From the NCBI RefSeq assembly GCF_016595675.1, contig NZ_JAENJH010000011.1, positions 62,001 through 126,000 on the forward strand: a DNA stretch of 64,000 nt. The letters are read 5' to 3'. The notes under the pieces were generated by a model. That model was not told the origin of the DNA. It saw only the letters and a program-made list of their open reading frames with translations, and searched no databases. The stretch is from Prauserella cavernicola (GTDB lineage Bacteria; Actinomycetota; Actinomycetes; Mycobacteriales; Pseudonocardiaceae). Within the stretch, counting starts at the first letter, position 1. Each line of letters opens with the position of its first letter. Of this stretch, positions 1-64,000 are shown in pieces. The translations under genes were made by a program, and so were the position numbers.

Positions 1-103
1 GGCGCCGCTGTTCCAGGAGATCTCGTCCTACCTCGCGCAGCGCTACCAGCTGCCGCTGTCGGACAAGCCGGCTCCGGTCGTGCCGCTGATCCAGGCAGGC
101 TGA
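1..103 (+). CDS. C-terminal end of an unidentified protein, possibly a class B penicillin-binding protein (partial)
   Basis: The window opens inside a reading frame (codons start at base 2) that ends at TGA 101-103, leaving 33 residues. The visible tail begins APLFQEISSYLAQRY and is followed by a proline-rich end. This resembles the end of class B penicillin-binding transpeptidases, where an (A/G)P(V/L)F..I..Y.L.R motif followed by a short P-rich tail comes after the KTG motif. None of the catalytic motifs lie inside the window, so the identity is only a suggestion. It runs toward the exporter genes on the other strand, and the two are separated by a strong hairpin. Confidence 0.4.
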   Translation, partial: APLFQEISSYLAQRYQLPLSDKPAPVVPLIQAG

Positions 104-143
104 GACCTGGCACAGACCTGGCACCTCGGACACCCGCGACAGA

Positions 144-189
144 CGACGACGGCCCGGCGCTTCCCCCGAGGAGCGCCGGGCCGTCGTCG
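144..189. terminator. Bidirectional hairpin terminator
   Basis: A perfect 18-bp inverted repeat (144-161 pairing with 172-189) encloses a 10-nt loop. It lies exactly between a gene ending at 103 on the + strand and one ending at 199 on the - strand, where a shared terminator is expected. It has no run of T, as is common in high-GC actinobacteria. Confidence 0.85.
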
Positions 190-198
190 CGTTCGGGC

Positions 199-1026
199 TC
201 AGAGCCCGGCGAGGCGGAACCTCCGGATCGAGAGCGGCACGAAGATCACCAGCAGCAGCACGCACCAGCCGACGGTGGCGAGCACCGGGTTGGCGATGGG
301 CCAGGCCACGTCGCCCGCGGGCAGCCCGGGGTTGCCGAACAGCTCGCGGCAGGCGGCCGTCGCGGCGCTGACCGGGTTCCAGTCGGCGATCGTCTGCAGG
401 ATCGCGGGCATCCCGTCGGTGGGCACGAAGATGTTGGAGATCATCGTGATCGGCATGATCAGCGGGCCGATGCGCGCGGCCGTCTCCTCGTTCTTCGCCA
501 GCGCCCCGAGGAACACCCCGACCCACGACACCGCGTACTGCAGCAACAGCAGCAGGGCGAACCCGGCGACGGTGGCGCCGACGCCGTTGTGCGCGCGCCA
601 GCCGAACAGCAGGCCGCACAGGGCCATGATGGCGAGGCTGCCCATCGCGATGATCAGGTCCGCGGCAGTCTGTCCGAACGGGACGGCGGAGCGGGCCATC
701 GGCATTGAGCGGTAACGGTCCATCACGCCGAGCCCGTTGTCCTTGGCGATCACCGTGAGCGCGCCCATCACGGCGAACACGGTGCTCATCACGAACAGCC
801 CCGGCATGAGGTACTCGCGGTAGTTGCCGCCGCCCGGAATCGGGATGGCGGAGCCGAAGACGTAGCCGAACAGGATCACCGACACGAGCGGGAACGCGAA
901 CGTGGCCGCGATCTGGCCCGGCTGGTGCTTGAGCTTGAGCAGGTTGCGGCTCATGACGGCGAGCCCGTCGGAGAGGCCGGAGCGCAGTGCCGACGCGGGT
1001 GCCGACGCGGGTGCGGGCGCGGTCAT
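199..1026 (-). CDS. ABC-2 type exporter permease (DrrB-like)
   Basis: 275-residue integral membrane protein of the ABC-2 transporter permease family. It should form the membrane channel for the ATPase encoded just upstream and export a drug or lipid-like compound. After a short Ala/Pro-rich N-terminus the sequence has about six hydrophobic segments, with one near residues 45-65 and a last one just before a basic RRFRLAGL tail. The ATG (1024-1026) overlaps the ATPase stop codon in an ATGA arrangement, so translation is coupled. Antibiotic self-resistance pairs such as DrrAB have the same order and overlap. The substrate cannot be read from the sequence. The neighbouring TetR gene suggests drug-inducible expression. 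Confidence 0.88.
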   Translation of the reverse strand: MTAPAPASAPASALRSGLSDGLAVMSRNLLKLKHQPGQIAATFAFPLVSVILFGYVFGSAIPIPGGGNYREYLMPGLFVMSTVFAVMGALTVIAKDNGLGVMDRYRSMPMARSAVPFGQTAADLIIAMGSLAIMALCGLLFGWRAHNGVGATVAGFALLLLLQYAVSWVGVFLGALAKNEETAARIGPLIMPITMISNIFVPTDGMPAILQTIADWNPVSAATAACRELFGNPGLPAGDVAWPIANPVLATVGWCVLLLVIFVPLSIRRFRLAGL

Positions 1027-2006
1027 CGGGCCGCCTCCTCGGTGGTCGTGGTGGTGGGTTTGCCGGTCAGCGTCAGGAACACCTCGTCGAGGGTGGGCCT
1101 GCGGATACCGACGTCCACCGCCTTGACACCCGCCTGGTCGAGCTGGCGCACGATGTCGGGAAGAGCGAGCGAGTCGGATCCCACCGACACGCTCAGCAGC
1201 AGGCGGTCGGCATCGACGTCCGGCTCCACCCCGGCGTTGGCGAGCACGGCGAGCGCCCGCGCGGCCTCCCCGATCTCGGCCGCGTCGCCCACGGTCACGT
1301 CGATGCGGCCCCCGATCCGGGCCTTGAGCTCGTCGGGAGTGCCGGACGCGATCACCTTGCCGGTGTCGATCACCGCGATATTCTGGGCGAGCTGGTCGGC
1401 CTCGTCGAGGTACTGGGTGGTGAGCAGCACGGTGGTGCCCTGGGCGACGAGCTCGCGCACGGTGTCCCAGATCTCGTTGCGGCTGCGCGGGTCCAGTCCC
1501 GTGGTCGGCTCGTCCAGGAATAGCACGGTCGGCGAGATGATCAGGCTCGAGATCAGGTCGAGCCTGCGCCGCATGCCGCCTGAGTAGGTCTTGACCAGCC
1601 GGTCGCCCGCGTGGTCGAGGCTGAAGCGCTCGAGCAGCTCGTCGGCGCGCGCCCGGGCCCGCTTGGAGCCGAGGTGGAAGAGCCTGCCGAAGATGCGCAG
1701 GTTCTCCCGGCCCGTGAGCTGCTCGTCGAGTGCGGCGTGTTGTCCTGCGAGCCCGATCTGCCTGCGCACGGCGGGTGCGTCGCGCACCACGTCGTGGCCC
1801 GCGACCGTGGCCGTGCCCTCGTCGGGCCTGGTGAGTGTCGTGAAAACGCGGACAGCCGTGCTCTTGCCCGCGCCGTTCGGGCCGAGCACGCCGTAGACCA
1901 TGCCGGCGGGCACGGTGAGGTCGAGCCCGTCGAGGGCCTGCGTCTGCCCGAACCTCTTTCGTAGTCCCTCGGCGACGACCACCGCGTCGCCTGTGTGTGT
2001 CCCCAT
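1023..2006 (-). CDS. ABC exporter ATP-binding protein (DrrA-like)
   Basis: 327-residue ATPase of the daunorubicin-resistance (DrrA) subfamily, which powers the adjacent permease. Visible motifs are Walker A GPNGAGKS at residues 42-49, the ABC signature YSGGMRRRLDL near 141-151, and Walker B VLFLDEPTTGLD near 160-171. A C-terminal extension of about 90 residues after the nucleotide-binding core is typical of DrrA proteins. The ATG at 2004-2006 was chosen because an AGGGGAC ribosome-binding site precedes it and the conserved domain begins a few residues later. An in-frame upstream extension would run through the operator repeats and the regulator's control region. The gene is divergent from a TetR regulator and coupled to the permease. 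Confidence 0.93.
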   Translation of the reverse strand: MGTHTGDAVVVAEGLRKRFGQTQALDGLDLTVPAGMVYGVLGPNGAGKSTAVRVFTTLTRPDEGTATVAGHDVVRDAPAVRRQIGLAGQHAALDEQLTGRENLRIFGRLFHLGSKRARARADELLERFSLDHAGDRLVKTYSGGMRRRLDLISSLIISPTVLFLDEPTTGLDPRSRNEIWDTVRELVAQGTTVLLTTQYLDEADQLAQNIAVIDTGKVIASGTPDELKARIGGRIDVTVGDAAEIGEAARALAVLANAGVEPDVDADRLLLSVSVGSDSLALPDIVRQLDQAGVKAVDVGIRRPTLDEVFLTLTGKPTTTTTEEAAR

Positions 2007-2021
2007 GAAGTCCCCTGAAGT

Positions 2022-2073
2022 GAGTACGATGTACGCGGTAACCAAGATAGCCAACCGAGTACGACGTACGCAA
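2022..2073. promoter_or_regulatory. Two TetR-type operator boxes and exporter promoter
   Basis: The control region between the exporter and the TetR gene contains GAGTACGATGTACGC at 2022-2036 and GAGTACGACGTACGC at 2057-2071. These 15-bp sequences differ at one base and start 35 bp apart. Each core is a near-palindrome, GTAC-GAY-GTAC. On the minus strand a possible promoter is TTGCGT (complement of 2068-2073) and TATCTT (complement of 2044-2049) with an 18-bp spacer, so the second box would cover the -35. This fits autoregulated repression by the divergent TetR protein. That the protein binds here is inferred. Confidence 0.7.
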
Positions 2074-2097
2074 CTAGGTTTCGCCGGAGGAGAACGC

Positions 2098-2829
2098 GTG
2101 GCAGGCAAGAGCGAGGCGCGGCTGTCGAACCTGTCGCGTCTGTGGGGGGATCAGACGCAGCGCACGCGCGGTCCCGCGCCCGCCTACACCTGCGAACAGA
2201 TCGCCGACGCCGCCATCGAGCTCGCCGACGAGGAGGGGCTGGAGTCGGTCTCCATGCGCAAGGTCGCCGCGCGCCTCGGCACCGGCGCCATGAGCCTGTA
2301 CCGCTACGTCGAGAGCAAGGACTCGCTCATCGATCTGATGGGCGACCGGATCGTCGGCAGGGAGGGCTGGCCCGAGCTGACCGGCGACTGGAAGCGGGAC
2401 CTGGGTGACTTCGCGCGCGGGCAGCGACGCGCCCTGCTGGAGCGTCCGTGGCTCTCGCGTGTCTGGTCGGGCATGCCCGCGATCGGGCCGAACATGTTGC
2501 GCGGGTTCGAACGCACGATGTCCATTCTGGACGGACTCGGCCTCGGCATCGACGACATGTTCGAGACCATCGGGCTGCTCAACGCCTGGATCGACGGGCA
2601 CGTGCAGAGCGAGCTCGCACTGCGCGCCTACTTCGGTGACGTCGACGACGAGGAGGTGCAGCGGGCGATGGGGCCCTACGTGCAGGCGGTCATGGACAGT
2701 GGTGAGTACCCCTACTTCACGCAGGTGATCACTGACGCCCAAGGCCCCCACGACGACCCCGAGCGGCGTTTCGAGCGGTCACTGGAGCGCCTGCTCGCCG
2801 GCATCGAGGCCACTCTCCCCGGTCGGTGA
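2098..2829 (+). CDS. TetR family transcriptional regulator with TetR_C-type domain
   Basis: 243-residue repressor. A basic N-terminal extension is followed by the TetR helix-turn-helix at about residues 33-75, with VSMRKVAARLGTGAMSLYRY as the recognition region. The C-terminal ligand-binding domain resembles TetR/TetR_C, the class that controls drug exporters. The GTG at 2098 follows a perfect GGAGGAG ribosome-binding site at 2086-2092. It is divergent from the DrrAB-like exporter, with the paired operator-like repeats between them, so the exporter is its most likely target. Its stop overlaps a hairpin terminator shared with the convergent acyl-CoA ligase gene. Confidence 0.9.
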   Translation: MAGKSEARLSNLSRLWGDQTQRTRGPAPAYTCEQIADAAIELADEEGLESVSMRKVAARLGTGAMSLYRYVESKDSLIDLMGDRIVGREGWPELTGDWKRDLGDFARGQRRALLERPWLSRVWSGMPAIGPNMLRGFERTMSILDGLGLGIDDMFETIGLLNAWIDGHVQSELALRAYFGDVDDEEVQRAMGPYVQAVMDSGEYPYFTQVITDAQGPHDDPERRFERSLERLLAGIEATLPGR

Positions 2830-2837
2830 GAGTGGCC
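2808..2837. terminator. Hairpin terminator between tetR and fadD
   Basis: Perfect 10-bp inverted repeat (2808-2817 with 2828-2837) and a 10-nt loop, starting inside the last codons of the TetR gene. It lies in the 22-bp gap between convergent genes and could serve both. Confidence 0.75.
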
Positions 2838-2851
2838 CCCGTGCCGCGTGC

Positions 2852-4648
<1,797 letters not shown>

Positions 4649-4706
4649 GTGAACCTCCGTGTCCCACTGTGTTACTCGCCGGTCAACTTAGCCGCACGCC
4701 GCCCGT

Positions 4707-4749
4707 TTGACCATGGTTTGTCCCCGGTCCGTCCCTGGGTTGACCATGG
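4707..4749. repeat. Direct repeat TTGACCATGG upstream of fadD15
   Basis: The 10-mer TTGACCATGG occurs at 4707-4716 and again at 4740-4749, 33 bp apart (about three helical turns), in the 141-bp divergent region between fadD15 and an SRPBCC gene. Each copy contains the palindrome CCATGG. The spacing on one helix face suggests a regulator binding site. No cognate protein is identifiable. Confidence 0.5.
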
Positions 4750-4789
4750 GCAGGTCACGGCGGTGCGGTGAGCATGTCATTCTGCACCC

Positions 4790-5197
4790 GTGTTGGCTTC
4801 CCAGAACGCCCCCGCGCTGGACATCGTTGACGAAACGTTCCTTGCGGTGCCGCCGGGCACGGTCGCCGCCGCGTTCGCCGATCCCCGGTCGTGGGCGCGA
4901 TACTGGCCCGACCTGGTGCTCGAAGTGTATACCGATCGCGGTGACCAGGGACTGCGCTGGACGGTGCGCGGCGCGCTCGTCGGCACCATGGAGGTGTGGC
5001 TGGAGCCGGTGCTCGACGGCACCCTGCTGCACTACTTCCTCCGCGCGACCCCGGAGACCGCACTGCGCCCGCGTGAGCTGCGGCGCGAGTTCGACCGCAG
5101 GGCCCGCGCCGCGAAGACGATCGCGCTCGGCCTCAAGCAGGTCCTCGAGGACGGCAGGGCCCCGGGTGTGCCGCCCCGTGCCGAGCAGGCTGGGTAG
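4790..5197 (+). CDS. SRPBCC (START-like) family protein
   Basis: 135-residue protein of the SRPBCC/polyketide-cyclase-like fold: an N-terminal segment ALDIVDETFLAVPPGTVAAAF, a WARYWPDL loop, alternating beta strands and a C-terminal amphipathic helix ending near residue 120. Members bind hydrophobic ligands such as lipids. The GTG at 4790 is the first start in the frame and has no good ribosome-binding site, so a leaderless mRNA is possible. The stop codon TAG (5195-5197) is the first half of the TAGGCT hexamer that probably serves as -10 for the next gene. It occupies the position of Rv2186c-like genes in mycobacteria. The ligand is unknown. Confidence 0.75.
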   Translation: MLASQNAPALDIVDETFLAVPPGTVAAAFADPRSWARYWPDLVLEVYTDRGDQGLRWTVRGALVGTMEVWLEPVLDGTLLHYFLRATPETALRPRELRREFDRRARAAKTIALGLKQVLEDGRAPGVPPRAEQAG

Positions 5198-5206
5198 GCT
5201 GGAGAC

Positions 5207-5995
5207 GTGCGGGTTCATGTCGTCTCCGACGTGCATGGCAACGCGGAGGCGCTCGCCCGCGCCGGTGAGGGCGCCGACGCGCTCGTGGTGCTCGGAGACC
5301 TGATCGACTTCGTCGACTATCACGAGCACGGCAAGGGCATCCTCGGCGCGTTGTTCGGCGCCGACAACGTGGGCACCTTCGCCCGGCTCCGCCGTGAGGG
5401 CACCCGCGACGAGACCGTCGCCTTCTCCCGCTCGCTGTGGGCGAGCCTCGAGGATCCAGGCAGCGCCGTGGACGAGGCCATCCGAGCGCAGTACGCCGAG
5501 CTCTTCGGCGCGATGACCGCTCCGACCTACGCCGTGCCGGGCAACGTCGACGCGCCCGGACTGTGGCCCGAGTTCGCGGGACCCGGAATCCACCTCACCG
5601 ACGGCGAGGTGGTGGAGATCGGCGGCCTGCGCTTCGGCTTCATCGGCGGTGCGTTGCTGCCCGACGGCGTGGTGCCCCGGCGCAATGGGATCTGGCGGCC
5701 GTACCTGCGCACGCGCGAGGAGTTCGACAAGTCCGCCGCCGAACTGCGCGGCATCGACGTCTTGTGCAGCCACATCCCGCCCGCCGTGCCGGAACTGACC
5801 TACGACGTGGTCGCGCGCCGCGCCGAGATCGGTTCCGAGGCGCTGCTCGGGCTCATCACCGCGGAGCAGCCGCGGTGGTCGCTGTTCGGGCACGTCCACC
5901 AGCCGCTCGCGGCCCGGTCGCGGTCCGGCCGGACCGAGTGCCGCAACGTCGGTCATTTCAAGCACACGGCGCGCCCGTACGTGCTGCGCTGGTAG
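5207..5995 (+). CDS. Metallophosphoesterase (calcineurin-like)
   Basis: 262-residue phosphoesterase. The N-terminus carries DVHGN (metal ligands Asp and His), then GDLIDF, GNVD and a C-terminal GHVHQP, the sequential signature of dinuclear-metal calcineurin-like enzymes. The substrate cannot be inferred; relatives act on phosphoesters, nucleotides or phospholipid head groups. The GTG at 5207 is preceded by TAGGCT at 5195-5200 with a 6-nt gap, so transcription probably starts at or next to the start codon. The gene sits between two SRPBCC genes in a block that looks like an envelope-lipid neighbourhood. Confidence 0.88.
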   Translation: MRVHVVSDVHGNAEALARAGEGADALVVLGDLIDFVDYHEHGKGILGALFGADNVGTFARLRREGTRDETVAFSRSLWASLEDPGSAVDEAIRAQYAELFGAMTAPTYAVPGNVDAPGLWPEFAGPGIHLTDGEVVEIGGLRFGFIGGALLPDGVVPRRNGIWRPYLRTREEFDKSAAELRGIDVLCSHIPPAVPELTYDVVARRAEIGSEALLGLITAEQPRWSLFGHVHQPLAARSRSGRTECRNVGHFKHTARPYVLRW

Positions 5996-6021
5996 GCGGC
6001 GCAACCGCTACGCTGACGCCC

Positions 6022-6474
6022 ATGGCCGAGCAGTCCACGCAGTCCATCGAGGTCGACGCCGCGCCAGAGGAGATCATGGCGGTCATCGCCGACCTGTCCT
6101 CGTATCCGGAGTGGGCCAAGGCCGTCCAGGAGACCGAGGTGCTCGCCGCCGACGAGGCGGGCAGGGCGAAACAGGTCAAGTTCACTCTGGACTCTGGCCC
6201 CGTCAAGGACGTGTACACCCTGGAATACGACTGGGCGGCCGATGGCCTCTCGGTGAGTTGGCACCTCGTGAAGGGGCAGATGCAGAAGGCGCAGAACGGG
6301 CGCTATCTGCTCCAGCCCGTCGGCGACCGCACGAAGGTGACCTACACGCTCTCCGTGGAGCTGGTGCTGCCCATGATCGGCCTCCTGCGCCGCAAGGCCG
6401 AGAAGATGATCATGGATACGGCGCTCAAGGAGCTCAAGCGCCGCGTCGAGGACGAGGACAAGGACGAGGAGTAG
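6022..6474 (+). CDS. SRPBCC / coenzyme Q-binding-like protein (Rv2185c type)
   Basis: 150-residue START-like protein with the recognisable N-terminus IEVDAAPEEIMAVIADLSSYPEW, followed by strands containing VKFTLDSGPVKD and a long C-terminal helix ending in a charged tail. This family (polyketide cyclase/dehydrase, lipid-transport fold) has a conserved actinobacterial member beside an ArsA-like ATPase, as here, where the ATPase starts 1 nt after the stop. ATG 6022 is preceded by TACGCT at 6009-6014 with a 7-nt gap, suggesting a leaderless operon start. A hydrophobic cargo handed to, or regulated by, the ATPase is plausible but not shown. Confidence 0.85.
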   Translation: MAEQSTQSIEVDAAPEEIMAVIADLSSYPEWAKAVQETEVLAADEAGRAKQVKFTLDSGPVKDVYTLEYDWAADGLSVSWHLVKGQMQKAQNGRYLLQPVGDRTKVTYTLSVELVLPMIGLLRRKAEKMIMDTALKELKRRVEDEDKDEE

Positions 6475-6475
6475 C

Positions 6476-7615
6476 GTGCGGGTCCTGCTGTTCACCGGCA
6501 AGGGCGGCGTCGGCAAGACGACGCTGGCCGCGGCCACGGCGGCCGCGCTCGCGAGCCGGGGCAGCAAGACACTCGTCGTCTCCACCGACCCCGCGCACTC
6601 GCTCGGCGACGCGTTCGGCGGGCCGCTCACCGGCGAGCCGGCCGAGGTGGACCCGGGGCTGCACGCCGCGCAGATCGACTCGCGCTCGCTCGTCGACGGT
6701 GCCTGGCAGACGCTGCGCGCACAGCTGCGCTCGGCGCTCGTCACGGGCGCGGGGCTCGACAGCCTCGACGCGGAGGAGCTGACCGTCGTCCCCGGCGTCG
6801 ACGAACTGCTCGCGCTCGGCGAGGTGCGGCGCCTCGCCGAGACCGGGCCGTGGGAGGTCGTGGTCGTCGACTGCGGCCCGACCGCGGAGACGTTGCGGTT
6901 GCTGTCGCTGCCCGAGGCGGTGTCGGGCTACCTCACGAGGATGTACGGCTGGAAGACGAAACTGTCCGGCGTCGCGAGGTCGGTCGACAAGCTGGCCTCC
7001 CAGCTGGAGTCGTTGCGCGCGCTGCTCACCGACCCGGTCACCACGAGCGTGCGGCTGGTGCTGACGCCCGAGCGCGTGGTGGTGGCCGAGACGCGCCGGA
7101 CGCTGACCTCGCTCGCCCTGCGCGGCGTTCGCGTCGACGGCCTGATCGTCAACCGCCTGATGCCGGCGCCCGGGATGTGGCGCGGGTCGGCGGCGACGTG
7201 GCTGCGCACCCGGCGCGCCCAGCAGGAGGAGGTGCTGGCCGAGCTGTCCCGCTCGGCGCTCGGCGAGGGCATGCTGAGCTCGGTGGAGCACCGCGCCGCC
7301 GAGCCGGTCGGCCTGCCCGCGCTGCGCGAGATCGCCCGCGAGCTCTACGGCGACGCCACGCCGCTGGCCGGGGCGGGGGACGACCCCGCCCCGCTGCTCA
7401 CGATGTCCGAAGTGGACGGCGGCTACGAGCTGCGCGTGGCACTACCGCTCACCAGGGACAGCGTCGTCGACCTGGCTCGCATCGACGACGACCTCGCCAT
7501 CACCGTGGACGGTTTCCGGCGCCTGGTCGCGCTGCCCGAGACCCTGCGGACGTGCCGGATCGCCGATGCCGAGTCCGATTCCCGCGGACTGCTGGTGCAT
7601 CTGGAAAGGACCTGA
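6476..7615 (+). CDS. ArsA/GET3-type ATPase (Rv2184c type)
   Basis: 379-residue P-loop ATPase of the ArsA/GET3/MinD superfamily. The deviant Walker A motif GKGGVGKTT is at residues 9-17, with the switch DPAHSLGDAF near 38-47 and VVVVDCGPTAETLRLL as the Walker B region. The C-terminus ends in a small beta-rich domain (YELRVALPL...ITVDGFRR) similar to the HSP20-like domain found in bacterial homologues. There is no arsenite-transport gene nearby and no metal-binding Cys triad, so a role in arsenic resistance is unlikely. Coupling to the SRPBCC gene and to the next Cys-motif gene (2-nt gap) suggests one functional unit, possibly in membrane-protein or lipid handling. Confidence 0.87.
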   Translation: MRVLLFTGKGGVGKTTLAAATAAALASRGSKTLVVSTDPAHSLGDAFGGPLTGEPAEVDPGLHAAQIDSRSLVDGAWQTLRAQLRSALVTGAGLDSLDAEELTVVPGVDELLALGEVRRLAETGPWEVVVVDCGPTAETLRLLSLPEAVSGYLTRMYGWKTKLSGVARSVDKLASQLESLRALLTDPVTTSVRLVLTPERVVVAETRRTLTSLALRGVRVDGLIVNRLMPAPGMWRGSAATWLRTRRAQQEEVLAELSRSALGEGMLSSVEHRAAEPVGLPALREIARELYGDATPLAGAGDDPAPLLTMSEVDGGYELRVALPLTRDSVVDLARIDDDLAITVDGFRRLVALPETLRTCRIADAESDSRGLLVHLERT

Positions 7616-7617
7616 CT

Positions 7618-8073
7618 GTGACGGGCAACGACGACGGCGCCCGGCTCGCCGAGGAGATCCGGTTGCTCGTCGACCTGGTCGTCGACCGCGCGGCGCCGTG
7701 GCTCGAGGGTGTGATCGCCGCCGGGCACGGCACCGAGGAACCCGGCGGCGAGAACAGTGGTGAGCACAGCGGTGAGCACGATGGCGAGCCCCGGCCCCGG
7801 CAGGGTGCGTGCTCGTGGTGCCCGCTGTGCGCGGTCGTGGCCGTGGTGCGCGGCGAACGCCCCGAGTTGGCCGCGCGAGTGCTCGAACAGGCGGCGCAGC
7901 TCGTCGCCCTGCTGCGCGCCGTGCTGGCCGACCGCTGGCAGCCGCAGGAGGGCGTGCACATGCCGGGCTTCGAGCCCGAACCCCGCCCCGAGCCCGCTGG
8001 CAACGGCGCGGCGCCCCGGGTCCAGCACGTGGCGGTGCGGCCGAGGGCCGAGTGGGAGCACCAGGAGTCCTAG
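7618..8073 (+). CDS. Conserved actinobacterial protein with CSWCPLC motif
   Basis: 151-residue protein of unknown function. An N-terminal helix (ARLAEEIRLLVDLVVDRAAPWL) leads to a Gly/Glu/His-rich linker and then GACSWCPLCAVVAVVRGERPE near residues 62-82, a compact Cys-x2-Cys-x2-Cys element followed by a helix. The C-terminal third is Pro/Glu-rich and probably disordered. Three closely spaced cysteines could bind zinc or an iron-sulfur cluster. It starts with GTG 2 nt after the ArsA-type ATPase and its stop abuts the ATG of the kinase gene, so it is a middle gene of an operon. It matches the position of Rv2183c in mycobacteria. The role is unknown. Confidence 0.75.
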   Translation: MTGNDDGARLAEEIRLLVDLVVDRAAPWLEGVIAAGHGTEEPGGENSGEHSGEHDGEPRPRQGACSWCPLCAVVAVVRGERPELAARVLEQAAQLVALLRAVLADRWQPQEGVHMPGFEPEPRPEPAGNGAAPRVQHVAVRPRAEWEHQES

Positions 8074-9030
8074 ATGCTGGCGATCGGCGTCGACGTCGGT
8101 GGCACGAGTGTGCGGGCCGGCGTCGTGGACGAGCAGGGCGCGCTCCTCGACACCGCGCGGGTGGGCACGCCCGGCGGCGAGGTGGCGCTGGAGGACGCGA
8201 TCACCGGCGTGGTCGAGGAACTGCGCAACCGGCACGAGATCGGGGCCGTCGGCCTCGCGGTGGCGGCGTTCGTGCGGCCCGACCGGCGCGGAGTGCTGTA
8301 CGCGCCGCACCTGGCGTGGCGCGCGGCGCCCGTCGGCGACCGCATCGCCAAACGCGTCGGCCTGCCGGTGACACTCGAACACGACGCCAACGCCGCGGCG
8401 CTCGGCGAGCACCGCTTCGGCGCCGCCCGGGGTGCGGGCGTGGCGACACTCGTGGCACTCGGCACCGGAATCGGAGCCGGGCTGCTGCTGGACGGCCGCA
8501 TCTTCCGCGGTGCGCACGGCGTCGCCCCCGAGCTCGGGCACCTGTGCGTGGTGCCCGGCGGCAGGATCTGCTCGTGCGGCAAGTACGGCTGCTGGGAGCG
8601 TTACTGCAGCGGGACCGCGCTGGCGGCCACCGCGATCGAGCTCCTCGCGCGTCATCCCGGCCGCTCGACCGTGCTCGCGCGGGAACACCGCGGCGATCCG
8701 GGCTCGGTCACGGGACGCCGGGTCGCCGGAGCCGCGCGCGACGGAGATCCGGTCGCCCGGCTCGCGCTGGCCGAGCTGGCCCGCTGGCTGGGGGAGGGCT
8801 TCGCGCTCGTCGCCGACGTCTACGACCCCGAGGTGATCGTGCTCGGCGGCGGGGTGTCGGAGTCGGCGCCGCTGTTCCTCGACGAGGCGCGCGAGCACTA
8901 CGCGCACGCTGTGACCGGCGCGGGACACCGCCCGCTGGCCAGGATCAGGACGGCCCAGCTCGGCGACGAGGCGGCGATCGTGGGGGCCGCGACGCTCGCG
9001 AGGGAGGAAACCGCCCGCTCGAATCGCTAG
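8074..9030 (+). CDS. ROK family sugar kinase (glucokinase-like)
   Basis: 318-residue kinase that should phosphorylate glucose or a related hexose with ATP. The N-terminal phosphate-binding motif DVGGT is at residues 7-11. The catalytic region LEHDANAAALGE follows, then ALGTGIGAG, and the ROK zinc motif CSCGKYGCWE, with the preceding GH supplying a histidine. There is no N-terminal helix-turn-helix, so it is a kinase rather than a NagC/XylR-type repressor. The ATG directly follows the TAG stop of the previous gene. As far as I recall this gene is not part of the mycobacterial version of the block, so it may be a lineage-specific addition. Confidence 0.9.
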   Translation: MLAIGVDVGGTSVRAGVVDEQGALLDTARVGTPGGEVALEDAITGVVEELRNRHEIGAVGLAVAAFVRPDRRGVLYAPHLAWRAAPVGDRIAKRVGLPVTLEHDANAAALGEHRFGAARGAGVATLVALGTGIGAGLLLDGRIFRGAHGVAPELGHLCVVPGGRICSCGKYGCWERYCSGTALAATAIELLARHPGRSTVLAREHRGDPGSVTGRRVAGAARDGDPVARLALAELARWLGEGFALVADVYDPEVIVLGGGVSESAPLFLDEAREHYAHAVTGAGHRPLARIRTAQLGDEAAIVGAATLAREETARSNR

Positions 9031-9039
9031 GCTGGCGGG

Positions 9040-9927
9040 ATGCTGCTCGGTGACGGCGACGGGTTCGTCAGCTGCCTGTGCGGTGAGCGGCACTGGGGGC
9101 TGCACGGCGCGGCCGGTCTGCTGCTGACCGACCCAGGGCGCGGAGTGTTGCTCCAGCACCGCGCCGGCTGGACCCACCACGGCGAAACCTGGGCGCTTCC
9201 CGGCGGCGCGATCCGCTCCGACGAGACGCCCGCGCAGGCGGCGACCCGGGAGACGGAAGAGGAGACCGCGGTACCCGCGTGCTCGGTACGCCTGCTCGCC
9301 GCGCGCGCCGAGGACCACGGCAGCTGGAGCTACACCACCGTGCTCGCCACCGTCCGCGACGCCGTGCTCCCGCGCGTCGCCAACGCCGAGAGCACCGCGC
9401 TGGACTGGGTCGATCCCGCCGAGGTGGAGAACTACCCGCTGCACCGCAACTTCGCGGCCGCGTGGCCGAGCCTGCGCGCACAGCTCGACCGCGAGCTGGT
9501 GTTCGTGGTGGACGGGGCCAACGTGGTGGGCTCGCGACCGGACGGCTGGTGGCGGGACCGGGCGGGCGCGGCGGTGCGGCTGCGCGACCGGCTCGCGGTG
9601 CTCACCCGCACCGGCGTCGAGACGGCGGACCTCGATCTCGAGCACGAGGGCCGGTGGCTGTGGTGGCCGAGGATCGTGCTCGTCGTCGAGGGCAAGGCGA
9701 AGCGGACGGAGGCGAGTGCCGCCGTCGAGGTGGTGTCCGCCGAGCACGACGGCGACAGTGCGATCGTCGCGACCACGGCCGCGTTGCGCCGCGAGCGCCC
9801 TCGCGACCACGTCGTCGTGGTGACCGCGGACCGGCTGCTCGGGCAACGCGTGCGCGCGGAGGGCGCCGCCCTCGTCGCGCCATCGGCGCTGCTGGGACTG
9901 CTCGACGCGTGTGAGGCCGCGTCCTAG
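9040..9927 (+). CDS. NUDIX hydrolase fused to an NYN/PIN-like nuclease domain
   Basis: 295-residue two-domain protein. Residues about 20-135 form a NUDIX domain with a full Nudix box (G-x5-E-x7-RE-x2-EE) spelled GAIRSDETPAQAATRETEEE. Residues about 150-290 open with ELVFVVDGANVVGSRPDGWW and contain later acidic clusters (EHDGDSAIV, VVVVTADRLL), the pattern of NYN/YacP-type PIN-fold RNases. The fusion suggests hydrolysis of nucleoside diphosphate-linked compounds coupled to RNA cleavage, for example on a capped RNA. ATG 9040 lies 6 nt after TAGGCT (9028-9033), whose TAG is the kinase stop, so a leaderless transcript is likely. The stop overlaps the convergent gene's stop by a few bases. Confidence 0.85.
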   Translation: MLLGDGDGFVSCLCGERHWGLHGAAGLLLTDPGRGVLLQHRAGWTHHGETWALPGGAIRSDETPAQAATRETEEETAVPACSVRLLAARAEDHGSWSYTTVLATVRDAVLPRVANAESTALDWVDPAEVENYPLHRNFAAAWPSLRAQLDRELVFVVDGANVVGSRPDGWWRDRAGAAVRLRDRLAVLTRTGVETADLDLEHEGRWLWWPRIVLVVEGKAKRTEASAAVEVVSAEHDGDSAIVATTAALRRERPRDHVVVVTADRLLGQRVRAEGAALVAPSALLGLLDACEAAS

Positions 9928-10463
9928 ACCTGGGCGCCGTTGGTCGGATCCGCGCCGTCGGGCGGACCCTGCTTCACCCGCAGCAAGAGCAACGCGATGC
10001 CGGTGGCCAGCGCCAGCATGCCGAGCGGCGTGCCCAGGGTGGCGGTGAGCCCGATCAGCCCGGGAGCGATGAGCAGCAGCAGGCCCACCACGAAGAACAG
10101 CAACACCACGAACGCGCCCTTGCGCGGCTTCGGCAGGGGAGGCGGCTCCGGTGGCACGTAGTGCTCGTCGTCGCTCGCCGGGTCGGGGCCGAGCATCGTC
10201 TCGTCCCAGCCCGAGCCGCCCTCGCGCCAGCCGCCGCCCGCGGGCGCGGGGTCGTCGGTCTGGGGCCTGCGCGGCTCCGGCTCCGGGGCGGCCTCCGCGC
10301 GCTCGGCTGCGGCGTCGGTCTTCGGTTCCGGATCCGGATCCGAGCGAGGACCCGGACTGCCCGCCGTCTCCAGGCCGAAGCCCTCGGCGCGCAGGTCGGC
10401 GATGATCTCCTCGAAGGTCGCGTCGACGTCCTCCGGACCGTCCGACCCTGCAGTTCTGCTCAC
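9924..10463 (-). CDS. Hypothetical membrane protein with acidic Pro-rich N-terminus
   Basis: 179-residue protein. The first 110 residues are acidic and Pro/Glu-rich and probably disordered. Two adjacent hydrophobic segments follow (about 118-137 and 143-162, separated by a TLGTPLGML turn), then a short polar tail. This gives a small membrane hairpin with a long cytoplasmic N-terminus. GTG 10461-10463 overlaps the esterase stop by 4 nt, so the two are co-translated. The stop codon overlaps that of the convergent NUDIX gene. No domain of known function is recognisable. Confidence 0.75.
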   Translation of the reverse strand: MSRTAGSDGPEDVDATFEEIIADLRAEGFGLETAGSPGPRSDPDPEPKTDAAAERAEAAPEPEPRRPQTDDPAPAGGGWREGGSGWDETMLGPDPASDDEHYVPPEPPPLPKPRKGAFVVLLFFVVGLLLLIAPGLIGLTATLGTPLGMLALATGIALLLLRVKQGPPDGADPTNGAQV

Positions 10464-11221
10464 CGGGCACCCACCTGCCTGACCTCGCGGACGAACTCCG
10501 CGCTGCGTTCGAAGATCAACGGCGCGTCGTTGTCGAGCGTCGCCACGTGGTAACTGTCGCGCAGCGGCACGTCGACGAGCTCGACGCTGCGCACCCCTCG
10601 CGCGACGACCTCGGAGTTGACCGGCTCCACGATGTGGTCAACGACCGAGTGCAGCAGCAGAAGCGGCTGCGTCACCAGGGAAAGGTCGGCGCGCACGAGC
10701 TTCCAGAGCCTGCGCAGGCTCTCGGCCGCCCGCACCGGGGTCCGATCGTAGGCCAGTTCGGTGACGCCGGGCTTCTTGATGTCCCCGCCGAGCCCCTTCA
10801 CCGAGGGCAGTACGGGGGCGAGGACCGGCAGGAACTTGGCGTCGAGGCGCCGGGTCAGCACCGACGGGTTCACCAGCGCGAGCCCGGCGACGGCGTCGCC
10901 GCGCCGTTGGGCCAGCCGCAGCGCGAGCGTGCCGCCCATCGACTGGCCGAAGACGAACACCGACTCGCAGCGCCGGCTCAGCGCCGTGAACTCGGCGTCG
11001 ACGCAGTCGTACCAGTCTGTCCACCGCGTCCGGTTGCACTCCTGCCAGGTGGTGCCGTGGCCGGGCAGCCGGGGGCAGCTGACCGTGAGGCCCCGCCCGG
11101 CGAGGAACTCGCCCCACGGCCGCATGCTGGCCGGGTTGCCGGTGAAACCGTGACACAAGAGCACGCCGACCTCGGTCGAGTCGGTGTGCGAGAACGGCTC
11201 AGCGCCGGCGAGCACAGGCAT
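10460..11221 (-). CDS. Alpha/beta hydrolase, carboxylesterase/monoacylglycerol lipase type
   Basis: 253-residue serine hydrolase. An oxyanion-region CHGFTG follows the first strand, the nucleophile elbow is GQSMGG with Ser94, an Asp is expected in the HSVVDHIV segment, and a His in DSYHVATLD. This architecture matches Est30-like carboxylesterases that act on short esters or monoacylglycerols. Start choice: ATG 11219-11221 has AGGGAGG about 10 nt upstream and leaves the first strand near residue 18; an ATG 12 codons further upstream is possible. It is the first gene of a two-gene operon with the membrane protein downstream. Confidence 0.88.
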   Translation of the reverse strand: MPVLAGAEPFSHTDSTEVGVLLCHGFTGNPASMRPWGEFLAGRGLTVSCPRLPGHGTTWQECNRTRWTDWYDCVDAEFTALSRRCESVFVFGQSMGGTLALRLAQRRGDAVAGLALVNPSVLTRRLDAKFLPVLAPVLPSVKGLGGDIKKPGVTELAYDRTPVRAAESLRRLWKLVRADLSLVTQPLLLLHSVVDHIVEPVNSEVVARGVRSVELVDVPLRDSYHVATLDNDAPLIFERSAEFVREVRQVGAR

Positions 11222-11410
11222 GCCCGATCGCCCTCCCTGCGAGCTACGTGGTCCCATGTTCGCACGCGCGGCGGCCTCCGTGGAGGACCGGCCCGGCTGT
11301 GAGATCGATCGCGGCGCCAGGGCAAGCGGGTGTAGGCGGTTGTGCCACGGCACACACGGTTCGTAGGCTTTCCTGCGGCCGGGTGTGCACAGAAGGAGGG
11401 TCTGAACGCG

Positions 11411-12172
11411 GTGCTGTATCGCCTCATGAAGTACGTGCTGCTCGGTCCATTGCTGCGCCTGTTCTGGCCGACCAAGGTGACGGGCCTGGAGAACATCCCG
11501 GAGACCGGCGGCGCGATCGTCGCCAGCAACCATCTCGCCGTGGCCGACTCGTTCTTCATGCCGCTCTACGTGCACCGTCGCGTCACGTTCCCGGCGAAGC
11601 AGGAGTATTTCACCGAGCCCGGCATCAAGGGCAAGCTCAAGAAGTGGTTCTTCACCGGCGTCGGGCAGTTCCCGATCGACCGCTCCGGAGGCTCGGCGGC
11701 GCAGGCCGCGCTCGACACGGCCACCCGGCTCGTCCAGGAGGGCCGCCTGCTCGGCATCTACCCCGAGGGCACGCGCTCGCCCGACGGCAGGCTCTACAAG
11801 GGCAAGACCGGTGTGGCGCGCATCGCACTGGAGTCGCGGGCCCCGGTCATCCCGGTCGCGATGATCGGCACCGACGGCGTCAACCCCATCGGCTCCAAGA
11901 TGTGGCGGCCGCGCAGGCTCGAGATCCGCTTCGGCGCACCGCTGGACTTCTCGCGCTACGAGGGGCTCTCGGGCGATCGGTTCGTGGAACGCTCGATCAC
12001 CGACGAGATCATGTACGCGCTGATGGAGCTCTCCGGCCAGGAGTACGTCGACATCTACGCGGCCAAGGCCAAGGAGCTGCTCGCCGCCGAGGAGGCCGGC
12101 GTGCGGCCCGCCGTGCCGATGCAGGCGGACGCGCGCGACGCCACGCGGCTCCCGCAGAGCAAGGCAGGCTGA
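11411..12172 (+). CDS. 1-acylglycerol-3-phosphate acyltransferase family protein (PlsC-like, Rv2182c type)
   Basis: 253-residue membrane-associated acyltransferase that transfers an acyl chain to a glycerolipid precursor. The catalytic NHLAVADS (HX4D) motif lies near residue 44, GQFPIDR near 90, and the substrate-binding YPEGTRSPDG near 116, in the usual order. An N-terminal hydrophobic helix (MKYVLLGPLLRLFW) anchors it. GTG 11411 was chosen because AGGAGGG (11394-11400) precedes it by 10 nt; ATG 11426 is the alternative. It corresponds by position to mycobacterial Rv2182c and lies just upstream of the exoribonuclease gene, as there. Confidence 0.9.
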   Translation: MLYRLMKYVLLGPLLRLFWPTKVTGLENIPETGGAIVASNHLAVADSFFMPLYVHRRVTFPAKQEYFTEPGIKGKLKKWFFTGVGQFPIDRSGGSAAQAALDTATRLVQEGRLLGIYPEGTRSPDGRLYKGKTGVARIALESRAPVIPVAMIGTDGVNPIGSKMWRPRRLEIRFGAPLDFSRYEGLSGDRFVERSITDEIMYALMELSGQEYVDIYAAKAKELLAAEEAGVRPAVPMQADARDATRLPQSKAG

Positions 12173-12193
12173 GCCTTCGAGTACCGTGCTGCG

Positions 12194-12697
12194 GTGCGAT
12201 TCTTCTACGACACCGAGTTCATCGAGGACGGCGTGACGATCGACCTGGTGTCGATCGGTGTCGTGGACGCCGACGGCCGCGAGTACTACGCCGTCTCCAC
12301 CGAGTTCGATCCCGCGAAGGCGGGCCCGTGGGTGCGCGAGAACGTGCTGGACAAGCTGCCCTCGCCCGCGGACCCCGCGTGGCGCGGCCGTGAACAGATC
12401 CGCGCCGAGCTGCTCGACTTCTTCGGCACCCCGCCGGGTGGGATCGAGCTGTGGGCGTGGTTCGCCGCGTACGACCACGTCGCCCTCGCCCAGCTCTGGG
12501 GCCCGATGCCCGCGTTGCCGAGGCAGCTCCCGCGCTTCACCCACGACCTGCGCCAGCGCTGGGAGGACGTCGGTAAGCCGCGGCTGCCGTCGCCGCCGTC
12601 CGACGCTCACGACGCGCTCGCCGACGCGCGGCACAACCTCGAGCGCTGGAAAGTGATCGAACAGATCCGCAAGCGCAAGGGTTTCCCCGCGGCCTGA
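12194..12697 (+). CDS. 3'-5' exoribonuclease, DEDD fold (Rv2179c type)
   Basis: 167-residue protein that resembles the mycobacterial Rv2179c exoribonuclease, an RNase T-like member of the DnaQ/DEDDh fold. The first acidic pair is FFYDTEF (Asp6, Glu8). The middle motif is WAWFAAYDHVAL, and the last is SDAHDALADARHN, supplying His and Asp. Such enzymes trim 3' overhangs of RNA. GTG 12194 follows TACCGT (12182-12187) by 6 nt, a probable leaderless start, although the acyltransferase stop is only 21 nt upstream and read-through is also possible. A strong hairpin follows the stop. Confidence 0.87.
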   Translation: MRFFYDTEFIEDGVTIDLVSIGVVDADGREYYAVSTEFDPAKAGPWVRENVLDKLPSPADPAWRGREQIRAELLDFFGTPPGGIELWAWFAAYDHVALAQLWGPMPALPRQLPRFTHDLRQRWEDVGKPRLPSPPSDAHDALADARHNLERWKVIEQIRKRKGFPAA

Positions 12698-12698
12698 G

Positions 12699-12742
12699 CC
12701 GCCCGCGCCACCTCACGTCGTCGGGAGGTGGCCTGCGGGCGG
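12699..12742. terminator. Bidirectional terminator between exoribonuclease and DAHP synthase
   Basis: Two stacked perfect stems, 12699-12706 with 12735-12742 (8 bp) and 12708-12714 with 12725-12731 (7 bp), are separated by a small asymmetric internal loop, and a 10-nt apical loop completes the hairpin. It fills the gap between convergent genes and ends 4 nt before the DAHP synthase stop. Confidence 0.85.
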
Positions 12743-12746
12743 GTCC

Positions 12747-13838
12747 TCAGCGCGACGGGACCGCGGCGGCGAGCTCGTCGAGCAGCCCCTCGGTCGTGGA
12801 CCAGTCGACGCACGCGTCGGTGATGCTCTGGCCGTAGGTCAGCTCGTCGGCCTCGCCCAGCGTGAGGTCCTGGCGCCCACCCTCGAGGAAGCTCTCCAGC
12901 ATCAGCCCGGCGATGCCGCGCTCGCCGGAGCCGATGCGCCCGGCCAGCTCGCTCACCACACCGGCCTGGCGGTGGTGGTCCTTGCCGCTGTTGCCGTGGC
13001 TGGCGTCGACGATGACCCGCTCGGGCAGTCCGGCCTTGGCCAGCCGGGACAGCGTGTCGGCCACGGTCGCGGCGTCGTAGTTGGGTCCGCCGCTGCTGCC
13101 GCGCAGGATCACGTGGCAGTCCGGGTTGCCCGCCGTCGTGAACAGCGCCGCGAGCCCGTCGGAGTTGATGCCGGGGAACACGTGGCTCGCCGCGGCGGCG
13201 CGCGTCGCGTCCACGGCCACCTGCACGTCACCCTCGGTGGAGTTCTTGATCCCCACCGGCATCGACAGTGCGCTGCACAGCTGCCGGTGCACCTGGCTGG
13301 CCGCCGTCCGCGCGCCGATCGAGCCCCAGCTGACGATGTCGGAGATGAACTGCGGCGTGATCGGGTCGAGGAACTCGCAGCCGACCGGAAGTCCCAGCGC
13401 GGAGACGTCGAGCAGCAGCTGCCTGGCCAGGCGCAGCCCCTTGTTGACGGCGAAGCTGCCGTCGAGGTCGGGGTCGTTGATCAGGCCCTTCCAGCCGAGC
13501 GTGGTCCTGGGCTTCTCGAAGTACACGCGCATCACGATGTGGAGCTGGTCGCGGACCTTGTCGGCGTGCTCGGCGAGCCTGCGCGCGTAGTCGAGCGCGG
13601 CCTCGGGGTCGTGCACCGAACACGGACCGGCGACGACGAGCAGCCGGTCGTCGCGGCCGTCGAGGATGTCGATCGTGTCGGCGCGGCCCTGCGCGACGGT
13701 CTTGGCGACCGCGGCGTCCAGGGGATGTTCCTCGCGGAGCAGGGCGGGGGACAGCAGCGGGCTGACGTGCGTGGTGCGCTGTTCGTCGAGCTGCGCGGCG
13801 GGATCGGTGACGTCCGCGGGAGCTGCGCTGGGTGACAT
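12747..13838 (-). CDS. aroG: 3-deoxy-7-phosphoheptulonate (DAHP) synthase, class I (AroF/G/H type)
   Basis: 363-residue enzyme that condenses phosphoenolpyruvate and erythrose 4-phosphate, the first step of the shikimate pathway. It is of the E. coli AroG class: the conserved runs DDRLLVVAGPCSVHDPEA, MRVYFEKPRTTLGWKGLI, CEFLDPITPQ, GSIGARTAASQVHR, HVILRGSSGGPNY and DASHGNSGKDHHRQ are all present, including the metal-ligand Cys in GPCS and the catalytic KPRTT/GARTAASQ elements. A start at 13836-13838 is supported by AAGGAAG about 8 nt upstream. A leader peptide and alternative hairpins precede it, suggesting attenuation by aromatic amino acids. Mycobacteria carry a class II enzyme at the equivalent position. 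Confidence 0.95.
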   Translation of the reverse strand: MSPSAAPADVTDPAAQLDEQRTTHVSPLLSPALLREEHPLDAAVAKTVAQGRADTIDILDGRDDRLLVVAGPCSVHDPEAALDYARRLAEHADKVRDQLHIVMRVYFEKPRTTLGWKGLINDPDLDGSFAVNKGLRLARQLLLDVSALGLPVGCEFLDPITPQFISDIVSWGSIGARTAASQVHRQLCSALSMPVGIKNSTEGDVQVAVDATRAAAASHVFPGINSDGLAALFTTAGNPDCHVILRGSSGGPNYDAATVADTLSRLAKAGLPERVIVDASHGNSGKDHHRQAGVVSELAGRIGSGERGIAGLMLESFLEGGRQDLTLGEADELTYGQSITDACVDWSTTEGLLDELAAAVPSR

Positions 13839-13856
13839 GGGGTGGCTTCCTTTCCG

Positions 13857-13947
13857 CAAGCCGCCCCGAGTTCGAGCCGGCTTGGCATCCGGCTCGAGGT
13901 GGAGGTGGTCAGCGCACGGTGTCGCCGACCGGCCCACCCGGGGCCGG
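13857..13947 (-). promoter_or_regulatory. Candidate attenuator with mutually exclusive hairpins upstream of DAHP synthase
   Basis: Three inverted repeats lie between the leader peptide's aromatic codons and the DAHP synthase start. In transcript order they are a 7-bp stem with a 5-nt loop (13941-13947 with 13929-13935), a perfect 9-bp stem with an 8-nt loop (13889-13897 with 13872-13880), and a 7-bp stem (13878-13884 with 13857-13863) that shares bases with the second, so the two cannot coexist. The first hairpin starts shortly after the Tyr-Phe-Trp-Phe codons, where a stalled ribosome would mask it. This is attenuator-like; the regulatory logic is inferred. Confidence 0.6.
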
Positions 13948-14013
13948 CCTGCTAAACCAGAAATAACGACGCCGCGCGAGGGGGCGGGCGTCCGCGCTGG
14001 TGAACTCGTTCAC
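13909..14013 (-). CDS. Probable aromatic leader peptide (34 aa) of the DAHP synthase gene
   Basis: A 35-codon frame starting at GTG 14011-14013 and ending 70 bp before the DAHP synthase start encodes a peptide with the run RRRYFWF at residues 14-20: Tyr, Phe, Trp and Phe in four successive codons. These are the three end products of the pathway the downstream enzyme starts, which is very unlikely to be chance. A TAGTGT hexamer (complement of 14021-14026) lies 7 nt before the GTG, so the mRNA is probably leaderless. A second in-frame GTG (14020-14022) would add three residues. Ribosome stalling at the aromatic codons would act on the hairpins that follow. Confidence 0.65.
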   Translation of the reverse strand: MNEFTSADARPLARRRYFWFSRPAPGGPVGDTVR

Positions 14014-14020
14014 GGCGGTC

Positions 14021-14026
14021 ACACTA
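14021..14026 (-). promoter_or_regulatory. Predicted -10 of the DAHP synthase leader transcript
   Basis: The minus-strand hexamer TAGTGT fits the actinobacterial -10 consensus TANNNT. It stands 7 nt before the GTG of the aromatic leader peptide, the same geometry as at several other leaderless starts in this window. No clear -35 is visible. Confidence 0.5.
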
Positions 14027-14198
14027 CAGCCGCCCGCGGCGAATGCGGACCCGGGCACAGAAATCCGAGGCCATCCTTGACAGTGCGGTCGTGACCGGGG
14101 AGCCGATCCACCTGCACCGATCAAGTGGAAAACCGCTAGGCTGGCGGCGCCAAGTGTGACGAAAAACAAACGCAAGACAAACGCGGAGGTTTGATCTG

Positions 14199-15224
14199 AT
14201 GCGAGTCGGTGTGCTGACCGGTGGCGGGGACTGCCCCGGGCTCAACGCCGTCATCCGTGCGGTCGTGCTGAAGGGCATCGACGCGCACGGCTGGGAGTTC
14301 GTCGGCTTCCGCAACGGGTGGCAGGGACCGCTCACCGGCGAGAGCAGGCCGCTGGGCCGCGACGACGTCGAGGGCATCCTCACCCGCGGTGGCACGATTC
14401 TGGGGTCCTCCCGGACCAACCCCTACAAGGACGGCGGCGGTTCGGAGCGCATCAAGGAGGTGCTCGCCGAACAGGGTGTCGACGCGCTGGTCGCGATCGG
14501 TGGCGAGGACACCCTCGGCGTGGCCAAGCGGCTCACCGACGACGGCGTGAACGTGGTCGGTGTGCCCAAGACCATCGACAACGACCTCGGTGCCACCGAC
14601 TACACCTTCGGTTTCGACACCGCGGTGCACATCGCCACCGAGGCGATCGACCGGCTGCACACCACGGCGGAGTCGCACCACCGTGCGCTCGTCGTCGAGG
14701 TGATGGGCCGCCACGCGGGCTGGATCGCGCTGCACTCCGGCCTCGCCGGTGGCGCGAGCGTGATCCTGGTGCCGGAGCGGCCGTTCTCCGTGGAGCAGGT
14801 CGTCCAGTGGGTCGAGCGCCGGTTCGAGCGCGAGTACGCCCCGATCATCGTGGTGGCCGAGGGCGCGCTGCCCGAGGGCGGCGCCGAACTGCTGCAGAGC
14901 GGCGAGAAGGACGCCTTCGGGCACGTCCGGCTCGGTGGTGTCGGCACGTGGCTCGCCGAGGAGATCGCGCAGCGCACGGGCAAGGAGTCGCGGGCCGTCG
15001 TGCTCGGGCACACCCAGCGCGGCGGGACGCCGACGGCCTACGACCGGGTGCTCGCCACGCGGTTCGGCCTGCACGCGGTGGACGCCGTCGCCGACGGCGA
15101 CTTCGGCGTGATGGTGGGGCTGCGCGGCACCGACATCGTGCGCGTCAAGCTCTCCGAGGCCACGGCCGAGCTCAAGACCGTGCCGCCGGAGCGCTACGCC
15201 GAGGCCGAGGTCTTCTTCGGCTGA
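14199..15224 (+). CDS. pfp: 6-phosphofructokinase, pyrophosphate-dependent type
   Basis: 341-residue enzyme interconverting fructose 6-phosphate and fructose 1,6-bisphosphate. The fold markers are all present: TGGGDCPGLN at 7-16, PKTIDND at 123-129 with catalytic Asp127, MGRHAGWIAL, and LGHTQRGGTP. Two residues decide the phosphoryl donor: Asp104 in GGEDT, where ATP enzymes have Gly104 (GGDGS), and Lys124, where ATP enzymes have Gly. This Asp104/Lys124 pair is the established signature of pyrophosphate-dependent enzymes such as that of Amycolatopsis methanolica, so the reaction is probably reversible and PPi-linked. ATG 14199 has a GGAGG site upstream, and TAGGCT occurs about 65 bp upstream (near 14138-14143) as a possible -10. 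Confidence 0.9.
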   Translation: MRVGVLTGGGDCPGLNAVIRAVVLKGIDAHGWEFVGFRNGWQGPLTGESRPLGRDDVEGILTRGGTILGSSRTNPYKDGGGSERIKEVLAEQGVDALVAIGGEDTLGVAKRLTDDGVNVVGVPKTIDNDLGATDYTFGFDTAVHIATEAIDRLHTTAESHHRALVVEVMGRHAGWIALHSGLAGGASVILVPERPFSVEQVVQWVERRFEREYAPIIVVAEGALPEGGAELLQSGEKDAFGHVRLGGVGTWLAEEIAQRTGKESRAVVLGHTQRGGTPTAYDRVLATRFGLHAVDAVADGDFGVMVGLRGTDIVRVKLSEATAELKTVPPERYAEAEVFFG

Positions 15225-15240
15225 GCACCGCGATCGCAGG

Positions 15241-15263
15241 CGGGCACGGCATTCCCGTGCCCG
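15241..15263. terminator. Hairpin terminator after phosphofructokinase
   Basis: Perfect 9-bp inverted repeat (15241-15249 with 15255-15263) with a 5-nt loop, 16 bp after the phosphofructokinase stop and 33 bp before the end of the convergent PH-domain gene. It probably acts in both directions. Confidence 0.8.
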
Positions 15264-15296
15264 TCGGCGATAGCGGCGTCCACATCGGACTTGCCG

Positions 15297-15749
15297 TCAG
15301 GGGAGCAGCCGGGCCAGTTCCCTGTCGAGGTCGCTGATCACGAAGGACTTTCCCGCTCGCGTGCGTACCCGCACGGCGGGACCCGGTTCGAGTACGAACG
15401 CCACCTCGCCGGCACCGAGCGGGCGGTAGCCGTAGCCGCGAAAGTCCCGCAGCGGCCGCACCTCGTCGAGTACCTCGACGCCGATGATGTCGGCTCTCGG
15501 GATCACCTTGCGGAAGACGGGTGCGACCTCGAGCACCACCCGCCGGTCGTCGACGTCGATGCGGTGCCGCACTCCCAGCATCAGCACCGGAATACCGAGC
15601 AGGACCACGGTCGCGATGACGGCGTCGAGCATCTCGTCGTCCCGCGTCATCCACACCGCCACGGTGAGCGCCACGCAGAGCGCGAGCGCCGCCAGCAGCA
15701 CTCGTCGCACGCGGGTGGACGGCGTCAGTGTGCGGCGGTACATGGTCAT
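15297..15749 (-). CDS. Small membrane protein with bacterial PH-like domain
   Basis: 150-residue protein. A basic N-terminus is followed by two transmembrane helices (about residues 17-34 and 42-58), then a beta-rich soluble domain with RHRIDVDDRRVVLEVAPVFRKVIPRADIIGVEVLDE, typical of the bacterial PH-like (bPH) domains fused to paired helices. The function of such proteins is not established. The ATG at 15747-15749 is used; ATG 15743 and GTG 15752 are close alternatives. It is divergent from the DUF2461 gene with only a 71-bp gap and appears to be transcribed alone. Confidence 0.75.
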   Translation of the reverse strand: MTMYRRTLTPSTRVRRVLLAALALCVALTVAVWMTRDDEMLDAVIATVVLLGIPVLMLGVRHRIDVDDRRVVLEVAPVFRKVIPRADIIGVEVLDEVRPLRDFRGYGYRPLGAGEVAFVLEPGPAVRVRTRAGKSFVISDLDRELARLLP

Positions 15750-15820
15750 CACTCTAGAGATGGCTCGCCACCACGGGTCGCCGCCGAGGGGCTGTCGTAG
15801 GGCTGTCCTAGGGTTGGCGC

Positions 15821-16486
15821 ATGCGGTTCGGGGGTTTCGGCGAGTACGCGATCGACTTCTACGACGGCCTGGTGGTGGACAACTCCAAGCCCTACTGGGA
15901 CGCCAACGTCGCGACGTACAAGTCCGACGTGCGCGCACCGATGGAGGCGATGCTGGCGGAGCTGGCGCCCGAGTTCGGCGAGGGTTTCGGCGAGGGCAAG
16001 GTGTTCCGCCCCTACCGCGACGTGCGCTTCGCTAAGGACAAGACGCCGTACAAGACCCACTGCGGCGGCGTGATCGAACAGGGCAGGGGTGGCGGCGCCT
16101 ACTACGTCGAGGTGGGCCCCGACGGGCTGCGGGTGGGCGGCGGCTGCTTCCACCTCGCCGCCGACCAGCTCGCCCGGTACCGCCAGGCCGTCGACACCGA
16201 GATCCACGGCGCGGCGCTGGAGCAGGTGCTCGCCACGCTCCGCCGGCAGGGCTGGGAGATCGCGGGCGACGCGCTGAAGACCAAGCCGCGCGGTTTCGAC
16301 GCCGACCATCCCCGGCTGGACCTGCTGCGGCACCGCTCGGTGTACGCGGTGCGCGTGTGGGAACCCGACGACGCGCTGCACGAGCGCACGTGCCTCGATC
16401 GGGTACGAAAGGCGTGGCGTCAGCTGCGCCCGTTCAACGAGTGGGCGCGCGACCACGTGGGCCCGAGCGAGCTCCCGCGGCGGTGA
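15821..16486 (+). CDS. DUF2461 family protein (TIGR02453)
   Basis: 221-residue protein of the widely conserved DUF2461 family, whose biochemical role is unknown. Family hallmarks are the N-terminal FY..L..DNSKPYWDAN element, the basic FRPYRDVRFAKDKTPYKTHCG motif, and a glycine-rich AYYVEVGPDGLRVGGGCF strand pair. It starts at ATG 15821, 6 nt after TAGGGT (15809-15814), so the transcript is probably leaderless. It lies between the PH-like membrane gene and pyruvate kinase, but has its own promoter and no visible operon partner. Confidence 0.87.
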   Translation: MRFGGFGEYAIDFYDGLVVDNSKPYWDANVATYKSDVRAPMEAMLAELAPEFGEGFGEGKVFRPYRDVRFAKDKTPYKTHCGGVIEQGRGGGAYYVEVGPDGLRVGGGCFHLAADQLARYRQAVDTEIHGAALEQVLATLRRQGWEIAGDALKTKPRGFDADHPRLDLLRHRSVYAVRVWEPDDALHERTCLDRVRKAWRQLRPFNEWARDHVGPSELPRR

Positions 16487-16552
16487 AGGAATCCTTAACG
16501 ATCTCGGGATCGGTACAGACGTGCGCGGAGTAAGGGACTAGGCTGCTCAGGT

Positions 16553-17977
16553 GTGAGCCGACGAGCGAAGATCGTATGCACCCTCGGCCCTGCGACGGCG
16601 ACGGCGGAGAAGGTCCGTGCGCTCGTCGAGGCCGGTATGGATGTCGCACGCATGAACTTCAGCCATGGCAGCCATGGCGACCACAAGCAGGTCTACGACC
16701 TCATCCGGAACGCGGCGGCGGAGACCGGCCGCGCGGTCGGAATCCTGGCCGACCTGCAGGGCCCCAAGATCCGGCTCGGTACCTTCGCGGGCGGTCCCGT
16801 CGAGTGGCGTACCGGTGACCGGGTCCGCATCACCGTCGAGGACGTGCAGGGCACCCACGACCGCGTCTCGACGACGTACAAGGGGCTCGCCAAGGACGCC
16901 AAGCCGGGCGACCGCCTGCTGGTCGACGACGGCAAGGTCGGTCTCGTGGTCGAGGGCGTCGAAGGCCCCGACGTGCTGTGCGAGGTGACCGAGGGCGGTC
17001 CCGTCAGCAACAACAAGGGTGTCTCGCTGCCGGGCATGGACGTGTCGGTGCCCGCGATGTCCGACAAGGACGTCGAGGACCTCGAGTTCGCCATGGAGCT
17101 GGGTGTCGACTTCGTCGCGCTGTCCTTCGTGCGCTCGCCCGCCGACATCGACCTGGTGCACCAGGTGATGGACCGGGTCGGCAAGGGCAGGGCGCCCGTC
17201 ATCGCCAAGCTCGAGAAGCCCGAGGCCGTCTACAACCTCGAGGCGATCGTGCTGGCCTTCGACGGCGTGATGGTGGCGCGCGGTGACCTCGGCGTCGAGC
17301 TGCCGCTCGAGCAGGTTCCGCTGGTGCAGAAGCGGGCCATCCAGATCGCCCGCGAGAACGCCAAGCCGGTGATCGTCGCGACGCAGATGCTCGACTCGAT
17401 GATCAACAACTCGCGCCCGACGCGCGCGGAGGCCTCGGACGTGGCCAACGCCGTGCTCGACGGCGCCGACGCGGTGATGCTCTCCGGCGAGACCAGCGTG
17501 GGCCGCTACCCGATCGAGACGGTCGAGACGATGAGCCGCATCGTCGAGGCCGTCGAGGCCGACCTGCCGTCGGTGCCGCCGTTGAGCCACGTGCCGCGGA
17601 CCAAGCGGGGCGTGATCTCCTACGCCGCCCGCGACATCGGCGAGCGCCTCAACGCCAAGGCACTGGTCGCGTTCACGCAGTCCGGTGACACCGTGCGCAG
17701 GCTGGCGCGGCTGCACACCCGGTTGCCGCTGCTCGCGTTCACGCCGCTGGAGAGCGTGCGCAGCCAGCTGACGATGACGTGGGGCACCACGGCGCGGATC
17801 GTGCCGCACGCCGACTCGACGGACCGCATGATCCAGCAGGTCGACCACGCGATGCTCGAGACCGGCCGCTACCAGGCGGGCGACCTCGTGGTCATCGTCG
17901 CGGGCTCGCCCCCGGGCACCATCGGCTCGACCAACCTGATCCGGGTGCACCGGCTCGGTGAGGACGACCACGCCTGA
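16553..17977 (+). CDS. pyk: Pyruvate kinase
   Basis: 474-residue glycolytic enzyme transferring phosphate from phosphoenolpyruvate to ADP. The sequence starts RRAKIVCTLGPAT and contains ARMNFSHG, DLQGPKIR, the active-site MVARGDLGVE and the motif VATQMLDSM, followed by SDVANAVLDGADAVMLSGET. It ends in a complete C-terminal allosteric domain with FTQSGDTVR. GTG 16553 is used; TAGGCT at 16539-16544 is 8 nt upstream and no ribosome-binding site is seen, consistent with a leaderless mRNA. With the PPi-phosphofructokinase 1.3 kb upstream, it makes a small glycolytic neighbourhood, though with separate promoters. Confidence 0.96.
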   Translation: MSRRAKIVCTLGPATATAEKVRALVEAGMDVARMNFSHGSHGDHKQVYDLIRNAAAETGRAVGILADLQGPKIRLGTFAGGPVEWRTGDRVRITVEDVQGTHDRVSTTYKGLAKDAKPGDRLLVDDGKVGLVVEGVEGPDVLCEVTEGGPVSNNKGVSLPGMDVSVPAMSDKDVEDLEFAMELGVDFVALSFVRSPADIDLVHQVMDRVGKGRAPVIAKLEKPEAVYNLEAIVLAFDGVMVARGDLGVELPLEQVPLVQKRAIQIARENAKPVIVATQMLDSMINNSRPTRAEASDVANAVLDGADAVMLSGETSVGRYPIETVETMSRIVEAVEADLPSVPPLSHVPRTKRGVISYAARDIGERLNAKALVAFTQSGDTVRRLARLHTRLPLLAFTPLESVRSQLTMTWGTTARIVPHADSTDRMIQQVDHAMLETGRYQAGDLVVIVAGSPPGTIGSTNLIRVHRLGEDDHA

Positions 17978-18014
17978 GGGGCGGGGCGCGGCGCGAGCGT
18001 GTTGAATCCCGGGC

Positions 18015-18920
18015 ATGACTGAGCTGGCGAGAGCAGCCGCGACAGGACTGGACACAGCGGCGGGCCACGGCGGGCAACAGGTGCTCGACCGGCTGGTCGG
18101 GCTGCTGGACCTGGAGAAGATCGAGGAGAATATCTTCCGCGGCGTGAGCCCGCCGCACTCGCCGACGCGGGTGTTCGGCGGGCAGGTCGCGGGACAGGCC
18201 CTCGTCGCCGCGGGCCGCACGGTGCCGGAGGAGCGCACGGTGCACTCGCTGCACGCGTACTTCATCCGGCCCGGCGACCCGAAGGTCCCGATCGTCTACG
18301 AGGTCGACCGCATCCGCGACGGTCGCTCGTTCACCACCCGGCGCGTCACCGCCGTGCAGCACGGCAAGGCGATCTTCGCTCTGTCCGCGTCGTTCCAGCT
18401 CGACGAGGACGGTGTGGAGCACTCCGAGCAGATGCCCGACGTCCCGGACCCGGAGTCGCTGCCGACGTTGCTCGAGCGCACGGGGGAGTACGCCGACAAG
18501 CTCGGGCTGCGGGCGCAGCCGCGGCCGATCGACATCCGCTACGTCAACGACCCGCCGTGGGTGACGAGGGAGAGCGGGGAACGGCCATCGCGCAACCAGG
18601 TCTGGATGCGGGCCGATGGCATGCTGGCCGACAGTCAGCTGCTGCACGTGTGCGTGCTGACCTACGCCTCGGACATGACGTTGCTGGACTCCGTGCTGGC
18701 GAGCCACGGCGTGTACTGGGACCTGGACCGTGTGCTGGGTGCGAGTCTCGACCACGCGCTGTGGTTCCACCGCCCGTTCCGGGCCGACGAGTGGTTCCTC
18801 TACGACAGTGGCTCGCCCACCGCGTCGGGCGCGCGCGGGCTGGCGACGGGCCGGTTCTTCTCCCGCGACGGCAGGCATCTCGCCACCGTCGTGCAGGAGG
18901 GTCTGATCAGGGTTCTCTGA
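18015..18920 (+). CDS. tesB: Acyl-CoA thioesterase II (TesB family)
   Basis: 301-residue double hot-dog thioesterase that hydrolyses acyl-CoA to free acid and CoA. The N-terminal hot-dog contains NIFRGVSPPHSPTRVFGGQVAGQAL and SLHAYFIRPGDPKVPIVYEV, and the C-terminal one SHGVYWDLDRVLGASLDHALWFHRPFRADEW, where the family's catalytic Asp-Gln-Thr triad is housed. The length is normal. The ATG follows pyruvate kinase by 37 bp, so it may share its transcript, although TTGAAT 7 nt before the ATG could be a weak leaderless -10. A long imperfect hairpin follows the stop. Confidence 0.93.
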   Translation: MTELARAAATGLDTAAGHGGQQVLDRLVGLLDLEKIEENIFRGVSPPHSPTRVFGGQVAGQALVAAGRTVPEERTVHSLHAYFIRPGDPKVPIVYEVDRIRDGRSFTTRRVTAVQHGKAIFALSASFQLDEDGVEHSEQMPDVPDPESLPTLLERTGEYADKLGLRAQPRPIDIRYVNDPPWVTRESGERPSRNQVWMRADGMLADSQLLHVCVLTYASDMTLLDSVLASHGVYWDLDRVLGASLDHALWFHRPFRADEWFLYDSGSPTASGARGLATGRFFSRDGRHLATVVQEGLIRVL

Positions 18921-18928
18921 GGTCGCGA

Positions 18929-18977
18929 CTGCGGTGAAGACCACCCGGTGCTCGGGTGAAGGTGGCCCTCACCGCAG
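18929..18977. terminator. Long imperfect hairpin after tesB
   Basis: Outer perfect 9-bp arms 18929-18937 and 18969-18977, and an inner 5-bp stem 18941-18945 with 18961-18965, form a long hairpin just after the tesB stop and before the end of the convergent hypothetical gene. It is probably a bidirectional terminator. Confidence 0.65.
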
Positions 18978-19006
18978 CGGCCGCATCCCTGGACTTCGGG
19001 GTCGTC

Positions 19007-19357
19007 TCAGCTGGCCACGTGCAGCGGGGCCCGGCCGCGCCGGTGATGGCGCGCCGGGTCCGTCTCGCCGCGCGTGGCCTCCTCGATGTCGGGGCCGAGC
19101 GCGAGGTGTGCGGCGAGGTAGGCGCGGCACGGCAGTTTGCCGCGCTTGCGCGGGAAGAACCGGGGCCGCCTGCCGTGGCACACCGAGCAGTGCCCGGTGG
19201 TGTCGAGGCGGTGTTCGGAGAGCACGGATCTCAGTGCGGCGACGAGCAACGTCGAGTGCTGGTGTGAGGAGCCTGCGTTCACCGTGTGGGTGACGTCGTC
19301 GAGCTTGCGGTGCACGCTCGCCTGCAGCGGGTTGACGATGTGGTCTCGCCCGGGCAC
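19007..19357 (-). CDS. Hypothetical protein with Cys-rich basic motif
   Basis: 116-residue protein of unknown function. An N-terminal part rich in His/Ser/Thr precedes GHCSVCHGRRPRFFPRKRGKLP at about 60-81, then CRAYLAAHLAL. This pattern of Cys-x2-Cys followed by a basic patch and a third Cys looks like a small zinc-binding, nucleic-acid-binding module. GTG 19355-19357 has an AGGTGAG site upstream. It is divergent from an Scr1-type HTH regulator across a 191-bp region that contains two palindromes, so the two genes may be co-regulated. It is probably a real gene because of its ordered motif, but no named family is recognised. Confidence 0.6.
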   Translation of the reverse strand: MPGRDHIVNPLQASVHRKLDDVTHTVNAGSSHQHSTLLVAALRSVLSEHRLDTTGHCSVCHGRRPRFFPRKRGKLPCRAYLAAHLALGPDIEEATRGETDPARHHRRGRAPLHVAS

Positions 19358-19426
19358 GTGGATCTCACCTGCGTTTCATTGCGTGGAACTCTTCAGCCAC
19401 CAACGCCCGGAGCCTACCCTGGGATT

Positions 19427-19462
19427 CTGCAAATTGCAGTCCACCGATTGGGCAACGTTGCC
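19427..19462. promoter_or_regulatory. Paired palindromes between divergent genes
   Basis: CTGCAAATTGCAG at 19427-19439 and GGCAACGTTGCC at 19451-19462 are both perfect palindromes, each made of GCAA and TTGC half-sites, with centres about 23 bp apart (two helical turns). They lie in the divergent region upstream of the HTH regulator gene and are good candidates for its operators. Confidence 0.55.
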
Positions 19463-19548
19463 TGTCGTGCCAGCGTCAATGCATCACCCGTTTCGGAAGC
19501 TGCTGGTTAGATGTCGAACGGGGACGCTCGTGAACCGGAGGTGAAGCC

Positions 19549-20421
19549 ATGACCCGAGGGCAAGGCCCGACCGTGCGGCGGCGGAGGCTGGCCAGCGAGC
19601 TGCGGCGGCTCCGGGAAGCGGCCGAGCTGACCATCGACGAGGTGGGCGAGAAACTCGAGTGCTCGGCCTCCAAGGTCAGCCGGATCGAGACCGGGCACGT
19701 GGGTGTCACCCCGCGCGACGCCAGGGACATGCTCGAGCTCTACGGCCTGCGCGGCGACGAGCAGGAGGCGCTGGTCCAGCTCGCCAGGGAGGCGCGCAAA
19801 CGCGGCTGGTGGCACGCGTACAACGAGGTGTTCACCGGTACCTTCGTCGGGCTCGAGGCCGACGCCAGTTCACTGCGGGCGTTCCAGGCGCTGCTGGTGC
19901 CGGGTCTGTTGCAGACCACGCGCTACGCGCACGCTGTGATCAGGGCGATGCGCCCGGACGCCGCCGACAGTGAGATCGACCGCCGGGTCGACGCGCGCAG
20001 GGAACGTCAGCAGCTCCTGCGCGACTCGCACCCGCCGGAGTACTGGGCGGTGATCGACGAGGCCGTGCTGCACCGGTGTGTCGGCGGCGCCGAGGTGATG
20101 GCCGAGCAGCTCACCAAGCTCGCCGAGCTCGCCCAGCTGCCGCACGTCACCATTCAGGTGGTTCCGCTGGAGGCGGGCGCGCACCCGGGAATGGAAGGCC
20201 CGTTTCTGATCCTGGGCTTTCCCGAGCAGGCCGATCACGACGTCGTGTACGTCGAGAGCACCAGCACGGGGCTGTACCTGGAGCTCGAGCCCGACGTGCG
20301 GCGATACGCGCTGATGTTCGATCATTTGCGGGCCACCGCACTGAGACCGGACGATTCGATCCGGCTGATCGAGGCCGCCGCGCGGCGGTTCGACACCTGC
20401 GGAACCAACGAAGCGAACTAA
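19549..20421 (+). CDS. XRE-type HTH regulator with DUF5753 domain (Scr1 family)
   Basis: 290-residue regulator. Residues about 8-65 form a helix-turn-helix of the XRE type (RLASELRRLREAAELTIDEV...CSASKVSRIETGHVGV). The rest is the DUF5753 domain, with the marker segments VPGLLQTTRYAHAVI, RRVDARRERQQLL, PEYWAVIDEAVLHR and LPHVTIQVVPLEAGAHPGMEG. In actinomycetes these regulators are routinely paired with a downstream DUF397 protein, and the pairs affect development and antibiotic production. Here the DUF397 gene starts 12 bp after the stop. A GGAGG site precedes ATG 19549. Confidence 0.93.
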   Translation: MTRGQGPTVRRRRLASELRRLREAAELTIDEVGEKLECSASKVSRIETGHVGVTPRDARDMLELYGLRGDEQEALVQLAREARKRGWWHAYNEVFTGTFVGLEADASSLRAFQALLVPGLLQTTRYAHAVIRAMRPDAADSEIDRRVDARRERQQLLRDSHPPEYWAVIDEAVLHRCVGGAEVMAEQLTKLAELAQLPHVTIQVVPLEAGAHPGMEGPFLILGFPEQADHDVVYVESTSTGLYLELEPDVRRYALMFDHLRATALRPDDSIRLIEAAARRFDTCGTNEAN

Positions 20422-20432
20422 GGAGTGGGGTC

Positions 20433-20642
20433 ATGGGGACCAAGGTCGACAGCGCCGGTCTGCACTGGCGCAAGAGCAGCCACAGCGGCGGCGGCAACGA
20501 CTGCGTCGAGATCGCCTTCACCGCCGACGGCACGGCTGTCCGCGACTCCAAGAACCCCGCCGTGGGGGCGCTGAGCCTGCCCGCGGCGGGGTGGGACGCC
20601 TTACTGAGCGCGGCGCGCTCGGGTGAGCTGAACCTGCGCTGA
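20433..20642 (+). CDS. DUF397 family protein
   Basis: 69-residue DUF397 protein. It contains the family core LHWRKSSHSGGGNDCVEIAF, then VRDSKNPAVGALSLP and W..LL. Such proteins act as partners or antagonists of the HTH/DUF5753 regulator encoded just upstream, as in the Scr1/Scr2 pair. ATG 20433 is preceded by AGGAGTGGGG starting at the regulator's stop codon, indicating co-translation. A strong terminator hairpin follows at once, so the pair forms a closed operon. Confidence 0.93.
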   Translation: MGTKVDSAGLHWRKSSHSGGGNDCVEIAFTADGTAVRDSKNPAVGALSLPAAGWDALLSAARSGELNLR

Positions 20643-20664
20643 CCTCCGGTTCTCCCGCAATTCC

Positions 20665-20714
20665 CCGGCCCCTTACCCCGGCCGCGCTCGTCGTGGCGCC
20701 GGGTAAGGGGCCGG
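20665..20714. terminator. Strong hairpin terminator after the HTH/DUF397 operon
   Basis: Perfect 14-bp inverted repeat (20665-20678 with 20701-20714) with a 22-nt GC-rich loop, 23 bp after the DUF397 stop. Confidence 0.8.
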
Positions 20715-20805
20715 ATCGTCTCCGCCCGACGTGAACGACCGATGCCCGCGCCTGCTCCTCAGGACGACTCTCGTGCTCATCACGAGGAACGAGGAGTTGA
20801 GAGGG

Positions 20806-21012
20806 ATGACGAGGATGCCGGCGGGATGGGCCTGGGACGCGGTGCAGGCAGAGGTGGCCTACCGCCAGGAGGAGCTGCGCAAGTCGGGCCGCGGCGGACG
20901 GGCGCGGGGGCGCCGCTGGGGCCGTCGCGGGACCACAGAGGTGCGGATCCCGGAGCAGCGGGTGACGGAGCACGACGCGGAGCGGGCCACGTCGCTGCCG
21001 CGCCCGAGCTGA
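20806..21012 (+). CDS. Small basic hypothetical protein
   Basis: 68-residue protein beginning MTRMPAGWAWDAVQAEVAYRQ, with a helical first half followed by a Gly/Arg-rich basic stretch (RGGRARGRRWGRRG) and an acidic-polar tail. ATG 20806 is preceded by a GAGGAG site at 20791. An in-frame start 75 bp upstream exists, but its extra sequence looks non-coding. It lies between a terminator and the LAL regulator gene (60-bp gap), so it might be its first operon partner. No family is recognised. Confidence 0.5.
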   Translation: MTRMPAGWAWDAVQAEVAYRQEELRKSGRGGRARGRRWGRRGTTEVRIPEQRVTEHDAERATSLPRPS

Positions 21013-21072
21013 GGCGGGGCGGTCATGCTCTGTGCGAAAACCGTGTCGGGGTTGTCGGTGGGGTAGGAGACA

Positions 21073-24072
21073 ATGCCTCACGTGCCCCGTCTCGGTTCTG
21101 GAATCCCGCTTGTCGGCCGTGTCGACGAGCTGGCGCGCCTGCGCGCCGCTGTCGATCGCGCGCGCCGCGCCGAGGCCGCCGCGGTGCTGCTGGCCGGCGA
21201 CGCCGGGGTCGGCAAGACCCGGCTGGTGACCGAGCTCGGCGGCCACGCCGAATCGCAGGGCGCGCTGGTGCTCACGGGCCGGTGCCTCGACGTCGGGGAG
21301 GGCGGGTTGCCGTACCTGCCCTTCGCCGAGGCACTGGCCCCGCTGGCCACGTCGGGCGACGACCCGGTCGCGCGGGCCGTGCGCGCGCGACCGGCGCTGG
21401 GGCGCCTGCTGCCCTTGGTTCCCGAGGCACCCGCCGCGGCGCCGGACTTCGCCATGGCCGGCGACGTCGACGTGCGGCCGCGGCTGCGTGCCGAGGTGGA
21501 TCTGGGGCAGCTGCAACTGTTCGACGCCGTGCTGGGTGTGCTCAGCGAGATCAGTGAACACCGGCCGGTGGTGCTGGTGCTGGAGGACCTGCATTGGGCC
21601 GACGGTTCCACCCGGAACCTGGTGTCGTTCCTCATCTCGCGGCTGCGGGCGCAGCGCGTGCTCATGGTCGGAACCTATCGCGAGGAGGACGTGTACCGGC
21701 GGCATCCATTGCGCGGGCTGCTCGTCGAGCTCGTGCGACTGCCCGCAGTCGAGCGCGTGGAGCTGCGGCCGTTCGGCGAGGCCGACGCGCGCGCGTTCGT
21801 CGAGGCGCTGGCCGAGAAGCCGTTGCCGCCCGACGTGCTGGCCGACATGGTCGCGCGCTCGGAGGGCAACCCGTTCTTCGCCGAGGAGCTGCTGGCCTCG
21901 AGTGACGACTGCGACGACCTGCCCGCCGGGCTGGCCGAGGTGCTGCTGGCCAGGCTGGAACGGCTCGGCCAGGACACGCGCCGGGTCCTGCGCGTGGTCG
22001 CGGTCGCGGGTGAGGGCGTGGCCCACGCGGCGCTGGCGGAGGTCTCCGGGCTCGGCGAGCTCGAACTGGACGAGGCGCTGCGCGAGGCCGTGCAGCACCA
22101 CGCGCTCGTGATCGAGCGTGGTTTCTACCAGTTCCGGCACGCGCTGTTGCAGGAGGCGGTCTACGCCGATCTGTTGCCGGGGGAGCGGACCCGCATGCAC
22201 GCGGCCTACGCCACGCGCGTCCGGACCAACCCGCAGGGCCGGGGCCGGGAGGCCAAACTCGCCTATCACAGCCTGCGGAGCAAGGACTTCCCTACGGCGC
22301 TGACGGCGCTGGTGCAGGCCGCCGACGAGGCTGCGCGGCTCGGCGCGCCGGGCACGGCGCTGCGGCATCTCGAACAGGCGCTGGAGATCTGGGACGCGGT
22401 GCCCGACTCCGCGCGGCCGGAGGGCTACGGCGAGCTGAAGCTGTTGATGGAGGCGTCGCACTACGCGGGCGCGTCCGGTGATCCCGAGCGGGCGATCGCC
22501 TTCGCGCGCTCAGCGGCCGAGGCCCTGCCGCCCGATCTCGACCGCGGGAGCGCGGCGATGGTGTGGCGCAGGCTCGCCGAGTCCCTGCTGTCACTGGACG
22601 GCTCGTTCGACGAGGCGCCGCCGACGATCGAGCGTGCGTGGGAACTCGTCGCCGACGCGGGCCCGAGCCGGGCGCGCGCGTGGGTGCTCGCCACGCGAGC
22701 CCAGATCCAGCGCGCGGAGCTGCGGCTGGAGGACGCGAGGTGGAGCGCCGAGAACGCGGTCGCCGACGCGCGCACCGTGGGCATCGGCGACGCGGAGGCC
22801 TCGGCACTGGTCACCTTGGGCGCGCTGGCCGACTCGGACGGCAAGGTCGACCAGGCTCGGCAGCGGCTCGTGGAGGGCGTGGCCAAGGCCCGCTCCACCG
22901 GGGCGCTGCACGTGGAGCTGCGGGCGATGTACTACCTCGCGCTGAGCCACGACGACCAGGGCGAGCTCGACCAGGCGCTGCGGCTCTACCGCAGTGGCGC
23001 CGACCGGGCAGAGGAGACCGGGCTGGCGTGGAGCGCGTTCGGCCTGAACTCGCGGCTGCGTTACGTCTCGGTGCGCTATCTCGTCGGGGACTGGCCCGAC
23101 GACGCCGTCGAGCGGCCGAGGTCGCCGGTCTCCAGCACGGTCACCACGATCATGAACACGGCCTGGGTCCACCTCATGGTCGCCAGGGGGCGCTTCGCCG
23201 AGGCGGAACGGCTCGTGGCCGATCTGCGCGCCCACTGGCGTTCTGATCTCTGGATCGCGATGGCGGCCACGGCGTCCGGCTCGGAGCTCGCCTACTGGCA
23301 GGGCGAGTACGAGCGGGCGGCCCGTCTGGTGCGGGATGGGGTCGCGCGGTTCGACGAGTTCTATCCCCGGGCACTGGGCGGCATCCGGATCTGCGCGCTC
23401 GGTCTCGAGGCCGCCGCCGCGTGGGCCACCGAGGCCCGGCTGCGCGGCGACACCGCGGCGGTCGCCGAGGCGGGCGAGCTGGGCGCGGCCTTGCTGGCGC
23501 ACGTGAGGGACTGCGTCGAGCACGGCACGCCGCGCTCGGGCACCATCGGCCCCGAGGGCCAGGCGTGGCTGTTGCGAGCGGAAGCGGCCGCGAGCGGGCT
23601 CGCCGGGCCCGCCGACGCGTCGCTGTGGGCGAAGGTGGTCGAGGCGTTCGGCTACGGCGCCGTGTACGAGCAGGCGATCTGCCGCCTGCGGCACGCCGAG
23701 GCGTTGCTGGCCGCGGGCGACACCGCGCCCGCGGCGCAGGAGCTCGGCGAGGCGCACGCGTTCGCCGAGCGGCTCGAGGCGGGACCGCTGCGCACGGCGG
23801 TGCGCGACCTCGCGCGCAGGGCGCGCGTGGAGCTGCCTGGCCTGGCACCGGCCAGGGACGTCGTGGACCTGCTCACCGAACGGGAACGCGCGGTGCTCGA
23901 GCGGGTCGCGCTCGGCCGGACCAACCGTCAGGTGGGCGAGGAGCTCTACATCAGCGAGAAGACCGTGAGCGTGCACCTGTCGCGGGCGATGGCGAAGCTC
24001 GGTGCGAGCAGGCGCGCCGAGGCCGTCGCCATCGCCTACGACAGGGGACTGCTCGCCAGGGCGGCTCCGTAG
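21073..24072 (+). CDS. Large ATP-binding LuxR-family (LAL) transcriptional activator
   Basis: 999-residue regulator of the MalT/LAL type. An AAA-like ATPase opens the protein, with Walker A GDAGVGKT at 42-49 and Walker B VVLVLEDLHWAD near 170. A middle region of about 500 residues is helical and TPR-like. The LuxR helix-turn-helix occupies the last 65 residues (LLTERERAVLERVALGRTNRQ...ISEKTVSVHLSRAMAKLG). Such proteins integrate a ligand signal and ATP binding to activate nearby or distant operons; many lie in secondary-metabolite clusters, but none is visible here. ATG 21073 starts 60 bp after a small gene. Its stop overlaps a short hairpin shared with the convergent aldehyde dehydrogenase. 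Confidence 0.93.
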   Translation: MPHVPRLGSGIPLVGRVDELARLRAAVDRARRAEAAAVLLAGDAGVGKTRLVTELGGHAESQGALVLTGRCLDVGEGGLPYLPFAEALAPLATSGDDPVARAVRARPALGRLLPLVPEAPAAAPDFAMAGDVDVRPRLRAEVDLGQLQLFDAVLGVLSEISEHRPVVLVLEDLHWADGSTRNLVSFLISRLRAQRVLMVGTYREEDVYRRHPLRGLLVELVRLPAVERVELRPFGEADARAFVEALAEKPLPPDVLADMVARSEGNPFFAEELLASSDDCDDLPAGLAEVLLARLERLGQDTRRVLRVVAVAGEGVAHAALAEVSGLGELELDEALREAVQHHALVIERGFYQFRHALLQEAVYADLLPGERTRMHAAYATRVRTNPQGRGREAKLAYHSLRSKDFPTALTALVQAADEAARLGAPGTALRHLEQALEIWDAVPDSARPEGYGELKLLMEASHYAGASGDPERAIAFARSAAEALPPDLDRGSAAMVWRRLAESLLSLDGSFDEAPPTIERAWELVADAGPSRARAWVLATRAQIQRAELRLEDARWSAENAVADARTVGIGDAEASALVTLGALADSDGKVDQARQRLVEGVAKARSTGALHVELRAMYYLALSHDDQGELDQALRLYRSGADRAEETGLAWSAFGLNSRLRYVSVRYLVGDWPDDAVERPRSPVSSTVTTIMNTAWVHLMVARGRFAEAERLVADLRAHWRSDLWIAMAATASGSELAYWQGEYERAARLVRDGVARFDEFYPRALGGIRICALGLEAAAAWATEARLRGDTAAVAEAGELGAALLAHVRDCVEHGTPRSGTIGPEGQAWLLRAEAAASGLAGPADASLWAKVVEAFGYGAVYEQAICRLRHAEALLAAGDTAPAAQELGEAHAFAERLEAGPLRTAVRDLARRARVELPGLAPARDVVDLLTERERAVLERVALGRTNRQVGEELYISEKTVSVHLSRAMAKLGASRRAEAVAIAYDRGLLARAAP

Positions 24073-24083
24073 CCTGCGGCTAC
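24069..24083. terminator. Short hairpin spanning two convergent stops
   Basis: GTAGCC (24069-24074) and GGCTAC (24078-24083) form a 6-bp stem with a 3-nt loop. It overlaps the LAL stop codon at 24070-24072 and that of the convergent aldehyde dehydrogenase at 24080-24082. It is a weak terminator candidate. Confidence 0.4.
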
Positions 24084-25681
24084 CGGCCGGGCAGGCGCCG
24101 CAGGGCTTTCATGCCCACGGTCATCGCGGAGGTCCACAGTTTCGGCGGCAGTCCGCGCGGCGGCCGCAGCCGCAGTCCGCGCTGCACGGCGATCGCCTGG
24201 GCCTCGGTGTAGCGGAGCAGACCGTCGGCGCCGTTGCGCCTGCCCACTCCGGAGTCCTTCATACCGCCCATCGGCACGCCGATCGTGCCGAACGTGGCGG
24301 CGTAGCCCTCGTTGACGTTGACCGTGCCGGCCTTGAGCCGCCCGGCCACGTCCCGGCCGCGCCGGGCATCGCTCGTCCAGACGCTCGCGTTGAGCCCGAA
24401 CGGCGTGTCGTTGGCGCGGCCGACGGCATCGTCCACATCGGAGTAGGAGTACACCGACACGACGGGGCCGAACGTCTCCTCGGCGAACAGTTGTGCCCGC
24501 TCGGTGACTCCCGTGAGGACGGTCGGCTCGTAGAACAGGGGGCCGAGATCGGGCCGGGCGCGCCCTCCGGTGACCACGGTCGCCCCCGTGGACCTCGCGT
24601 CGTCGACGTGCGCGGAGACCGTGGCGAGCTGTTCCGGCGAGGTGAGCGAGCCCATGCCGGGTCCGTAGTCCAGCGCCGCGCCGAGGCGCAGTGCCTCGGT
24701 GCGCGCGGCGAACTCGCGGACGAACTCCTCGCGGATGCTGTCGTGGACGTAGATCCGCTCCACCGACACGCACAGCTGCCCCGCCGAGGCGAAGCACGCG
24801 GTGACCGCGCCCGCCGCGGCCTTGCGCACGTCGGCGTCGGGCAGCACGATCAGCGGGTTCTTGCCGCCCAGCTCCAGCGAGTAGCTCGTGAGCCGCCGGG
24901 CGATGCGCCCTGCGAGGTCCTTGCCGGTGGGGGTGGAGCCGGTGAAGCAGACGTAGTCGGACTCCTCGACGATCGCGTCGCCGATGCGCGAGCCCCGGCC
25001 GAGCACGATCTGCCAGGCGTCGGCTGGCAGCCCGGCCCGCTCGGCGAGCTCGTGCAGCCACAGCGCCGAGAGCGCGGTCTGGTTGTCGGGTTTCTGCACC
25101 ACGGCGTTGCCCGCGACGAGCGCGGGCAGCACGTCCATCGCGGTGAGCGCGAGCGGGTAATTCCACGGCGAGATGATGCCGACGACGCCCTTGGGATGGC
25201 GGAGCTCGCCTGCCGTGGTCAGCACCGGCAGCGCGCCGGGAGCCCGGCGTGGCGCGAGCAGGCGCGGGGCGCGCTTGCCGTAGTAGGCCGCCACGAGCGC
25301 GGTGGCGCTGACCTCGTCGAAGGCGTCGAGCCGGGCCTTGCCCGCCTCGACCTGCACCAGGTCGAGCGCCTCGTCCTGGTGCCGCAGCACCAGTTCGTGC
25401 AGGCGCAGCAGGATCCGGGCGCGCTCGGCGGCCGGCCGGGCGGCCCACGTGCGCTGGGCGCGCCGGGCGGTGGCGAACGCGGCGCGCGCGTCGGCGTCGG
25501 TGGCCTGGGGCAGGACCGCCGTGGTGAGGCCCGTGAACGGGGCCTTCATCTCCGCGGGGGCCGAGTCCGTGCCTCCCGCGACGCGCTGGAGCAGTGCTGT
25601 GGCCCTGCTCGTCGGCGGCGCTCCGGCCACCCCGCCGATCGTGTCCGGCCGCTCGGTCCGCACGGGAACGGTGCTCGTCAT
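24080..25681 (-). CDS. NAD(P)-dependent aldehyde dehydrogenase, succinate-semialdehyde dehydrogenase-like
   Basis: 533-residue aldehyde dehydrogenase. The visible landmarks are GIISPWNYPL, FTGSTPTGKDLAGR in the cofactor-binding domain, general base Glu in LELGGKNPL (near residue 270), nucleophile Cys in ASAGQLC (near 302), and EETFGPVVSVY. These features and the length resemble actinobacterial succinic-semialdehyde dehydrogenase GabD2-like enzymes, but the substrate is uncertain. ATG 25679-25681 has GGAGG 5 nt upstream. The gene lies downstream of, and in the same direction as, a TetR regulator, with a palindrome in between that overlaps its likely -10. Confidence 0.9.
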   Translation of the reverse strand: MTSTVPVRTERPDTIGGVAGAPPTSRATALLQRVAGGTDSAPAEMKAPFTGLTTAVLPQATDADARAAFATARRAQRTWAARPAAERARILLRLHELVLRHQDEALDLVQVEAGKARLDAFDEVSATALVAAYYGKRAPRLLAPRRAPGALPVLTTAGELRHPKGVVGIISPWNYPLALTAMDVLPALVAGNAVVQKPDNQTALSALWLHELAERAGLPADAWQIVLGRGSRIGDAIVEESDYVCFTGSTPTGKDLAGRIARRLTSYSLELGGKNPLIVLPDADVRKAAAGAVTACFASAGQLCVSVERIYVHDSIREEFVREFAARTEALRLGAALDYGPGMGSLTSPEQLATVSAHVDDARSTGATVVTGGRARPDLGPLFYEPTVLTGVTERAQLFAEETFGPVVSVYSYSDVDDAVGRANDTPFGLNASVWTSDARRGRDVAGRLKAGTVNVNEGYAATFGTIGVPMGGMKDSGVGRRNGADGLLRYTEAQAIAVQRGLRLRPPRGLPPKLWTSAMTVGMKALRRLPGR

Positions 25682-25717
25682 GCCGCCTCCGATAGCAACG
25701 TTGTTACCGACGAGTAG

Positions 25718-25734
25718 AGCATACCGTGGGTATG
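25718..25734 (-). promoter_or_regulatory. Operator-like palindrome overlapping the -10 of the aldehyde dehydrogenase gene
   Basis: CATACC-GTG-GGTATG (25720-25734) is a perfect inverted repeat with a 3-nt spacer in the 65-bp gap between the TetR gene and the aldehyde dehydrogenase. On the minus strand the hexamer TATGCT (complement of 25718-25723) overlaps one arm and fits TANNNT. A bound dimer would therefore cover the -10. The adjacent TetR protein is the obvious candidate; binding is inferred. Confidence 0.55.
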
Positions 25735-25746
25735 GCCGCGAGCGCG

Positions 25747-26349
25747 TCAGTGTGCGAAGTGGGCCACCACGATGCGCTTCCACTCGTCGAGCAACTGCGT
25801 GCGCCGCGCGGGATCGCCGCCCAGTTCGGCGTCCAGCGCGAGCCCGCGGGTGAGGTTGACGGTGAGCCAGTACAGCGTCTCCACCTTGTCCCTGGGCAGG
25901 TCACCGGAGAGCCGTGCGATGTGCTCCAGCGTCGAGCGGCCCAGCGCGCGGTCGACCGGCCGCATGGCGGCGCGCAGTTCACCGTCGGTGCGCGCCGCGA
26001 TCCAGAGTTCCATCGCGGCGGTGGCCAGGGTGCCCGAGTACGACTCCCACAGCAGGTCCACGGCGGCGGCGACGCGCTCGGGTCCCTCGGGCAGCCGGTC
26101 GATCTCGGGCGCCCGCTGCTCCTTGAGCTTGAGGGTCAGGTGCTCGACGGCGGCGGCCATCAGCTCGGTCTTGGCGGCGAAGTGGTGCTGGAAGGCGCCT
26201 TTCGAGACGCCGGCGCGGGCGCAGATCTCCTGCATCGAGGTGCGCGGGTAGCCCAGCTCGACCAGGCAGTCGATCGTGGCGTCGAGCAGCGCCGCCCGCG
26301 TCTGCTCCCGCCGCTGCGCCTGCGTGCGGTGGCCCCGCGCCGTGGTCAT
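25747..26349 (-). CDS. TetR/AcrR family transcriptional regulator
   Basis: 200-residue repressor. The helix-turn-helix lies within residues about 12-60 (RAALLDATIDCLVELGY...MQEICARAGVSKGAFQHHFAAK), followed by an all-helical ligand domain. ATG 26347-26349 has AAGGGGG upstream. It lies between an aldehyde dehydrogenase gene downstream and a divergent acyl-CoA dehydrogenase/CoA-transferase pair, a setting typical of regulators that sense an acyl-CoA or fatty acid. Operator-like sequences occur on both sides, CATACC palindrome and TACATTCC direct repeats, but the two do not share a sequence, so it is unclear which it uses. Confidence 0.9.
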   Translation of the reverse strand: MTTARGHRTQAQRREQTRAALLDATIDCLVELGYPRTSMQEICARAGVSKGAFQHHFAAKTELMAAAVEHLTLKLKEQRAPEIDRLPEGPERVAAAVDLLWESYSGTLATAAMELWIAARTDGELRAAMRPVDRALGRSTLEHIARLSGDLPRDKVETLYWLTVNLTRGLALDAELGGDPARRTQLLDEWKRIVVAHFAH

Positions 26350-26381
26350 GGCGCCCCCTTTACCTGTCGGCCGAGCGGATG

Positions 26382-26407
26382 TACATTCCGAGCAGAATTT
26401 ACATTCC
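26382..26407. promoter_or_regulatory. TACATTCC direct repeats in the tetR/acyl-CoA dehydrogenase divergent region
   Basis: The octamer TACATTCC occurs at 26382-26389 and 26400-26407, 18 bp apart. The stretch is AT-rich compared with the surroundings and lies in the 101-bp region between the divergent TetR and acyl-CoA dehydrogenase genes. It is a candidate operator or promoter core. Confidence 0.45.
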
Positions 26408-26450
26408 AACTGGATTGTTTTCCAGTGCCGGAGACCAGGAGGGCAGGGCT

Positions 26451-27602
26451 GTGCCGCTGCAGATCCAGAGAAGCTCGTGGCTGAACACCGAGCTCGATGA
26501 CTTCCGGCAGCTCGCCAAGTCGTTCTGCGAGAACGAGCTCAAGCCTCATCAGGAACGCTGGATCGCGGCCAAGCAGGTGGACCGCGAGCTGTGGACCAAG
26601 GCCGGCGAGGTCGGGCTGCTCGCACTGTCCATTCCGGAGTCCTACGGCGGTGGTGGCGGCACGTTCGCCCACGAGACCGTGCTCTACGAGGAGCAGGCCC
26701 GCAGCGGCGACGGCGGCTGGGGCGTGTCCGTCCACAACGGAATCGTCGCGCACTACCTGCTCGCCTACGCCTCGGAGGAGCGGAAGAAGGAGTGGCTGCC
26801 CAAGTTCGCCAGCGGCGAGTTCGTCGGCGCCGTCGCGATGACCGAGCCGGGCACCGGGTCGGACCTGCAGGGCATCAAGACCCGCGCCGTGCGCGAGGGT
26901 GACGAGTACGTGATCAACGGTGCCAAGACCTTCATCACCAACGGCGCCCACGCCGACCTCGTCGTGGTGGCGGTGAAGACCGACCCCGACGGCGGAGCCA
27001 AGGGTGTGTCGCTGATCGCCGTGCCCACGGACACGCCCGGCTTCCGCCGCGGCCGCGTGCTCGACAAGGTCGGCCTGCGCGCCCAGGACACCGCGGAGCT
27101 GTTCTTCGACGACGTGCGCGTGCCCGTGGCCAACCTGCTGGGCGATCAGGAGGGGCAGGGCTTCATCCAGCTGATGCAGCAGCTGCCGCAGGAGCGCCTG
27201 ATCATCGCGGTCACCGCGGTGGCGGGTCTCGAGGCGGCGGTGGAGCAGACCCTGGCCTACACCAAGGAGCGCACCGCGTTCGGCCGGCCGATCTTCGGCT
27301 TCCAGAACACCAAGTTCACGCTGGCCGAGGCCGCCACCGAGGCCGCCGTCGCGCGTGCCTTCCTCGACCAGTGCATCGAGCGCCACCTCAGGGGCGAGCT
27401 CGACGTGCAGGGCGCGGCGATGGCGAAGCTGTGGACCACCGAGCGCGTCAACAAGGTGATCGACGACTGCGTGCAGCTCTTCGGCGGCTACGGCTACATG
27501 ATGGAGTACCCGATCGCGCGGGCCTGGGCCGACGTCCGCATCTCGCGGATCTTCGGCGGCACCAGCGAGATCATGAAGGACATCATCTCGCGCACACTCT
27601 GA
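26451..27602 (+). CDS. Acyl-CoA dehydrogenase
   Basis: 383-residue FAD enzyme that introduces the alpha-beta double bond in an acyl-CoA. The family signatures are AMTEPGTGSDLQGIKT (flavin-binding), FITNGAHADLVVV, FFDDVRVPVANLLG, ERTAFGRPIFGFQNTKF and QLFGGYGYMMEYPIAR..RISRIFGGTSEIM, the last containing the position of the catalytic Glu/Gly in the C-terminal domain. GTG 26451 is chosen because AGGAGGG (26437-26443) precedes it by 7 nt; an in-frame ATG 24 codons upstream would read through the operator-like repeats. The next gene, a CoA-transferase/racemase, follows 14 bp later in the same operon. Confidence 0.93.
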   Translation: MPLQIQRSSWLNTELDDFRQLAKSFCENELKPHQERWIAAKQVDRELWTKAGEVGLLALSIPESYGGGGGTFAHETVLYEEQARSGDGGWGVSVHNGIVAHYLLAYASEERKKEWLPKFASGEFVGAVAMTEPGTGSDLQGIKTRAVREGDEYVINGAKTFITNGAHADLVVVAVKTDPDGGAKGVSLIAVPTDTPGFRRGRVLDKVGLRAQDTAELFFDDVRVPVANLLGDQEGQGFIQLMQQLPQERLIIAVTAVAGLEAAVEQTLAYTKERTAFGRPIFGFQNTKFTLAEAATEAAVARAFLDQCIERHLRGELDVQGAAMAKLWTTERVNKVIDDCVQLFGGYGYMMEYPIARAWADVRISRIFGGTSEIMKDIISRTL

Positions 27603-27616
27603 AAGGAAGTCGGGCG

Positions 27617-28759
27617 ATGAAGGCTGGGCCGCTCAGTGGCCTCAAGGTGATCGAGCTCGCCGGGCTGGCCCCGGCGCCGTTCGCCTGCACGATCCTCGCA
27701 GACCTCGGCGCGGACGTCATCAGGGTCGACCGCGCGACACCGGGCGAGGACGTGCTCGGTCTGCCCTACGACCCGCTGCTGCGCGGGCGCAGGACGATCG
27801 GCGTGAACACCAAGACGCCCGAGGGCGTGGAGCTGGTGCTCACGCTCGCCGAGAAGGCCGACGCATTCGTGGAGGGCTTCCGGCCGGGCGTCGCCGAGCG
27901 CATGGGGATCGGGCCGGAGCAGGTGCACGCGCGCAATCCGAGGCTGGTCTACGGCCGGGTCACGGGATGGGGTCAGGACGGCCCGCTCGCGCAGGCCGCC
28001 GGTCACGACATCAACTACCTCGGCCTCGCGGGCGCGCTGGAGCCAATCGGCAGGGCCGGGGAGCGCCCGGTGCCGCCGGTGAACTTCCTCGGCGACTTCG
28101 GCGGGGGAGGGCTGTTCCTCGCGATGGGAATGCTCGCGGCGCTCTACGAGCGGACCTCGTCCGGCAGGGGGCAGGTCGTGGACGCCTCGATGGTCGACGG
28201 CGCGGCGCTGCTCACCACACAGCTCTACGGGCTCAAGGCCAGCGGTGTGTGGGAGGGCGAGCGCGGGCAGAACCTGCTCGACGGCGGTGCGCCGTGTTAC
28301 GACACCTACGAGTGCGCCGACGGTAAGTACGTCGCCGTCGGGGCGCTGGAGATGCGCTTCTGGGCCGCGCTCGTACAGGTGCTCGATCTGGACGCCGAGG
28401 ACCTGCCGGTGCACCTCGACCAGCGGGAGTGGCCGCGGCTGCGCGAGATCCTCGCGGCGGAGATCGCCAAGTACTCGAGGGACGAGCTCGTCGCCAAGGC
28501 GGAGGGCACGGACGCGTGCCTGACCCCGGTGCTCACGCCGGAGGAGGCGGCGCGGCACCCGCACAACGCTGAGCGCGGCACCTTCGTCGAGATCGGCGGA
28601 GTGGTCCAGCCCGCGCCGGGCCCGCGGTTCGACCGCACCCCGCCCGCTACTCCGGAGCCGCCGCACGAGAAGGGCGCGGACACCGGGGAGGTCCTCGACG
28701 AGCTTGGTCTGGACCCCGGCGAGATCGCGGCACTGCGCGCCGCGGGAGCGCTCGCCTGA
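27617..28759 (+). CDS. CaiB/BaiF family protein, alpha-methylacyl-CoA racemase-like
   Basis: 380-residue family III CoA-transferase fold. It has the typical start LKVIELAGLAPAPFACTILADLGADVIRVDR, then FRPGVAERMGIGPE and, most tellingly, GHDINYLGLAGAL, which matches the alpha-methylacyl-CoA racemase group where a His and an Asp act as acid/base. The enzyme would convert (2R)- to (2S)-methylacyl-CoA so that branched chains (methyl-branched fatty acids or sterol side chains) can enter beta-oxidation. It is co-transcribed with an acyl-CoA dehydrogenase 14 bp upstream, a sensible next step. A hairpin terminator follows 4 bp after the stop. True CoA-transferase activity cannot be excluded. Confidence 0.88.
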   Translation: MKAGPLSGLKVIELAGLAPAPFACTILADLGADVIRVDRATPGEDVLGLPYDPLLRGRRTIGVNTKTPEGVELVLTLAEKADAFVEGFRPGVAERMGIGPEQVHARNPRLVYGRVTGWGQDGPLAQAAGHDINYLGLAGALEPIGRAGERPVPPVNFLGDFGGGGLFLAMGMLAALYERTSSGRGQVVDASMVDGAALLTTQLYGLKASGVWEGERGQNLLDGGAPCYDTYECADGKYVAVGALEMRFWAALVQVLDLDAEDLPVHLDQREWPRLREILAAEIAKYSRDELVAKAEGTDACLTPVLTPEEAARHPHNAERGTFVEIGGVVQPAPGPRFDRTPPATPEPPHEKGADTGEVLDELGLDPGEIAALRAAGALA

Positions 28760-28762
28760 GGC

Positions 28763-28786
28763 CTGCGACACGGCGGCGTGTCGCAG
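28763..28786 (+). terminator. Hairpin terminator after the racemase operon
   Basis: Perfect 9-bp inverted repeat (28763-28771 with 28778-28786) with a 6-nt loop, beginning 4 bp after the TGA. Confidence 0.8.
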
Positions 28787-28852
28787 CGGCGCCGTTGTGG
28801 TGATCACGCCTAAGGTGACGGTGTCCTGCGGATTGAAGGGATTTCATGATCT

Positions 28853-28917
28853 ACGGGTAGTCACCGCTGACGCCCGTTCGCGTGATTACCCGTCAGGATG
28901 CCTTGTGGTGAGGCATC
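28853..28917. promoter_or_regulatory. Two consecutive inverted repeats upstream of a small membrane gene
   Basis: A 12-bp inverted repeat with one mismatch (28853-28864 with 28882-28893, 17-nt loop) is followed by a perfect 7-bp one (28897-28903 with 28911-28917, 7-nt loop). They lie in the 230-bp gap before the 55-residue membrane protein gene. They could be operators or a folded 5' leader. No known riboswitch class is recognised. Confidence 0.45.
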
Positions 28918-28989
28918 ATGACGGGGTACTTGGCGGGAGAGCAGCGCGGTCGCCGTGCCTGGCACCGCCCGGATGGATCGGATGGAGCC

Positions 28990-29157
28990 ATGTCGCCGGG
29001 TCTCAAGAAAGTCCTCATTTTCGGCGTGGTGGCGCTCGTCCTGTTCCTCCTGATCAGCCGCCCCAACGAGTCGGCCGACGCCGTGCAGACGGCGCTCAGC
29101 TGGTTGCGCGACGGAGCCGAAGCGATCGTGACGTTCGTGCAGAGCCTCTTCTCCTAG
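28990..29157 (+). CDS. Small single-pass membrane protein
   Basis: 55-residue protein. A short start SPGLKKV precedes one transmembrane helix (about residues 8-23, VLIFGVVALVLFLLI), followed by an amphipathic stretch with SADAVQTALSWLRDGAEAIVTFVQSLF. ATG 28990 follows a GGAG site; an in-frame ATG 72 bp upstream would add a sequence rich in Arg/Gly that looks non-coding. A classic terminator with a T-run follows, so it is a single-gene transcript. Actinobacterial genomes carry many such proteins. No function is known. Confidence 0.65.
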   Translation: MSPGLKKVLIFGVVALVLFLLISRPNESADAVQTALSWLRDGAEAIVTFVQSLFS

Positions 29158-29172
29158 TCCAGACCACGGCCG

Positions 29173-29205
29173 ACCGGCACCGCGTCGCGGTGCCGGTTCT
29201 TTTGT
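29173..29205 (+). terminator. Intrinsic terminator with T-tract
   Basis: Perfect 11-bp stem (29173-29183 with 29187-29197) with a 3-nt loop, followed directly by TCTTTTGTT. This is the only hairpin noted in the window with a clear T-rich tail, and it lies 15 bp after the small membrane gene. Confidence 0.92.
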
Positions 29206-29471
29206 TGCGCGCACACGTGTCTGGTGACTCTCTGTCGCGAAATCCCGCCCGGAGGCTTGATTGCTCCACCATCCGGGTGGATTCATGTGGTTAAGGCGCT
29301 GGTCAACGGATTCGTCGGCGAGAGGGTCTGGCGGAGTCGCGGCTCGCTCTCATACGGTGCTCACATTGCGTGATCGGCCGGTTCCCCAGGCCTCACGCTT
29401 CACATCTCGAACACCGTTGCTCGACCAGTCTTTTGCGATACGACAGCAGTTGCGTGGCAGAGGAGGCAGGG
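29206..29471. other. Gene-free stretch upstream of a hypothetical gene
   Basis: Together with the preceding terminator this makes a gap of 314 bp without a supported gene. It holds a short CCACC/GGTGG hairpin near 29267-29281 and a possible promoter for the next gene, TTGCTC at 29417-29422 and TACGAC at 29439-29444 (16-bp spacer). Nothing else stands out. Confidence 0.4.
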
Positions 29472-29966
29472 ATGCGAGATCCCGGAGTTGACGCCGTGAT
29501 CCGGCAGTGGACGTCCGAGCGCCAGCAGAGCGCGGAGGACCGCGAGATCAACCGGATCGCCTCGGCGTGGCTCGCGGAGGCGCCTCAGGCCTCCCAGCCG
29601 GCCCCGGGAATTCCGGGACAGCGAGGCAACACCGGCGCGGGCCGCTGGGCCCCCGTCGACGCCGCCGACCCGGGCTACCTCGCCGCCATGCGCGAGCGGG
29701 TTCCCGACGCACCCGACGAGCTGCTGACCGCCGCGGCGGGCTGGTGGCAGATGATCGGCAGCGTCAGCGAGGCCGAAGCGTGGTGGGACGCGGGCATCAG
29801 CCCGCTCGATCAGCGCGCGCTCGACTACCGGGCCGCGGGACTGGCACCCGAGGACCTGAGCAAGCGGCTCGGCCCGCTCACCGTTCTGGACCACCTCCGC
29901 CGGGGCAGCGCTCCCGCGTGGTGTGTCGCCCGGCTCTCCCGGCAGCGTCGCGACGCCGCCAGCTGA
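29472..29966 (+). CDS. Hypothetical actinobacterial protein
   Basis: 164-residue soluble protein. The N-terminal third is polar and helical (AVIRQWTSERQQSAEDREINRI). A Pro/Gly linker follows, then a helical domain with YLAAMRERVPDAPDELLTAAAGWWQMIGSVSEAEAWWDAGISPLDQRALDYRAAGL. The Trp-rich pair WW..AEAWW and the segment ISPLDQRALDYRAAGLAPEDL suggest a small conserved fold, but no named family is recognised. ATG 29472 follows an AGGAGG site at 29461. It precedes a lytic transglycosylase gene by 82 bp in the same direction. Confidence 0.65.
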   Translation: MRDPGVDAVIRQWTSERQQSAEDREINRIASAWLAEAPQASQPAPGIPGQRGNTGAGRWAPVDAADPGYLAAMRERVPDAPDELLTAAAGWWQMIGSVSEAEAWWDAGISPLDQRALDYRAAGLAPEDLSKRLGPLTVLDHLRRGSAPAWCVARLSRQRRDAAS

Positions 29967-30048
29967 TCTCCGCGGGGCCCGTAACGCTAGTCTGCGCTGA
30001 CTCGTTGTTGGCAGTGAGTCACAAGGTCGGCTAGTGGAGGGCCCAGCG

Positions 30049-30903
30049 GTGCAAGATCCGGGGACGCGCGAGGTGACGCGTCCGGGGCGGGCGGCCCTCG
30101 TCCGGCTGGTCGTCGTCGTGGCCGTACTGGCCGTGGGTGCGGGTGGTGCGTGGCTCATCGCCCGCGCCGGCACTCCGGAGGCGGGACCGATCACCACCGA
30201 CATTCCCGCGCTCCAAGTGGAACCGGCCCAGGTGGAGCCCGGTTCCGTGGTCCCCGCGGCCGACGTGGTCGCGGGCGCCCGCACCGGCGGCAGCGACATC
30301 CGGCCACCTCAGCAGGAACAGTCCGGCGCCGATCCGCTCGGCGACTGGGCGGAGAGCACGTCCGCCGCGGTGGGTGTGCCCGCCAGGGCGCTGCGCGCCT
30401 ATGGCAACGCCGAACTGGCGGTGCGGGCCAGTCAGCCGGACTGCCGGGTCTCCTGGGCCACCCTCGCCGGGATCGGCCGCATCGAGTCCGACCACGGCCG
30501 CTACGGCGGAGTCGAGCTCGGTGAGGACGGCAGGCCGTCGAGTCCCATCATCGGTGTGCCGCTCAACGGTTCCGCCGGGGTGCGGGCGATTCCCGACACC
30601 GACGGCGGCTCTCTCGACGGCGATCCCGTGCACGACAGGGCCGTCGGCCCGATGCAGTTCATCCCCAGCACCTGGGCCCGCTGGGCCAGCGACGCCAACG
30701 GCGACGGGGCGGGCGACCCGCAGCAGATCGACGACGCCGCGCTGGCCGCGGCGCGGTACCTGTGCGCGGGCGGCAGGGACATGGCCTCCGCCGAGGGCTG
30801 GTGGGCCGGGATCATGTCGTACAACAACTCGGTGGAGTACGCGCAGAAGGTCTTCGCACTCGCCGACGCCTACGCCACGCAGGCGCAGACCGCCCAGGGA
30901 TGA
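30049..30903 (+). CDS. Secreted/membrane-anchored lytic murein transglycosylase (MltB-like, SLT_2)
   Basis: 284-residue cell-wall enzyme. A basic N-terminus and a single signal-anchor helix (about residues 18-40) precede an extracytoplasmic Pro/Gln-rich linker and a transglycosylase domain. The catalytic Glu lies in GIGRIESDHGRYGG, followed by HDRAVGPMQFIPSTWARWASD and AARYLCAGGRDMAS..WWAGIMSYNNSVEYAQKV, the normal order for the MltB-like family. It would cleave peptidoglycan glycans to 1,6-anhydro products during growth. GTG 30049 is chosen because GGAGGG (30036-30041) lies 7 nt upstream; GTG 30034 lacks a site. Confidence 0.88.
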   Translation: MQDPGTREVTRPGRAALVRLVVVVAVLAVGAGGAWLIARAGTPEAGPITTDIPALQVEPAQVEPGSVVPAADVVAGARTGGSDIRPPQQEQSGADPLGDWAESTSAAVGVPARALRAYGNAELAVRASQPDCRVSWATLAGIGRIESDHGRYGGVELGEDGRPSSPIIGVPLNGSAGVRAIPDTDGGSLDGDPVHDRAVGPMQFIPSTWARWASDANGDGAGDPQQIDDAALAAARYLCAGGRDMASAEGWWAGIMSYNNSVEYAQKVFALADAYATQAQTAQG

Positions 30904-30942
30904 CCTACAGCGTGTCGTAGAAGGGTGCCCTGTGGCCGCCCC

Positions 30943-30958
30943 CACCCTGGCCAGGGTG
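30943..30958. promoter_or_regulatory. 16-bp perfect palindrome next to a -10 hexamer
   Basis: CACCCTGGCCAGGGTG (30943-30958) is a perfect palindrome. TAACTT at 30960-30965 follows it by one base and stands 7 nt before GTG 30973, a leaderless-type -10. A protein bound to the palindrome would block that promoter. The palindrome might instead act as a terminator stem for the upstream gene, though it has no loop. Confidence 0.5.
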
Positions 30959-30972
30959 CTAACTTCGAAGGC

Positions 30973-31404
30973 GTGTCCCTGAGCTCCACGACAGCCCGCC
31001 GGCTCGCCATCGTCGGCGTCAGCGTGCTGAGCGTGCTCATCTGCTTCGGCCTCGCGTGGTGGCAGTGGGAGCGGTTCTCCTCGGCGGGCGGCTCGTTCCA
31101 GAACCTCGGTTACGTACTGCAGTGGCCGCTGTTCGGGCTCTTCCCCGCCTTCATGTTCTGGCGCATCCGCAGGCTGAACCGCCAGCATCGAGCCGAGAAC
31201 GCACCCGGGTCCGAGTCGCCGGGCAGCGAGCAGGGCACACCGAGCAGTGGCCGGAGCGAGTGGGGCCACCGGCCCGCCGACGTTCCGCCACCGCGACCGT
31301 CGATCCGGCAGGCGCCCCGGCCCGTCGACGACGAGGACGAGGAACTGGCCGCGTACAACCGGTACCTGGCCGAGCTGAACGCCCGCGACCAAGAGGTGAC
31401 ATGA
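30973..31404 (+). CDS. Hypothetical two-helix membrane protein
   Basis: 143-residue protein. Two transmembrane helices (about residues 11-29 and 43-62) are followed by a basic RIRRLNRQH segment and an acidic, Pro/Ser-rich tail ending in DEDEELAAYNRYLAELNARD. This tail motif recurs in small actinobacterial membrane proteins encoded beside DUF3817 genes, as here (1-nt gap). GTG 30973 fits the leaderless -10. The role is unknown. Confidence 0.75.
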   Translation: MSLSSTTARRLAIVGVSVLSVLICFGLAWWQWERFSSAGGSFQNLGYVLQWPLFGLFPAFMFWRIRRLNRQHRAENAPGSESPGSEQGTPSSGRSEWGHRPADVPPPRPSIRQAPRPVDDEDEELAAYNRYLAELNARDQEVT

Positions 31405-31405
31405 C

Positions 31406-31759
31406 ATGGTGACGACCGACCGCGACGAGACGCAGGCGGCTCCGGCCGCGACGTCCCTGCAGGGACCACTGAAGCGGTTCCGCATCGCGGCCTTCGCCAC
31501 CGGCATCGGGCTGCTGGGCCTGTGCGTCGTGATGGTGGTGCGCTACGTCTTCGACAACCCCGACCCCTCGGCCATCTACTCGCCGATCCACGGCGTGATC
31601 TACATGATCTACCTGGTGGTGGCGGTGGACCTCGCGCTCAAGGCTCGCTGGTCGGTGAAGGGGACCGTGGGCGTGCTGCTCGCCGGCTGTGTTCCGCTCC
31701 TGTCGTTCTATGTCGAGCGCAAGGTCACCCAGCGCGTCACCGCGGGCCGCAAGCTCTGA
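31406..31759 (+). CDS. DUF3817 membrane protein
   Basis: 117-residue protein of the DUF3817 family with three transmembrane helices: about residues 26-48, 62-77 and 84-103. The conserved signature YSPIHGVIYMIYLVVAVDLALKARWS is evident, and the tail ends in a basic ERKVTQRVTAGRKL. The function is unknown. It follows the two-helix membrane gene with a 1-nt gap, so the pair forms an operon. Its last 23 bp overlap the 3' end of the convergent spermidine synthase gene, leaving no room for a separate terminator. Confidence 0.85.
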   Translation: MVTTDRDETQAAPAATSLQGPLKRFRIAAFATGIGLLGLCVVMVVRYVFDNPDPSAIYSPIHGVIYMIYLVVAVDLALKARWSVKGTVGVLLAGCVPLLSFYVERKVTQRVTAGRKL

Positions 31760-32597
31760 CCGAGTACGGCGCCACGGAACACCCGCGCAGCGTCTCCGCG
31801 TCGATCGAGCGCGGCCGGTAGCCCGTTCCCGCCGCCAGCGTCGCGGTCATGACGTCCACCGGGTCGGTGACCGGGTCGGGCCTGCCCGACAGGAACGCCC
31901 ACTCGTGCTCGTCGGAGCCGAAGTACACGACCGTCCCGAAGACGTCGTGGAACCGCTGCCACGCCGCGATCAGCGTGTCGTTGCGCCACAGCGTCGGGCA
32001 CCCCGCCTGGCACGTCACGACGCCGCCGGGGGCGAGGACCGCGGCGCAGCGGCGCAGGAAGTCGGCGCCGTACAGCCGGTTGTGCTGGGCGCTCTCGTCC
32101 GTGTTCTCGTCGGGCAGGTCGATCACCACCACGTCGTAACGCGTGGTCGTGGTGGCGAGGAACTCGAACCCGTCGCGGTAGTGGATCCGGACCGGGCCAT
32201 CGCCGCGCTCGGCGTCGGCGAGCTCGGTGGGGGAGTAGCCGTAGGGCAGGTGCTCGGCGCACGCGCGCACGGCCTGCTGGTCGATGTCGACGTGATCGAC
32301 CAGCTCGGCGCCGTGGTCCACGGCGATCCCGCTCGCCACGCCCTCGCTGGAGCCGATGATCAGCACGGAACGCACCCGCTCGGCCAGCAGGAGCGCGGGC
32401 ACGAGCAGTGCCTCGTGGTAGACGAGCTGGCTCTGCTCGGTGCTCTGCCGTTCGTCGTCGCAGAACAGCGTGACGCCCTGCTCGGTCGTGCCGATCACGA
32501 CGTGCTGGAAGTCGGTGTGGGTGTCGAGGACGGTGTCGGACACCTCCCAGACCCGGGTGAGGCCGGGGCCGAGCGGCTCGGAGATCTGCTGGGTCAC
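31737..32597 (-). CDS. speE: Spermidine synthase (polyamine aminopropyltransferase)
   Basis: 286-residue aminopropyltransferase that moves the aminopropyl group of decarboxylated S-adenosylmethionine to putrescine. The Rossmann-like core is seen as SVLIIGSSEGVASG (cofactor-binding), DHVDIDQQAV, and VVVIDLPDENTDES with the catalytic/substrate Asp. N-terminal residues LYHEAL-like (LVYHEALLVPALL) match the family. It is the last gene of the ODC-SpeD-SpeE operon, starting 1 nt after the SpeD stop (GTG 32595-32597). The GSSEGV motif differs slightly from the usual GGGDG. An active enzyme is still likely given the operon. Confidence 0.9.
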   Translation of the reverse strand: MTQQISEPLGPGLTRVWEVSDTVLDTHTDFQHVVIGTTEQGVTLFCDDERQSTEQSQLVYHEALLVPALLLAERVRSVLIIGSSEGVASGIAVDHGAELVDHVDIDQQAVRACAEHLPYGYSPTELADAERGDGPVRIHYRDGFEFLATTTTRYDVVVIDLPDENTDESAQHNRLYGADFLRRCAAVLAPGGVVTCQAGCPTLWRNDTLIAAWQRFHDVFGTVVYFGSDEHEWAFLSGRPDPVTDPVDVMTATLAAGTGYRPRSIDAETLRGCSVAPYSVRACGPR

Positions 32598-32598
32598 G

Positions 32599-32988
32599 TC
32601 ACTTCCCCGCGGTAGCGGCCTCGCGGCCGCGCTGGACGGTGGTCATGGACACCGAGTCGGTGCCGAGTGCCGCGGCGAGCAGCCGGACGGCCTGTTCGGG
32701 GTCGGCGCGGTCGCCGCAGGTGAATACGTCGACGAACAGCGCCCCGATCTCGGGATAGGTGTGCACCGAGGCGTGCGACTCGGCGAGCAGCGCGAGCACG
32801 GTGACGCCCTGGGGTTCGAAGCGGTGCGCGACCACCTCGCGCACACTGGCTCCGGCCGAGGTGAGCGCCCCGGCGAGCGTGGTGCGCAGGAACTGCTCGT
32901 CGTCGAGCCGCTCCGGCGCGACTCCGTCGAGCTCGGCCAGGACGTGTCTGCCGGAGAACGCTCCGACTCCGGCGAACTCAGTCGGCAC
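32599..32988 (-). CDS. speD: S-adenosylmethionine decarboxylase proenzyme
   Basis: 129-residue prokaryotic (class I) AdoMet decarboxylase. It cleaves itself between Glu70 and Ser71 in ESHASVHTYPE, turning Ser71 into the pyruvoyl cofactor. His76 and Cys91 (VFTCGD) complete the active site and align with Ser63, His68 and Cys83 of the Thermotoga enzyme with a constant offset. It supplies decarboxylated AdoMet to SpeE, encoded 1 nt downstream. GTG 32986-32988 has GGAGG about 8 nt upstream and lies inside the 3' end of the decarboxylase gene (11-bp overlap), so all three genes are translationally linked. Confidence 0.92.
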   Translation of the reverse strand: MPTEFAGVGAFSGRHVLAELDGVAPERLDDEQFLRTTLAGALTSAGASVREVVAHRFEPQGVTVLALLAESHASVHTYPEIGALFVDVFTCGDRADPEQAVRLLAAALGTDSVSMTTVQRGREAATAGK

Positions 32989-34153
32989 CGGGGTTCCTCC
33001 CTTCCTGGGCGGGGATGCAGTGGGTCCGCAGTGGCGGGATTCCGTTGAACGCCACCGACGAGTAGCTCGCGGTGTAGGCGCCGGCGGCGAGGATGTCGAT
33101 CCGGTCGCCGGGACGCAAGGAGAGCGGCAGCCGGTAGGGCGTCCGCTGGTACAGCACGTCGTCACCATCGCACGTCGGGCCTGCGATGATCACCGGTCCG
33201 TCCTCGCCTGAGTGATCTGTGACAACCTCCAGCCGGTAGGTGATCGCCTCGTTCTCGGTCTCGGCGAGCCCGTTGTAGCGGCCGACGTCGAGATAGACCC
33301 AGCGGTGCGGGTCGCCGGCCGCCTTGCGCGACACCAGGATCACCTCGCTGCGGATCAGTCCGGCCTCGGCGACGATCGCCCTGCCCGGTTCGAGGACCAG
33401 CTCCGGCTCCTGTCCCGGCAGGTGCGCCCGTAGTGCGTCGCCGATGGCGGTGGCGTAGTCGGCGGTCGCGGGCGCGGGGCCGGTGTAGCCGATCGCGAGA
33501 CCACCGCCCGCGTTGAGCCTGCGCAGGACGACGCCGTGCTCGGCCGTGGCGGTGAACACCTTGGCCGCGGCGGCGATCGCCAGCTCCCACGCCGTGGGAT
33601 CGAGCTGCTGCGACCCGACGTGGAAGCTGACGCCGACGGGGTCGAGCCCCAGTTCGGCGGCGCGCAGCAGCAGCTCGACCGCTTCCGCTCCCGCGCAGCC
33701 GAACTTCTGCCCGAACGGGGTGACCGACGCCGGCGTCTCCACGAGCAGGCGCACCGAGACCTGCGCGCCGGGCGCGTGCGTGGCGACGTGGGCCAGGTCG
33801 CTCTCGGCGTCGACGGCGAACTCCCGCACGCCCGCGTGGTGGGCGAAGGCGATGTCTGCCCGCTTCTTGATGGTGTTGCCGTACGACAGGGTCTCCGGCG
33901 CGGCGCCCGCCGCGAGGCAGAGCTCGATCTCGGCGGGGCTGGCCACGTCGAAGGTCGCGCCCTCTGCCGCGAGGGCCCGCAGCACCGCTGGTTCCGGATT
34001 GGCCTTGACCGCGTACTGGATGCGGCTGTCCGCGAACGTCGCGGCCAGCGCGCGGTAGCGCTCCAGCACGGTCTCGACGTCGATCACGAGACAGGGAGTG
34101 GGTGGGTCGTGCTCGGCGAGGAAGCCGCGAATTCGATCACGCGTAGTACTCAC
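32978..34153 (-). CDS. PLP-dependent ornithine decarboxylase-like enzyme (fold III)
   Basis: 391-residue alanine-racemase-fold decarboxylase. The Schiff-base lysine is in YAVKANPEPAVLRAL (near residue 50). The phosphate-binding FHVGSQ and RLNAGGG regions follow, then LEPGRAIVAEAG, and the second active-site motif GPTCDGDDVL contains the Cys that ornithine decarboxylases contribute from the partner subunit. Meso-diaminopimelate decarboxylases are close relatives, but the operon with SpeD and SpeE points to putrescine formation from ornithine (or lysine). GTG 34151-34153 is the best start: the GGAGG upstream is 16 nt away and CACGCT lies 7 nt away, so a leaderless transcript is possible. Confidence 0.85.
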   Translation of the reverse strand: MSTTRDRIRGFLAEHDPPTPCLVIDVETVLERYRALAATFADSRIQYAVKANPEPAVLRALAAEGATFDVASPAEIELCLAAGAAPETLSYGNTIKKRADIAFAHHAGVREFAVDAESDLAHVATHAPGAQVSVRLLVETPASVTPFGQKFGCAGAEAVELLLRAAELGLDPVGVSFHVGSQQLDPTAWELAIAAAAKVFTATAEHGVVLRRLNAGGGLAIGYTGPAPATADYATAIGDALRAHLPGQEPELVLEPGRAIVAEAGLIRSEVILVSRKAAGDPHRWVYLDVGRYNGLAETENEAITYRLEVVTDHSGEDGPVIIAGPTCDGDDVLYQRTPYRLPLSLRPGDRIDILAAGAYTASYSSVAFNGIPPLRTHCIPAQEGRNPGAD

Positions 34154-35362
34154 TCGGCCCAGCGTGTCACCTCCGTCCGGCGTCGGCGCGAACGCACCTC
34201 CATTCCGCGTACGCGGCATTGCGCCGCACGGAGCAAGCGGGACCTCCGGAACGGAAGTTGCAGTCCTGACCTCGGCCGGGGCCGCACGGGCGTCGCGGAC
34301 CGGCCGCCGATTTCCCGGCGATGGCATTCTGTCCGGATTTTCGGAAAAGGGTGCGTCCGGTGCCTCGGAAAGCGATTCATGACAACGTCGTCATCGATTT
34401 ATCCGGGCTCCGCGGGGTCCGGTATTCGCAATTCGCGGATGCGGAAAATGGGCGCGGGGCCGCCTCGCGGCGAGGCGGACTGCCCTGAACGGGCGAGGGG
34501 AGGGTGTCGCCGGGCCGGCGGTGGTGCGCGCCGCGCGCGAGCGGAGCGCCCGCGCCGCCGGACGTGGGGTCAGTCCAGGCGGATCGCGCCGTTCACCCGG
34601 GTTGGCGGAGTCCCAGATGGCGCTCCGTCATGCCCCGCCGCGTACAGGTGTCGAACGGGTGAAGAACGCTCGACGACGGTCCCCCTGCGAATTACCCTGG
34701 GTAGCACGCCAAGATGAGGGAAGCGCGTTGTCCGGCGTCTGTCCAGTGGATCACGCTTCGGTGAAGATCCCCTGGCGGAGCCACTGAACTCGTTAAGAAC
34801 CACCGGGGTGATCCCGTTCGTCGAAGCCACAACATCGGGGACTCTTTGGGGTGTTCACTCCACCGTGACGGCGCGTCGGCTAGGCCGTTCGGGTGGCCGA
34901 ATGGGGTGGCCTTGCTCTATGTGGGTGACCCTTGATGCTCGGTCCATGATGAATGCGGTAACCGAATTGCGGTCCGGGGCATCGCCTCCGGGTGAATGGG
35001 CGGCCCACCGACGAGTGGAAATCTGTATTTCCGCTGGTCACGGGGTGCCGCTCGACAACATTTGCCGAGTACCCGATTGGTGTACGCTTTCTTCACCTCG
35101 ACCGAAGTCAATTGGGCACTGTTACGCCTGGACGCTGTGCAGTTCGCATGATGCGATGTGCGGTGCCCTCCGGGGGTTGACGGACGTCGGCCGGTGCACG
35201 GACAACGACGGCGAACGCTGGACATCCAGCGGCGAAGGATGGGCTCACATGCTGTACACGACCGGTCGCGTACGACACACGGCCCTACTTCGCGGCACCT
35301 GGTAGGCGAGACGTCATGAGCCGTCGGCAGACAGCGAGCAAGCCGGAGGAGGAGTCACCTTC
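34154..35362. other. 1.2-kb region without a supported gene, before the conservon
   Basis: No frame here shows protein-like composition. Possible frames of 60-165 codons on either strand lack recognisable motifs and are rich in Cys, Trp and Arg as expected for non-coding reading. The stretch is more AT-rich than its neighbours. It holds a perfect inverted repeat GGAAAT-N4-ATTTCC at 35017-35032 and the promoters of the divergent polyamine operon and conservon. A 16-codon frame (ATG 35316 to TGA 35364-35366) ends overlapping the cvnA start. It may hide a small RNA or a regulated 5' leader. Confidence 0.5.
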
Positions 35363-38300
35363 GTGACCGTTGCTGGAGAAGGTCAAGTGTCCGTGGGGAC
35401 GCTTCTCGGCCAGCCGGCCCCCAAGCCGTCGAAGTGGCGTTCCCTCGCGCGGTGGCGCGACTGGAGCCTGCCCGTCAAGCTCGGGGCCGTCACCCTCGTT
35501 CCCATCGTCATCGCGCTGGTTTTGGGCGGGATCACGCTCGGCAGCCAGCTGGATCGCTCCGACCGCTACGACCGGGTCGCGCGCTTCGCCGAGCTGGGTG
35601 CCGCCGCGAGGACCACGCTCGACGGGGTCCAGCGGGAGCGCGCGCAGACCGCGGAGCTGCTCACCGCGGGATCGGGCCCCGAGTCACCCGAGCTGAACAC
35701 CGTGCGCGGCGAAGTCGACCGCGCGGTCGCCGCCCTGAACAGTGCGGCGAGCGCCGCCGACCCCGACGGCATCGCCGCCCAGCGCCAGGACGTCACCGAC
35801 CAGCTGGGCCGGCTCGCGGAGCTGCGCGAGCAGGTCGGTGCCGGCCAGCTCGGCGCCGTGCAGGCCCTCACCGAGTACTCCTCGATCTCGTCGGCGTTGC
35901 TGAACCTCGACGTGGCGCTCGTGGCGGGCATGGGCGACGACGGCATCGGCGGCACGCCCAGTGCGCTGCACGACCTGCTCGTCGCCAAGGAAGAGGTGTC
36001 GGTCCAGCAGGCGCTGATCGGCTACGGCGTCGGCCGCGGTGGCCTCGCGCCGAGCGAGTTCAACCAGCTCCGTACCTCCGACGTGCGGCTGACCGACCGG
36101 CTCGCCGAGTTCCGCATCGCCGCCACCGACGCGCAGCGCCAGGACTTCGACTCGACCGTCAGCGGCGAGGCCTTCGACGATCTCGACCGCGTGGTGGACA
36201 ACGTGCTCGCCGGGCAGGACTCCGGTGGTTCCGCGAGCTTCGGCTCGACCTCGGCCCAGCAGTGGGCCGACACCTCAGGTGCGGTGTTCACCGCGCTGGG
36301 CGAGGTGTCGAACGGGCTGGGTGGCCAGGTCACCAGCGCCGCCACCGATCTCGCCGACGGTGCGGGTACCGGCGTGGTGGTGCTGGCCGTGGTGCTCGTC
36401 GTCGCGTTGCTGCTGGCCGCCGCGGTGGTCTTCCTGATCACGCGACAGCTCCTGCGGTCGCTGAAGCTGCTGCGGACGAGGGCGCTCGAGGTCGCGGAGA
36501 AGGATCTGCCCGCCGCGGTCCGCACCATTCAGGAGGGCCGCTCGCAGAGCACCGACGTGCAGCCCGTGCCCGTGCTCACCGACGACGAGATCGGCCAGGT
36601 CGCGCGCGCGTTCGACGCGGTGCACAGCCAGGCGCTGCGGCTCGCCGTCGAGCAGGCGGGCATGCGCACCGGCTACGCGAGCGTGTTCGTCAACCTCTCC
36701 CGCCGCAGCCAGAGCCTCGTGCAGCGGCAGCTGCAGCTGATCGAGCGCCTCGAACGTGACGAGGAGGACGCCGACCAGCTGGCCACGCTGTTCCAGCTCG
36801 ACCACCTCGCCACCCGCATGCGGCGCAACAACGAGAACCTCATGGTCCTCTCGGGCGCCGAGCCTGGCCGCCGGTCTGGCCAGCCGGTCAGCACCACCGA
36901 CGTGCTGCGGGCCGCGGTGTCGGAGATCGAGCAGTACCAACGGGTTTCGGTGCGCACGCCACCGCAGCAGCGGATCGTCGGCTACGCGGCGGGCGACCTC
37001 GTCCGGCTCGTCGCCGAGCTGCTCGACAACGCCACCGCGTTCTCCGCGCCGGAGACCCAGGTGACGGTCGCGACGCGACTGATGGACGACAACTCGCTGT
37101 CCATCGACATCGTGGACCGCGGGATCGGCATGAACGAGGCCGAGGTGTCCGAGGCCAACGCACGCCTGACCGAAGCGGGGTCGGTCGATCTCGCGACGTC
37201 GCGGCGGATGGGACTGTTCGTGGTCGGACGACTCGCGAGCAGGCACGGGTTCGGCGTCACCTTGAACGGGGGCAAGGACATCGTCGGTGTCCGCGCGACC
37301 GTGCTGGTGCCGGCCGAGCTCGTGATGAGCGGCCAGGCCGTCCATCCAGGACTGTCGCAGCAGGACCAGCCGACTCAGCAGTTGCCGGCGGCACCTCAGC
37401 CATCGGCTCCCGCGGGACAGGGCCCCGGCGGGCTGCCGCGCCGGAAGACCAACGGCGTCAGCAGGCCGAACACGCTGCCCGCGTTCTCGCAGACCCCACC
37501 GTCGCCGCCGTCGGCCGCCGAGGTGTCCGGGACTGCGCTGTTCACTCCGATCGGCAGGGACGAACCGCTGCCGGAACAGTCCCGCGGTGCGCCGCAGTGG
37601 CCGCAGCCGAGGGAGGAGGCACCGCCCACCGTCAACGGGGTCGCGTCCGCCGACGCGGTCGCCGAGCCGGACACCGAGGCGACGGGCCAGCCCGAGCAGT
37701 CCACAGCGGACGGTGCCCCCGGCCAGCCCGCCGGGACGCCCGACGCCGAGGGCGCGGACGACTCCGTGCAGGCCGGGCTGATCGACGAGGCGTTGAGCGG
37801 CAAGGACCTGTTCGCCGCCAACAGCACAGTCGTCAGCGACTGGTGGAGCGCGGCGACCACCGAGAGCGATGCCGAGCGCAAGGCGACGCAGGGCATGGAC
37901 CCGTCGGAGACGACACCGATCTTCGACGAGATGCTCTCCGTGTGGTTCCGCAGCGACGCCGAGACTGCGCCGCAGAGCGGCCGCAGCGGCTGGGACTTCG
38001 CCGCGGACGAGCGGTGGCGCACGGTGCAGGCGGTGGCGGGCAACGCGCCCGCCGACTACACCGACGCCGGCCTGCCGAGGCGCCGCAAGGGTGAGCAGTT
38101 GTTGCCGGGCAGCGCGGTTCCCGCCGCGCAGGAGCCCGTGGCCAAGGCCGCTCCGGTCGCGCCAGCGCAGGAGGCCAAGCCGGAGGTGCCCGCACGCGAC
38201 GCCGTCGATGTGCGCAGCAGGCTCAACAGCTTCCAGCAGGGTGTGAGCAGGGGCCGCCGCCAGCGCACGCCTGCGGAGCAGCAGCCGCCGGGGGCCACCC

Positions 38301-39481
38301 CGGCTCAGCCGCAGACACCGGACGACGCCGCGCAGGACAAGAGCGGCCAGGAGACGGCGTCGCAGGGCAGGACCACGTCGCAGGACGAGGCGAGCACGGC
38401 GACGCCTCAGGAGAAGGCGTCCACTCAGGCCCCGGCTCAGACCCCGGCGAAATCCCAGGGCTCGACGGCGGCACAGGATGGCGGCACCTCCGACAGCACG
38501 GCCGAGCCTCAGGATGCGGTGGCGTCCGAGAACACGACCGCAGCCGAGGGAACGGCGAAGTCCCGGGACACGGCCAAGCCTCGCGGCACGGCCAAGTCCC
38601 AGGGCGGGTCGCGGAGCTCGGCGAAGCCGCAGAGTGCCGCCGGGTCGTCGAGCATGGCCAAGGCCCAGGCCACGGCCAACGCTCAGGCGGCCGCGAAGGC
38701 TCAGGCCAACGCTCAGGCGAACGCCCAGGACAAGGCCAAGTCGCAGACCGCGGCGAAGTCCCAGAGCAAGGCCGAAGCCCAGGACACGACCACGCCCGAG
38801 GACACGACCAAGCCCCAGAGCAAGGCCGGCACTCCGGACAAGACCAAGTCCCAGGGCAAGGCCGAGACTCAGGACAAGGCCGCGACCCAGGGCAAGACCG
38901 GGACTCAGGACAAGGCCGCGACCCAGAGCAAGACCGGGACCCAGAGCAAGGCCGAGACTCAGGACAAGGCCGAGATTCCGGGCCAGGCGTCGCCGCAGAA
39001 GCCCCAGGCGGACGAGGCGGCCACGCCCGAGGAGAAACCGAAGACCACCGCGTCGGGTCTGCCCCGGCGGCAGCCGAGGAAGAAGGCGGCCCCGGTCGCC
39101 GATCCGAGGCAGCTGCCGGAGCAGCCGGCCCCCGCGCGGGCGGCTGAGGCGGGACCGGCAGGCGAGGACATCGCCGACGCCGCGCCCGCTTCGGCGTGGG
39201 CGTTCGCCACCGACGACTCGTGGCGCACGGTACAGCAGGTGGCGGATTCCTCTCCGGCGAGCTTCACGTCGGCGGGACTGCCGAGGCGCCGCAGGGGGGA
39301 ACAGCTGCTGCCGGGCAGCATGTCCTCGCCGGGCAGTACGACTGGGAACCGCCCGAGGACGGAACGCGATCCCGCGGACGTCCGTGGCAGGCTCAGCAGC
39401 TTCCAGCAAGGAATTCGCCGAGGCCGGCATCGGACCGCTCAGGCGACCGAGAGCAGTCAAGAGAAAGTGGAGGGTGAATGA
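35363..39481 (+). CDS. cvnA: Conservon sensor histidine kinase-like protein (CvnA type) with very long repetitive C-terminus
   Basis: 1372-residue membrane protein. A cytoplasmic basic start, TM1 (about 37-58), an extracytoplasmic nitrate-sensor-like helical domain (about 65-320), TM2 (about 336-358) and HAMP linker precede a kinase region with FQLDHLATRMRRNNENL and an ATPase domain (ELLDNATAFSAPETQV near 551, DRGIGMNEAE, RRMGLFVVGRLASRHGFGV). The remaining about 700 residues are low complexity. Two copies of a conserved module (WRTVQ.VA...PA..T.AGLPRRR.GEQLLPGS then DVR.RL.SFQQG) at about 875-962 and 1276-1352 flank a Gln/Lys/Thr-rich repeat tract. GTG 35363 follows GGAGGAGGAG. It heads a four-gene signalling operon with a roadblock protein, DUF742 protein and GTPase. 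Confidence 0.9.
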   Translation: MTVAGEGQVSVGTLLGQPAPKPSKWRSLARWRDWSLPVKLGAVTLVPIVIALVLGGITLGSQLDRSDRYDRVARFAELGAAARTTLDGVQRERAQTAELLTAGSGPESPELNTVRGEVDRAVAALNSAASAADPDGIAAQRQDVTDQLGRLAELREQVGAGQLGAVQALTEYSSISSALLNLDVALVAGMGDDGIGGTPSALHDLLVAKEEVSVQQALIGYGVGRGGLAPSEFNQLRTSDVRLTDRLAEFRIAATDAQRQDFDSTVSGEAFDDLDRVVDNVLAGQDSGGSASFGSTSAQQWADTSGAVFTALGEVSNGLGGQVTSAATDLADGAGTGVVVLAVVLVVALLLAAAVVFLITRQLLRSLKLLRTRALEVAEKDLPAAVRTIQEGRSQSTDVQPVPVLTDDEIGQVARAFDAVHSQALRLAVEQAGMRTGYASVFVNLSRRSQSLVQRQLQLIERLERDEEDADQLATLFQLDHLATRMRRNNENLMVLSGAEPGRRSGQPVSTTDVLRAAVSEIEQYQRVSVRTPPQQRIVGYAAGDLVRLVAELLDNATAFSAPETQVTVATRLMDDNSLSIDIVDRGIGMNEAEVSEANARLTEAGSVDLATSRRMGLFVVGRLASRHGFGVTLNGGKDIVGVRATVLVPAELVMSGQAVHPGLSQQDQPTQQLPAAPQPSAPAGQGPGGLPRRKTNGVSRPNTLPAFSQTPPSPPSAAEVSGTALFTPIGRDEPLPEQSRGAPQWPQPREEAPPTVNGVASADAVAEPDTEATGQPEQSTADGAPGQPAGTPDAEGADDSVQAGLIDEALSGKDLFAANSTVVSDWWSAATTESDAERKATQGMDPSETTPIFDEMLSVWFRSDAETAPQSGRSGWDFAADERWRTVQAVAGNAPADYTDAGLPRRRKGEQLLPGSAVPAAQEPVAKAAPVAPAQEAKPEVPARDAVDVRSRLNSFQQGVSRGRRQRTPAEQQPPGATPAQPQTPDDAAQDKSGQETASQGRTTSQDEASTATPQEKASTQAPAQTPAKSQGSTAAQDGGTSDSTAEPQDAVASENTTAAEGTAKSRDTAKPRGTAKSQGGSRSSAKPQSAAGSSSMAKAQATANAQAAAKAQANAQANAQDKAKSQTAAKSQSKAEAQDTTTPEDTTKPQSKAGTPDKTKSQGKAETQDKAATQGKTGTQDKAATQSKTGTQSKAETQDKAEIPGQASPQKPQADEAATPEEKPKTTASGLPRRQPRKKAAPVADPRQLPEQPAPARAAEAGPAGEDIADAAPASAWAFATDDSWRTVQQVADSSPASFTSAGLPRRRRGEQLLPGSMSSPGSTTGNRPRTERDPADVRGRLSSFQQGIRRGRHRTAQATESSQEKVEGE
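38831..38984 (+). repeat. 18-nt in-frame tandem repeats in the cvnA tail
   Basis: Within the low-complexity part (about 38520-38990), 18-nt units encode the hexapeptide TQ(D/S/G)K(A/T)x. A near-identical 36-nt block starts at 38867 and 38903, with a further copy of its first 15 nt at 38957. The array stays in frame, so unit gain or loss would change tail length without a frameshift. Confidence 0.85.
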
Positions 39482-39930
39482 CCGCGCCGGAACGGGCTCA
39501 GCCCCAGCAGAATCAGTTCGGGTGGCTGGTGAACGACTTCGCCGAGCGAGTGCCCGGCGTCGCGCACGCCGTGGTGGTGTCGGCGGACGGGTTGCTCCTC
39601 ACCGCCTCCAACCGGCTCCCGCTCGACCGCGCCGACCAGCTCGCGGCCGTCGCGTCCGGACTCGTCAGCCTCACCCAGGGTGCCGCGCGCTGCTTCGAGG
39701 CGGGCGCGGTGAACGAGACGGTCGTGGAGATGGAACTCGGCATCATGGTGCTGATGTCCATCAGCGACGGTTCGTGCCTCGCCGTGCTGGCCGCGCCCAA
39801 CTGCGACATCGGCCAGGTGGCGTATGAGATGACGCTGCTCGTCGACCGCGTCGGGCAGATCCTGACGCCGGAGCTGCGTGCTCAGCTGCAGGGTGCGGCC
39901 GGTCCGCTGGTCGGCGAACCGGTGGGATGA
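39478..39930 (+). CDS. cvnB: Roadblock/LC7 domain protein (CvnB type)
   Basis: 150-residue roadblock/LC7 protein. After a short polar start the domain runs from FGWLVNDFAERVPGVAHAVVVSADGLLLTAS through LAAVASGLVSLTQGAARCFEAG to VLAAPNCDIGQVAYEMTLLVDRVG. In conservons, and in the analogous MglB/MglA system, this fold acts as the GTPase-activating or docking partner of the small GTPase, encoded two genes downstream here. The ATG overlaps the cvnA stop by 4 nt (39478-39481), and the stop overlaps the next start the same way, so stoichiometric co-translation is expected. Confidence 0.94.
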   Translation: MTAPERAQPQQNQFGWLVNDFAERVPGVAHAVVVSADGLLLTASNRLPLDRADQLAAVASGLVSLTQGAARCFEAGAVNETVVEMELGIMVLMSISDGSCLAVLAAPNCDIGQVAYEMTLLVDRVGQILTPELRAQLQGAAGPLVGEPVG

Positions 39931-40553
39931 TCGAGGCGATGAGCATGGGGGCCGGATTCTCGGGCGAACACGACCCGGGCACGTATGCCGACGTGCCGGG
40001 CGGATTCGCGTCGAACTCTGGTCGCGGCCGTCGGACCCGAGGCACACGCAGTAATGATCCCGGTACCGAACATGGCCGGGAGTCACCACCGCAGCCCCCG
40101 CCCATGGAGGCGGAGGAGCACGGTGAGACCCGGTCACAGACCGGAGAGGAGCAGTTTGTGTCGGCCGAAGCCATCCCAGTCATGCCGGCTGTGCCGCCGC
40201 CGCATCCAGCGGAGGAGACTGGTTTCGTCCGTCCGTACGCCATCACGGGTGGCCGGACCAAGGCGAACTACCCGCTGGAGCTCGAAACCTTGGTCTCCAC
40301 TCGTGAGGCCGCCGTGATGGCGGTGCCCGACCAGATCGAGCACCAGCTGATCATGGAAGAATGTCGAACCCCACGTTCGGTCGCCGAGATCGCTGCGGCT
40401 CTCCGTGTCCCGCTCGGCGTGGCGCGGGTGCTGATCAGCGATGCGGCGGACACGGGGCTGGTCGCGGTACACAAGACCATCTCTGGTGACGAGGGCGCCG
40501 AAGCGCATCTGATGTTGATGGAAAGGGTTTTGAGTGGACTCCGTCGGCTTTAA
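39927..40553 (+). CDS. cvnC: DUF742 protein (CvnC type)
   Basis: 208-residue protein. The first 95 residues are a disordered acidic/Pro-rich extension, longer than in the usual 120-130-residue CvnC. The DUF742 domain follows: FVRPYAITGGRTKANYPLELETLVST, then a winged-helix-like IEHQLIMEECRTPRSVAEIAAALRVPLGVARVLISDAADTGLVAVH. It is thought to link the kinase-like protein and the GTPase. ATG overlaps the cvnB stop (39927-39930). Its 3' end overlaps the GTPase gene by 20 bp. The role of the N-terminal extension is unknown. Confidence 0.92.
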   Translation: MIEAMSMGAGFSGEHDPGTYADVPGGFASNSGRGRRTRGTRSNDPGTEHGRESPPQPPPMEAEEHGETRSQTGEEQFVSAEAIPVMPAVPPPHPAEETGFVRPYAITGGRTKANYPLELETLVSTREAAVMAVPDQIEHQLIMEECRTPRSVAEIAAALRVPLGVARVLISDAADTGLVAVHKTISGDEGAEAHLMLMERVLSGLRRL

Positions 40554-41148
40554 GGCACCGCGCGATGCCGCGCCGAAGACGATGACGTCGGCCAAGATCG
40601 TGGTGGCCGGGGGCTTCGGTGCGGGCAAGACGACCTTCGTCGGGTCGGTGTCGGAGATCGTGCCGCTGACGACCGAGGCGATGATGACGGACGCGAGTAC
40701 CGGCATCGACGATCTCGAGGCGACGCCCAATAAGGCCACGACGACCGTGGCCATGGACTTCGGCCGCGTCTCGCTGGACGAGGATCTGATCCTCTACCTG
40801 TTCGGGACGCCAGGGCAGCAGCGCTTCTGGTTCATGTGGGACGACCTGGTCCGCGGTGCCATCGGCGCCGTGGTGCTCGCGGACACGCGACGGCTCGCGG
40901 ACTCGTTCGCCCCCGTCGACTTCTTCGAGGACAGGGGACTGCCCTACATCGTCGGCGTGAACACGTTCGACGGCGTCGTGCACCACGATCTGAACGATGT
41001 GCGGGAGGCGCTGTCGATCGACCAGTCCATCCCGATCGTTCGCTGTGATGCCCGGGACCGGGAGAGCACCAAGCAGACGCTGATCACGATGGTCGAGTAC
41101 GCCATGCGGCAGTGGATCGCGTTGCGTTCCGCGACCCCCGCTGGCTGA
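40534..41148 (+). CDS. cvnD: Small GTPase of the conservon (CvnD type, MglA-like)
   Basis: 204-residue Ras-like GTPase. P-loop GGFGAGKT lies at 26-33, the switch II region FGTPGQQRFWFMWDDL near 88-103, and the base-recognition region is VNTFDG instead of the eukaryotic NKxD, as is normal in this bacterial family. It should cycle between GTP and GDP under control of the roadblock partner and relay the CvnA signal. GTG 40534 lies inside cvnC (20-bp overlap). Unlike several Streptomyces conservons, no cytochrome P450 gene follows. The next gene is icmF on its own promoter. Confidence 0.94.
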   Translation: MDSVGFKAPRDAAPKTMTSAKIVVAGGFGAGKTTFVGSVSEIVPLTTEAMMTDASTGIDDLEATPNKATTTVAMDFGRVSLDEDLILYLFGTPGQQRFWFMWDDLVRGAIGAVVLADTRRLADSFAPVDFFEDRGLPYIVGVNTFDGVVHHDLNDVREALSIDQSIPIVRCDARDRESTKQTLITMVEYAMRQWIALRSATPAG

Positions 41149-41158
41149 ATCGATACCG

Positions 41159-41177
41159 GACGGCTGAGACCGCCGTC
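41159..41177 (+). terminator. Weak hairpin after the conservon
   Basis: GACGGC (41159-41164) and GCCGTC (41172-41177) form a 6-bp stem with a 7-nt loop, 11 bp after the cvnD stop. It is a plausible but weak terminator. Confidence 0.4.
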
Positions 41178-41184
41178 ACGGTAG

Positions 41185-41217
41185 TACTTGGGTTCAAAAC
41201 AGTAGGAAGTCCAAGTA
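41185..41217. promoter_or_regulatory. Inverted repeat upstream of icmF
   Basis: TACTTGG (41185-41191) and CCAAGTA (41211-41217) form a perfect 7-bp inverted repeat separated by 19 nt in an unusually AT-rich stretch. The right arm ends 4 nt before the GGAGGG ribosome-binding site. It could be an operator (arm centres about 26 bp apart) or an RNA hairpin limiting icmF translation. Confidence 0.45.
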
Positions 41218-41227
41218 TTTTGGAGGG

Positions 41228-44200
41228 ATGACCTCCGAACTGCACCGGCCTGCGCACCCCGTCAGGTTCGTGACCGCCGCGAGTCTCTTCGACGGCCATG
41301 ACGCGTCCATCAACATCATGCGGCGCATCTTGCAGTCGCAGGGCGCCGAAGTGGTTCACCTCGGGCACAACCGCTCGGTCGACGAGGTGGTCACGGCGGC
41401 GATCTCGGAGGACGTCCAGGGCGTGGCCATCAGTGCCTACCAGGGTGGGCACGTGGAGTACTTCACGTACCTGGTCGACCTGCTGCGCGAGCGGGGGGCC
41501 GGGCACGTCAAGGTCTACGGCGGGGGCGGCGGGGTCATCGTCCGCGAGGAGATCGACCTGCTGCACTCGCGCGGGGTCGCCCGGATCTTCTCGCCGGACG
41601 ACGGGCTCCAGCTGGGCCTGCCCGGCATGATCAACCTGATGGTGCGGGAGTGCGACTCCGACCTCGCGGTGCAGGAGAACGGCTCGGTCGAGCAGCTCCT
41701 CTCGGGCGACGTGCCGACGCTCGCGCGGACGATCACGCGGCTGCAGCAGGAGGTCCTGCCGCCGGAGTGGCTCGCCCGCATCGAGGAGACGGCGCGCACG
41801 CGCACGGTGCCGGTGCTCGGCATCACCGGCACCGGCGGCTCGGGCAAGTCCTCGCTCACCGACGAGCTGGTCCGGCGGTTCCGGCTCGACCAGGAGGACA
41901 AGCTCCGGATCGCGGTGCTCGCGATCGACCCGTCGCGGCGCAAGGGTGGTGGCGCGCTGCTCGGCGACCGCATCCGCATGAACTGCCTCGACCGCGACCG
42001 CGTGTTCTTCCGGTCGCTGGCCACCCGCACGTCGAGCGGCGAGATCCCGGCGGGGCTCGACGAGGCGATCCTGGCGTGCAAGGCCGCGGGTTTCGACCTC
42101 GTGATCGTCGAGACGCCGGGCATCGGCCAGGGCGACGCCGGCATCATCGACCACGTCGACCACGCGCTGTACGTGATGACGCCGGAGTTCGGTGCCGCCT
42201 CGCAGCTCGAGAAGATCGACATGCTCGACTTCGCCGACGCCGTGGCTATCAACAAGTTCGAGCGGCGCGGCGCCGAGGACGCCCGGCGCGACGTCGCCCG
42301 CCAGCTGGTGCGCAACCGCGAGGCGTTCCACTCCGCGCCCGAGGACATGCCGGTGTACGGCACCAGTGCGGCGAAGTTCAACGACGACGGCGTGACCGCG
42401 CTGTACCAGCACCTGCGTGATCTGCTGGCCGGCAGCGGGCTGTCGGTGTCGGCCGGGGTGCTGCCGAAGGTTGAGAGCAAGGTCTCCAGCGAGCTCGCCA
42501 CGATCATCCCCACCGACCGCGCGCGCTACCTCGCCGACATCGCGGGCACGGTGCGCGGCTACCACGAGCAGACCGGCAAGCAGGTGGAGGCCGTGCGCAG
42601 GCGCGGGCATCTCGCCGCCGCGCGCGACGAGCTGACCGCCGCGGGTGCCGGAACCGAGGATCTGCAACGGTTGCTGGCCGACGCCGAGTCCGGAGTGGAC
42701 ACGGCGACGACGGAGCTGCTCGAGCACTGGCAGGGGCTCGCCGAGTCCTACCGCGACGACGAGCTCGTGTTCACCGTGCGCGACAAGGAGATCCGCACCC
42801 AGCTGTGGCGCGAGACGCTGTCCGGCAACCGGGTGCCGAGGGTCGCGCTGCCGCGCCACTCCGATCCCGGCGAGCTGCTGTCGTTCCTGCGCCGCGAGCA
42901 CCTGCCCGGCTACTTCCCCTACACCGCGGGCGTGTTCCCGTTCAAGCGCGAGGGCGAGGACCCGGCCAGGATGTTCGCGGGGGAGGGCGACGCGTTCCGC
43001 ACCAACCGGCGGTTCAAGTACCTCTCGTCCGACTCCGATGCCAAGCGTTTGTCGACGGCCTTCGACTCGGTGACGCTCTACGGGTTCGACCCGGACACGC
43101 GTCCCGACATCTACGGCAAGGTGGGCACCTCCGGCGTCTCCATCGCGACGCTCGAGGACATGGTGGTGCTCTACGACGGCTTCGATCTCACCGCGCCGAG
43201 CACGTCGGTGTCGATGACGATCAACGGGCCCGCGCCGACGATCCTCGCGTTCTTCCTCAACACCGCGATCGACCAGAAGCTCGACGCGTTCCGCGAGGAG
43301 CACGGGCGCGAGCCCTCGGCCGAGGAGGCCGAGGAGATCCGTGCCTGGACGCTGAAGCAGGTGCGGGGCACGGTGCAGGCCGACATCCTCAAGGAGGACC
43401 AGGGCCAGAACACCTGCATCTTCTCCACCGAGTTCAGCCTGCGGATGATGGCCGACATCCAGGAGTGGTTCATCCAGCAGGGCGTGCGCAACTTCTACTC
43501 GGTGTCGATCTCGGGCTACCACATCGCCGAGGCCGGGGCGAACCCCATCTCGCAGCTGGCGTTCACGCTGGCCAACGGGTTCACCTACGTCGAGTCCTAC
43601 CTCGCGCGCGGCATGGACATCGACGAGTTCGCGCCCAACCTGTCGTTCTTCTTCTCCAACGGCATGGACGCCGAGTACTCGGTGCTGGGCAGGGTGGCGC
43701 GGCGGATCTGGTCCGTGGCGATGCGGGAGAAGTACGGCGCGAACGAGCGGTCGCAGAAGCTCAAGTACCACGTGCAGACCTCGGGTCGCTCCCTGCACGC
43801 GCAGGAGATGAGCTTCAACGACATCCGCACCACGTTGCAGGCGCTGTGCGCGCTCTACGACAACGCGAACTCCTTGCACACCAACGCCTACGACGAGGCG
43901 ATCACCACGCCGAGCGAGAGCTCCGTGCGCCGCGCCATGGCGATCCAGATGGTCATCAACAAGGAATGGGGCCTGTCGAAGAACGAGAACCCGCTGCAGG
44001 GCTCGTTCGTGATCGACGAGCTGACCGACCTCGTGGAGGAGGCGGTGCTCACGGAGTTCGACCGCATCTCCGAGCGGGGCGGCGTGCTGGGCGCCATGGA
44101 GACCGGCTACCAGCGCGGCAAGATCCAGGACGAGTCGATCCTGTACGAGCGGCTCAAGCACGACGGCTCGCTGCCGATCGTCGGTGTGAACACCTTCCGC

Positions 44201-44464
44201 AACCCGCACGCCGACGAGGAGGAGGTGGAGGTCGAGCTGGCTCGCGCCACCGAGGAGCAGAAGCAGTCGCAGCTCGACCGGCTCGCCGGCTTCCAGGAGC
44301 GCAACCGGGAGGAGGCGCAGCAGGCGCTCACGCGGCTGCGCGCGGCCGCCACGCGGGGTGACAACGTGTTCGCGGTGCTGATGGACGCGGCGCGGGTCTG
44401 CTCGCTGGGTGAGATCACCGACGCGTTCTTCGAGGTCGGAGGCCAGTACCGCCGCAACGTGTGA
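41228..44464 (+). CDS. icmF: Fused isobutyryl-CoA mutase with GTPase chaperone domain (IcmF)
   Basis: 1078-residue adenosylcobalamin enzyme interconverting isobutyryl-CoA and n-butyryl-CoA (some members also isovaleryl/pivalyl-CoA). The N-terminal B12-binding domain has DGHDAS at 22-27, with His24 as the cobalt ligand, and GGGGGVIV. A MeaI-type G-protein domain follows, with P-loop GTGGSGKSS near 199-207. The substrate-binding mutase barrel fills about 560-1078 (GNRVPRVALPRHSD...FPYTAGVFPFKR...TSGVSIATLEDM). All three parts are complete, so cofactor loading and repair are built in. ATG 41228 has GGAGGG upstream. It links valine and branched acyl-CoA breakdown to butyryl-CoA metabolism. Confidence 0.95.
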   Translation: MTSELHRPAHPVRFVTAASLFDGHDASINIMRRILQSQGAEVVHLGHNRSVDEVVTAAISEDVQGVAISAYQGGHVEYFTYLVDLLRERGAGHVKVYGGGGGVIVREEIDLLHSRGVARIFSPDDGLQLGLPGMINLMVRECDSDLAVQENGSVEQLLSGDVPTLARTITRLQQEVLPPEWLARIEETARTRTVPVLGITGTGGSGKSSLTDELVRRFRLDQEDKLRIAVLAIDPSRRKGGGALLGDRIRMNCLDRDRVFFRSLATRTSSGEIPAGLDEAILACKAAGFDLVIVETPGIGQGDAGIIDHVDHALYVMTPEFGAASQLEKIDMLDFADAVAINKFERRGAEDARRDVARQLVRNREAFHSAPEDMPVYGTSAAKFNDDGVTALYQHLRDLLAGSGLSVSAGVLPKVESKVSSELATIIPTDRARYLADIAGTVRGYHEQTGKQVEAVRRRGHLAAARDELTAAGAGTEDLQRLLADAESGVDTATTELLEHWQGLAESYRDDELVFTVRDKEIRTQLWRETLSGNRVPRVALPRHSDPGELLSFLRREHLPGYFPYTAGVFPFKREGEDPARMFAGEGDAFRTNRRFKYLSSDSDAKRLSTAFDSVTLYGFDPDTRPDIYGKVGTSGVSIATLEDMVVLYDGFDLTAPSTSVSMTINGPAPTILAFFLNTAIDQKLDAFREEHGREPSAEEAEEIRAWTLKQVRGTVQADILKEDQGQNTCIFSTEFSLRMMADIQEWFIQQGVRNFYSVSISGYHIAEAGANPISQLAFTLANGFTYVESYLARGMDIDEFAPNLSFFFSNGMDAEYSVLGRVARRIWSVAMREKYGANERSQKLKYHVQTSGRSLHAQEMSFNDIRTTLQALCALYDNANSLHTNAYDEAITTPSESSVRRAMAIQMVINKEWGLSKNENPLQGSFVIDELTDLVEEAVLTEFDRISERGGVLGAMETGYQRGKIQDESILYERLKHDGSLPIVGVNTFRNPHADEEEVEVELARATEEQKQSQLDRLAGFQERNREEAQQALTRLRAAATRGDNVFAVLMDAARVCSLGEITDAFFEVGGQYRRNV

Positions 44465-44531
44465 GCCGGAGGCGTCGCTGGATGGTGTCCACCGGGGAAT
44501 AGGCCGCTCGGATGGCGAGTTGCCCACGAAC

Positions 44532-45362
44532 ATGGACTTCGGAATCGCCACCTTCGTGACCGACAACGGCATCCGGCCGGACGTGCTGGCCAGGGCGAGT
44601 GAGGAACGTGGGTTCACCACGCTGTCCATCGCCGAGCACTCGCACATCCCGGCGAGCAGGCAGTCGCCGTATCCCGGCGGAGGCGACCTCCCGAGCGTCT
44701 ACTACCGCACCCTCGACCCGTTCGTGGCGCTGACCGCGGCCGCGGCGGCCACGACGACGCTGCGCGTGGGTACCGGCATCGCATTGCTGATCCAGCGCGA
44801 CCTGTTCCACACCGCCAACGAGGTGGCGAGCCTGGACCTGCTCTCGGGCGGCCGCTTCGAGTTCGGGGTCGGGGTCGGCTGGAACCGCGAGGAGATGCGC
44901 AACCACGGCACCGATCCGACGACGCGCGGCGCCCTGCTGAACGAGCAACTGGCCGCGCTCAAGGAGATCTGGGCCAAGGATGAGGCCGAGTTCCACGGCG
45001 AGCACGTCGACTTCGACCCGGTGTTCGCGTGGCCCAAGCCCGTGCAGAAGCCGCATCCGCCGATCTTCGTCGGCGGCGAGAGCGAGGCCGCGCTGAACCG
45101 GCTCGCGACCTACGGCGACGGCTGGTTGCCGCGCCCGGGGACCTCCGCCGACGAGCTGGTGCGGGTCCGGAAGTGGCTGGCCGACCACGGCCGCACCGGC
45201 GTGCCGTTCTCCGTCTGGGGCGCCCCGGCCGATCCCGCGCAGCTCTCCGCGTACGCCGACGGTGGCGTCGAGCAGGTGAACCTCCTGCTGCCGACCAAGG
45301 GTGAGAGCGAGACGCTGAGCAAGCTCGACGAGCTGGCGAAGGTGGCCGAGGCACACCGCTGA
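44532..45362 (+). CDS. LLM-class F420-dependent oxidoreductase
   Basis: 276-residue luciferase-like (bacterial TIM barrel) protein of the actinobacterial TIGR03619 group. It starts MDFGIATFVTDNGIRPDVLA and contains LSIAEHSHIPASR, RVGTGIALLIQRDLFHTANEVASLDLLSGGRFEFGVGVGWN and PIFVGGESEAALNRLATYGDGWLP, the usual order around the flavin pocket. It probably uses deazaflavin F420 or FMN. The substrate is unknown. It follows icmF by 67 bp, possibly on the same transcript, and ends at a strong terminator. Confidence 0.87.
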   Translation: MDFGIATFVTDNGIRPDVLARASEERGFTTLSIAEHSHIPASRQSPYPGGGDLPSVYYRTLDPFVALTAAAAATTTLRVGTGIALLIQRDLFHTANEVASLDLLSGGRFEFGVGVGWNREEMRNHGTDPTTRGALLNEQLAALKEIWAKDEAEFHGEHVDFDPVFAWPKPVQKPHPPIFVGGESEAALNRLATYGDGWLPRPGTSADELVRVRKWLADHGRTGVPFSVWGAPADPAQLSAYADGGVEQVNLLLPTKGESETLSKLDELAKVAEAHR

Positions 45363-45381
45363 GCGAGGCGTAGTCGTCGAG

Positions 45382-45415
45382 GGAGGCCGCCCCGAGATCG
45401 TGCGGGGCGGCCTCC
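45382..45415 (+). terminator. Strong hairpin terminator after the LLM gene
   Basis: Perfect 13-bp inverted repeat (45382-45394 with 45403-45415) with an 8-nt loop followed by TCTCGTCC, 19 bp after the stop codon. Confidence 0.88.
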
Positions 45416-45426
45416 TCTCGTCCCTG

Positions 45427-45438
45427 GGTACTAGTACC
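45427..45438. promoter_or_regulatory. Perfect 12-bp palindrome upstream of the deacetylase gene
   Basis: GGTACTAGTACC (45427-45438) is a perfect palindrome, 44 bp before the polysaccharide deacetylase start and just after a terminator. It falls where a promoter would be expected, so it may be an operator. Confidence 0.4.
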
Positions 45439-45482
45439 TCGGCGGCTTCCGCGGTGCCAGGCACTGCGGCAGGTTGCTCGCC

Positions 45483-46223
45483 ATGCGTGTCCTTGCCCGC
45501 TCGCGGCGCGCCCGCAGAGCCCTCGCCGCGAGCCTGATCGTCGTCGTTGTGCTGGCCGGATCGGCCTACGGTACGAACCTGCTGCTCAACGCCAGGACGG
45601 TCCAGTTGTTCGGCGGTGTCACCGCCCGCGTCGAGACGCCGCACCGGGTCGTGGCGCTGACGTTCGACGACGGCCCCGACCCCGCGGGCGCGGAGACCCT
45701 GCTCGACACGCTCGCGCGGTCAGAGGCGCGTGCGACGTTCTACGTCACCGGTCGTGAGCTGGCCGAGAACCCCGCGCTCGGCGCCAGGATCGCCGCCGAG
45801 GGGCACGAGCTCGGCAACCACACCTACTCGCACCGGCGGATGGTCATGGTGAGTCCCGGTACGGTCGCCGACGAGATCGAGCGCACCGACGTGCTGATCC
45901 GGCGGACCGGCTACCGCGGGGAGATCACGTTCCGCCCGCCCAATGGCAAGAAGCTGTTCTCGCTGCCCGCCTATCTCGACCGGCACGACCGCAAGACGAT
46001 CATGTGGGACGTGGAGCCCGACTCGTATCCCGAGGTCGCGGCCAGCGCGGCCGGGATCGTGAGCCACACCGTCGAGCGCGTCCGGCCCGGTTCGATCGTG
46101 CTGCTGCACGGCATGTACTCGAGCAGGGAGCAGACCCGGCTCGCGGTGGGCCCGCTGATCGAGCGGCTCCGGGCCGAGGGCTACCGCTTCGTCACGGTGT
46201 CGGAGTTGCTGGCACTGCGGTGA
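45483..46223 (+). CDS. Polysaccharide deacetylase (NodB family), membrane-anchored
   Basis: 246-residue carbohydrate esterase family 4 enzyme. A basic N-terminus and a signal-anchor helix (about 13-33) place it outside the membrane. The NodB motifs are present in order: TFDDGPD (metal and catalytic Asp), GNHTYSH (two His metal ligands), FRPPNG, MWDVEPDSY, and IVLLHGMY with the catalytic His. It should remove N-acetyl groups from peptidoglycan or another amino-sugar polymer. ATG 45483 is chosen because the hydrophobic anchor begins soon after; no good ribosome-binding site is seen. Confidence 0.9.
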   Translation: MRVLARSRRARRALAASLIVVVVLAGSAYGTNLLLNARTVQLFGGVTARVETPHRVVALTFDDGPDPAGAETLLDTLARSEARATFYVTGRELAENPALGARIAAEGHELGNHTYSHRRMVMVSPGTVADEIERTDVLIRRTGYRGEITFRPPNGKKLFSLPAYLDRHDRKTIMWDVEPDSYPEVAASAAGIVSHTVERVRPGSIVLLHGMYSSREQTRLAVGPLIERLRAEGYRFVTVSELLALR

Positions 46224-46232
46224 CGGGCACCG

Positions 46233-47306
46233 TCACCCCCGTCGTGACACGGTGGCGGTGACCACCCAGCGGTGGCCGCGCGGGCCGTGGTCGAGGTGCC
46301 CGCCGTGGTCGCGGAGCTGACCGGCGAGGCTCACCAGCCCGAATCCGCCTGCCGGGGCGCCCGGGGCGGGATCGGCGAGGTCGTTGGCGGCCTCGATGTG
46401 CACGACGTCGTCCCGCACGAGCACGTCGAGTTCGAGCAGGGTGCCCGGTCCGGCGTGTCGCAGGGCGTTCGTGGCCACTTCGGCGAGCACACGCTCGGAG
46501 AGCTCCCTGGCCTGTCCGTCGAGACCGGCCAGCGCGGCGACCGGGTCGGCGGGCAGGCGCAGGCCGGCGGTACGCAGCCGGTCGAGTACCGCGGGCAGAT
46601 CCGTGTCCGAGGCCGCGTCCGAGGCGTCGGCGAGGCCGCGCAGCGTGCGCCTGACCTCGGTGAACGCGTCGCGGCCTGCCGAGAGGATCGCGTCCACCCG
46701 CTGCCGGTCGCGCTCGCTGAGGTCGTTGGCGGTACGGAGTGCCTCCGCCTGCACGAGCATGACGGCGGTGGTCTGCGCGAGCGTGTCGTGCAGGTGGCGT
46801 GCCGTGCGTTCCCGCCGCTGTGCCTCGGCACGGGCACGTTCGTGCTCGACCAGTCGAGTGCGGTCGGCGACGTGCCGCCTGTGCTCGACACCCATCGTCC
46901 ATGCCACGCCGCACGCGACGACGGCCAGCAGGGCGCCGTCCACCGGTCCCTTGGCCGGGATCATCGCGAGTGCGACGGCCAGGGAGGCGGCGCCCGGCAG
47001 CTCCCAGCGCACCGTCCGCTGCGGCGAACTCGGCGCCGTGTAGAGCGCGACGAGCACGGGCACGTACCCGATGTTGCGGGTCAGCCCCAGCATGAGATGT
47101 GCGACGGTCGCGACGGTGACGGCCGCGAGCACGATGCCCGGCGCCCGTCGCCGCACGGCCAGCGGCAGGATCTGTGCGGCGCCCACCGCGAGCGCCTGCC
47201 AGTCGCCTCCGGTCCAGAGCCCGCCCGCCCAGAACAGCAGTGCGACCATGAGGATCATGCCGAGATCGGTCAACACGGCCGACGAGGTACCGATCCGGCG
47301 AAGCAC
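46233..47306 (-). CDS. Two-component sensor histidine kinase (NarX/LiaS-type, HisKA_3)
   Basis: 357-residue kinase. The N-terminal half contains about five hydrophobic segments (residues about 10-145) with very short loops, a pattern of intramembrane-sensing kinases. The dimerization/phosphoacceptor motif RERTARHLHDTLAQTTAVML carries the HisKA_3 His. The ATPase domain shows EVATNALRHAGPG (N box) and GGFGLVSLAGQLRDHGG (G box). GTG 47304-47306 is supported by TACTGT 7 nt upstream on the minus strand (complement of 47314-47319), a leaderless-type -10. It is divergent from its likely response regulator, 39 bp away. The signal is unknown; the neighbouring deacetylase suggests envelope stress. Confidence 0.9.
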   Translation of the reverse strand: MLRRIGTSSAVLTDLGMILMVALLFWAGGLWTGGDWQALAVGAAQILPLAVRRRAPGIVLAAVTVATVAHLMLGLTRNIGYVPVLVALYTAPSSPQRTVRWELPGAASLAVALAMIPAKGPVDGALLAVVACGVAWTMGVEHRRHVADRTRLVEHERARAEAQRRERTARHLHDTLAQTTAVMLVQAEALRTANDLSERDRQRVDAILSAGRDAFTEVRRTLRGLADASDAASDTDLPAVLDRLRTAGLRLPADPVAALAGLDGQARELSERVLAEVATNALRHAGPGTLLELDVLVRDDVVHIEAANDLADPAPGAPAGGFGLVSLAGQLRDHGGHLDHGPRGHRWVVTATVSRRG

Positions 47307-47345
47307 AGTGCCGACAGTAGAGCGTCGTCCAGCGAGGTGATCTCC

Positions 47346-47978
47346 GTGGTTCGTGTCGTCGTGGTCGACGACCACGCCCTGGTGCGCGAGGGGCTCGCGC
47401 TCGTCCTGGACGCGCACCCGGACATCACCGTCGTGGGCCAGAGCGCCGACGGCGCGGGGTTGCTCAGCGTGCTGACATCGGGCTCCGAGCCGGTCGACGT
47501 GGTGCTGCTCGACCTCTACCTGCCCGGGATGGACGGCCTCGAGACCCTGCGGAGAGTGCGCACGGAGATCGCCGAACCGCCCGCGGTGCTGATGCTCACC
47601 ACCATCGGCCGCAGGCACGAGATCCGGCAGGCCCTCGCCGACGGCGCCGCGGGCTTCGTGCTCAAGGACGCGACCGGTGCCGAGCTGGGTGCCGCCGTGC
47701 GCGGCGCCCAGGACGGGATCACCGTGATCAGCTCGGCCGCTGCCGCGGAGCTCAGCGCTCCCGGTCCCTCCGGGTTGACGCTCCGCGAGCGGGACGTCCT
47801 GTCGCTACTGGGCTCCGGACTGTCCAATCGCGACATCGCCCAACGGCTCGGGCTCGCCGAGCGCACGGTGAAGGTGCACGTCGGCAACGTGCTGGCGAAG
47901 CTCGGGGTCGCCAGCAGGACCCAGGCCGCGCTGCGAGCGGGCGACGTGCTCGGCGAGTCTCAGTCGAGCAGCAGGTGA
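47346..47978 (+). CDS. NarL/FixJ-family response regulator
   Basis: 210-residue regulator. The receiver domain opens with VVVVDDHALVREGL (acidic pocket Asp pair), phospho-acceptor Asp lies in VVLLDLYLPGMDG near residue 54, and the switch Thr/Lys in MLTTIG and VLKDAT. The LuxR-type helix-turn-helix fills the last 65 residues (LTLRERDVLSLLGSGLSNRDIAQRLGLAERTVKVHVGNVLAKLG). GTG 47346 has GAGGTGA 5 nt upstream; another GTG lies three codons earlier. It is divergent from the HisKA_3 kinase, the natural partner, and its 3' end overlaps the convergent kstR by 19 bp. Confidence 0.92.
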   Translation: MVRVVVVDDHALVREGLALVLDAHPDITVVGQSADGAGLLSVLTSGSEPVDVVLLDLYLPGMDGLETLRRVRTEIAEPPAVLMLTTIGRRHEIRQALADGAAGFVLKDATGAELGAAVRGAQDGITVISSAAAAELSAPGPSGLTLRERDVLSLLGSGLSNRDIAQRLGLAERTVKVHVGNVLAKLGVASRTQAALRAGDVLGESQSSSR

Positions 47979-48586
47979 ACCGAGAGCTCGAGGCGCTTGG
48001 CGACGTCGGTGGCCGAGGCCCGGCGCGTCACCCACGCCACGAGGTTGGCCATCCAGACGTCGGCGATCACGTGGAAGACGTCGCGGTCCTGCTCCGTCGG
48101 GTCGTCGATGCCCATCGCCTTGGCGAACATGTTCTCCATGTGCAGCCCGACCTGCTCCACCTCGGCGGCGGCGGTGGTGTCGGCGAACATGAACGCCCTG
48201 ACCATCGCCTCGGTGAGGTGCGGGTCGCGCTGCATCATCCTGGTGTTGCGGCCGAGGACGAACAGCAGCCGCTCGGTGGGCGTGTCGCCGGGGATGGAGC
48301 CGCGGTCGAGCTTGTCCTGGGCGCGTTCGAACTCGCGCGCCAGTCCCGACACGAGCAGGTGGATCTTGGACGGGAAGTAGCGGTAGAGGGTGCCGAGTGC
48401 GACGTCGGCGCGTTCGGCGACCGTGCGCATCTGGACGGCGTCGTAGCCGCCCTTGGCGGCGAGTGCGAGTGTCGCGTCGAGGATGCGCTTGCGCCGGTCC
48501 CGCTGCGCGGCCGAGCCCAGTTCCTCGCCGCCGATCGGGTTCAGCGCGCTTCGGCTCTTGGCGGCAGCCTTGGGCTTGCTTGCCAT
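47960..48586 (-). CDS. kstR: KstR-type TetR repressor of cholesterol catabolism
   Basis: 208-residue TetR regulator closely resembling mycobacterial KstR (Rv3574). The HTH-region run AQRDRRKRILDATLALAAKGGYDAVQMRTVAERADVALGTLYRYFPSK is nearly the KstR sequence, and the C-terminal VWMANLVAWVTRRASATDVAKRLELSVHLLL also matches. KstR represses side-chain and ring-degradation genes until a 3-oxo-steroid acyl-CoA releases it. The neighbouring genes are exactly such targets. ATG 48584-48586 has GGGGAG upstream; ATGs five and eleven codons earlier are alternatives. A KstR-like box lies just upstream, implying autoregulation. Confidence 0.93.
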   Translation of the reverse strand: MASKPKAAAKSRSALNPIGGEELGSAAQRDRRKRILDATLALAAKGGYDAVQMRTVAERADVALGTLYRYFPSKIHLLVSGLAREFERAQDKLDRGSIPGDTPTERLLFVLGRNTRMMQRDPHLTEAMVRAFMFADTTAAAEVEQVGLHMENMFAKAMGIDDPTEQDRDVFHVIADVWMANLVAWVTRRASATDVAKRLELSVHLLLD

Positions 48587-48604
48587 CCGCAGTCTCCCCA
48601 TGTG

Positions 48605-48618
48605 CAGAACTTGTTTCA
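48605..48618. promoter_or_regulatory. KstR box upstream of kstR
   Basis: CAGAACTTGTTTCA (48605-48618) matches the mycobacterial KstR consensus TNNAACNNGTTNNA except for the first base. A minus-strand -10 TATCCT (complement of 48631-48636) puts the box next to the probable transcription start, fitting autorepression. Confidence 0.75.
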
Positions 48619-48682
48619 CTTTGCGTGCTGAGGATACCTAATGTCGGGCCGGGATCGGCCACGGGGTTGCCACCCAAAAAAC

Positions 48683-48700
48683 TGAAACACGTTCTATAAT
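48683..48700 (+). promoter_or_regulatory. KstR box overlapping a perfect -10 of fadE34
   Basis: TGAAACACGTTCTA (48683-48696) matches the KstR consensus TNNAACNNGTTNNA at every fixed position. Its end overlaps TATAAT (48695-48700), a perfect -10, which lies 7 nt before GTG 48708. KstR bound here would occlude RNA polymerase directly, and the mRNA is probably leaderless. Confidence 0.9.
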
Positions 48701-48707
48701 TGCTCAC

Positions 48708-50810
48708 GTGCCGATCGCGATCACGGATGAACAGCGTTCACTGGCCACCTCGATCCGCGCGTGGGCCGCGGGCGAGCGGGACCCCGAGGGTCTCGCCGGC
48801 ATCGGGCTGGCCGCGATCGCCGTGCCCTGCGAGCTGGGTGGCGCCGGCGCGGGCGTGGCCGATCTGGCGGCGGGTGTCGAGGAGACCGCCGCCGCGCTCG
48901 CCGAGGGACCGCTGTTCGGCAGCCTGCTCGCCGGGCTGGTGCTCGCCCGGTTCCCCGGCTCGCCGGTGGCCAAGGAACTGCTGCCCGCGCTCGCCGAGGG
49001 CACCGTCCGCGCCGCGGTCGCCCTCGCGCCGGGAGAGGCCACCGGCACCAGAAATACCGACGGCGCGCTGGTGGTCTCGGGCCGCACGCCGGTGGTGCCC
49101 GACGCGGCGGAGGCCGACCAGCTGGTGCTCGCCGCCCACGACGGTGCCGACGTCGCGTGGTTCCTCGTCTCCGCCGACCAGGTGTCGGTGACCGAGGTGA
49201 GCGCGTTCGACGAGACCCGGCCGATGGCCACGGTGGAGCTGCGCGACGTCACCGTGGCACCGGAGTCGCAGCTGCCCGGTGCCGAGGTGGGAGATCTCGC
49301 GGCCACACTCGCCGTCGCCGAGGCCGCGGGGGTCGCCGCGTGGTGCGTGCGCACGGCGAGCGAGTACGCCGTCGTGCGCGAGCAGTTCGGGCGCCCCATC
49401 GGCGCGTTCCAGGCCGTCAAGCACCTGTGCGCGGAGATGCTGTGCCGCTCCGAACTGGCCTCGGCACTGGCGTGGGACGCGGCCAGCGCCGCCGACGAGG
49501 ACCCCGGCCAGCACGCGTTCGCCGCCGCGGTGGCGGCCGCGGGCGCGCTCGACGCCGCCGTGGACAACGCCAAGGACTGCATCCAGGTGCTGGGCGGCAT
49601 CGGGTTCACCTGGGAGCACGACGCGCACCGCTACCTGCGCCGCGCGCTGTCGCTGCGCCAGCTGCTCGGCGGTTCCGCCCGCTGGCGACGCCGGGCCGCG
49701 GAGCTGGCGCTCGCGGGCACCCGGCGCGCGCTCGACGTTGACCTCGCCGGGCACGGCGACGATCCCGTCGCCCGCGGGGCCGCGGAGCTGGCCGCCGAAC
49801 TGGCGGGCCAGGACGAGCCTCGGGTGCGCGCGCGGCTGGCCGAGACGGGCTATCTCGTGCCCCACTGGCCGCGCCCGTACGGACTGGACGCGACACCGGT
49901 GCGGCAGCTGCTGATCGACGCCGAACTGCGCGCGGCCGGAGTGCGCAGGCCCGATCTGGTGATCGGAGCGTGGGCGGTCCCGACGATCCTGCGGCACGGG
50001 ACGCCGGAGCAGTGCGAGCGGTTCACCGGAGCGACCCTGCGCGGCGAGCTCACGTGGTGCCAGCTCTTCAGCGAGCCCGGCGCCGGATCCGACCTGGCGT
50101 CGCTGAGCACGCGGGCGACGCGCGCCGAGGGCGGCTGGCTGCTGAGCGGGCAGAAGGTGTGGACCTCACTCGCCCACGAGGCCGACTGGGCGATCTGCCT
50201 CGCCCGCACCGATCCGGACGCGCCCAAGCACAAGGGGATCACGTACTTCCTCGTGGACATGCGCTCGGCGGGCCTCGACATCCGCCCGCTGCGGGAGCTG
50301 ACCGGCGAGACGCGGTTCAACGAGGTGTTCCTCGACGACGTGTTCGTGCCCGACGTCGACGTGGTGGGCGAGGTGAACGACGGCTGGCGGCTGGCCAGAA
50401 CGACGCTCGCCAACGAACGGGTGGCGCTGGGCGGCGGCTCGTCGGTGGGCGAGGCCGTGGAGGAGCTGCTGGACTCGGGATCCGCGCTCGATCCCGAGCG
50501 CCTGGGTGCGCTCGTGGTGGGCGGCTCGGCGGTGTCGGTGCTCGGACTGCGCGACACGGTGCGCCGCCTCGAGGGCGGGCAGCCGGGGCCGGAGTCGAGC
50601 GTGTCGAAGCTGCTGGGCGTGCGGCACCGGCAGGACGTCGCCGAGGCCGCCCTGGACGCGCTGGGGGAGCGGGCGGTCGCGGTCGACGAGTCGACCTCGG
50701 CCGCGCAGCACGAGTTCCTGCTGACCCGGTGTCTGAGCATCGCGGGCGGGACCACGCAGGTGCTGCTCAACGTGGTGGCCGAGCGGCTCTTGGGCCTGCC
50801 CCGCGGCTAG
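48708..50810 (+). CDS. fadE34: Acyl-CoA dehydrogenase FadE34 (ChsE3), fused two-domain
   Basis: 700-residue protein made of two acyl-CoA dehydrogenase-like halves joined near residue 345. It matches M. tuberculosis FadE34/ChsE3 in length and in its position beside kstR. FadE34 dehydrogenates the five-carbon steroid side-chain CoA ester. The N-terminal half retains GAFQAVKHLCAEM and CIQVLGGIGFTWEHDAHRYLRRA; the C-terminal half has LFSEPGAGSDLASL, WLLSGQKVWTSLAHEADW and CLSIAGGTTQVLLN. A KstR box overlaps its -10. The last 4 bp overlap the stop of the convergent lipase gene. Confidence 0.92.
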   Translation: MPIAITDEQRSLATSIRAWAAGERDPEGLAGIGLAAIAVPCELGGAGAGVADLAAGVEETAAALAEGPLFGSLLAGLVLARFPGSPVAKELLPALAEGTVRAAVALAPGEATGTRNTDGALVVSGRTPVVPDAAEADQLVLAAHDGADVAWFLVSADQVSVTEVSAFDETRPMATVELRDVTVAPESQLPGAEVGDLAATLAVAEAAGVAAWCVRTASEYAVVREQFGRPIGAFQAVKHLCAEMLCRSELASALAWDAASAADEDPGQHAFAAAVAAAGALDAAVDNAKDCIQVLGGIGFTWEHDAHRYLRRALSLRQLLGGSARWRRRAAELALAGTRRALDVDLAGHGDDPVARGAAELAAELAGQDEPRVRARLAETGYLVPHWPRPYGLDATPVRQLLIDAELRAAGVRRPDLVIGAWAVPTILRHGTPEQCERFTGATLRGELTWCQLFSEPGAGSDLASLSTRATRAEGGWLLSGQKVWTSLAHEADWAICLARTDPDAPKHKGITYFLVDMRSAGLDIRPLRELTGETRFNEVFLDDVFVPDVDVVGEVNDGWRLARTTLANERVALGGGSSVGEAVEELLDSGSALDPERLGALVVGGSAVSVLGLRDTVRRLEGGQPGPESSVSKLLGVRHRQDVAEAALDALGERAVAVDESTSAAQHEFLLTRCLSIAGGTTQVLLNVVAERLLGLPRG

Positions 50811-52042
50811 CGGGTCTCGGCCAGGTGGTGCAGGTAGGTCCACTCCAGGAAGCGCTCCACGCCGCGCACGACGTGGGCGCTGCGGATGGAGGGGAACAGG
50901 TCGAACGCGTGCTGCGCGCCGGGGATCTCCGCGTAGGCGACCGTGCTGGGGGAGATCTCGCGCAGCCTGTGGACGAACTCGCGCGCCTCGCGCACCGGCA
51001 CGAGCGTGTCGTTCTCGCCGTGGATGACGAAGAACGGCGGTGCCTTGTCGGTGATCCGGTCGAGCGGCGAGGTGGCCACGTAGTCGTCGAGGAACTCGTC
51101 GGGGTCCTTGCCCACCACGAAGCGGGAGAGCAGCCGCCGCCGGGCGGTGCTGGCCGTGGAGCCGCTCGTGGCGGCGAAGTCGTAGACCCCGTAGTGCGGC
51201 ACGCACGCCTGCACGCTCGTGTCGATGTCGGTGAAGCCGGGCTGCAGTCGCGGGTCGTTGGGCGTGAGCGCGAGCAGCGCGGACAGGTGCCCGCCCGCGG
51301 AGCCGCCCGTGGCCACCACGTAGCCGGGGTCGCCGCCGTACTCGGTGATGTGCTCGCGAATCCACGCCAGCGCGCGCTTGGCGGCGACGATATGATCGGG
51401 CCAGTGCGCTCTGGGGGAGAGCGGATAGTTGATCGCGACGCACACCCAGCCGCGCTGGGCCATGTGCAGCATCAGCGGAACGCCCTGCTGGTCCTTGTTG
51501 CCGACCGTCCAGGCTCCGCCGTGCACCTGCAGCAGCACAGGCCTGCCCGACACCGGCTCGCGCGGCCGGTAGACGTCGAGCAGGAACCGCCGCCCGCCCC
51601 GCGCGTAGGCGATGTCGCGGTCGATCCGCACGTCCTTGTTGCGCATGCGGAAGGGCAGCACCAGCCGGCCCCACGGCGTGGCGAGGTCCTGCGGGCTCGG
51701 CGGCCGGTGCAGTCCCTCGTGGTAGCCGGGTCCGAGCACCTCGATCAGCGCCTGCTCGACGGCGCCCTTGGCGCGCCTCGCCGACGCGACCAGCCCGCCC
51801 AGTCCCGCGGCGGACAGCCCCGCCAAAGCGAGGCCGGACTTGTCGGCGCCGCGCACACCGTGCTTGGCGACGTGGGCCGCGGTGTCGGCGGCGGTGAGCG
51901 CGAGCAGGTGCGGGGCCAGCTCCGAGGTGAGCCAGCCCGCGAAGAAGGCGGGAAACGCGGTGCGGCTGCCGCGCAACGGGCGCAGGGCGTTGATCGTGAG
52001 CGCCAGCTGCGCCGCCCGGCGAGTGCGGAACGACGGGTGCAT
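50807..52042 (-). CDS. HSL-family esterase/lipase (LipC-like)
   Basis: 411-residue alpha/beta hydrolase of the hormone-sensitive lipase group. The oxyanion motif HGGAW is at 174-178, the nucleophile elbow GGSAGGH has Ser248, and later Asp and His are expected in HGENDTLVP and AQHAFDLF. A 130-residue N-terminal extension contains two hydrophobic stretches and may associate with membranes, as in actinobacterial LipC-type proteins. It is divergent from a wax-ester synthase/DGAT gene across a 41-bp region; such lipase/synthase pairs occur in mycobacteria. It could mobilise storage esters or release sterol esters. Confidence 0.88.
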   Translation of the reverse strand: MHPSFRTRRAAQLALTINALRPLRGSRTAFPAFFAGWLTSELAPHLLALTAADTAAHVAKHGVRGADKSGLALAGLSAAGLGGLVASARRAKGAVEQALIEVLGPGYHEGLHRPPSPQDLATPWGRLVLPFRMRNKDVRIDRDIAYARGGRRFLLDVYRPREPVSGRPVLLQVHGGAWTVGNKDQQGVPLMLHMAQRGWVCVAINYPLSPRAHWPDHIVAAKRALAWIREHITEYGGDPGYVVATGGSAGGHLSALLALTPNDPRLQPGFTDIDTSVQACVPHYGVYDFAATSGSTASTARRRLLSRFVVGKDPDEFLDDYVATSPLDRITDKAPPFFVIHGENDTLVPVREAREFVHRLREISPSTVAYAEIPGAQHAFDLFPSIRSAHVVRGVERFLEWTYLHHLAETR

Positions 52043-52055
52043 GATCGGAGAGCGT

Positions 52056-52077
52056 ACCGACGTCGGTCGCTTACGCT
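52056..52077 (+). promoter_or_regulatory. Palindrome and -10 between the lipase and DGAT genes
   Basis: ACCGACGTCGGT (52056-52067) is a perfect 12-bp palindrome inside the 41-bp divergent promoter. TACGCT (52072-52077) lies 4 bp further on and 6 nt before GTG 52084, a leaderless-type -10. The palindrome therefore sits between the -35 and -10 zones and could control both genes. Confidence 0.5.
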
Positions 52078-52083
52078 AGGCGA

Positions 52084-53475
52084 GTGGAGCGACTGAGCGG
52101 GCTCGATGCGAGCTTCCTCTACCTGGAAACGTCCTCGCAGCTGTTGCACGTGTGCGGGCTGGTGACGCTGGACCCGTCGACCGTGCCCGGTGGCTACGGC
52201 TTCGACCGGTTGCGCACGCGGCTGGCCGAGCGAGTGGCGCTGCACCCGGCGTTCCGGCGCAGGCTGCACAACCCGGTGCTGAATCTCAACCATCCCGTGT
52301 GGGTGGAGGACGAGGACTTCGACCTCGACCGGCACCTGGTCCGCGACGAGGTTCCCGCGCCCGGTGGCCGGGAGCAGCTCGCCGCCGTGTGCGCGCGGAT
52401 CGCGGGGACGCCGCTGGACCGTTCGCGCCCGCTGTGGGAGATCCATGTCCTCGAAGGACTGTCCGGCGGCGGCGTCGCCGTGTTCGCGAAGATGCACCAC
52501 GCGAGCGTGGACGGCGTCAGCGGAGCGAACCTGCTGACCTTCCTCGCCGGGCTCGAACCCGACTCGCCACCACCCGATCCGGGGACCGGCGATGCGGTGA
52601 ACCCGGCGCCGCCCGGCCCGCTGGCGATACTGCGCACCAGTGCGCTCGACGTCGCGCGCAAGCCGGTGGAGTTCGCGCGCCTGCTGCCGGGGCTGCTCGA
52701 GCTGGTGCCGCGGTGGGTGGGCCGTTCGCTGCAGGGCAAGGGCATGGCCACGCCGTTCACGGCACCGCGCACGTCGTTCAACGCCACGATCACCGCCGAG
52801 CGCGCGGTCGCGTTCGCCACGGTCGGCCTGGACGACGTGAAGGCCGTCAAGAACGCCTTCTCCGTCACGGTCAACGACGCGGTACTGGCGATCTGCGCGG
52901 GCGCGCTGCGCCGGTACCTGCTGGAGCGCGGGGAGCTGCCGGAGGACCCGCTGGTGGCGACCGTGCCGGTGTCGGTGCAGGAACGCAGCGACCGCGAGGA
53001 GGGCAGCAACCGCATCTCGGCGTTCTTCGCTTCCCTGCCCACCCACCTGGCCGATCCGGCGGCGCGGGTGTTCATGCTCGCGGAGAACAACCGGCTCTCG
53101 AAGGAACACCACCACGCCATCGACGCCGACATGCTCCAGGACTGGGCGCAGTTCGCGGCGGCGACGACGTTCGGGCTCGCCGTGCGGGCCTACTCGGCGC
53201 TGCGCCTGGCGGAGAAGCATCCGGTGGTGCACAACTTGGTGATCTCCAACGTGCCCGGCCCGCCGGTGCCGCTGTACCTGCTGGGCGCGAAGGTGACGGG
53301 GCTCTACCCGCTCGGGCCGGTCTTTCACGGCGCGGGCCTCAACATCACGGTGCTCTCGCAGGGCGGTTCCGTGGACATCGGCCTGCTCGCCGCACGAGAA
53401 CTCGTTCCAGATCTGTGGCACCTCGCCGACGCCGTCCCGGACGCGCTCGCGGAACTCCTCGACGCCAGGCCCTGA
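52084..53475 (+). CDS. Wax ester synthase/diacylglycerol acyltransferase (WS/DGAT)
   Basis: 463-residue acyltransferase making triacylglycerol or wax esters from acyl-CoA. The catalytic HHxxxDG motif is HHASVDG at 138-144. The N-terminus ERLSGLDASFLYLET and the later VNDAVLAICAGALRRYL (containing the family's ND motif) and NLVISNVPGP are typical of mycobacterial Tgs proteins. GTG 52084 lies 6 nt after TACGCT and has no ribosome-binding site, so the mRNA is probably leaderless. Located inside the steroid locus next to a lipase, it could store acyl-CoA released during sterol use. No KstR box lies in its promoter. Confidence 0.92.
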   Translation: MERLSGLDASFLYLETSSQLLHVCGLVTLDPSTVPGGYGFDRLRTRLAERVALHPAFRRRLHNPVLNLNHPVWVEDEDFDLDRHLVRDEVPAPGGREQLAAVCARIAGTPLDRSRPLWEIHVLEGLSGGGVAVFAKMHHASVDGVSGANLLTFLAGLEPDSPPPDPGTGDAVNPAPPGPLAILRTSALDVARKPVEFARLLPGLLELVPRWVGRSLQGKGMATPFTAPRTSFNATITAERAVAFATVGLDDVKAVKNAFSVTVNDAVLAICAGALRRYLLERGELPEDPLVATVPVSVQERSDREEGSNRISAFFASLPTHLADPAARVFMLAENNRLSKEHHHAIDADMLQDWAQFAAATTFGLAVRAYSALRLAEKHPVVHNLVISNVPGPPVPLYLLGAKVTGLYPLGPVFHGAGLNITVLSQGGSVDIGLLAARELVPDLWHLADAVPDALAELLDARP

Positions 53476-53513
53476 ATCCCGGGGTTGCCCGGATCGGCTC
53501 CCGTGGTTAAGAC

Positions 53514-53527
53514 TAGAACGTGTTTCA
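53514..53527 (+). promoter_or_regulatory. KstR box upstream of the igr-type operon
   Basis: TAGAACGTGTTTCA (53514-53527) matches TNNAACNNGTTNNA at every fixed position and is close to the complement of the fadE34 box. Possible promoter elements are TTGCCC at 53485-53490 and TAAGAC at 53508-53513 (17-bp spacer), so the box would overlap the start of transcription of the five-gene operon. Confidence 0.88.
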
Positions 53528-53548
53528 GTCTTGGCCGTGAGGAGCAGT

Positions 53549-54622
53549 GTGGACTTCACCCCCGACGAGACGCAGCGGGAGATCGCCGAGCTCACCGCGG
53601 GCGTGCTGGACAAGGCAGGCGACGACGGCGACCGGGCCTGGCGCGGCCTCGCCGAGGCCGGGCTGCTCGCGCTGTCGCTGCCCGCCGAGCTGGGCGGTGA
53701 CGGGCTCGGCGTCGCCGAGGTCGCCGCCGTGCTCACCGAGACCGGCCGGGTCGCCGCGCCGGTACCCGCACTGGCCACGCTCGCGCTCGGCGTGCTGCCG
53801 CTGGGCGCGCTCGGCACGCCGGGCCAGCGCGCGGAACTGCTGCCCGAGGCCGCCGAGTCGGGCGCCGTGCTCACCGCGGCGCTGCACGAGCCCTCCGACC
53901 CGCTGACGATCCGGCCCGCCACCACCGCCGTCGCCGACGACGGCGCGTGGCGGCTCACCGGTACCAAGATCGGTGTCCCGTACGCCGGAGCAGCGCGCCG
54001 CGTGCTCGTGCCCGCGACTCTGCCCGGCGGCACGGGCGTGTTCCTCGTCGACCCGCACGGTGACGGGGTCACGCTCACCGCCACGCCCACCTCGTCGGGC
54101 TCACCCGAGCACACGCTGCGGCTCGACGGCGCCGTCGTCGCCGACACCGACCTGCTCGGCAGCGCCGGCGCGGGCCGGGCGCTGCGGACCCTGCACCGGT
54201 TCGCGCTCGCGGGCACCGCCGCGATCGGAGACGGCGCGCTGGCAGGCGCGCTCGCGCTCACCACGGGCCACCTCGGCACGCGCGAGCAGTTCGGCAGGCC
54301 GCTCGCGACGTTCCAGGCGGTGGCGCAGGAGATCGCCGACGTCTACGTCGCCTCCCGCACCGTGCACCTCGCGGCCACCTCCGCGGTGTGGCGGCTCGGT
54401 GCCGGACTCGACCCCGATGGCGAGCTCGACATCGCCGCCTACTGGCTCGCCGAGCAAGCGCCCCGCGCGCTCGCGGCGTGTCATCACCTGCACGGCGGCG
54501 TCGGACTCGACGTCACCTATCCGCTGCACCGCTACTCCTCGCTCGTCAAGGACCTCGTGCGCGGTCTCGGCGGCGTGGAGTCGCGGCTGGAGCGCGTCGG
54601 CGCGCTCGTGGGAGGTGCGTGA
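53549..54622 (+). CDS. fadE28: Acyl-CoA dehydrogenase FadE28 (ChsE1)
   Basis: 357-residue acyl-CoA dehydrogenase subunit corresponding to FadE28 in the M. tuberculosis igr operon. FadE28 and FadE29 form an alpha2beta2 enzyme that dehydrogenates the propionyl side chain of 3-oxo-4-pregnene-20-carboxyl-CoA-type intermediates. The sequence has VDFTPDETQREIAEL, LGTREQFGRPLATFQAVAQEIADV and CHHLHGGVGLDVTYPLHRY, with a weakly conserved middle domain as expected for the non-catalytic type subunit. GTG 53549 has GAGGAG just upstream; in-frame GTG 53537 and TTG 53531 are alternatives. The stop overlaps the fadE29 start by one base. Confidence 0.9.
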   Translation: MDFTPDETQREIAELTAGVLDKAGDDGDRAWRGLAEAGLLALSLPAELGGDGLGVAEVAAVLTETGRVAAPVPALATLALGVLPLGALGTPGQRAELLPEAAESGAVLTAALHEPSDPLTIRPATTAVADDGAWRLTGTKIGVPYAGAARRVLVPATLPGGTGVFLVDPHGDGVTLTATPTSSGSPEHTLRLDGAVVADTDLLGSAGAGRALRTLHRFALAGTAAIGDGALAGALALTTGHLGTREQFGRPLATFQAVAQEIADVYVASRTVHLAATSAVWRLGAGLDPDGELDIAAYWLAEQAPRALAACHHLHGGVGLDVTYPLHRYSSLVKDLVRGLGGVESRLERVGALVGGA

Positions 54623-55785
54623 TGGACGTCGAGCTCACCGCCGCACAGCGGGAGCTGCGGGCCGAGCTGCGCAGCTACTTCGCCGGGCTGGTCTCGCCGG
54701 AGGAACGCGAGTCGATGCTGCGCGAGCGCCACGGCGCGACCTTCCGCGAGATCGTGCGCCGGATGGGCCGGGACGGCTGGCTCGGCGTCGGCTGGCCCGT
54801 CGAGTACGGCGGCCGCGGCTTCGGCCCCGTCGAGCAGCACCTGTTCGCCGACGAGGCCGCCCGCGCCGACGTGCAGCTGCCGTCGGTGACTCTGCAGACC
54901 GTCGGGCCCACGCTGCAGCAGTTCGGCACCGAGGAGCAGAAGGCGCGGTTCCTGCCGAAGATCCTGGCGGGCGAGGTGCACTTCGCCATCGGCTACACCG
55001 AGCCCGAGGCGGGCACCGACCTGGCCTCGCTGCGCACCACCGCCGTGCGCGACGGCGACGACTACGTGGTCAACGGGCAGAAGATCTTCACCACCGGCGC
55101 GCACGACGCCGACCACATCTGGCTCGCCGTGCGCACCGATCCGGACGCGCCGAAGCACAAGGGCATCTCGATCCTCATCGTGGACACCGCCGACCCTGGC
55201 TTCTCGTGGACGCCGATCATCACGTGCGACGGCGCGCACCACGTCAACGCCACGTACTACTCCGACGTGCGCGTGCCCGCGGCCAACCTGGTGGGCGAGC
55301 CGAACCGGGGCTGGAAGCTCATCACCACTCAGCTCAACCACGAGCGCGTGATGCTCGGGCCGGCCGGGCGCATCGGCGGGCTCTACGACCGCGTCCGCGA
55401 CTGGGCCGCGGCCCGCACGATCCCCGACGGCACCCCGCTGCTGGAGCTGCCGGACGTGCGCAGGGCGCTGGCCGAGACGCTCGCCGTGGTGCGCGTGAAC
55501 GAGCTGCTGAACTGGCAGGTCGCCGTCTCCGACGCGGGATCGGTGGCTGACGCCTCCGCCACCAAGGTGTTCTCCTCCGATCGCCAGCAGCGTGCGAGCA
55601 GGCTGCTGGAGGAGGTCGTCGGCAGGCACGGCGACCCGGCCGAGCCAGCCACCGCCGAGCTGGCGCGGTGGCTGGACGTGCTGGCCAAGCGCAACCTGGT
55701 GCTGACCTTCGGCGGCGGCGTCAACGAGATCCAACGGGAGCTGATCGCCATGTTCGGACTGGGACTGCCGAGGGTGCCGCGATGA
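54622..55785 (+). CDS. fadE29: Acyl-CoA dehydrogenase FadE29 (ChsE2)
   Basis: 387-residue acyl-CoA dehydrogenase, the same length as FadE29 and in the same operon position. It has full flavin and substrate motifs: GYTEPEAGTDLASLRT, YVVNGQKIFTTGAHDADHIW, NATYYSDVRVPAANLVGEPN and NHERVMLGPAGR. With FadE28 it forms the heterotetrameric dehydrogenase for the last side-chain cycle. It ends with FGGGVNEIQRELIAMFGLGLPR. The ATG at 54622 shares its first base with the stop of fadE28, and the stop overlaps the chsH2 start (55782-55785), so the whole operon is coupled. Confidence 0.93.
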   Translation: MDVELTAAQRELRAELRSYFAGLVSPEERESMLRERHGATFREIVRRMGRDGWLGVGWPVEYGGRGFGPVEQHLFADEAARADVQLPSVTLQTVGPTLQQFGTEEQKARFLPKILAGEVHFAIGYTEPEAGTDLASLRTTAVRDGDDYVVNGQKIFTTGAHDADHIWLAVRTDPDAPKHKGISILIVDTADPGFSWTPIITCDGAHHVNATYYSDVRVPAANLVGEPNRGWKLITTQLNHERVMLGPAGRIGGLYDRVRDWAAARTIPDGTPLLELPDVRRALAETLAVVRVNELLNWQVAVSDAGSVADASATKVFSSDRQQRASRLLEEVVGRHGDPAEPATAELARWLDVLAKRNLVLTFGGGVNEIQRELIAMFGLGLPRVPR

Positions 55786-56729
55786 GCGACATCACCGACG
55801 TCACCGACATCACCGACATCACCGCCGCGGCGCGGCGGATCGCCGACAAGGGGCCCTCGCGACGCAGGCTCTCCCGCGACCCGGTGAACCAGGCGATGGT
55901 CAACAACTGGGCGGAGGCACTGGGCGACACCAACCCGGTCTACACCGACCCGGAGTTCGCCGAGCGCTCCGTCCACGGTGGACTCGTCGCGCCGCCCGCG
56001 ATGGCGCAGGTGTGGTCGATGGCTGGCCTGCACGGCGCCCGCGCGACCGACGATCCGCTCGGCGCCATGATCGCGATACTGGACGACGCGGGTTACACGT
56101 CGGTGGTGGCGACCAACTCCGAGCAGACCTACCACCGCTACCTGCGGCCGGGCGAGCACGTGTCGTCCTCCATCGTGCTCGAGGACGTCACCGGCCCCAA
56201 GCGCACCGCGCTGGGCGAGGGCTGGTTCGTCACCACCAGAACCACCTGGTACGTCGGCGACGAGGCCGTGGCCGAGATGCTCTTCCGCATCCTCAAGTTC
56301 AGCCCCGCCGCCCGGCCAGGGACCGTGCCCGACCCCGGCGCCGTGCTGCGGCCGGTGATCAGCCGGGACACGGAGTTCTTCTGGGAGGGCACCCGCAAGG
56401 GCGAGCTGCGCATCCAGCGCTGGGGCGAGACGCTGCGTCACCCGCCGGGCCCGATGCCGCCTGACGGCGATCTCTCCGCCGAACCGGACTACGTCGTGGC
56501 CGCTGGAACCGGCACCGTCTACAGCTACCTGGTGCACCACCACCCGCAGGTGCCGGGCAAGACGTTGCCGTTCGTGGTCGCGCTCGTGGAACTCGACGAG
56601 GGTGTGCGCGTGCTCGGCGAGCTGCTCGACGCGGACCCGGAACAGGTCCACATCGGGCTTCCCGTCGAGGCGGCGTTCCTGCGCGTCGACGACGAGCTGA
56701 CCCTGCCCGCGTGGAAGGTGCGCCCATGA
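55782..56729 (+). CDS. chsH2: MaoC-like hydratase with DUF35 domain (ChsH2)
   Basis: 315-residue protein like Rv3542c. The N-terminal MaoC-like hot-dog contains NNWAEALGDTNPVYTDPEFA and VHGGLVAPPAMAQVWSM; the C-terminal part from about residue 190 is a DUF35/OB domain (FFWEGTRKGELRIQRWGETLRHPPGP, GTVYSYLVHHH), although the usual zinc-ribbon cysteines are absent. ChsH2 pairs with ChsH1 to hydrate the enoyl-CoA side chain, and its DUF35 domain docks the Ltp2 aldolase. The N-terminus carries a short tandem Asp-Ile-Thr/Asp-Val-Thr repeat (residues 3-14) not expected in the family. ATGA overlaps join it to both neighbours. Confidence 0.92.
   Translation: MSDITDVTDITDITAAARRIADKGPSRRRLSRDPVNQAMVNNWAEALGDTNPVYTDPEFAERSVHGGLVAPPAMAQVWSMAGLHGARATDDPLGAMIAILDDAGYTSVVATNSEQTYHRYLRPGEHVSSSIVLEDVTGPKRTALGEGWFVTTRTTWYVGDEAVAEMLFRILKFSPAARPGTVPDPGAVLRPVISRDTEFFWEGTRKGELRIQRWGETLRHPPGPMPPDGDLSAEPDYVVAAGTGTVYSYLVHHHPQVPGKTLPFVVALVELDEGVRVLGELLDADPEQVHIGLPVEAAFLRVDDELTLPAWKVRP
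55788..55823 (+). repeat. 9-nt tandem repeat at the start of chsH2
   Basis: GACATCACC/GACGTCACC units repeat four times at the 5' end of chsH2, encoding DITDVTDITDIT. The units are in frame, so slippage would change only the N-terminal length. Confidence 0.7.
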
Positions 56730-57136
56730 CCGTCACCCCCGGCACCGAACTGCCACCGCTGACCATCGAGGCCACGCCGACGTTCGTGGTGAGCACCGCG
56801 CTGGCCACGCGCGACTTCCAGGACGTGCACCACGACCGCGACGCCGCGGTGGAACGCGGCTCGAAGGACATCTTCCTCAACATCCTCACCGACACCGGCC
56901 TGGTGCAGCGCTTCGTCACCGACTGGGCGGGCCCGGAGGCTCTCGTGCGCTCGATCAGGATCCGGCTCGGCGTGCCCTGCTACGCCTACGACACGCTCAC
57001 CTTCACCGGTCACGTCACCGGCCTCGTCTCCGACGTCGACGGCGACGAGGCCGAGATCGCCGTGACGGCCACCGGCGACCTGGGCGACCACGTCACGGGC
57101 ACGGTGCGGGTGCTGCTGCCGGGCGGCGCGTCGTGA
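56726..57136 (+). CDS. chsH1: MaoC-like enoyl-CoA hydratase subunit (ChsH1)
   Basis: 136-residue single hot-dog MaoC-like protein like Rv3541c. The catalytic hydratase motif is seen in TRDFQDVHHDRDAAVERGSKDIFLNIL, with Asp and His in the D-x4-H arrangement, followed by strands containing RIRLGVPCYAYDTLTFTG. It is the active partner of the ChsH1-ChsH2 heterotetramer that hydrates the side chain after FadE28/29. ATG 56726 overlaps the chsH2 stop, and its own stop overlaps the GTG of ltp2, so the complex subunits and aldolase are made together. Confidence 0.92.
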   Translation: MTVTPGTELPPLTIEATPTFVVSTALATRDFQDVHHDRDAAVERGSKDIFLNILTDTGLVQRFVTDWAGPEALVRSIRIRLGVPCYAYDTLTFTGHVTGLVSDVDGDEAEIAVTATGDLGDHVTGTVRVLLPGGAS

Positions 57137-58305
57137 CGGGCCTGGCGGGCAGGGCGGCGATCGCGGGCATCGGCGCCACCGAGTTCTCCAAGGACTCCGG
57201 GCGCAGTGAGCTGCGGCTGGCGGCGGAGGCCGTGCGCGCCGCGCTCGCGGACGCGGGGCTGACACCAGCCGATGTGGACGGACTGGTCACGTTCACGATG
57301 GACGGCAACGCCGAGATCGCCGTGGCGCGCGAGCTCGGCATCCCGGAGCTGACGTTCTTCAGCCGCGTGCACTACGGCGGCGGCGCGGCCGCGGCGACCG
57401 TGCAGCAGGCGGCGATGGCCGTGGCGAGCGGGGTCGCCGACGTGGTGGTGGCCTACCGCGCGTTCAACGAGCGCTCCGGGCAGCGCTTCGGGCAGGTGTC
57501 GTCGGCGGCGGCGCAGCAGGTGAACACCTCGGGCGTGGACAACGCGTTCCACTATCCGATGGGCCTGGCCACGCCCGCTGCGACCGTCGCGATGGTGGCG
57601 CAGCGCTACCTGCACACCTACGGCGCCACGAGCGAGGACTTCGGCCGGGTCGCGGTGCTCGACCGCAAACACGCCGCGACCAACCCGAACGCCTGGTTCC
57701 ACGGCAAGCCCATCACGCTGGAGCAGCACCAGGCCTCCCGCTGGGTCGCCGAGCCGCTGCACCTGCTCGACTGCTGCCAGGAGAGCGACGGCGGGGTGGC
57801 CCTGGTGGTCACCAGTGCCGAGCGTGCCCGCGATCTCGCCCGGCCACCGGTGGTGGTCGCGGCCGCCGCGCAGGGCAGCGGGCCCGACCAGTACACGATG
57901 ACCAGCTACTACCGCGACGATCTCGCCGCGCTGCCCGAGATGGGTGTCGTGGGCAGGCAGCTCTGGCGTCAGTCCGGGCTCGAGCACTCCGATGTGGACG
58001 TCGCGGTGCTCTACGACCACTTCACCCCGTACGTGCTCATGCAGCTGGAGGAGCTGGGCTTCTGCGGCCGTGGAGAGGCCGGGGACCTGGTGGCCGGCGG
58101 CGAGCTCGAACTGGACGGGTCGCTGCCGTTGAACCCCCACGGCGGCCAGCTGGGCGAGGCCTACATCCACGGCATGAACGGCATCGCCGAGGCCGTGCGG
58201 CAGGTGCGCGGCACCGCGGTGAACCAGGTCGCCGGCGCCCGCACCGTCGTGGTCACCGCCGGCACCGGGGTGCCCACGAGCGGACTGGTCCTCTCCGCCG
58301 ACTGA
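57133..58305 (+). CDS. ltp2: Steroid side-chain retro-aldolase Ltp2 (thiolase-fold)
   Basis: 390-residue thiolase-superfamily protein of the lipid-transfer type, like Rv3540c (386 residues). Ltp2 cleaves the 17-hydroxy side-chain CoA ester to the 17-keto steroid (androstenedione type) and propionyl-CoA, completing side-chain loss. The sequence has the thiolase-fold opening AAIAGIGATEFSK, YGGGAAAATVQQAAMAVASG, CCQESDGGVALVV and a C-terminal NPHGGQLGEAYIHG, but lacks the normal thiolase nucleophile context. Tyr residues near YDHFTPYVLMQLEE lie where the aldolase active site is expected. It requires ChsH2's DUF35 domain, encoded two genes upstream. Confidence 0.92.
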   Translation: MTGLAGRAAIAGIGATEFSKDSGRSELRLAAEAVRAALADAGLTPADVDGLVTFTMDGNAEIAVARELGIPELTFFSRVHYGGGAAAATVQQAAMAVASGVADVVVAYRAFNERSGQRFGQVSSAAAQQVNTSGVDNAFHYPMGLATPAATVAMVAQRYLHTYGATSEDFGRVAVLDRKHAATNPNAWFHGKPITLEQHQASRWVAEPLHLLDCCQESDGGVALVVTSAERARDLARPPVVVAAAAQGSGPDQYTMTSYYRDDLAALPEMGVVGRQLWRQSGLEHSDVDVAVLYDHFTPYVLMQLEELGFCGRGEAGDLVAGGELELDGSLPLNPHGGQLGEAYIHGMNGIAEAVRQVRGTAVNQVAGARTVVVTAGTGVPTSGLVLSAD

Positions 58306-58388
58306 GCCGGCTACCTCACCCGGGCGACTCTTGGCTTGCGCTCGCGCGCGTGCCACCGTGGACCCACGGCGCGGCGAGTGAGGTGGCG

Positions 58389-58979
58389 ATGGGGATTCCG
58401 GGAAGCGTGGCGTGGCTGCTGACGGGGGCCTTTCTGCTGCTCACCCTGCCCTGCGTGCTGCGCCTCGTCCGGCTCGACTACGTCCGCCTCGGCGGCGGCG
58501 TGCGCCAGATCGACCTCGCCGCGCTGCTGATGACGCTGGCGATGGTCGCCATGGTGTCGCCGGTCGGCGCGCCCGTGCCCGTACCCGGCTGGCAGGCGCT
58601 GTTCCTGCTCACGGCGGGCTGGTTCCTGGTCGGCGCCGTGCGCGGCCGCCGCGCGGAAGGGGTGTGCCGCGGCTGCGACCTGCACCACGCGCTCTCGGCC
58701 GTGGCGATGCTCTACATGCTCACGGCGATGCCGCATGGCGGGCACGGGACGTGGCCCACCATGGTCGCGGGAGACGACCCGGCGAGCCTCGCGTGGCCGG
58801 TGGTGGCCGTGCTCGCCGCGGTGTACTTCGCCGTCGACGGCGTGCGGGCCGGGGTGCGCGCGCTGCACACGGTGCGCGGCGGTGCGGCGGCGTCGCTGCC
58901 CGAGGGCTTCGGCTCGCGCACCCTCTGCCGCGTCGTGATGGGGCTGGGCATGGGTTACCTGTTCGCGGCGGCGCTCTGA
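58389..58979 (+). CDS. DUF5134 multi-pass membrane protein
   Basis: 196-residue membrane protein with about six transmembrane helices (first at residues 6-24, last at 178-196). A His-rich periplasm-facing loop (TAMPHGGHGTW) and the GCDLHHALSAVAMLYMLTAMPHG segment are the family marks of DUF5134 proteins, which may bind copper through their His/Met clusters, though this is not established. ATG 58389 is preceded by GAGGT. It lies between the igr-type operon and the convergent Hsd4B gene, and its link to steroid metabolism is unclear. Confidence 0.78.
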   Translation: MGIPGSVAWLLTGAFLLLTLPCVLRLVRLDYVRLGGGVRQIDLAALLMTLAMVAMVSPVGAPVPVPGWQALFLLTAGWFLVGAVRGRRAEGVCRGCDLHHALSAVAMLYMLTAMPHGGHGTWPTMVAGDDPASLAWPVVAVLAAVYFAVDGVRAGVRALHTVRGGAAASLPEGFGSRTLCRVVMGLGMGYLFAAAL

Positions 58980-58995
58980 GCAGGCCTGTGAAAAT

Positions 58996-59859
58996 TCACC
59001 CGGCTTCGGTCAGCACCGCGTCGGAGAGCACGGGCGCGTCGTCGCGCTCGGGGGCCGTGGTGATGACGAGCAGGCGCGTGCCCTCGCGCCAGACGCGGGT
59101 GCGCAGCGGCTCGCCGGGCAGCACGATGCCGGCGAACTTCGCCGACCACGACCCGACCCGCGTCACGTCCGCGTCGAGCAGCGCGTCGGTGACGGCCTTG
59201 GCAACGACTCCGTAGGTGCACAGGCCGTGCAGGATCGGCGCGTCGAACCCGGCGGCCCTCGCGAACTCCGGGTCGGCGTGCAGCGGGTTGCGGTCGCCGC
59301 AGAGCCGGTAGAGCAGCGCCTGCTGCGGCAGGGTCGGGGTGTCGAGCACGACGTCGGGCTCCCGGCCTGGCGGCTCCACGCGGTCGGAGGTGCCGCGCCT
59401 GCCACCGAAGCCGCCCTCGCCGCGGGCGAAGATGCTCGACCGCGACGTCCACAGTGGATCACCGGACTCGGAGCGGACCTCCAGCTCCGAGATGATCACC
59501 GCGGCCTTGCCCTTGTCGAGCACGTCGACGATGCGGGAGCGGCCCCTCGCCGCGCCCTCGACGGGAATCGGCCGGTGCAGCACCACCTCCTGGGTGCCGT
59601 GCACGACCCTGGCCAGGTCCACGTCGATACCGGGAAACGTCACCGCGGGCGGGGAGAACACACGCAGGTTGGGGGCCACGGTGGCGAAGCTCGGCAGCAC
59701 CCGCAGGTCACGCTCGTAGGCGTAGCGCAGCTCGCGCTCGTCGCCGGGATCCGCGCCCGCGCCCAGTGCCAGGTGGTAGAGCAGCACGTCGGACGAGGTC
59801 CAGGCGAACGACGTCTCGCCGAGGTCGGCCCCGATGGCGGTGTCGGCGTCGATGGGCAC
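58996..59859 (-). CDS. hsd4B: MaoC-family 2-enoyl-CoA hydratase Hsd4B-like (Rv3538 type)
   Basis: 287-residue double hot-dog hydratase. The N-terminal half contains FAWTSSDVLLYHLALGAGADP; the C-terminal half has the catalytic R-hydratase motif YRLCGDRNPLHADPEFARAAGFDAPILHGLCTYG. This is the pattern of the hydratase part of peroxisomal multifunctional enzyme type 2 and of Rv3538, which in M. tuberculosis lies next to kstD. It probably hydrates steroid side-chain enoyl-CoA esters. GTG 59857-59859 lies 13 nt downstream of kshB. It is the last gene of the kstD-kshA-orf-kshB-hsd4B operon. Confidence 0.88.
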   Translation of the reverse strand: MPIDADTAIGADLGETSFAWTSSDVLLYHLALGAGADPGDERELRYAYERDLRVLPSFATVAPNLRVFSPPAVTFPGIDVDLARVVHGTQEVVLHRPIPVEGAARGRSRIVDVLDKGKAAVIISELEVRSESGDPLWTSRSSIFARGEGGFGGRRGTSDRVEPPGREPDVVLDTPTLPQQALLYRLCGDRNPLHADPEFARAAGFDAPILHGLCTYGVVAKAVTDALLDADVTRVGSWSAKFAGIVLPGEPLRTRVWREGTRLLVITTAPERDDAPVLSDAVLTEAG

Positions 59860-59872
59860 GAAAGGAACTCCC

Positions 59873-60892
59873 TCACTCGTAGCTGATCGTGACCTCGTCG
59901 GTGAGCGGCAGCGACTGACAGGCCAGCACGATGCCCTCGGCGATGTCGTCGGAGTCGAGCACGTCGTTGTTCAGCATCTTCACCTCGCCGGAGACGATCC
60001 GGCAGGCGCACGCGCTGCACTGACCCTCGCGGCACGAGTACGGCGCGTCGAGACCGGAGTCGAGCAGCAGGTCCAGCAGCCTGCGCCTGCGCGGCCACGC
60101 GAACGCGTGCTCCCGGCCGTCGAGCGAGACCGCCAGCGCCGTGGGCTCCTCCCCGGCCTCGTCCCCGGCGGATGCCTCGTCCGCCACCGCCTCGAAGGGG
60201 TTTCCCTCCAGCGAGACGAACTTCTCCACGTGCACGCGCGAGCGGGGCACGCCCAGCTCGCCCAGCGCGGTGGTGACCGCCGCCATGAACGGGCGGGGGC
60301 CGCACACGAACGCCTCGCGATCGGCGAGCGGCGCGGCGAGTACCCGCAGCCGCTCCGGGTCCGGCAGGCCCTGCAGCGTCTCCAGCCAGTGCACCACCGT
60401 GAGCCTGCCGGGATGGGCGAGCGCGAGCTCGCGCAGCGCGTCGGCGAAGATCACCGAGCGCTCGTCGCGGTTGGCGTAGACGAGCGTGACCGCGCCGCGT
60501 CCCGCGGCGAGCACGGACTTGACGATCGAGAGCACGGGAGTGATCCCGCTGCCCGCCGCGAACAGTGCGAGGTCGGCGTCGAGCGAGGCCGGGGTGAACA
60601 GCCCGCTCGGCGGCAGCACCTCCAGTTCGGTGCCCTCGGTGACGTGATCGCAGATCCAGTGGGACGCGTAGCCGTCGCGCTTCACCGTGACCTGCGGGGC
60701 CTCGCCGGTGCTGGGCGAGCTCGACAGCGAGTAGCAGCGTGCCACCGAGCCGCACTCGTCGCTGGGGACGCGCACGGTGAGGAACTGCCCCGGCCGGTAG
60801 TCCAGGTCGGCGTCGAACACCACCGAGCACGCCTCGGCGGTCTCGGCGACCACAGTGGACACCCGCAGGCGCATCGATCGCACCTCAGTCAT
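59873..60892 (-). CDS. kshB: 3-ketosteroid 9-alpha-hydroxylase reductase KshB
   Basis: 339-residue flavin/iron-sulfur reductase that passes electrons from NADH to KshA. The FAD region has RCYSLSSSP and the NAD-binding region GSGITPVLSI and CGPRPFM. The C-terminal plant-type [2Fe-2S] domain has cysteines at 287, 292 and 295 (C-x4-C-x2-C) and 325. A segment of about 20 residues rich in Ala/Glu/Asp (ADEASAGDEAGEEPT) joins the reductase and ferredoxin domains. ATG 60890-60892 overlaps the preceding small gene by 8 bp. Clustering with kshA and kstD makes the assignment to KshB strong. Confidence 0.93.
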   Translation of the reverse strand: MTEVRSMRLRVSTVVAETAEACSVVFDADLDYRPGQFLTVRVPSDECGSVARCYSLSSSPSTGEAPQVTVKRDGYASHWICDHVTEGTELEVLPPSGLFTPASLDADLALFAAGSGITPVLSIVKSVLAAGRGAVTLVYANRDERSVIFADALRELALAHPGRLTVVHWLETLQGLPDPERLRVLAAPLADREAFVCGPRPFMAAVTTALGELGVPRSRVHVEKFVSLEGNPFEAVADEASAGDEAGEEPTALAVSLDGREHAFAWPRRRRLLDLLLDSGLDAPYSCREGQCSACACRIVSGEVKMLNNDVLDSDDIAEGIVLACQSLPLTDEVTISYE

Positions 60893-61154
60893 GGGCGAAG
60901 GTGCCTTCCCTGGCCGCCTCGTCGATGCTCTCGCCCAGCTTCTCGCACGAGTCGAGCAGCGCGGGGTGTGCGCCCTCGGCGACCCGCGCGGCGAACACGG
61001 GGCAGCTGGTGGCCGCGTCGGTGGTCCACTGGATGCTCGTGTGCGCCGGGCTGTTCTTCTTCGCCAGCACCGTCGTGTCGCACGAGCGACACGCCACGGG
61101 GACCAGCCTGGCGGTGAGGAAGTCGTCGCGGTCGGCCAGCGTCTCGGCGCGCAC
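60885..61154 (-). CDS. Small Cys-containing protein between kshA and kshB
   Basis: 89-residue soluble protein of unknown function. Cys residues occur as CRSC near the centre (about 22-25), SCPVF (about 50) and SCEK (about 68), a spacing that could bind zinc or an iron-sulfur cluster. The middle contains SPAHTSIQWTTDAATSCPVFAAR and the end is helical and acidic. GTG 61152-61154 shares its first base with the kshA TAG stop, and its 3' end overlaps the kshB start by 8 bp, so it is translated with both hydroxylase components. This tight arrangement argues that it is real and works with the KshAB system. No named family is recognised. Confidence 0.75.
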   Translation of the reverse strand: MRAETLADRDDFLTARLVPVACRSCDTTVLAKKNSPAHTSIQWTTDAATSCPVFAARVAEGAHPALLDSCEKLGESIDEAAREGTFAHD

Positions 61155-62293
61155 TACGACACCCCGGCTTCCTGTTGCTGACGCGCCAGGTTGTCGGCGA
61201 CCTCCCGCTCCCACACCTCGTTGGCGCGCGTGGTGTCGACCTCGAACTCGAAGCGCTGCGTCATGTCGTCGGTGACGTCGGCCGCGTCGACGTAGAACTG
61301 GTCGTACCAGCGGCGCAGCTGGTACACCGGCCCGTCCTCCTCGCACAGCAGCGGGTTGTCGATGGGCGTCTTGTTCCGCCAGATCTCCACGTCCTGCAGG
61401 AACCCGACCCCGATGCCCTTGGCGAACTTGCCCGCGATCTTGTCGGCCTGCTCGTCGGAGACACCGGGCAGCTTCTTGACGATCACGCCCCACTGCAGCA
61501 CGAACGAGTTCTCTGAGACGGGGTAGTGGCAGTTGATCAGCACGTTCTCGATCTCGAGGCCGTTGTAGGTGTTGAGCAGCGTGTTGATCATGTACGAGGG
61601 GCCGAAGTACGAGGCCTCGGAGCGCAGCAGGTTCTCCTCGCCGCCGTAGTTGGAGGCCATGCCGACGTCGGGGCGGCCCTTGGTGTTGAGGTACTGCGTG
61701 GCGACGTGGCCCTCGAAGACGTTCTTGAAGTAGGTCGGGAACGCGAAGTGGATGTAGAAGAAGTGGGCCATGTCCACGACGTTGTCCACGATCTCGCGGC
61801 AGTTGGCGCCCTCGATGAGCACCGAGTCCCACGTCCAGTTGCTCCACTCGCCGTTGAAGACGCCGTCGATGCGCGGGATCACGATGTCGTCCGGCGGCGG
61901 GTTGCCCTCCGGGTCGTGCCACACGAACAGCTGCTTGTTCTCCTCGAGCGTGAGCCACGACCGCGTGCGCGCTCGCAGTGGAACCCTTTTGGCGTAGGGG
62001 ATCGAGACGCACTTGCCGTTGCCCGCCCAGCGCCAGTCGTGGAACGGGCACGCGATCTCGTTGCCCTTGACGCTGCCCTGGGTGAGGTCGCCGCCCATGT
62101 GCCTGCAGTAGCCGTCGAGGACGTGCACCTCGCCGTCCTCGCCCTGGAACACCACGAGCTTGGTGCCGAACGCGGTGATGGCGTGGGGTTTGCCGTCCTT
62201 GAAGGTGTCCGCGAGCCCGAGGCAGTGCCAGCCGCGGGCGAATCGGGTGGGCGGTGCGCCCGCGTCGATCGTGCGAACGGCTGCCTGCGTCAT
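61154..62293 (-). CDS. kshA: 3-ketosteroid 9-alpha-monooxygenase oxygenase component KshA
   Basis: 379-residue Rieske oxygenase that hydroxylates C9 of 3-oxo steroids; together with KstD this causes ring B opening. The Rieske ligands are Cys63, His65, Cys82 and His85 (CRH...CPFH). The catalytic iron site has His177 and His182 in MAHFFYIH, with the usual Asp74-type bridge residue Asp174 just before, and a C-terminal Asp ligand expected near 300. These positions match M. tuberculosis KshA with an offset of four. ATG 62291-62293 overlaps the kstD stop (62290-62292). Electron supply comes from KshB, two genes downstream. Confidence 0.95.
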   Translation of the reverse strand: MTQAAVRTIDAGAPPTRFARGWHCLGLADTFKDGKPHAITAFGTKLVVFQGEDGEVHVLDGYCRHMGGDLTQGSVKGNEIACPFHDWRWAGNGKCVSIPYAKRVPLRARTRSWLTLEENKQLFVWHDPEGNPPPDDIVIPRIDGVFNGEWSNWTWDSVLIEGANCREIVDNVVDMAHFFYIHFAFPTYFKNVFEGHVATQYLNTKGRPDVGMASNYGGEENLLRSEASYFGPSYMINTLLNTYNGLEIENVLINCHYPVSENSFVLQWGVIVKKLPGVSDEQADKIAGKFAKGIGVGFLQDVEIWRNKTPIDNPLLCEEDGPVYQLRRWYDQFYVDAADVTDDMTQRFEFEVDTTRANEVWEREVADNLARQQQEAGVS

Positions 62294-63999
62294 TGCGGAC
62301 CTCCAGCGTGTCGTGCCGTGGGCTGTGCTCGATTCTGTGCGGCGAGATGGCGTGCCGCAAGGTATCCGAAGACCATCGCGGGCCCGATCGTCGCGCCGGG
62401 TCCCGCGTAGGTGCGGCCCATCACGGCGGCGCTGGTGTTGCCCGCCGCGTACAGGCCGTCGATCGGGGTGCCGTCCTCGCGCAGGACGCGCGCGTGCACG
62501 TCGGTGACCAGACCACCCTTGGTGCCGAGGTCGCCGGGCACGATCCTCACCGCGTAGAACGGTGCCCGCTCCAGTGCGCCGAGGCTCGGGTTGGGCCTGG
62601 TGCGCGGGTCGCCGTAGTAGTGGTCGTAGGCGCTCGCGCCGCGGCCGAAGTCCTCGTCGACGCCCCGGCGGGCGAAGCCGTTGAACCGCTGGACGGTGGC
62701 GGCCAGCGCGTCGGCGGGGACGTCGATCCGCTCCGCGAGTCCCTCCAGCGTCGAGGACTTCGCGGCGACGCCCGCCTTGAACCAGCGGCCGGGCAGCGGC
62801 TGGCGCGGGCCGAGGCCGGTGAACATGTAGCGGTTGAGGTAGCGCTGGTCGAACACCAGCCAGGTCGGGATGTTGTGCGCGGGTCCGTCGCCGGGGCCGT
62901 ACATCGCGTGCACGGCCTCCACGTAGGGCGCGGACTCGTTGACGAAGCGCTCGCCGCGGGCGTTGACCATGACGCAGCCGGGCCGGGAGCGCTCGGCGAG
63001 GGCGAACCACGGCCCCCCGGTGAGCGGCAGCGACGGCCCCCACCACGCGTCGTCCATCAGGTCCACACCCGCGCCGAGCCGCAGTCCCTCGGTGATGCCG
63101 TCGCCGGTGTTGCCGACGGCTCCGACCGTCCACTGTGTGCCGATGGGCTGCCGCTGGTACTTCTGGCGCAGCTGCTCGTTGTGCTCGAACCCGCCGGAGG
63201 CGAGCACGACGCCGAGGCGGGCGCGCACGAGCAGCTCCTCGCCGCCGGAGTCGACGAGCACGCCGGTGACCACTCCGTCCTGGGTGCGCAGGCCGGTCAT
63301 CGGCGTGGACAGCCAGACGGGCACGTCGGCGCGCTGCAACCCGGCGCGCAGTCCCGCGGAGAGCGCCTGGCCCATCGACAGCAGCCGTTGTCCGGTGAGC
63401 CTGCCCCTGAGCCAGCGCAGCCCGAGCGCGACCAGCCGGGCGAGCCCGCGCGGGTGGCGGGCCAGCAGGCTCAGCCAGCGGAAGTCCGCCTGCGTGATCG
63501 GCACGCCGAGGGGCGGCGCGCTGTAGGGCGGTTCGAGGTGGGCGAGCTCGGCGCCGAGGACCTTGCCGTCGAGCGGGGCGGGCTCGACGGAGCGCCCGCC
63601 GGGCCGTCCGCCGGGGGCCTCGGGGTGGTAGTCGGAGTAGTCGCGCACCCAGCGCAGCCGCAGTGGGGTGTGCTCGTGCACGAACGCGACCACGTCGGGG
63701 CCGTGGTCGAGAAAGGCCTGCCTGCGCTCGGCGGGCACGACGTCGCCGACGATCGACTCGAGGTAGCGGCGCGCGTCCTCGGGGGTGTCGGTGACGCCCG
63801 CCGCGCGCAGCGCCTCGTTGCCGGGAATCCAGACACCGCCGCCGGAGCGGGCGGTGGAACCGCCGAAGCACGCGGCCTTCTCCAGCACGACGACGTCGAG
63901 ACCCTCGTGGGCGGCGGCCAGCGCCGCGGTCATCCCCGCGGCTCCGCTGCCCACCACGGCGACGTCGAACTCCGCGGAGCGGTCGGCGTCCCCTGCCAT
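62290..63999 (-). CDS. kstD: 3-ketosteroid delta-1-dehydrogenase KstD
   Basis: 569-residue FAD enzyme that introduces the C1-C2 double bond in ring A of 3-oxo-4-ene steroids. The FAD-binding GSGAAG is at 17-22 with LEKAACFGGSTARSGGG following. The substrate Tyr positions appear in RDYSDYHPEAPGG (near 120), FVNESAPYVEA, and the conserved C-terminal LYAAGNTSAAVMGRTYAGPGA. These are the features of Rhodococcus-type KstD1. ATG 63997-63999 begins at the very edge of the window, so its promoter and any KstR box lie outside. It is the first known gene of the kstD-kshA-orf-kshB-hsd4B operon. Confidence 0.94.
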   Translation of the reverse strand: MAGDADRSAEFDVAVVGSGAAGMTAALAAAHEGLDVVVLEKAACFGGSTARSGGGVWIPGNEALRAAGVTDTPEDARRYLESIVGDVVPAERRQAFLDHGPDVVAFVHEHTPLRLRWVRDYSDYHPEAPGGRPGGRSVEPAPLDGKVLGAELAHLEPPYSAPPLGVPITQADFRWLSLLARHPRGLARLVALGLRWLRGRLTGQRLLSMGQALSAGLRAGLQRADVPVWLSTPMTGLRTQDGVVTGVLVDSGGEELLVRARLGVVLASGGFEHNEQLRQKYQRQPIGTQWTVGAVGNTGDGITEGLRLGAGVDLMDDAWWGPSLPLTGGPWFALAERSRPGCVMVNARGERFVNESAPYVEAVHAMYGPGDGPAHNIPTWLVFDQRYLNRYMFTGLGPRQPLPGRWFKAGVAAKSSTLEGLAERIDVPADALAATVQRFNGFARRGVDEDFGRGASAYDHYYGDPRTRPNPSLGALERAPFYAVRIVPGDLGTKGGLVTDVHARVLREDGTPIDGLYAAGNTSAAVMGRTYAGPGATIGPAMVFGYLAARHLAAQNRAQPTARHAGGPQ

Positions 64000-64000
64000 G

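Follow-up and report, generated by a model that had tools for sequence, protein, structure and literature searches.

The 64,000-nucleotide stretch of DNA analysed here (the window) carries a short open reading frame with four consecutive aromatic codons ahead of a class I DAHP synthase (DAHPS) gene. Does translation of this frame control the gene, and through which RNA structures? We consider it probable (roughly 70%), judging by comparison with related loci, that the window holds a ribosome-mediated attenuator, which reads the supply of charged Tyr, Phe and Trp tRNAs and controls DAHP synthase. As far as sequence comparison can tell, the key helix of this putative attenuator is P2, a helix that replaces the 7-bp hairpin (P1) of the original prediction.

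The leader and its distribution

The whole system lies on the minus strand, where the leader ORF and the helices are followed by the DAHP synthase gene. Its parts are as follows.

14026-14021, minus strand: -10-like box TAGTGT, 7 nt ahead of the GTG
13909-14013, minus strand: leader ORF of 34 codons (GTG 14013-14011, TGA 13911-13909), with homologous leaders in relatives
13954-13965, minus strand: sensor codons UAU (13965-13963), UUC (13962-13960), UGG (13959-13957) and UUU (13956-13954), for Tyr, Phe, Trp and Phe
13929-13947, minus strand: P1, a 7-bp hairpin of CCGGCCC (13947-13941) and GGGCCGG (13935-13929); the sequence pairs, with no covariation above shuffles
13934-13947, minus strand: 5' strand of P2 (S1 plus loop), starting 9 nt past the first base of the last sensor codon
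13889-13902, minus strand: 3' strand of P2 (S3), behind the stop codon; P2 joins 13947-13934 with 13902-13889
13872-13897, minus strand: P3 hairpin of UCGAGCCGG (13897-13889) and CCGGCUCGA (13880-13872); excludes the S1 part of P2, and P4
13857-13884, minus strand: P4 stem of CAAGCCG (13884-13878) and CGGCUUG (13863-13857); excludes P3 and P5 (z -7.6, n=70)
13839-13867, minus strand: P5 stem of GGGGCGGCUU (13867-13858) and AAGCCACCCC (13848-13839); adjoins the DAHPS start codon (z -7.8, n=70)
12747-13838, minus strand: class I (alpha) DAHP synthase gene, ATG at 13838 (TIGR00034, E 6e-145; NF009395)

The predicted 34-codon frame with a Tyr-Phe-Trp-Phe run before DAHP synthase was thus confirmed, and its peptide reads VNEFTSADARPLARRRYFWFSRPAPGGPVGDTVR. 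It owes its full length to an in-frame extension at the N-terminus, the core having about 20 codons; among the leaders listed, only L004, from the same genus, has this extension too, and in most of the others the core peptide opens at a GTG or ATG directly ahead of the codons leading into the aromatic block. The two overlapping, mutually exclusive stems that had been proposed are also present, as P3 (13897-13872) and P4 (13884-13857) have positions 13880-13878 in common. P2 and P5, the latter enclosing the Shine-Dalgarno-like GGAAAGGAAG beside the DAHPS start codon, were absent from that proposal. Four consecutive aromatic codons occur three times in 127,972 codon windows (six frames, 64 kb), the leader being one occurrence; conservation in relatives is the stronger argument against chance.

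A 6-phosphofructokinase gene (14199-15224) diverges from the leader and a pyruvate kinase gene lies further on (16553-17977), so the neighbourhood handles phosphoenolpyruvate, a DAHPS substrate. No such leader was seen upstream of the class II DAHPS gene of the same genome, where the covariance-model match was at chance level (E 1).

Class I DAHPS loci were gathered by genome searches of the genus, family and order, and from named records (best 80 of 591). The family search contributed its best matches (about 70, down to about 58% identity) and the order search the loci that it returned; weaker DAHPS matches lie outside the sample, which is accordingly biased towards closer relatives. When 119 actinobacterial upstream regions were scanned by script, a leader turned up in 109, with 102 distinct peptide strings; two members of the leader set, L011 and L033, are the same contig. 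A full covariance-model search added three leaders (L043, L161, L163) and decayed remains in two loci (L120, L123), while four actinobacterial loci outside the 119-locus script (L058, L079, L086, L109) had no leader. The final tally for 123 actinobacterial class I DAHPS loci is 112 with a leader, two with a decayed one and nine without. Four of the nine (L146, L148, L150, L151) are more distant homologues of 58-59% identity, and the genomes of L150 and L151 also hold a DAHPS copy of about 80% identity that does have the leader. In the decayed leaders, both from one genus (g25), the block and the frame are lost and the S3 region and start-site stem are still recognisable. In L043, L216 and L229 the usual stop between block and S3 is absent, and the frame continues past S3 in the stretch examined.

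All three aromatic residues are found in the block of 108 of the 112 leaders (106 of the 109 scripted ones, plus L043 and L068, whose WYQRF was incompletely parsed by the script), counts that are not independent events, the leaders being related by descent. The exceptions are L045 (without Phe), L113 (without Tyr), and L161 and L163 (without Trp). Twenty more loci, chosen from a listing of 170 genomes, behaved alike: 19 had all three aromatics and one, L288, lacked Trp (L286 and L287 of this set were read by eye).

All of the 109 parsed leaders have a TANNNT box 5-9 nt ahead of an in-frame start; ATG, GTG, TTG and CTG were accepted as starts, up to 19 codons upstream. The distance is 7 nt in 87 leaders and 6 nt in 16. 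The same arrangement was met at 257 of 21,800 random positions in the same loci (1.2%) and in 49 of 2,180 shuffled upstream regions. The conserved box makes leaderless expression likely, which agrees with the earlier reading of TAGTGT, and the window's leader transcript is likely to be leaderless, starting at or near the GTG. Leaderless transcripts for leader peptides are reported in Streptomyces lividans in the available text of PMC8079986.

Helices, proposed switch and output

In P2, S3 behind the stop codon pairs with the RNA that follows the sensor codons, namely S1, the loop and part of S2. Such a duplex, 12-22 bp long with a median of 17, was found in 108 of the 109 leaders; the exception, L055, escaped the search pattern. 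Of the 104 distinct leaders 74 were aligned, and 78% of the P2 cells in this alignment were paired, versus 29-50% in slid registers, and nine of 15 pairs had double-sided changes. There were 64 double-change cells versus 21.1 +/- 3.2 after shuffling (0 of 500 shuffles), and the covariation score was 0.159 versus 0.074 +/- 0.006 in shuffles; since shuffles keep relatedness and P2 was derived from the same sequences, these scores are not a probability. RNAalifold predicted three pairs only on this alignment, all of them within P2, and because of this sparse output P2 was scored as a predefined structure, derived from the same sequences, which favours it. For P1 the score was 0.122 in both leaders and shuffles, and the proportions of paired cells were 79.6 and 78.5%.

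An alignment-free test, in which duplex energies of own and swapped partner strands were compared, covered 70 of 76 loci (L144 and five loci with unlocatable segments were left out). P2, P4 and P5 gave z values of -8.8, -7.6 and -7.8, and the nearly invariant upper part of P3 gave -5.7; P1 gave 0.1 and three control pairings +0.7, +1.8 and +0.8. Pairing of the lower P3 stem was weak (z -1.5, n=70), as was P5 in relatives L025-L027, L031 and L116, two of which were incompletely parsed by the script. Mutually exclusive covarying helices thus span the ORF and the downstream leader, while P1 itself is without support: the sequence of the hairpin first proposed does pair, but its covariation does not exceed that of shuffles, and P2 is the supported helix.

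These helices suggest the following course of events. Transcription would start at or near the GTG, as the conserved box 7 nt upstream implies, so the leader ORF would be translated first. When aromatic aminoacyl-tRNA is short, the ribosome would wait on UAU-UUC-UGG-UUU, just short of P2, and P2 could form, as predicted by folding of the unfinished transcript. P2 would take S3, which P3 needs; P4 could then form, P5 could not, and the gene would be on. When all three tRNAs are charged, the ribosome would reach the stop codon, melt P2 and cover the start of S3; P1 and P3 would form, P4 would be blocked, P5 would form, and the gene would be off. Relatives with a U-tailed hairpin directly after S3 would probably switch transcription termination instead.

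Unfinished transcripts were folded with the RNA ending after S3 and before S4, and with the ribosome front 8 nt from the first base of the A-site codon. In the window, 14.7 P2 pairs are expected with the ribosome on the first or the last sensor codon, 0.1 with it at the stop and 5.8 without a ribosome. Among 74 terminator-less loci, at least eight P2 pairs are expected in all 74 when the ribosome sits on the first or the last codon; the number of such loci is 50 when no ribosome is present and 30 when it has reached the stop. Equilibrium folds of the full leader (n=70, 12-nt front mask) were mostly negative for a switch at the ribosome-binding site, start-site accessibility being 0.46, 0.44 and 0.43 with the ribosome on the first codon, the last codon and the stop. 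In the same order, P2 was present at 0.53, 0.40 and 0.07 and P3 at 0.67, 0.91 and 0.85; in the window P3 stood at 0.99-1.0 at every ribosome position. The value of 0.91 means that a stall on the last codon fails to lower P3 under a 12-nt mask, and the last-codon result depends on the assumed footprint of the ribosome (8 versus 12 nt). RNA folding, proposed at the outset as a check, gave a divided answer, with P2 appearing in unfinished transcripts and no switch in equilibrium folds of the whole leader. The attenuator model presupposes kinetic control and the smaller ribosome footprint.

The same sensor could instead act in the window by premature termination, with P3 as a terminator that lacks a U-run, or through exposure of a Rho site, and with P5 secondary. 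We give this alternative a substantial minority share of the probability. Of 109 leaders, 36 scored positive for a U-tailed hairpin past the stop codon (L029 doubtful), including loci of Streptomyces, Mycobacterium, Micromonospora and Kribbella; P3 hardly varies and prevails in the equilibrium folds; and the Corynebacterium glutamicum leader AroR is reported, in the available text of PMC11802643, to act on transcription. Against termination in the window, a search of positions 13700-14200 found no U-tailed terminator-like site, and so no G+C-rich hairpin with a U-run before the structural gene, and P5 beside the start codon covaries in a set of loci most of which are without a U-tailed hairpin.

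The terminator-class leaders are not easily accommodated either. P2 ends -1 to +1 nt from the terminator stem in 34 of 34 measured leaders (the lower bound is set by the method), and the terminator does not overlap P2; without overlap, the model has no account of how P2 would block termination. When these leaders were folded up to the terminator's first arm and inspected by eye, no recurrent upstream partner of the arm was seen. P2 still folds with the ribosome at the stop in 33 of 34, in a fold that ignores the bulk of the ribosome, and this is a poor fit to the simple version of the model. The presence of a U-tailed hairpin in some leaders and its absence from the window point to two outputs of one sensor: apparently termination in some lineages, and perhaps access to the start site elsewhere.

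Position and choice of the sensor codons

The start of P2 lies 8 nt (40 loci) or 9 nt (56 loci) past the first base of the last sensor codon, i.e., at one of these two distances in 96 of 108 loci. The edge was measured with a restricted 3' strand; a wide 3' window was discarded because S1 also pairs with S4/S5. With the last sensor codon in the A site, the distance from the P-site codon's first base to the start of P2 would be 11-12 nt. The bacterial mRNA channel extends 11 nt from that base, and on E. coli ribosomes two stem-loops placed 11-12 nt away interfere with tRNA binding to the A site, according to the available text of PMC7282821. Taken together, the 8-9 nt spacing and the 11-nt channel mean that a ribosome waiting on any sensor codon would stop just short of P2.

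This geometry bears on the classical trp-type alternative, in which a stalled ribosome covers S1, breaks P1 and frees S2 to pair with S3. P1, P2 and P3 are mutually exclusive, much as in trp leaders, and under a 12-nt mask a stall on the last codon keeps the S2:S3 part of P2 (0.40) and removes P1 (0.10). But in 96 of 108 loci P2 starts outside the 11-nt channel (PMC7282821, available text), so that S1 need not be covered by the waiting ribosome, and P1 lacks covariation. In the window and in these 96 loci, the sensor codons lie outside segment 1, whereas a trp-type leader has them inside it. We regard masking as unlikely.

The sensor codons themselves are unusual. UUU accounts for 107 of 157 sensor Phe codons versus two of 607 Phe codons in DAHPS genes, and UAU for 96 of 119 sensor Tyr codons versus three of 502 Tyr codons in DAHPS genes. 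The aromatic run is conserved in aligned relatives, as had been anticipated, but the synonymous drift that was looked for there was not seen: rare codons are strongly preferred, and the block is largely fixed on UAU and UUU. At the sequence level, the leader is a translatable short ORF with consecutive codons for the end products of the pathway.

The covariance model gave a single match in each of 66 of 150 family genomes; 65 lie directly before class I DAHPS, as compared by eye with the DAHPS listing, and the 66th (G115) is at a contig end. No model match was obtained in 27 of the 93 family genomes with a class I match, two of which have decayed leaders and 25 a best match of at most 59% identity. 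In 246 genomes of the class there were 41 model matches; 28 of the 30 loci returned precede class I DAHPS, and two stand before chorismate mutase genes, one of them a fusion with a DAHPS-like domain. One class-level match (G396, L208) looks spurious, as no leader or aromatic gene was recognised there, and antisense matches in G376 and G449 were discounted because they overlap true ones.

One further family (f31), probably Streptosporangiaceae since its locus L229 matches L043 in the stretch examined, had model matches at E up to 0.05 in 74 of 150 genomes. At 77 of 78 places, the matches precede 18 chorismate mutase genes, 43 fusions of a DAHPS-like domain with chorismate mutase, ten class I alpha and four class I beta DAHPS genes, and two unassigned genes. 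The leader architecture before chorismate mutase or fusion genes was observed in L189, L205 and L211-L285. Fifty-eight parsed leaders precede such genes (three fusions were unparsed). Trp is in the five-residue block of none of the 58 and Tyr is in 38; L232 has one Trp two codons past the block. All 58 blocks end in Phe (the parser required some aromatic codon there), the last sensor codon is UUU in 56, and all 58 have the -10 box at a distance of 6-7 nt; 42 scored positive for a U-tailed hairpin. Spacing of P2 is looser here, at +8 in 30 of 58 and at +5 to +7 in 28. The commonest sensor words, YFAF, YFGF and YFTF, are YFWF with the Trp codon replaced. Within the same family, Trp is present in ten of ten leaders of class I alpha DAHPS, and leaders FWRFYGY or FWFWFGY, with Phe, Trp and Tyr, precede class I beta DAHPS in L257, L279, L282 and L283 (the family search behind the beta assignment was run on L257 only).

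In the fusions, none of five DAHPS motifs was found in the longest open stretch (0 of 43), versus three to four of four class I beta sequences per motif. Lacking these motifs, the fusions probably make no DAHP, and they look like pseudoenzymes joined to a mutase domain. The sensor codons thus match the product of the controlled gene in both DAHPS and chorismate mutase leaders. Trp is kept before DAHPS and absent before chorismate mutase, which serves only Phe and Tyr, so the sensor code follows the branch of the pathway; this correspondence may be one evolutionary event inherited many times. The proposal that three aromatic amino acids are sensed draws its support from this comparison and from the 108 of 112 three-aromatic leaders.

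The choice of codons also bears on the idea that the peptide product is the active element, either as an arrest peptide or as a small protein with a function of its own. A (M/V)QR-YFWF-xxPAxGG pattern does recur widely among the leaders. The residues past the block vary where RNA pairing is kept, leaders of chorismate mutase genes have no Trp in the block, and rare codons are enriched there, all of which make an active peptide very improbable. That the ORF is incidental to a structured RNA (a riboswitch or a protein site) is hardly credible: the helices covary, but conservation extends to the start, the box, the reading frame and the sensor codons, whose identity goes with the pathway branch, and the window has no Rfam match at E up to 1.

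Attenuation by a waiting ribosome remains our preferred reading. More tentatively, and a little short of probable in our estimate, the leaders may constitute a family of stand-off attenuators across Actinobacteria, in which P2 would be both switch and amplifier at rare UUU and UAU codons, the block would be an OR gate for three aminoacyl-tRNAs, and the sensor word would be rewritten for each gene. The amplifier role would extrapolate from stem-loop data on E. coli rather than actinobacterial ribosomes.

Outside Actinobacteria, 12 of 44 DAHPS loci had a short ORF with at least four aromatic residues in six codons, 100-230 nt upstream of class I DAHPS (L065, L067, L071, L073, L085, L094, L095, L096, L103, L110 and others); in Xanthomonas, Dyella and Bordetella it often resembles FYFWYYGFPMPLAEEG. 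These sequences suggest that Proteobacteria have an aromatic leader family of their own.

Relation to known attenuators

Classical trp, phe and his leader attenuators of enterobacteria (Rfam Trp_leader, RF00513, for trp) have their sensor codons in segment 1. The window resembles them in having sensor codons, mutually exclusive helices and a proposed coupling of translation to downstream expression. It differs in that its sensor codons precede segment 1, the proposed on-state helix starts just beyond the waiting ribosome, three amino acids would be sensed, there is no U-tailed terminator and no Rfam family matches. A search of the window with Trp_leader, His_leader, T-box and other families gave nothing, even when E values up to 1 were allowed for positions 13780-14120, and 20 loci picked from across the set had no match at gathering score, so that none of these 21 sequences matches an Rfam family.

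Closer to the window in phylogeny, mycobacterial polycysteine leaders are reportedly leaderless short ORFs with sensor codons (Canestrari 2020). The Streptomyces leaders leuL, trpL and ilvL are likewise leaderless short ORFs with sensor codons (PMC8079986, available text). Some members of these two groups are without a typical terminator. Both groups concern other amino acids and genes, and no Tyr, Phe and Trp leader before DAHPS is described in the available text. Seliverstov et al. (2005, PMC1262725) made a similar comparative prediction of leader-peptide attenuators in the same phylum, and the available part of that paper reports that no regulatory RNA structure is conserved among actinobacterial Phe or Tyr operons. 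A literature search of titles and abstract openings, covering few subscription papers, found no description of a Tyr/Phe/Trp leader before DAHPS.

The nearest precedent is an aroR-aroF attenuator of C. glutamicum, which is said to have been described by Neshat et al. in 2014. The AroR leader (Phe-Tyr-Phe) precedes aroF (PMC11802643 and PMC4046766, available text), so that, as in the window, a leader ORF with consecutive aromatic codons stands before class I DAHPS; the window differs in having Trp too, no U-tailed terminator, and a P3-P5 chain that ends at the ribosome-binding site. L288, from a small-genome genus of the same order (g250), has MSVQRFYFGGAPVG with an AroR-like Phe-Tyr-Phe; inspection by eye also showed a helix of the P2 type there, together with a U-tailed hairpin. 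Three of the 20 additional loci belong to a genus with genomes of 2.3-2.7 Mb: two read Trp-Arg-Phe-Tyr-Phe and one, with such a helix and hairpin, Arg-Phe-Tyr-Phe. L288, which stands in here for the AroR sequence, shares both Phe-Tyr-Phe and the P2 architecture, so AroR is very probably a family member and, from the same comparison, very probably a derived one that lost Trp. The claim that the window's leader is unlike single-amino-acid leaders stands as to its three aromatics, which are kept, but the leader has a precedent in AroR, very probably a relative. AroR is the only family member for which we found a reported response; induction occurs under Phe but not Tyr limitation, as described in one of PMC11802643 and PMC4046766 (available text). 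Since Tyr is without effect there, not every codon of a block need be effective.

Leader-peptide attenuation as such is known; the window would extend it to three amino acids, with a geometry that is unusual and sensor codons matched to the downstream gene. At DAHP synthase, carbon is committed to every aromatic amino acid and to numerous actinomycete antibiotics, which is why the gene concerned matters. One leader for three amino acids, together with a natural Trp-less series where the gene serves Phe and Tyr, is a ready test of sensor-codon choice. The 8-9 nt spacing and the rare codons make quantitative, testable predictions about a waiting ribosome acting with an RNA helix; in the stand-off reading, P2 would make rare-codon decoding sensitive to small shortages of aminoacyl-tRNA.
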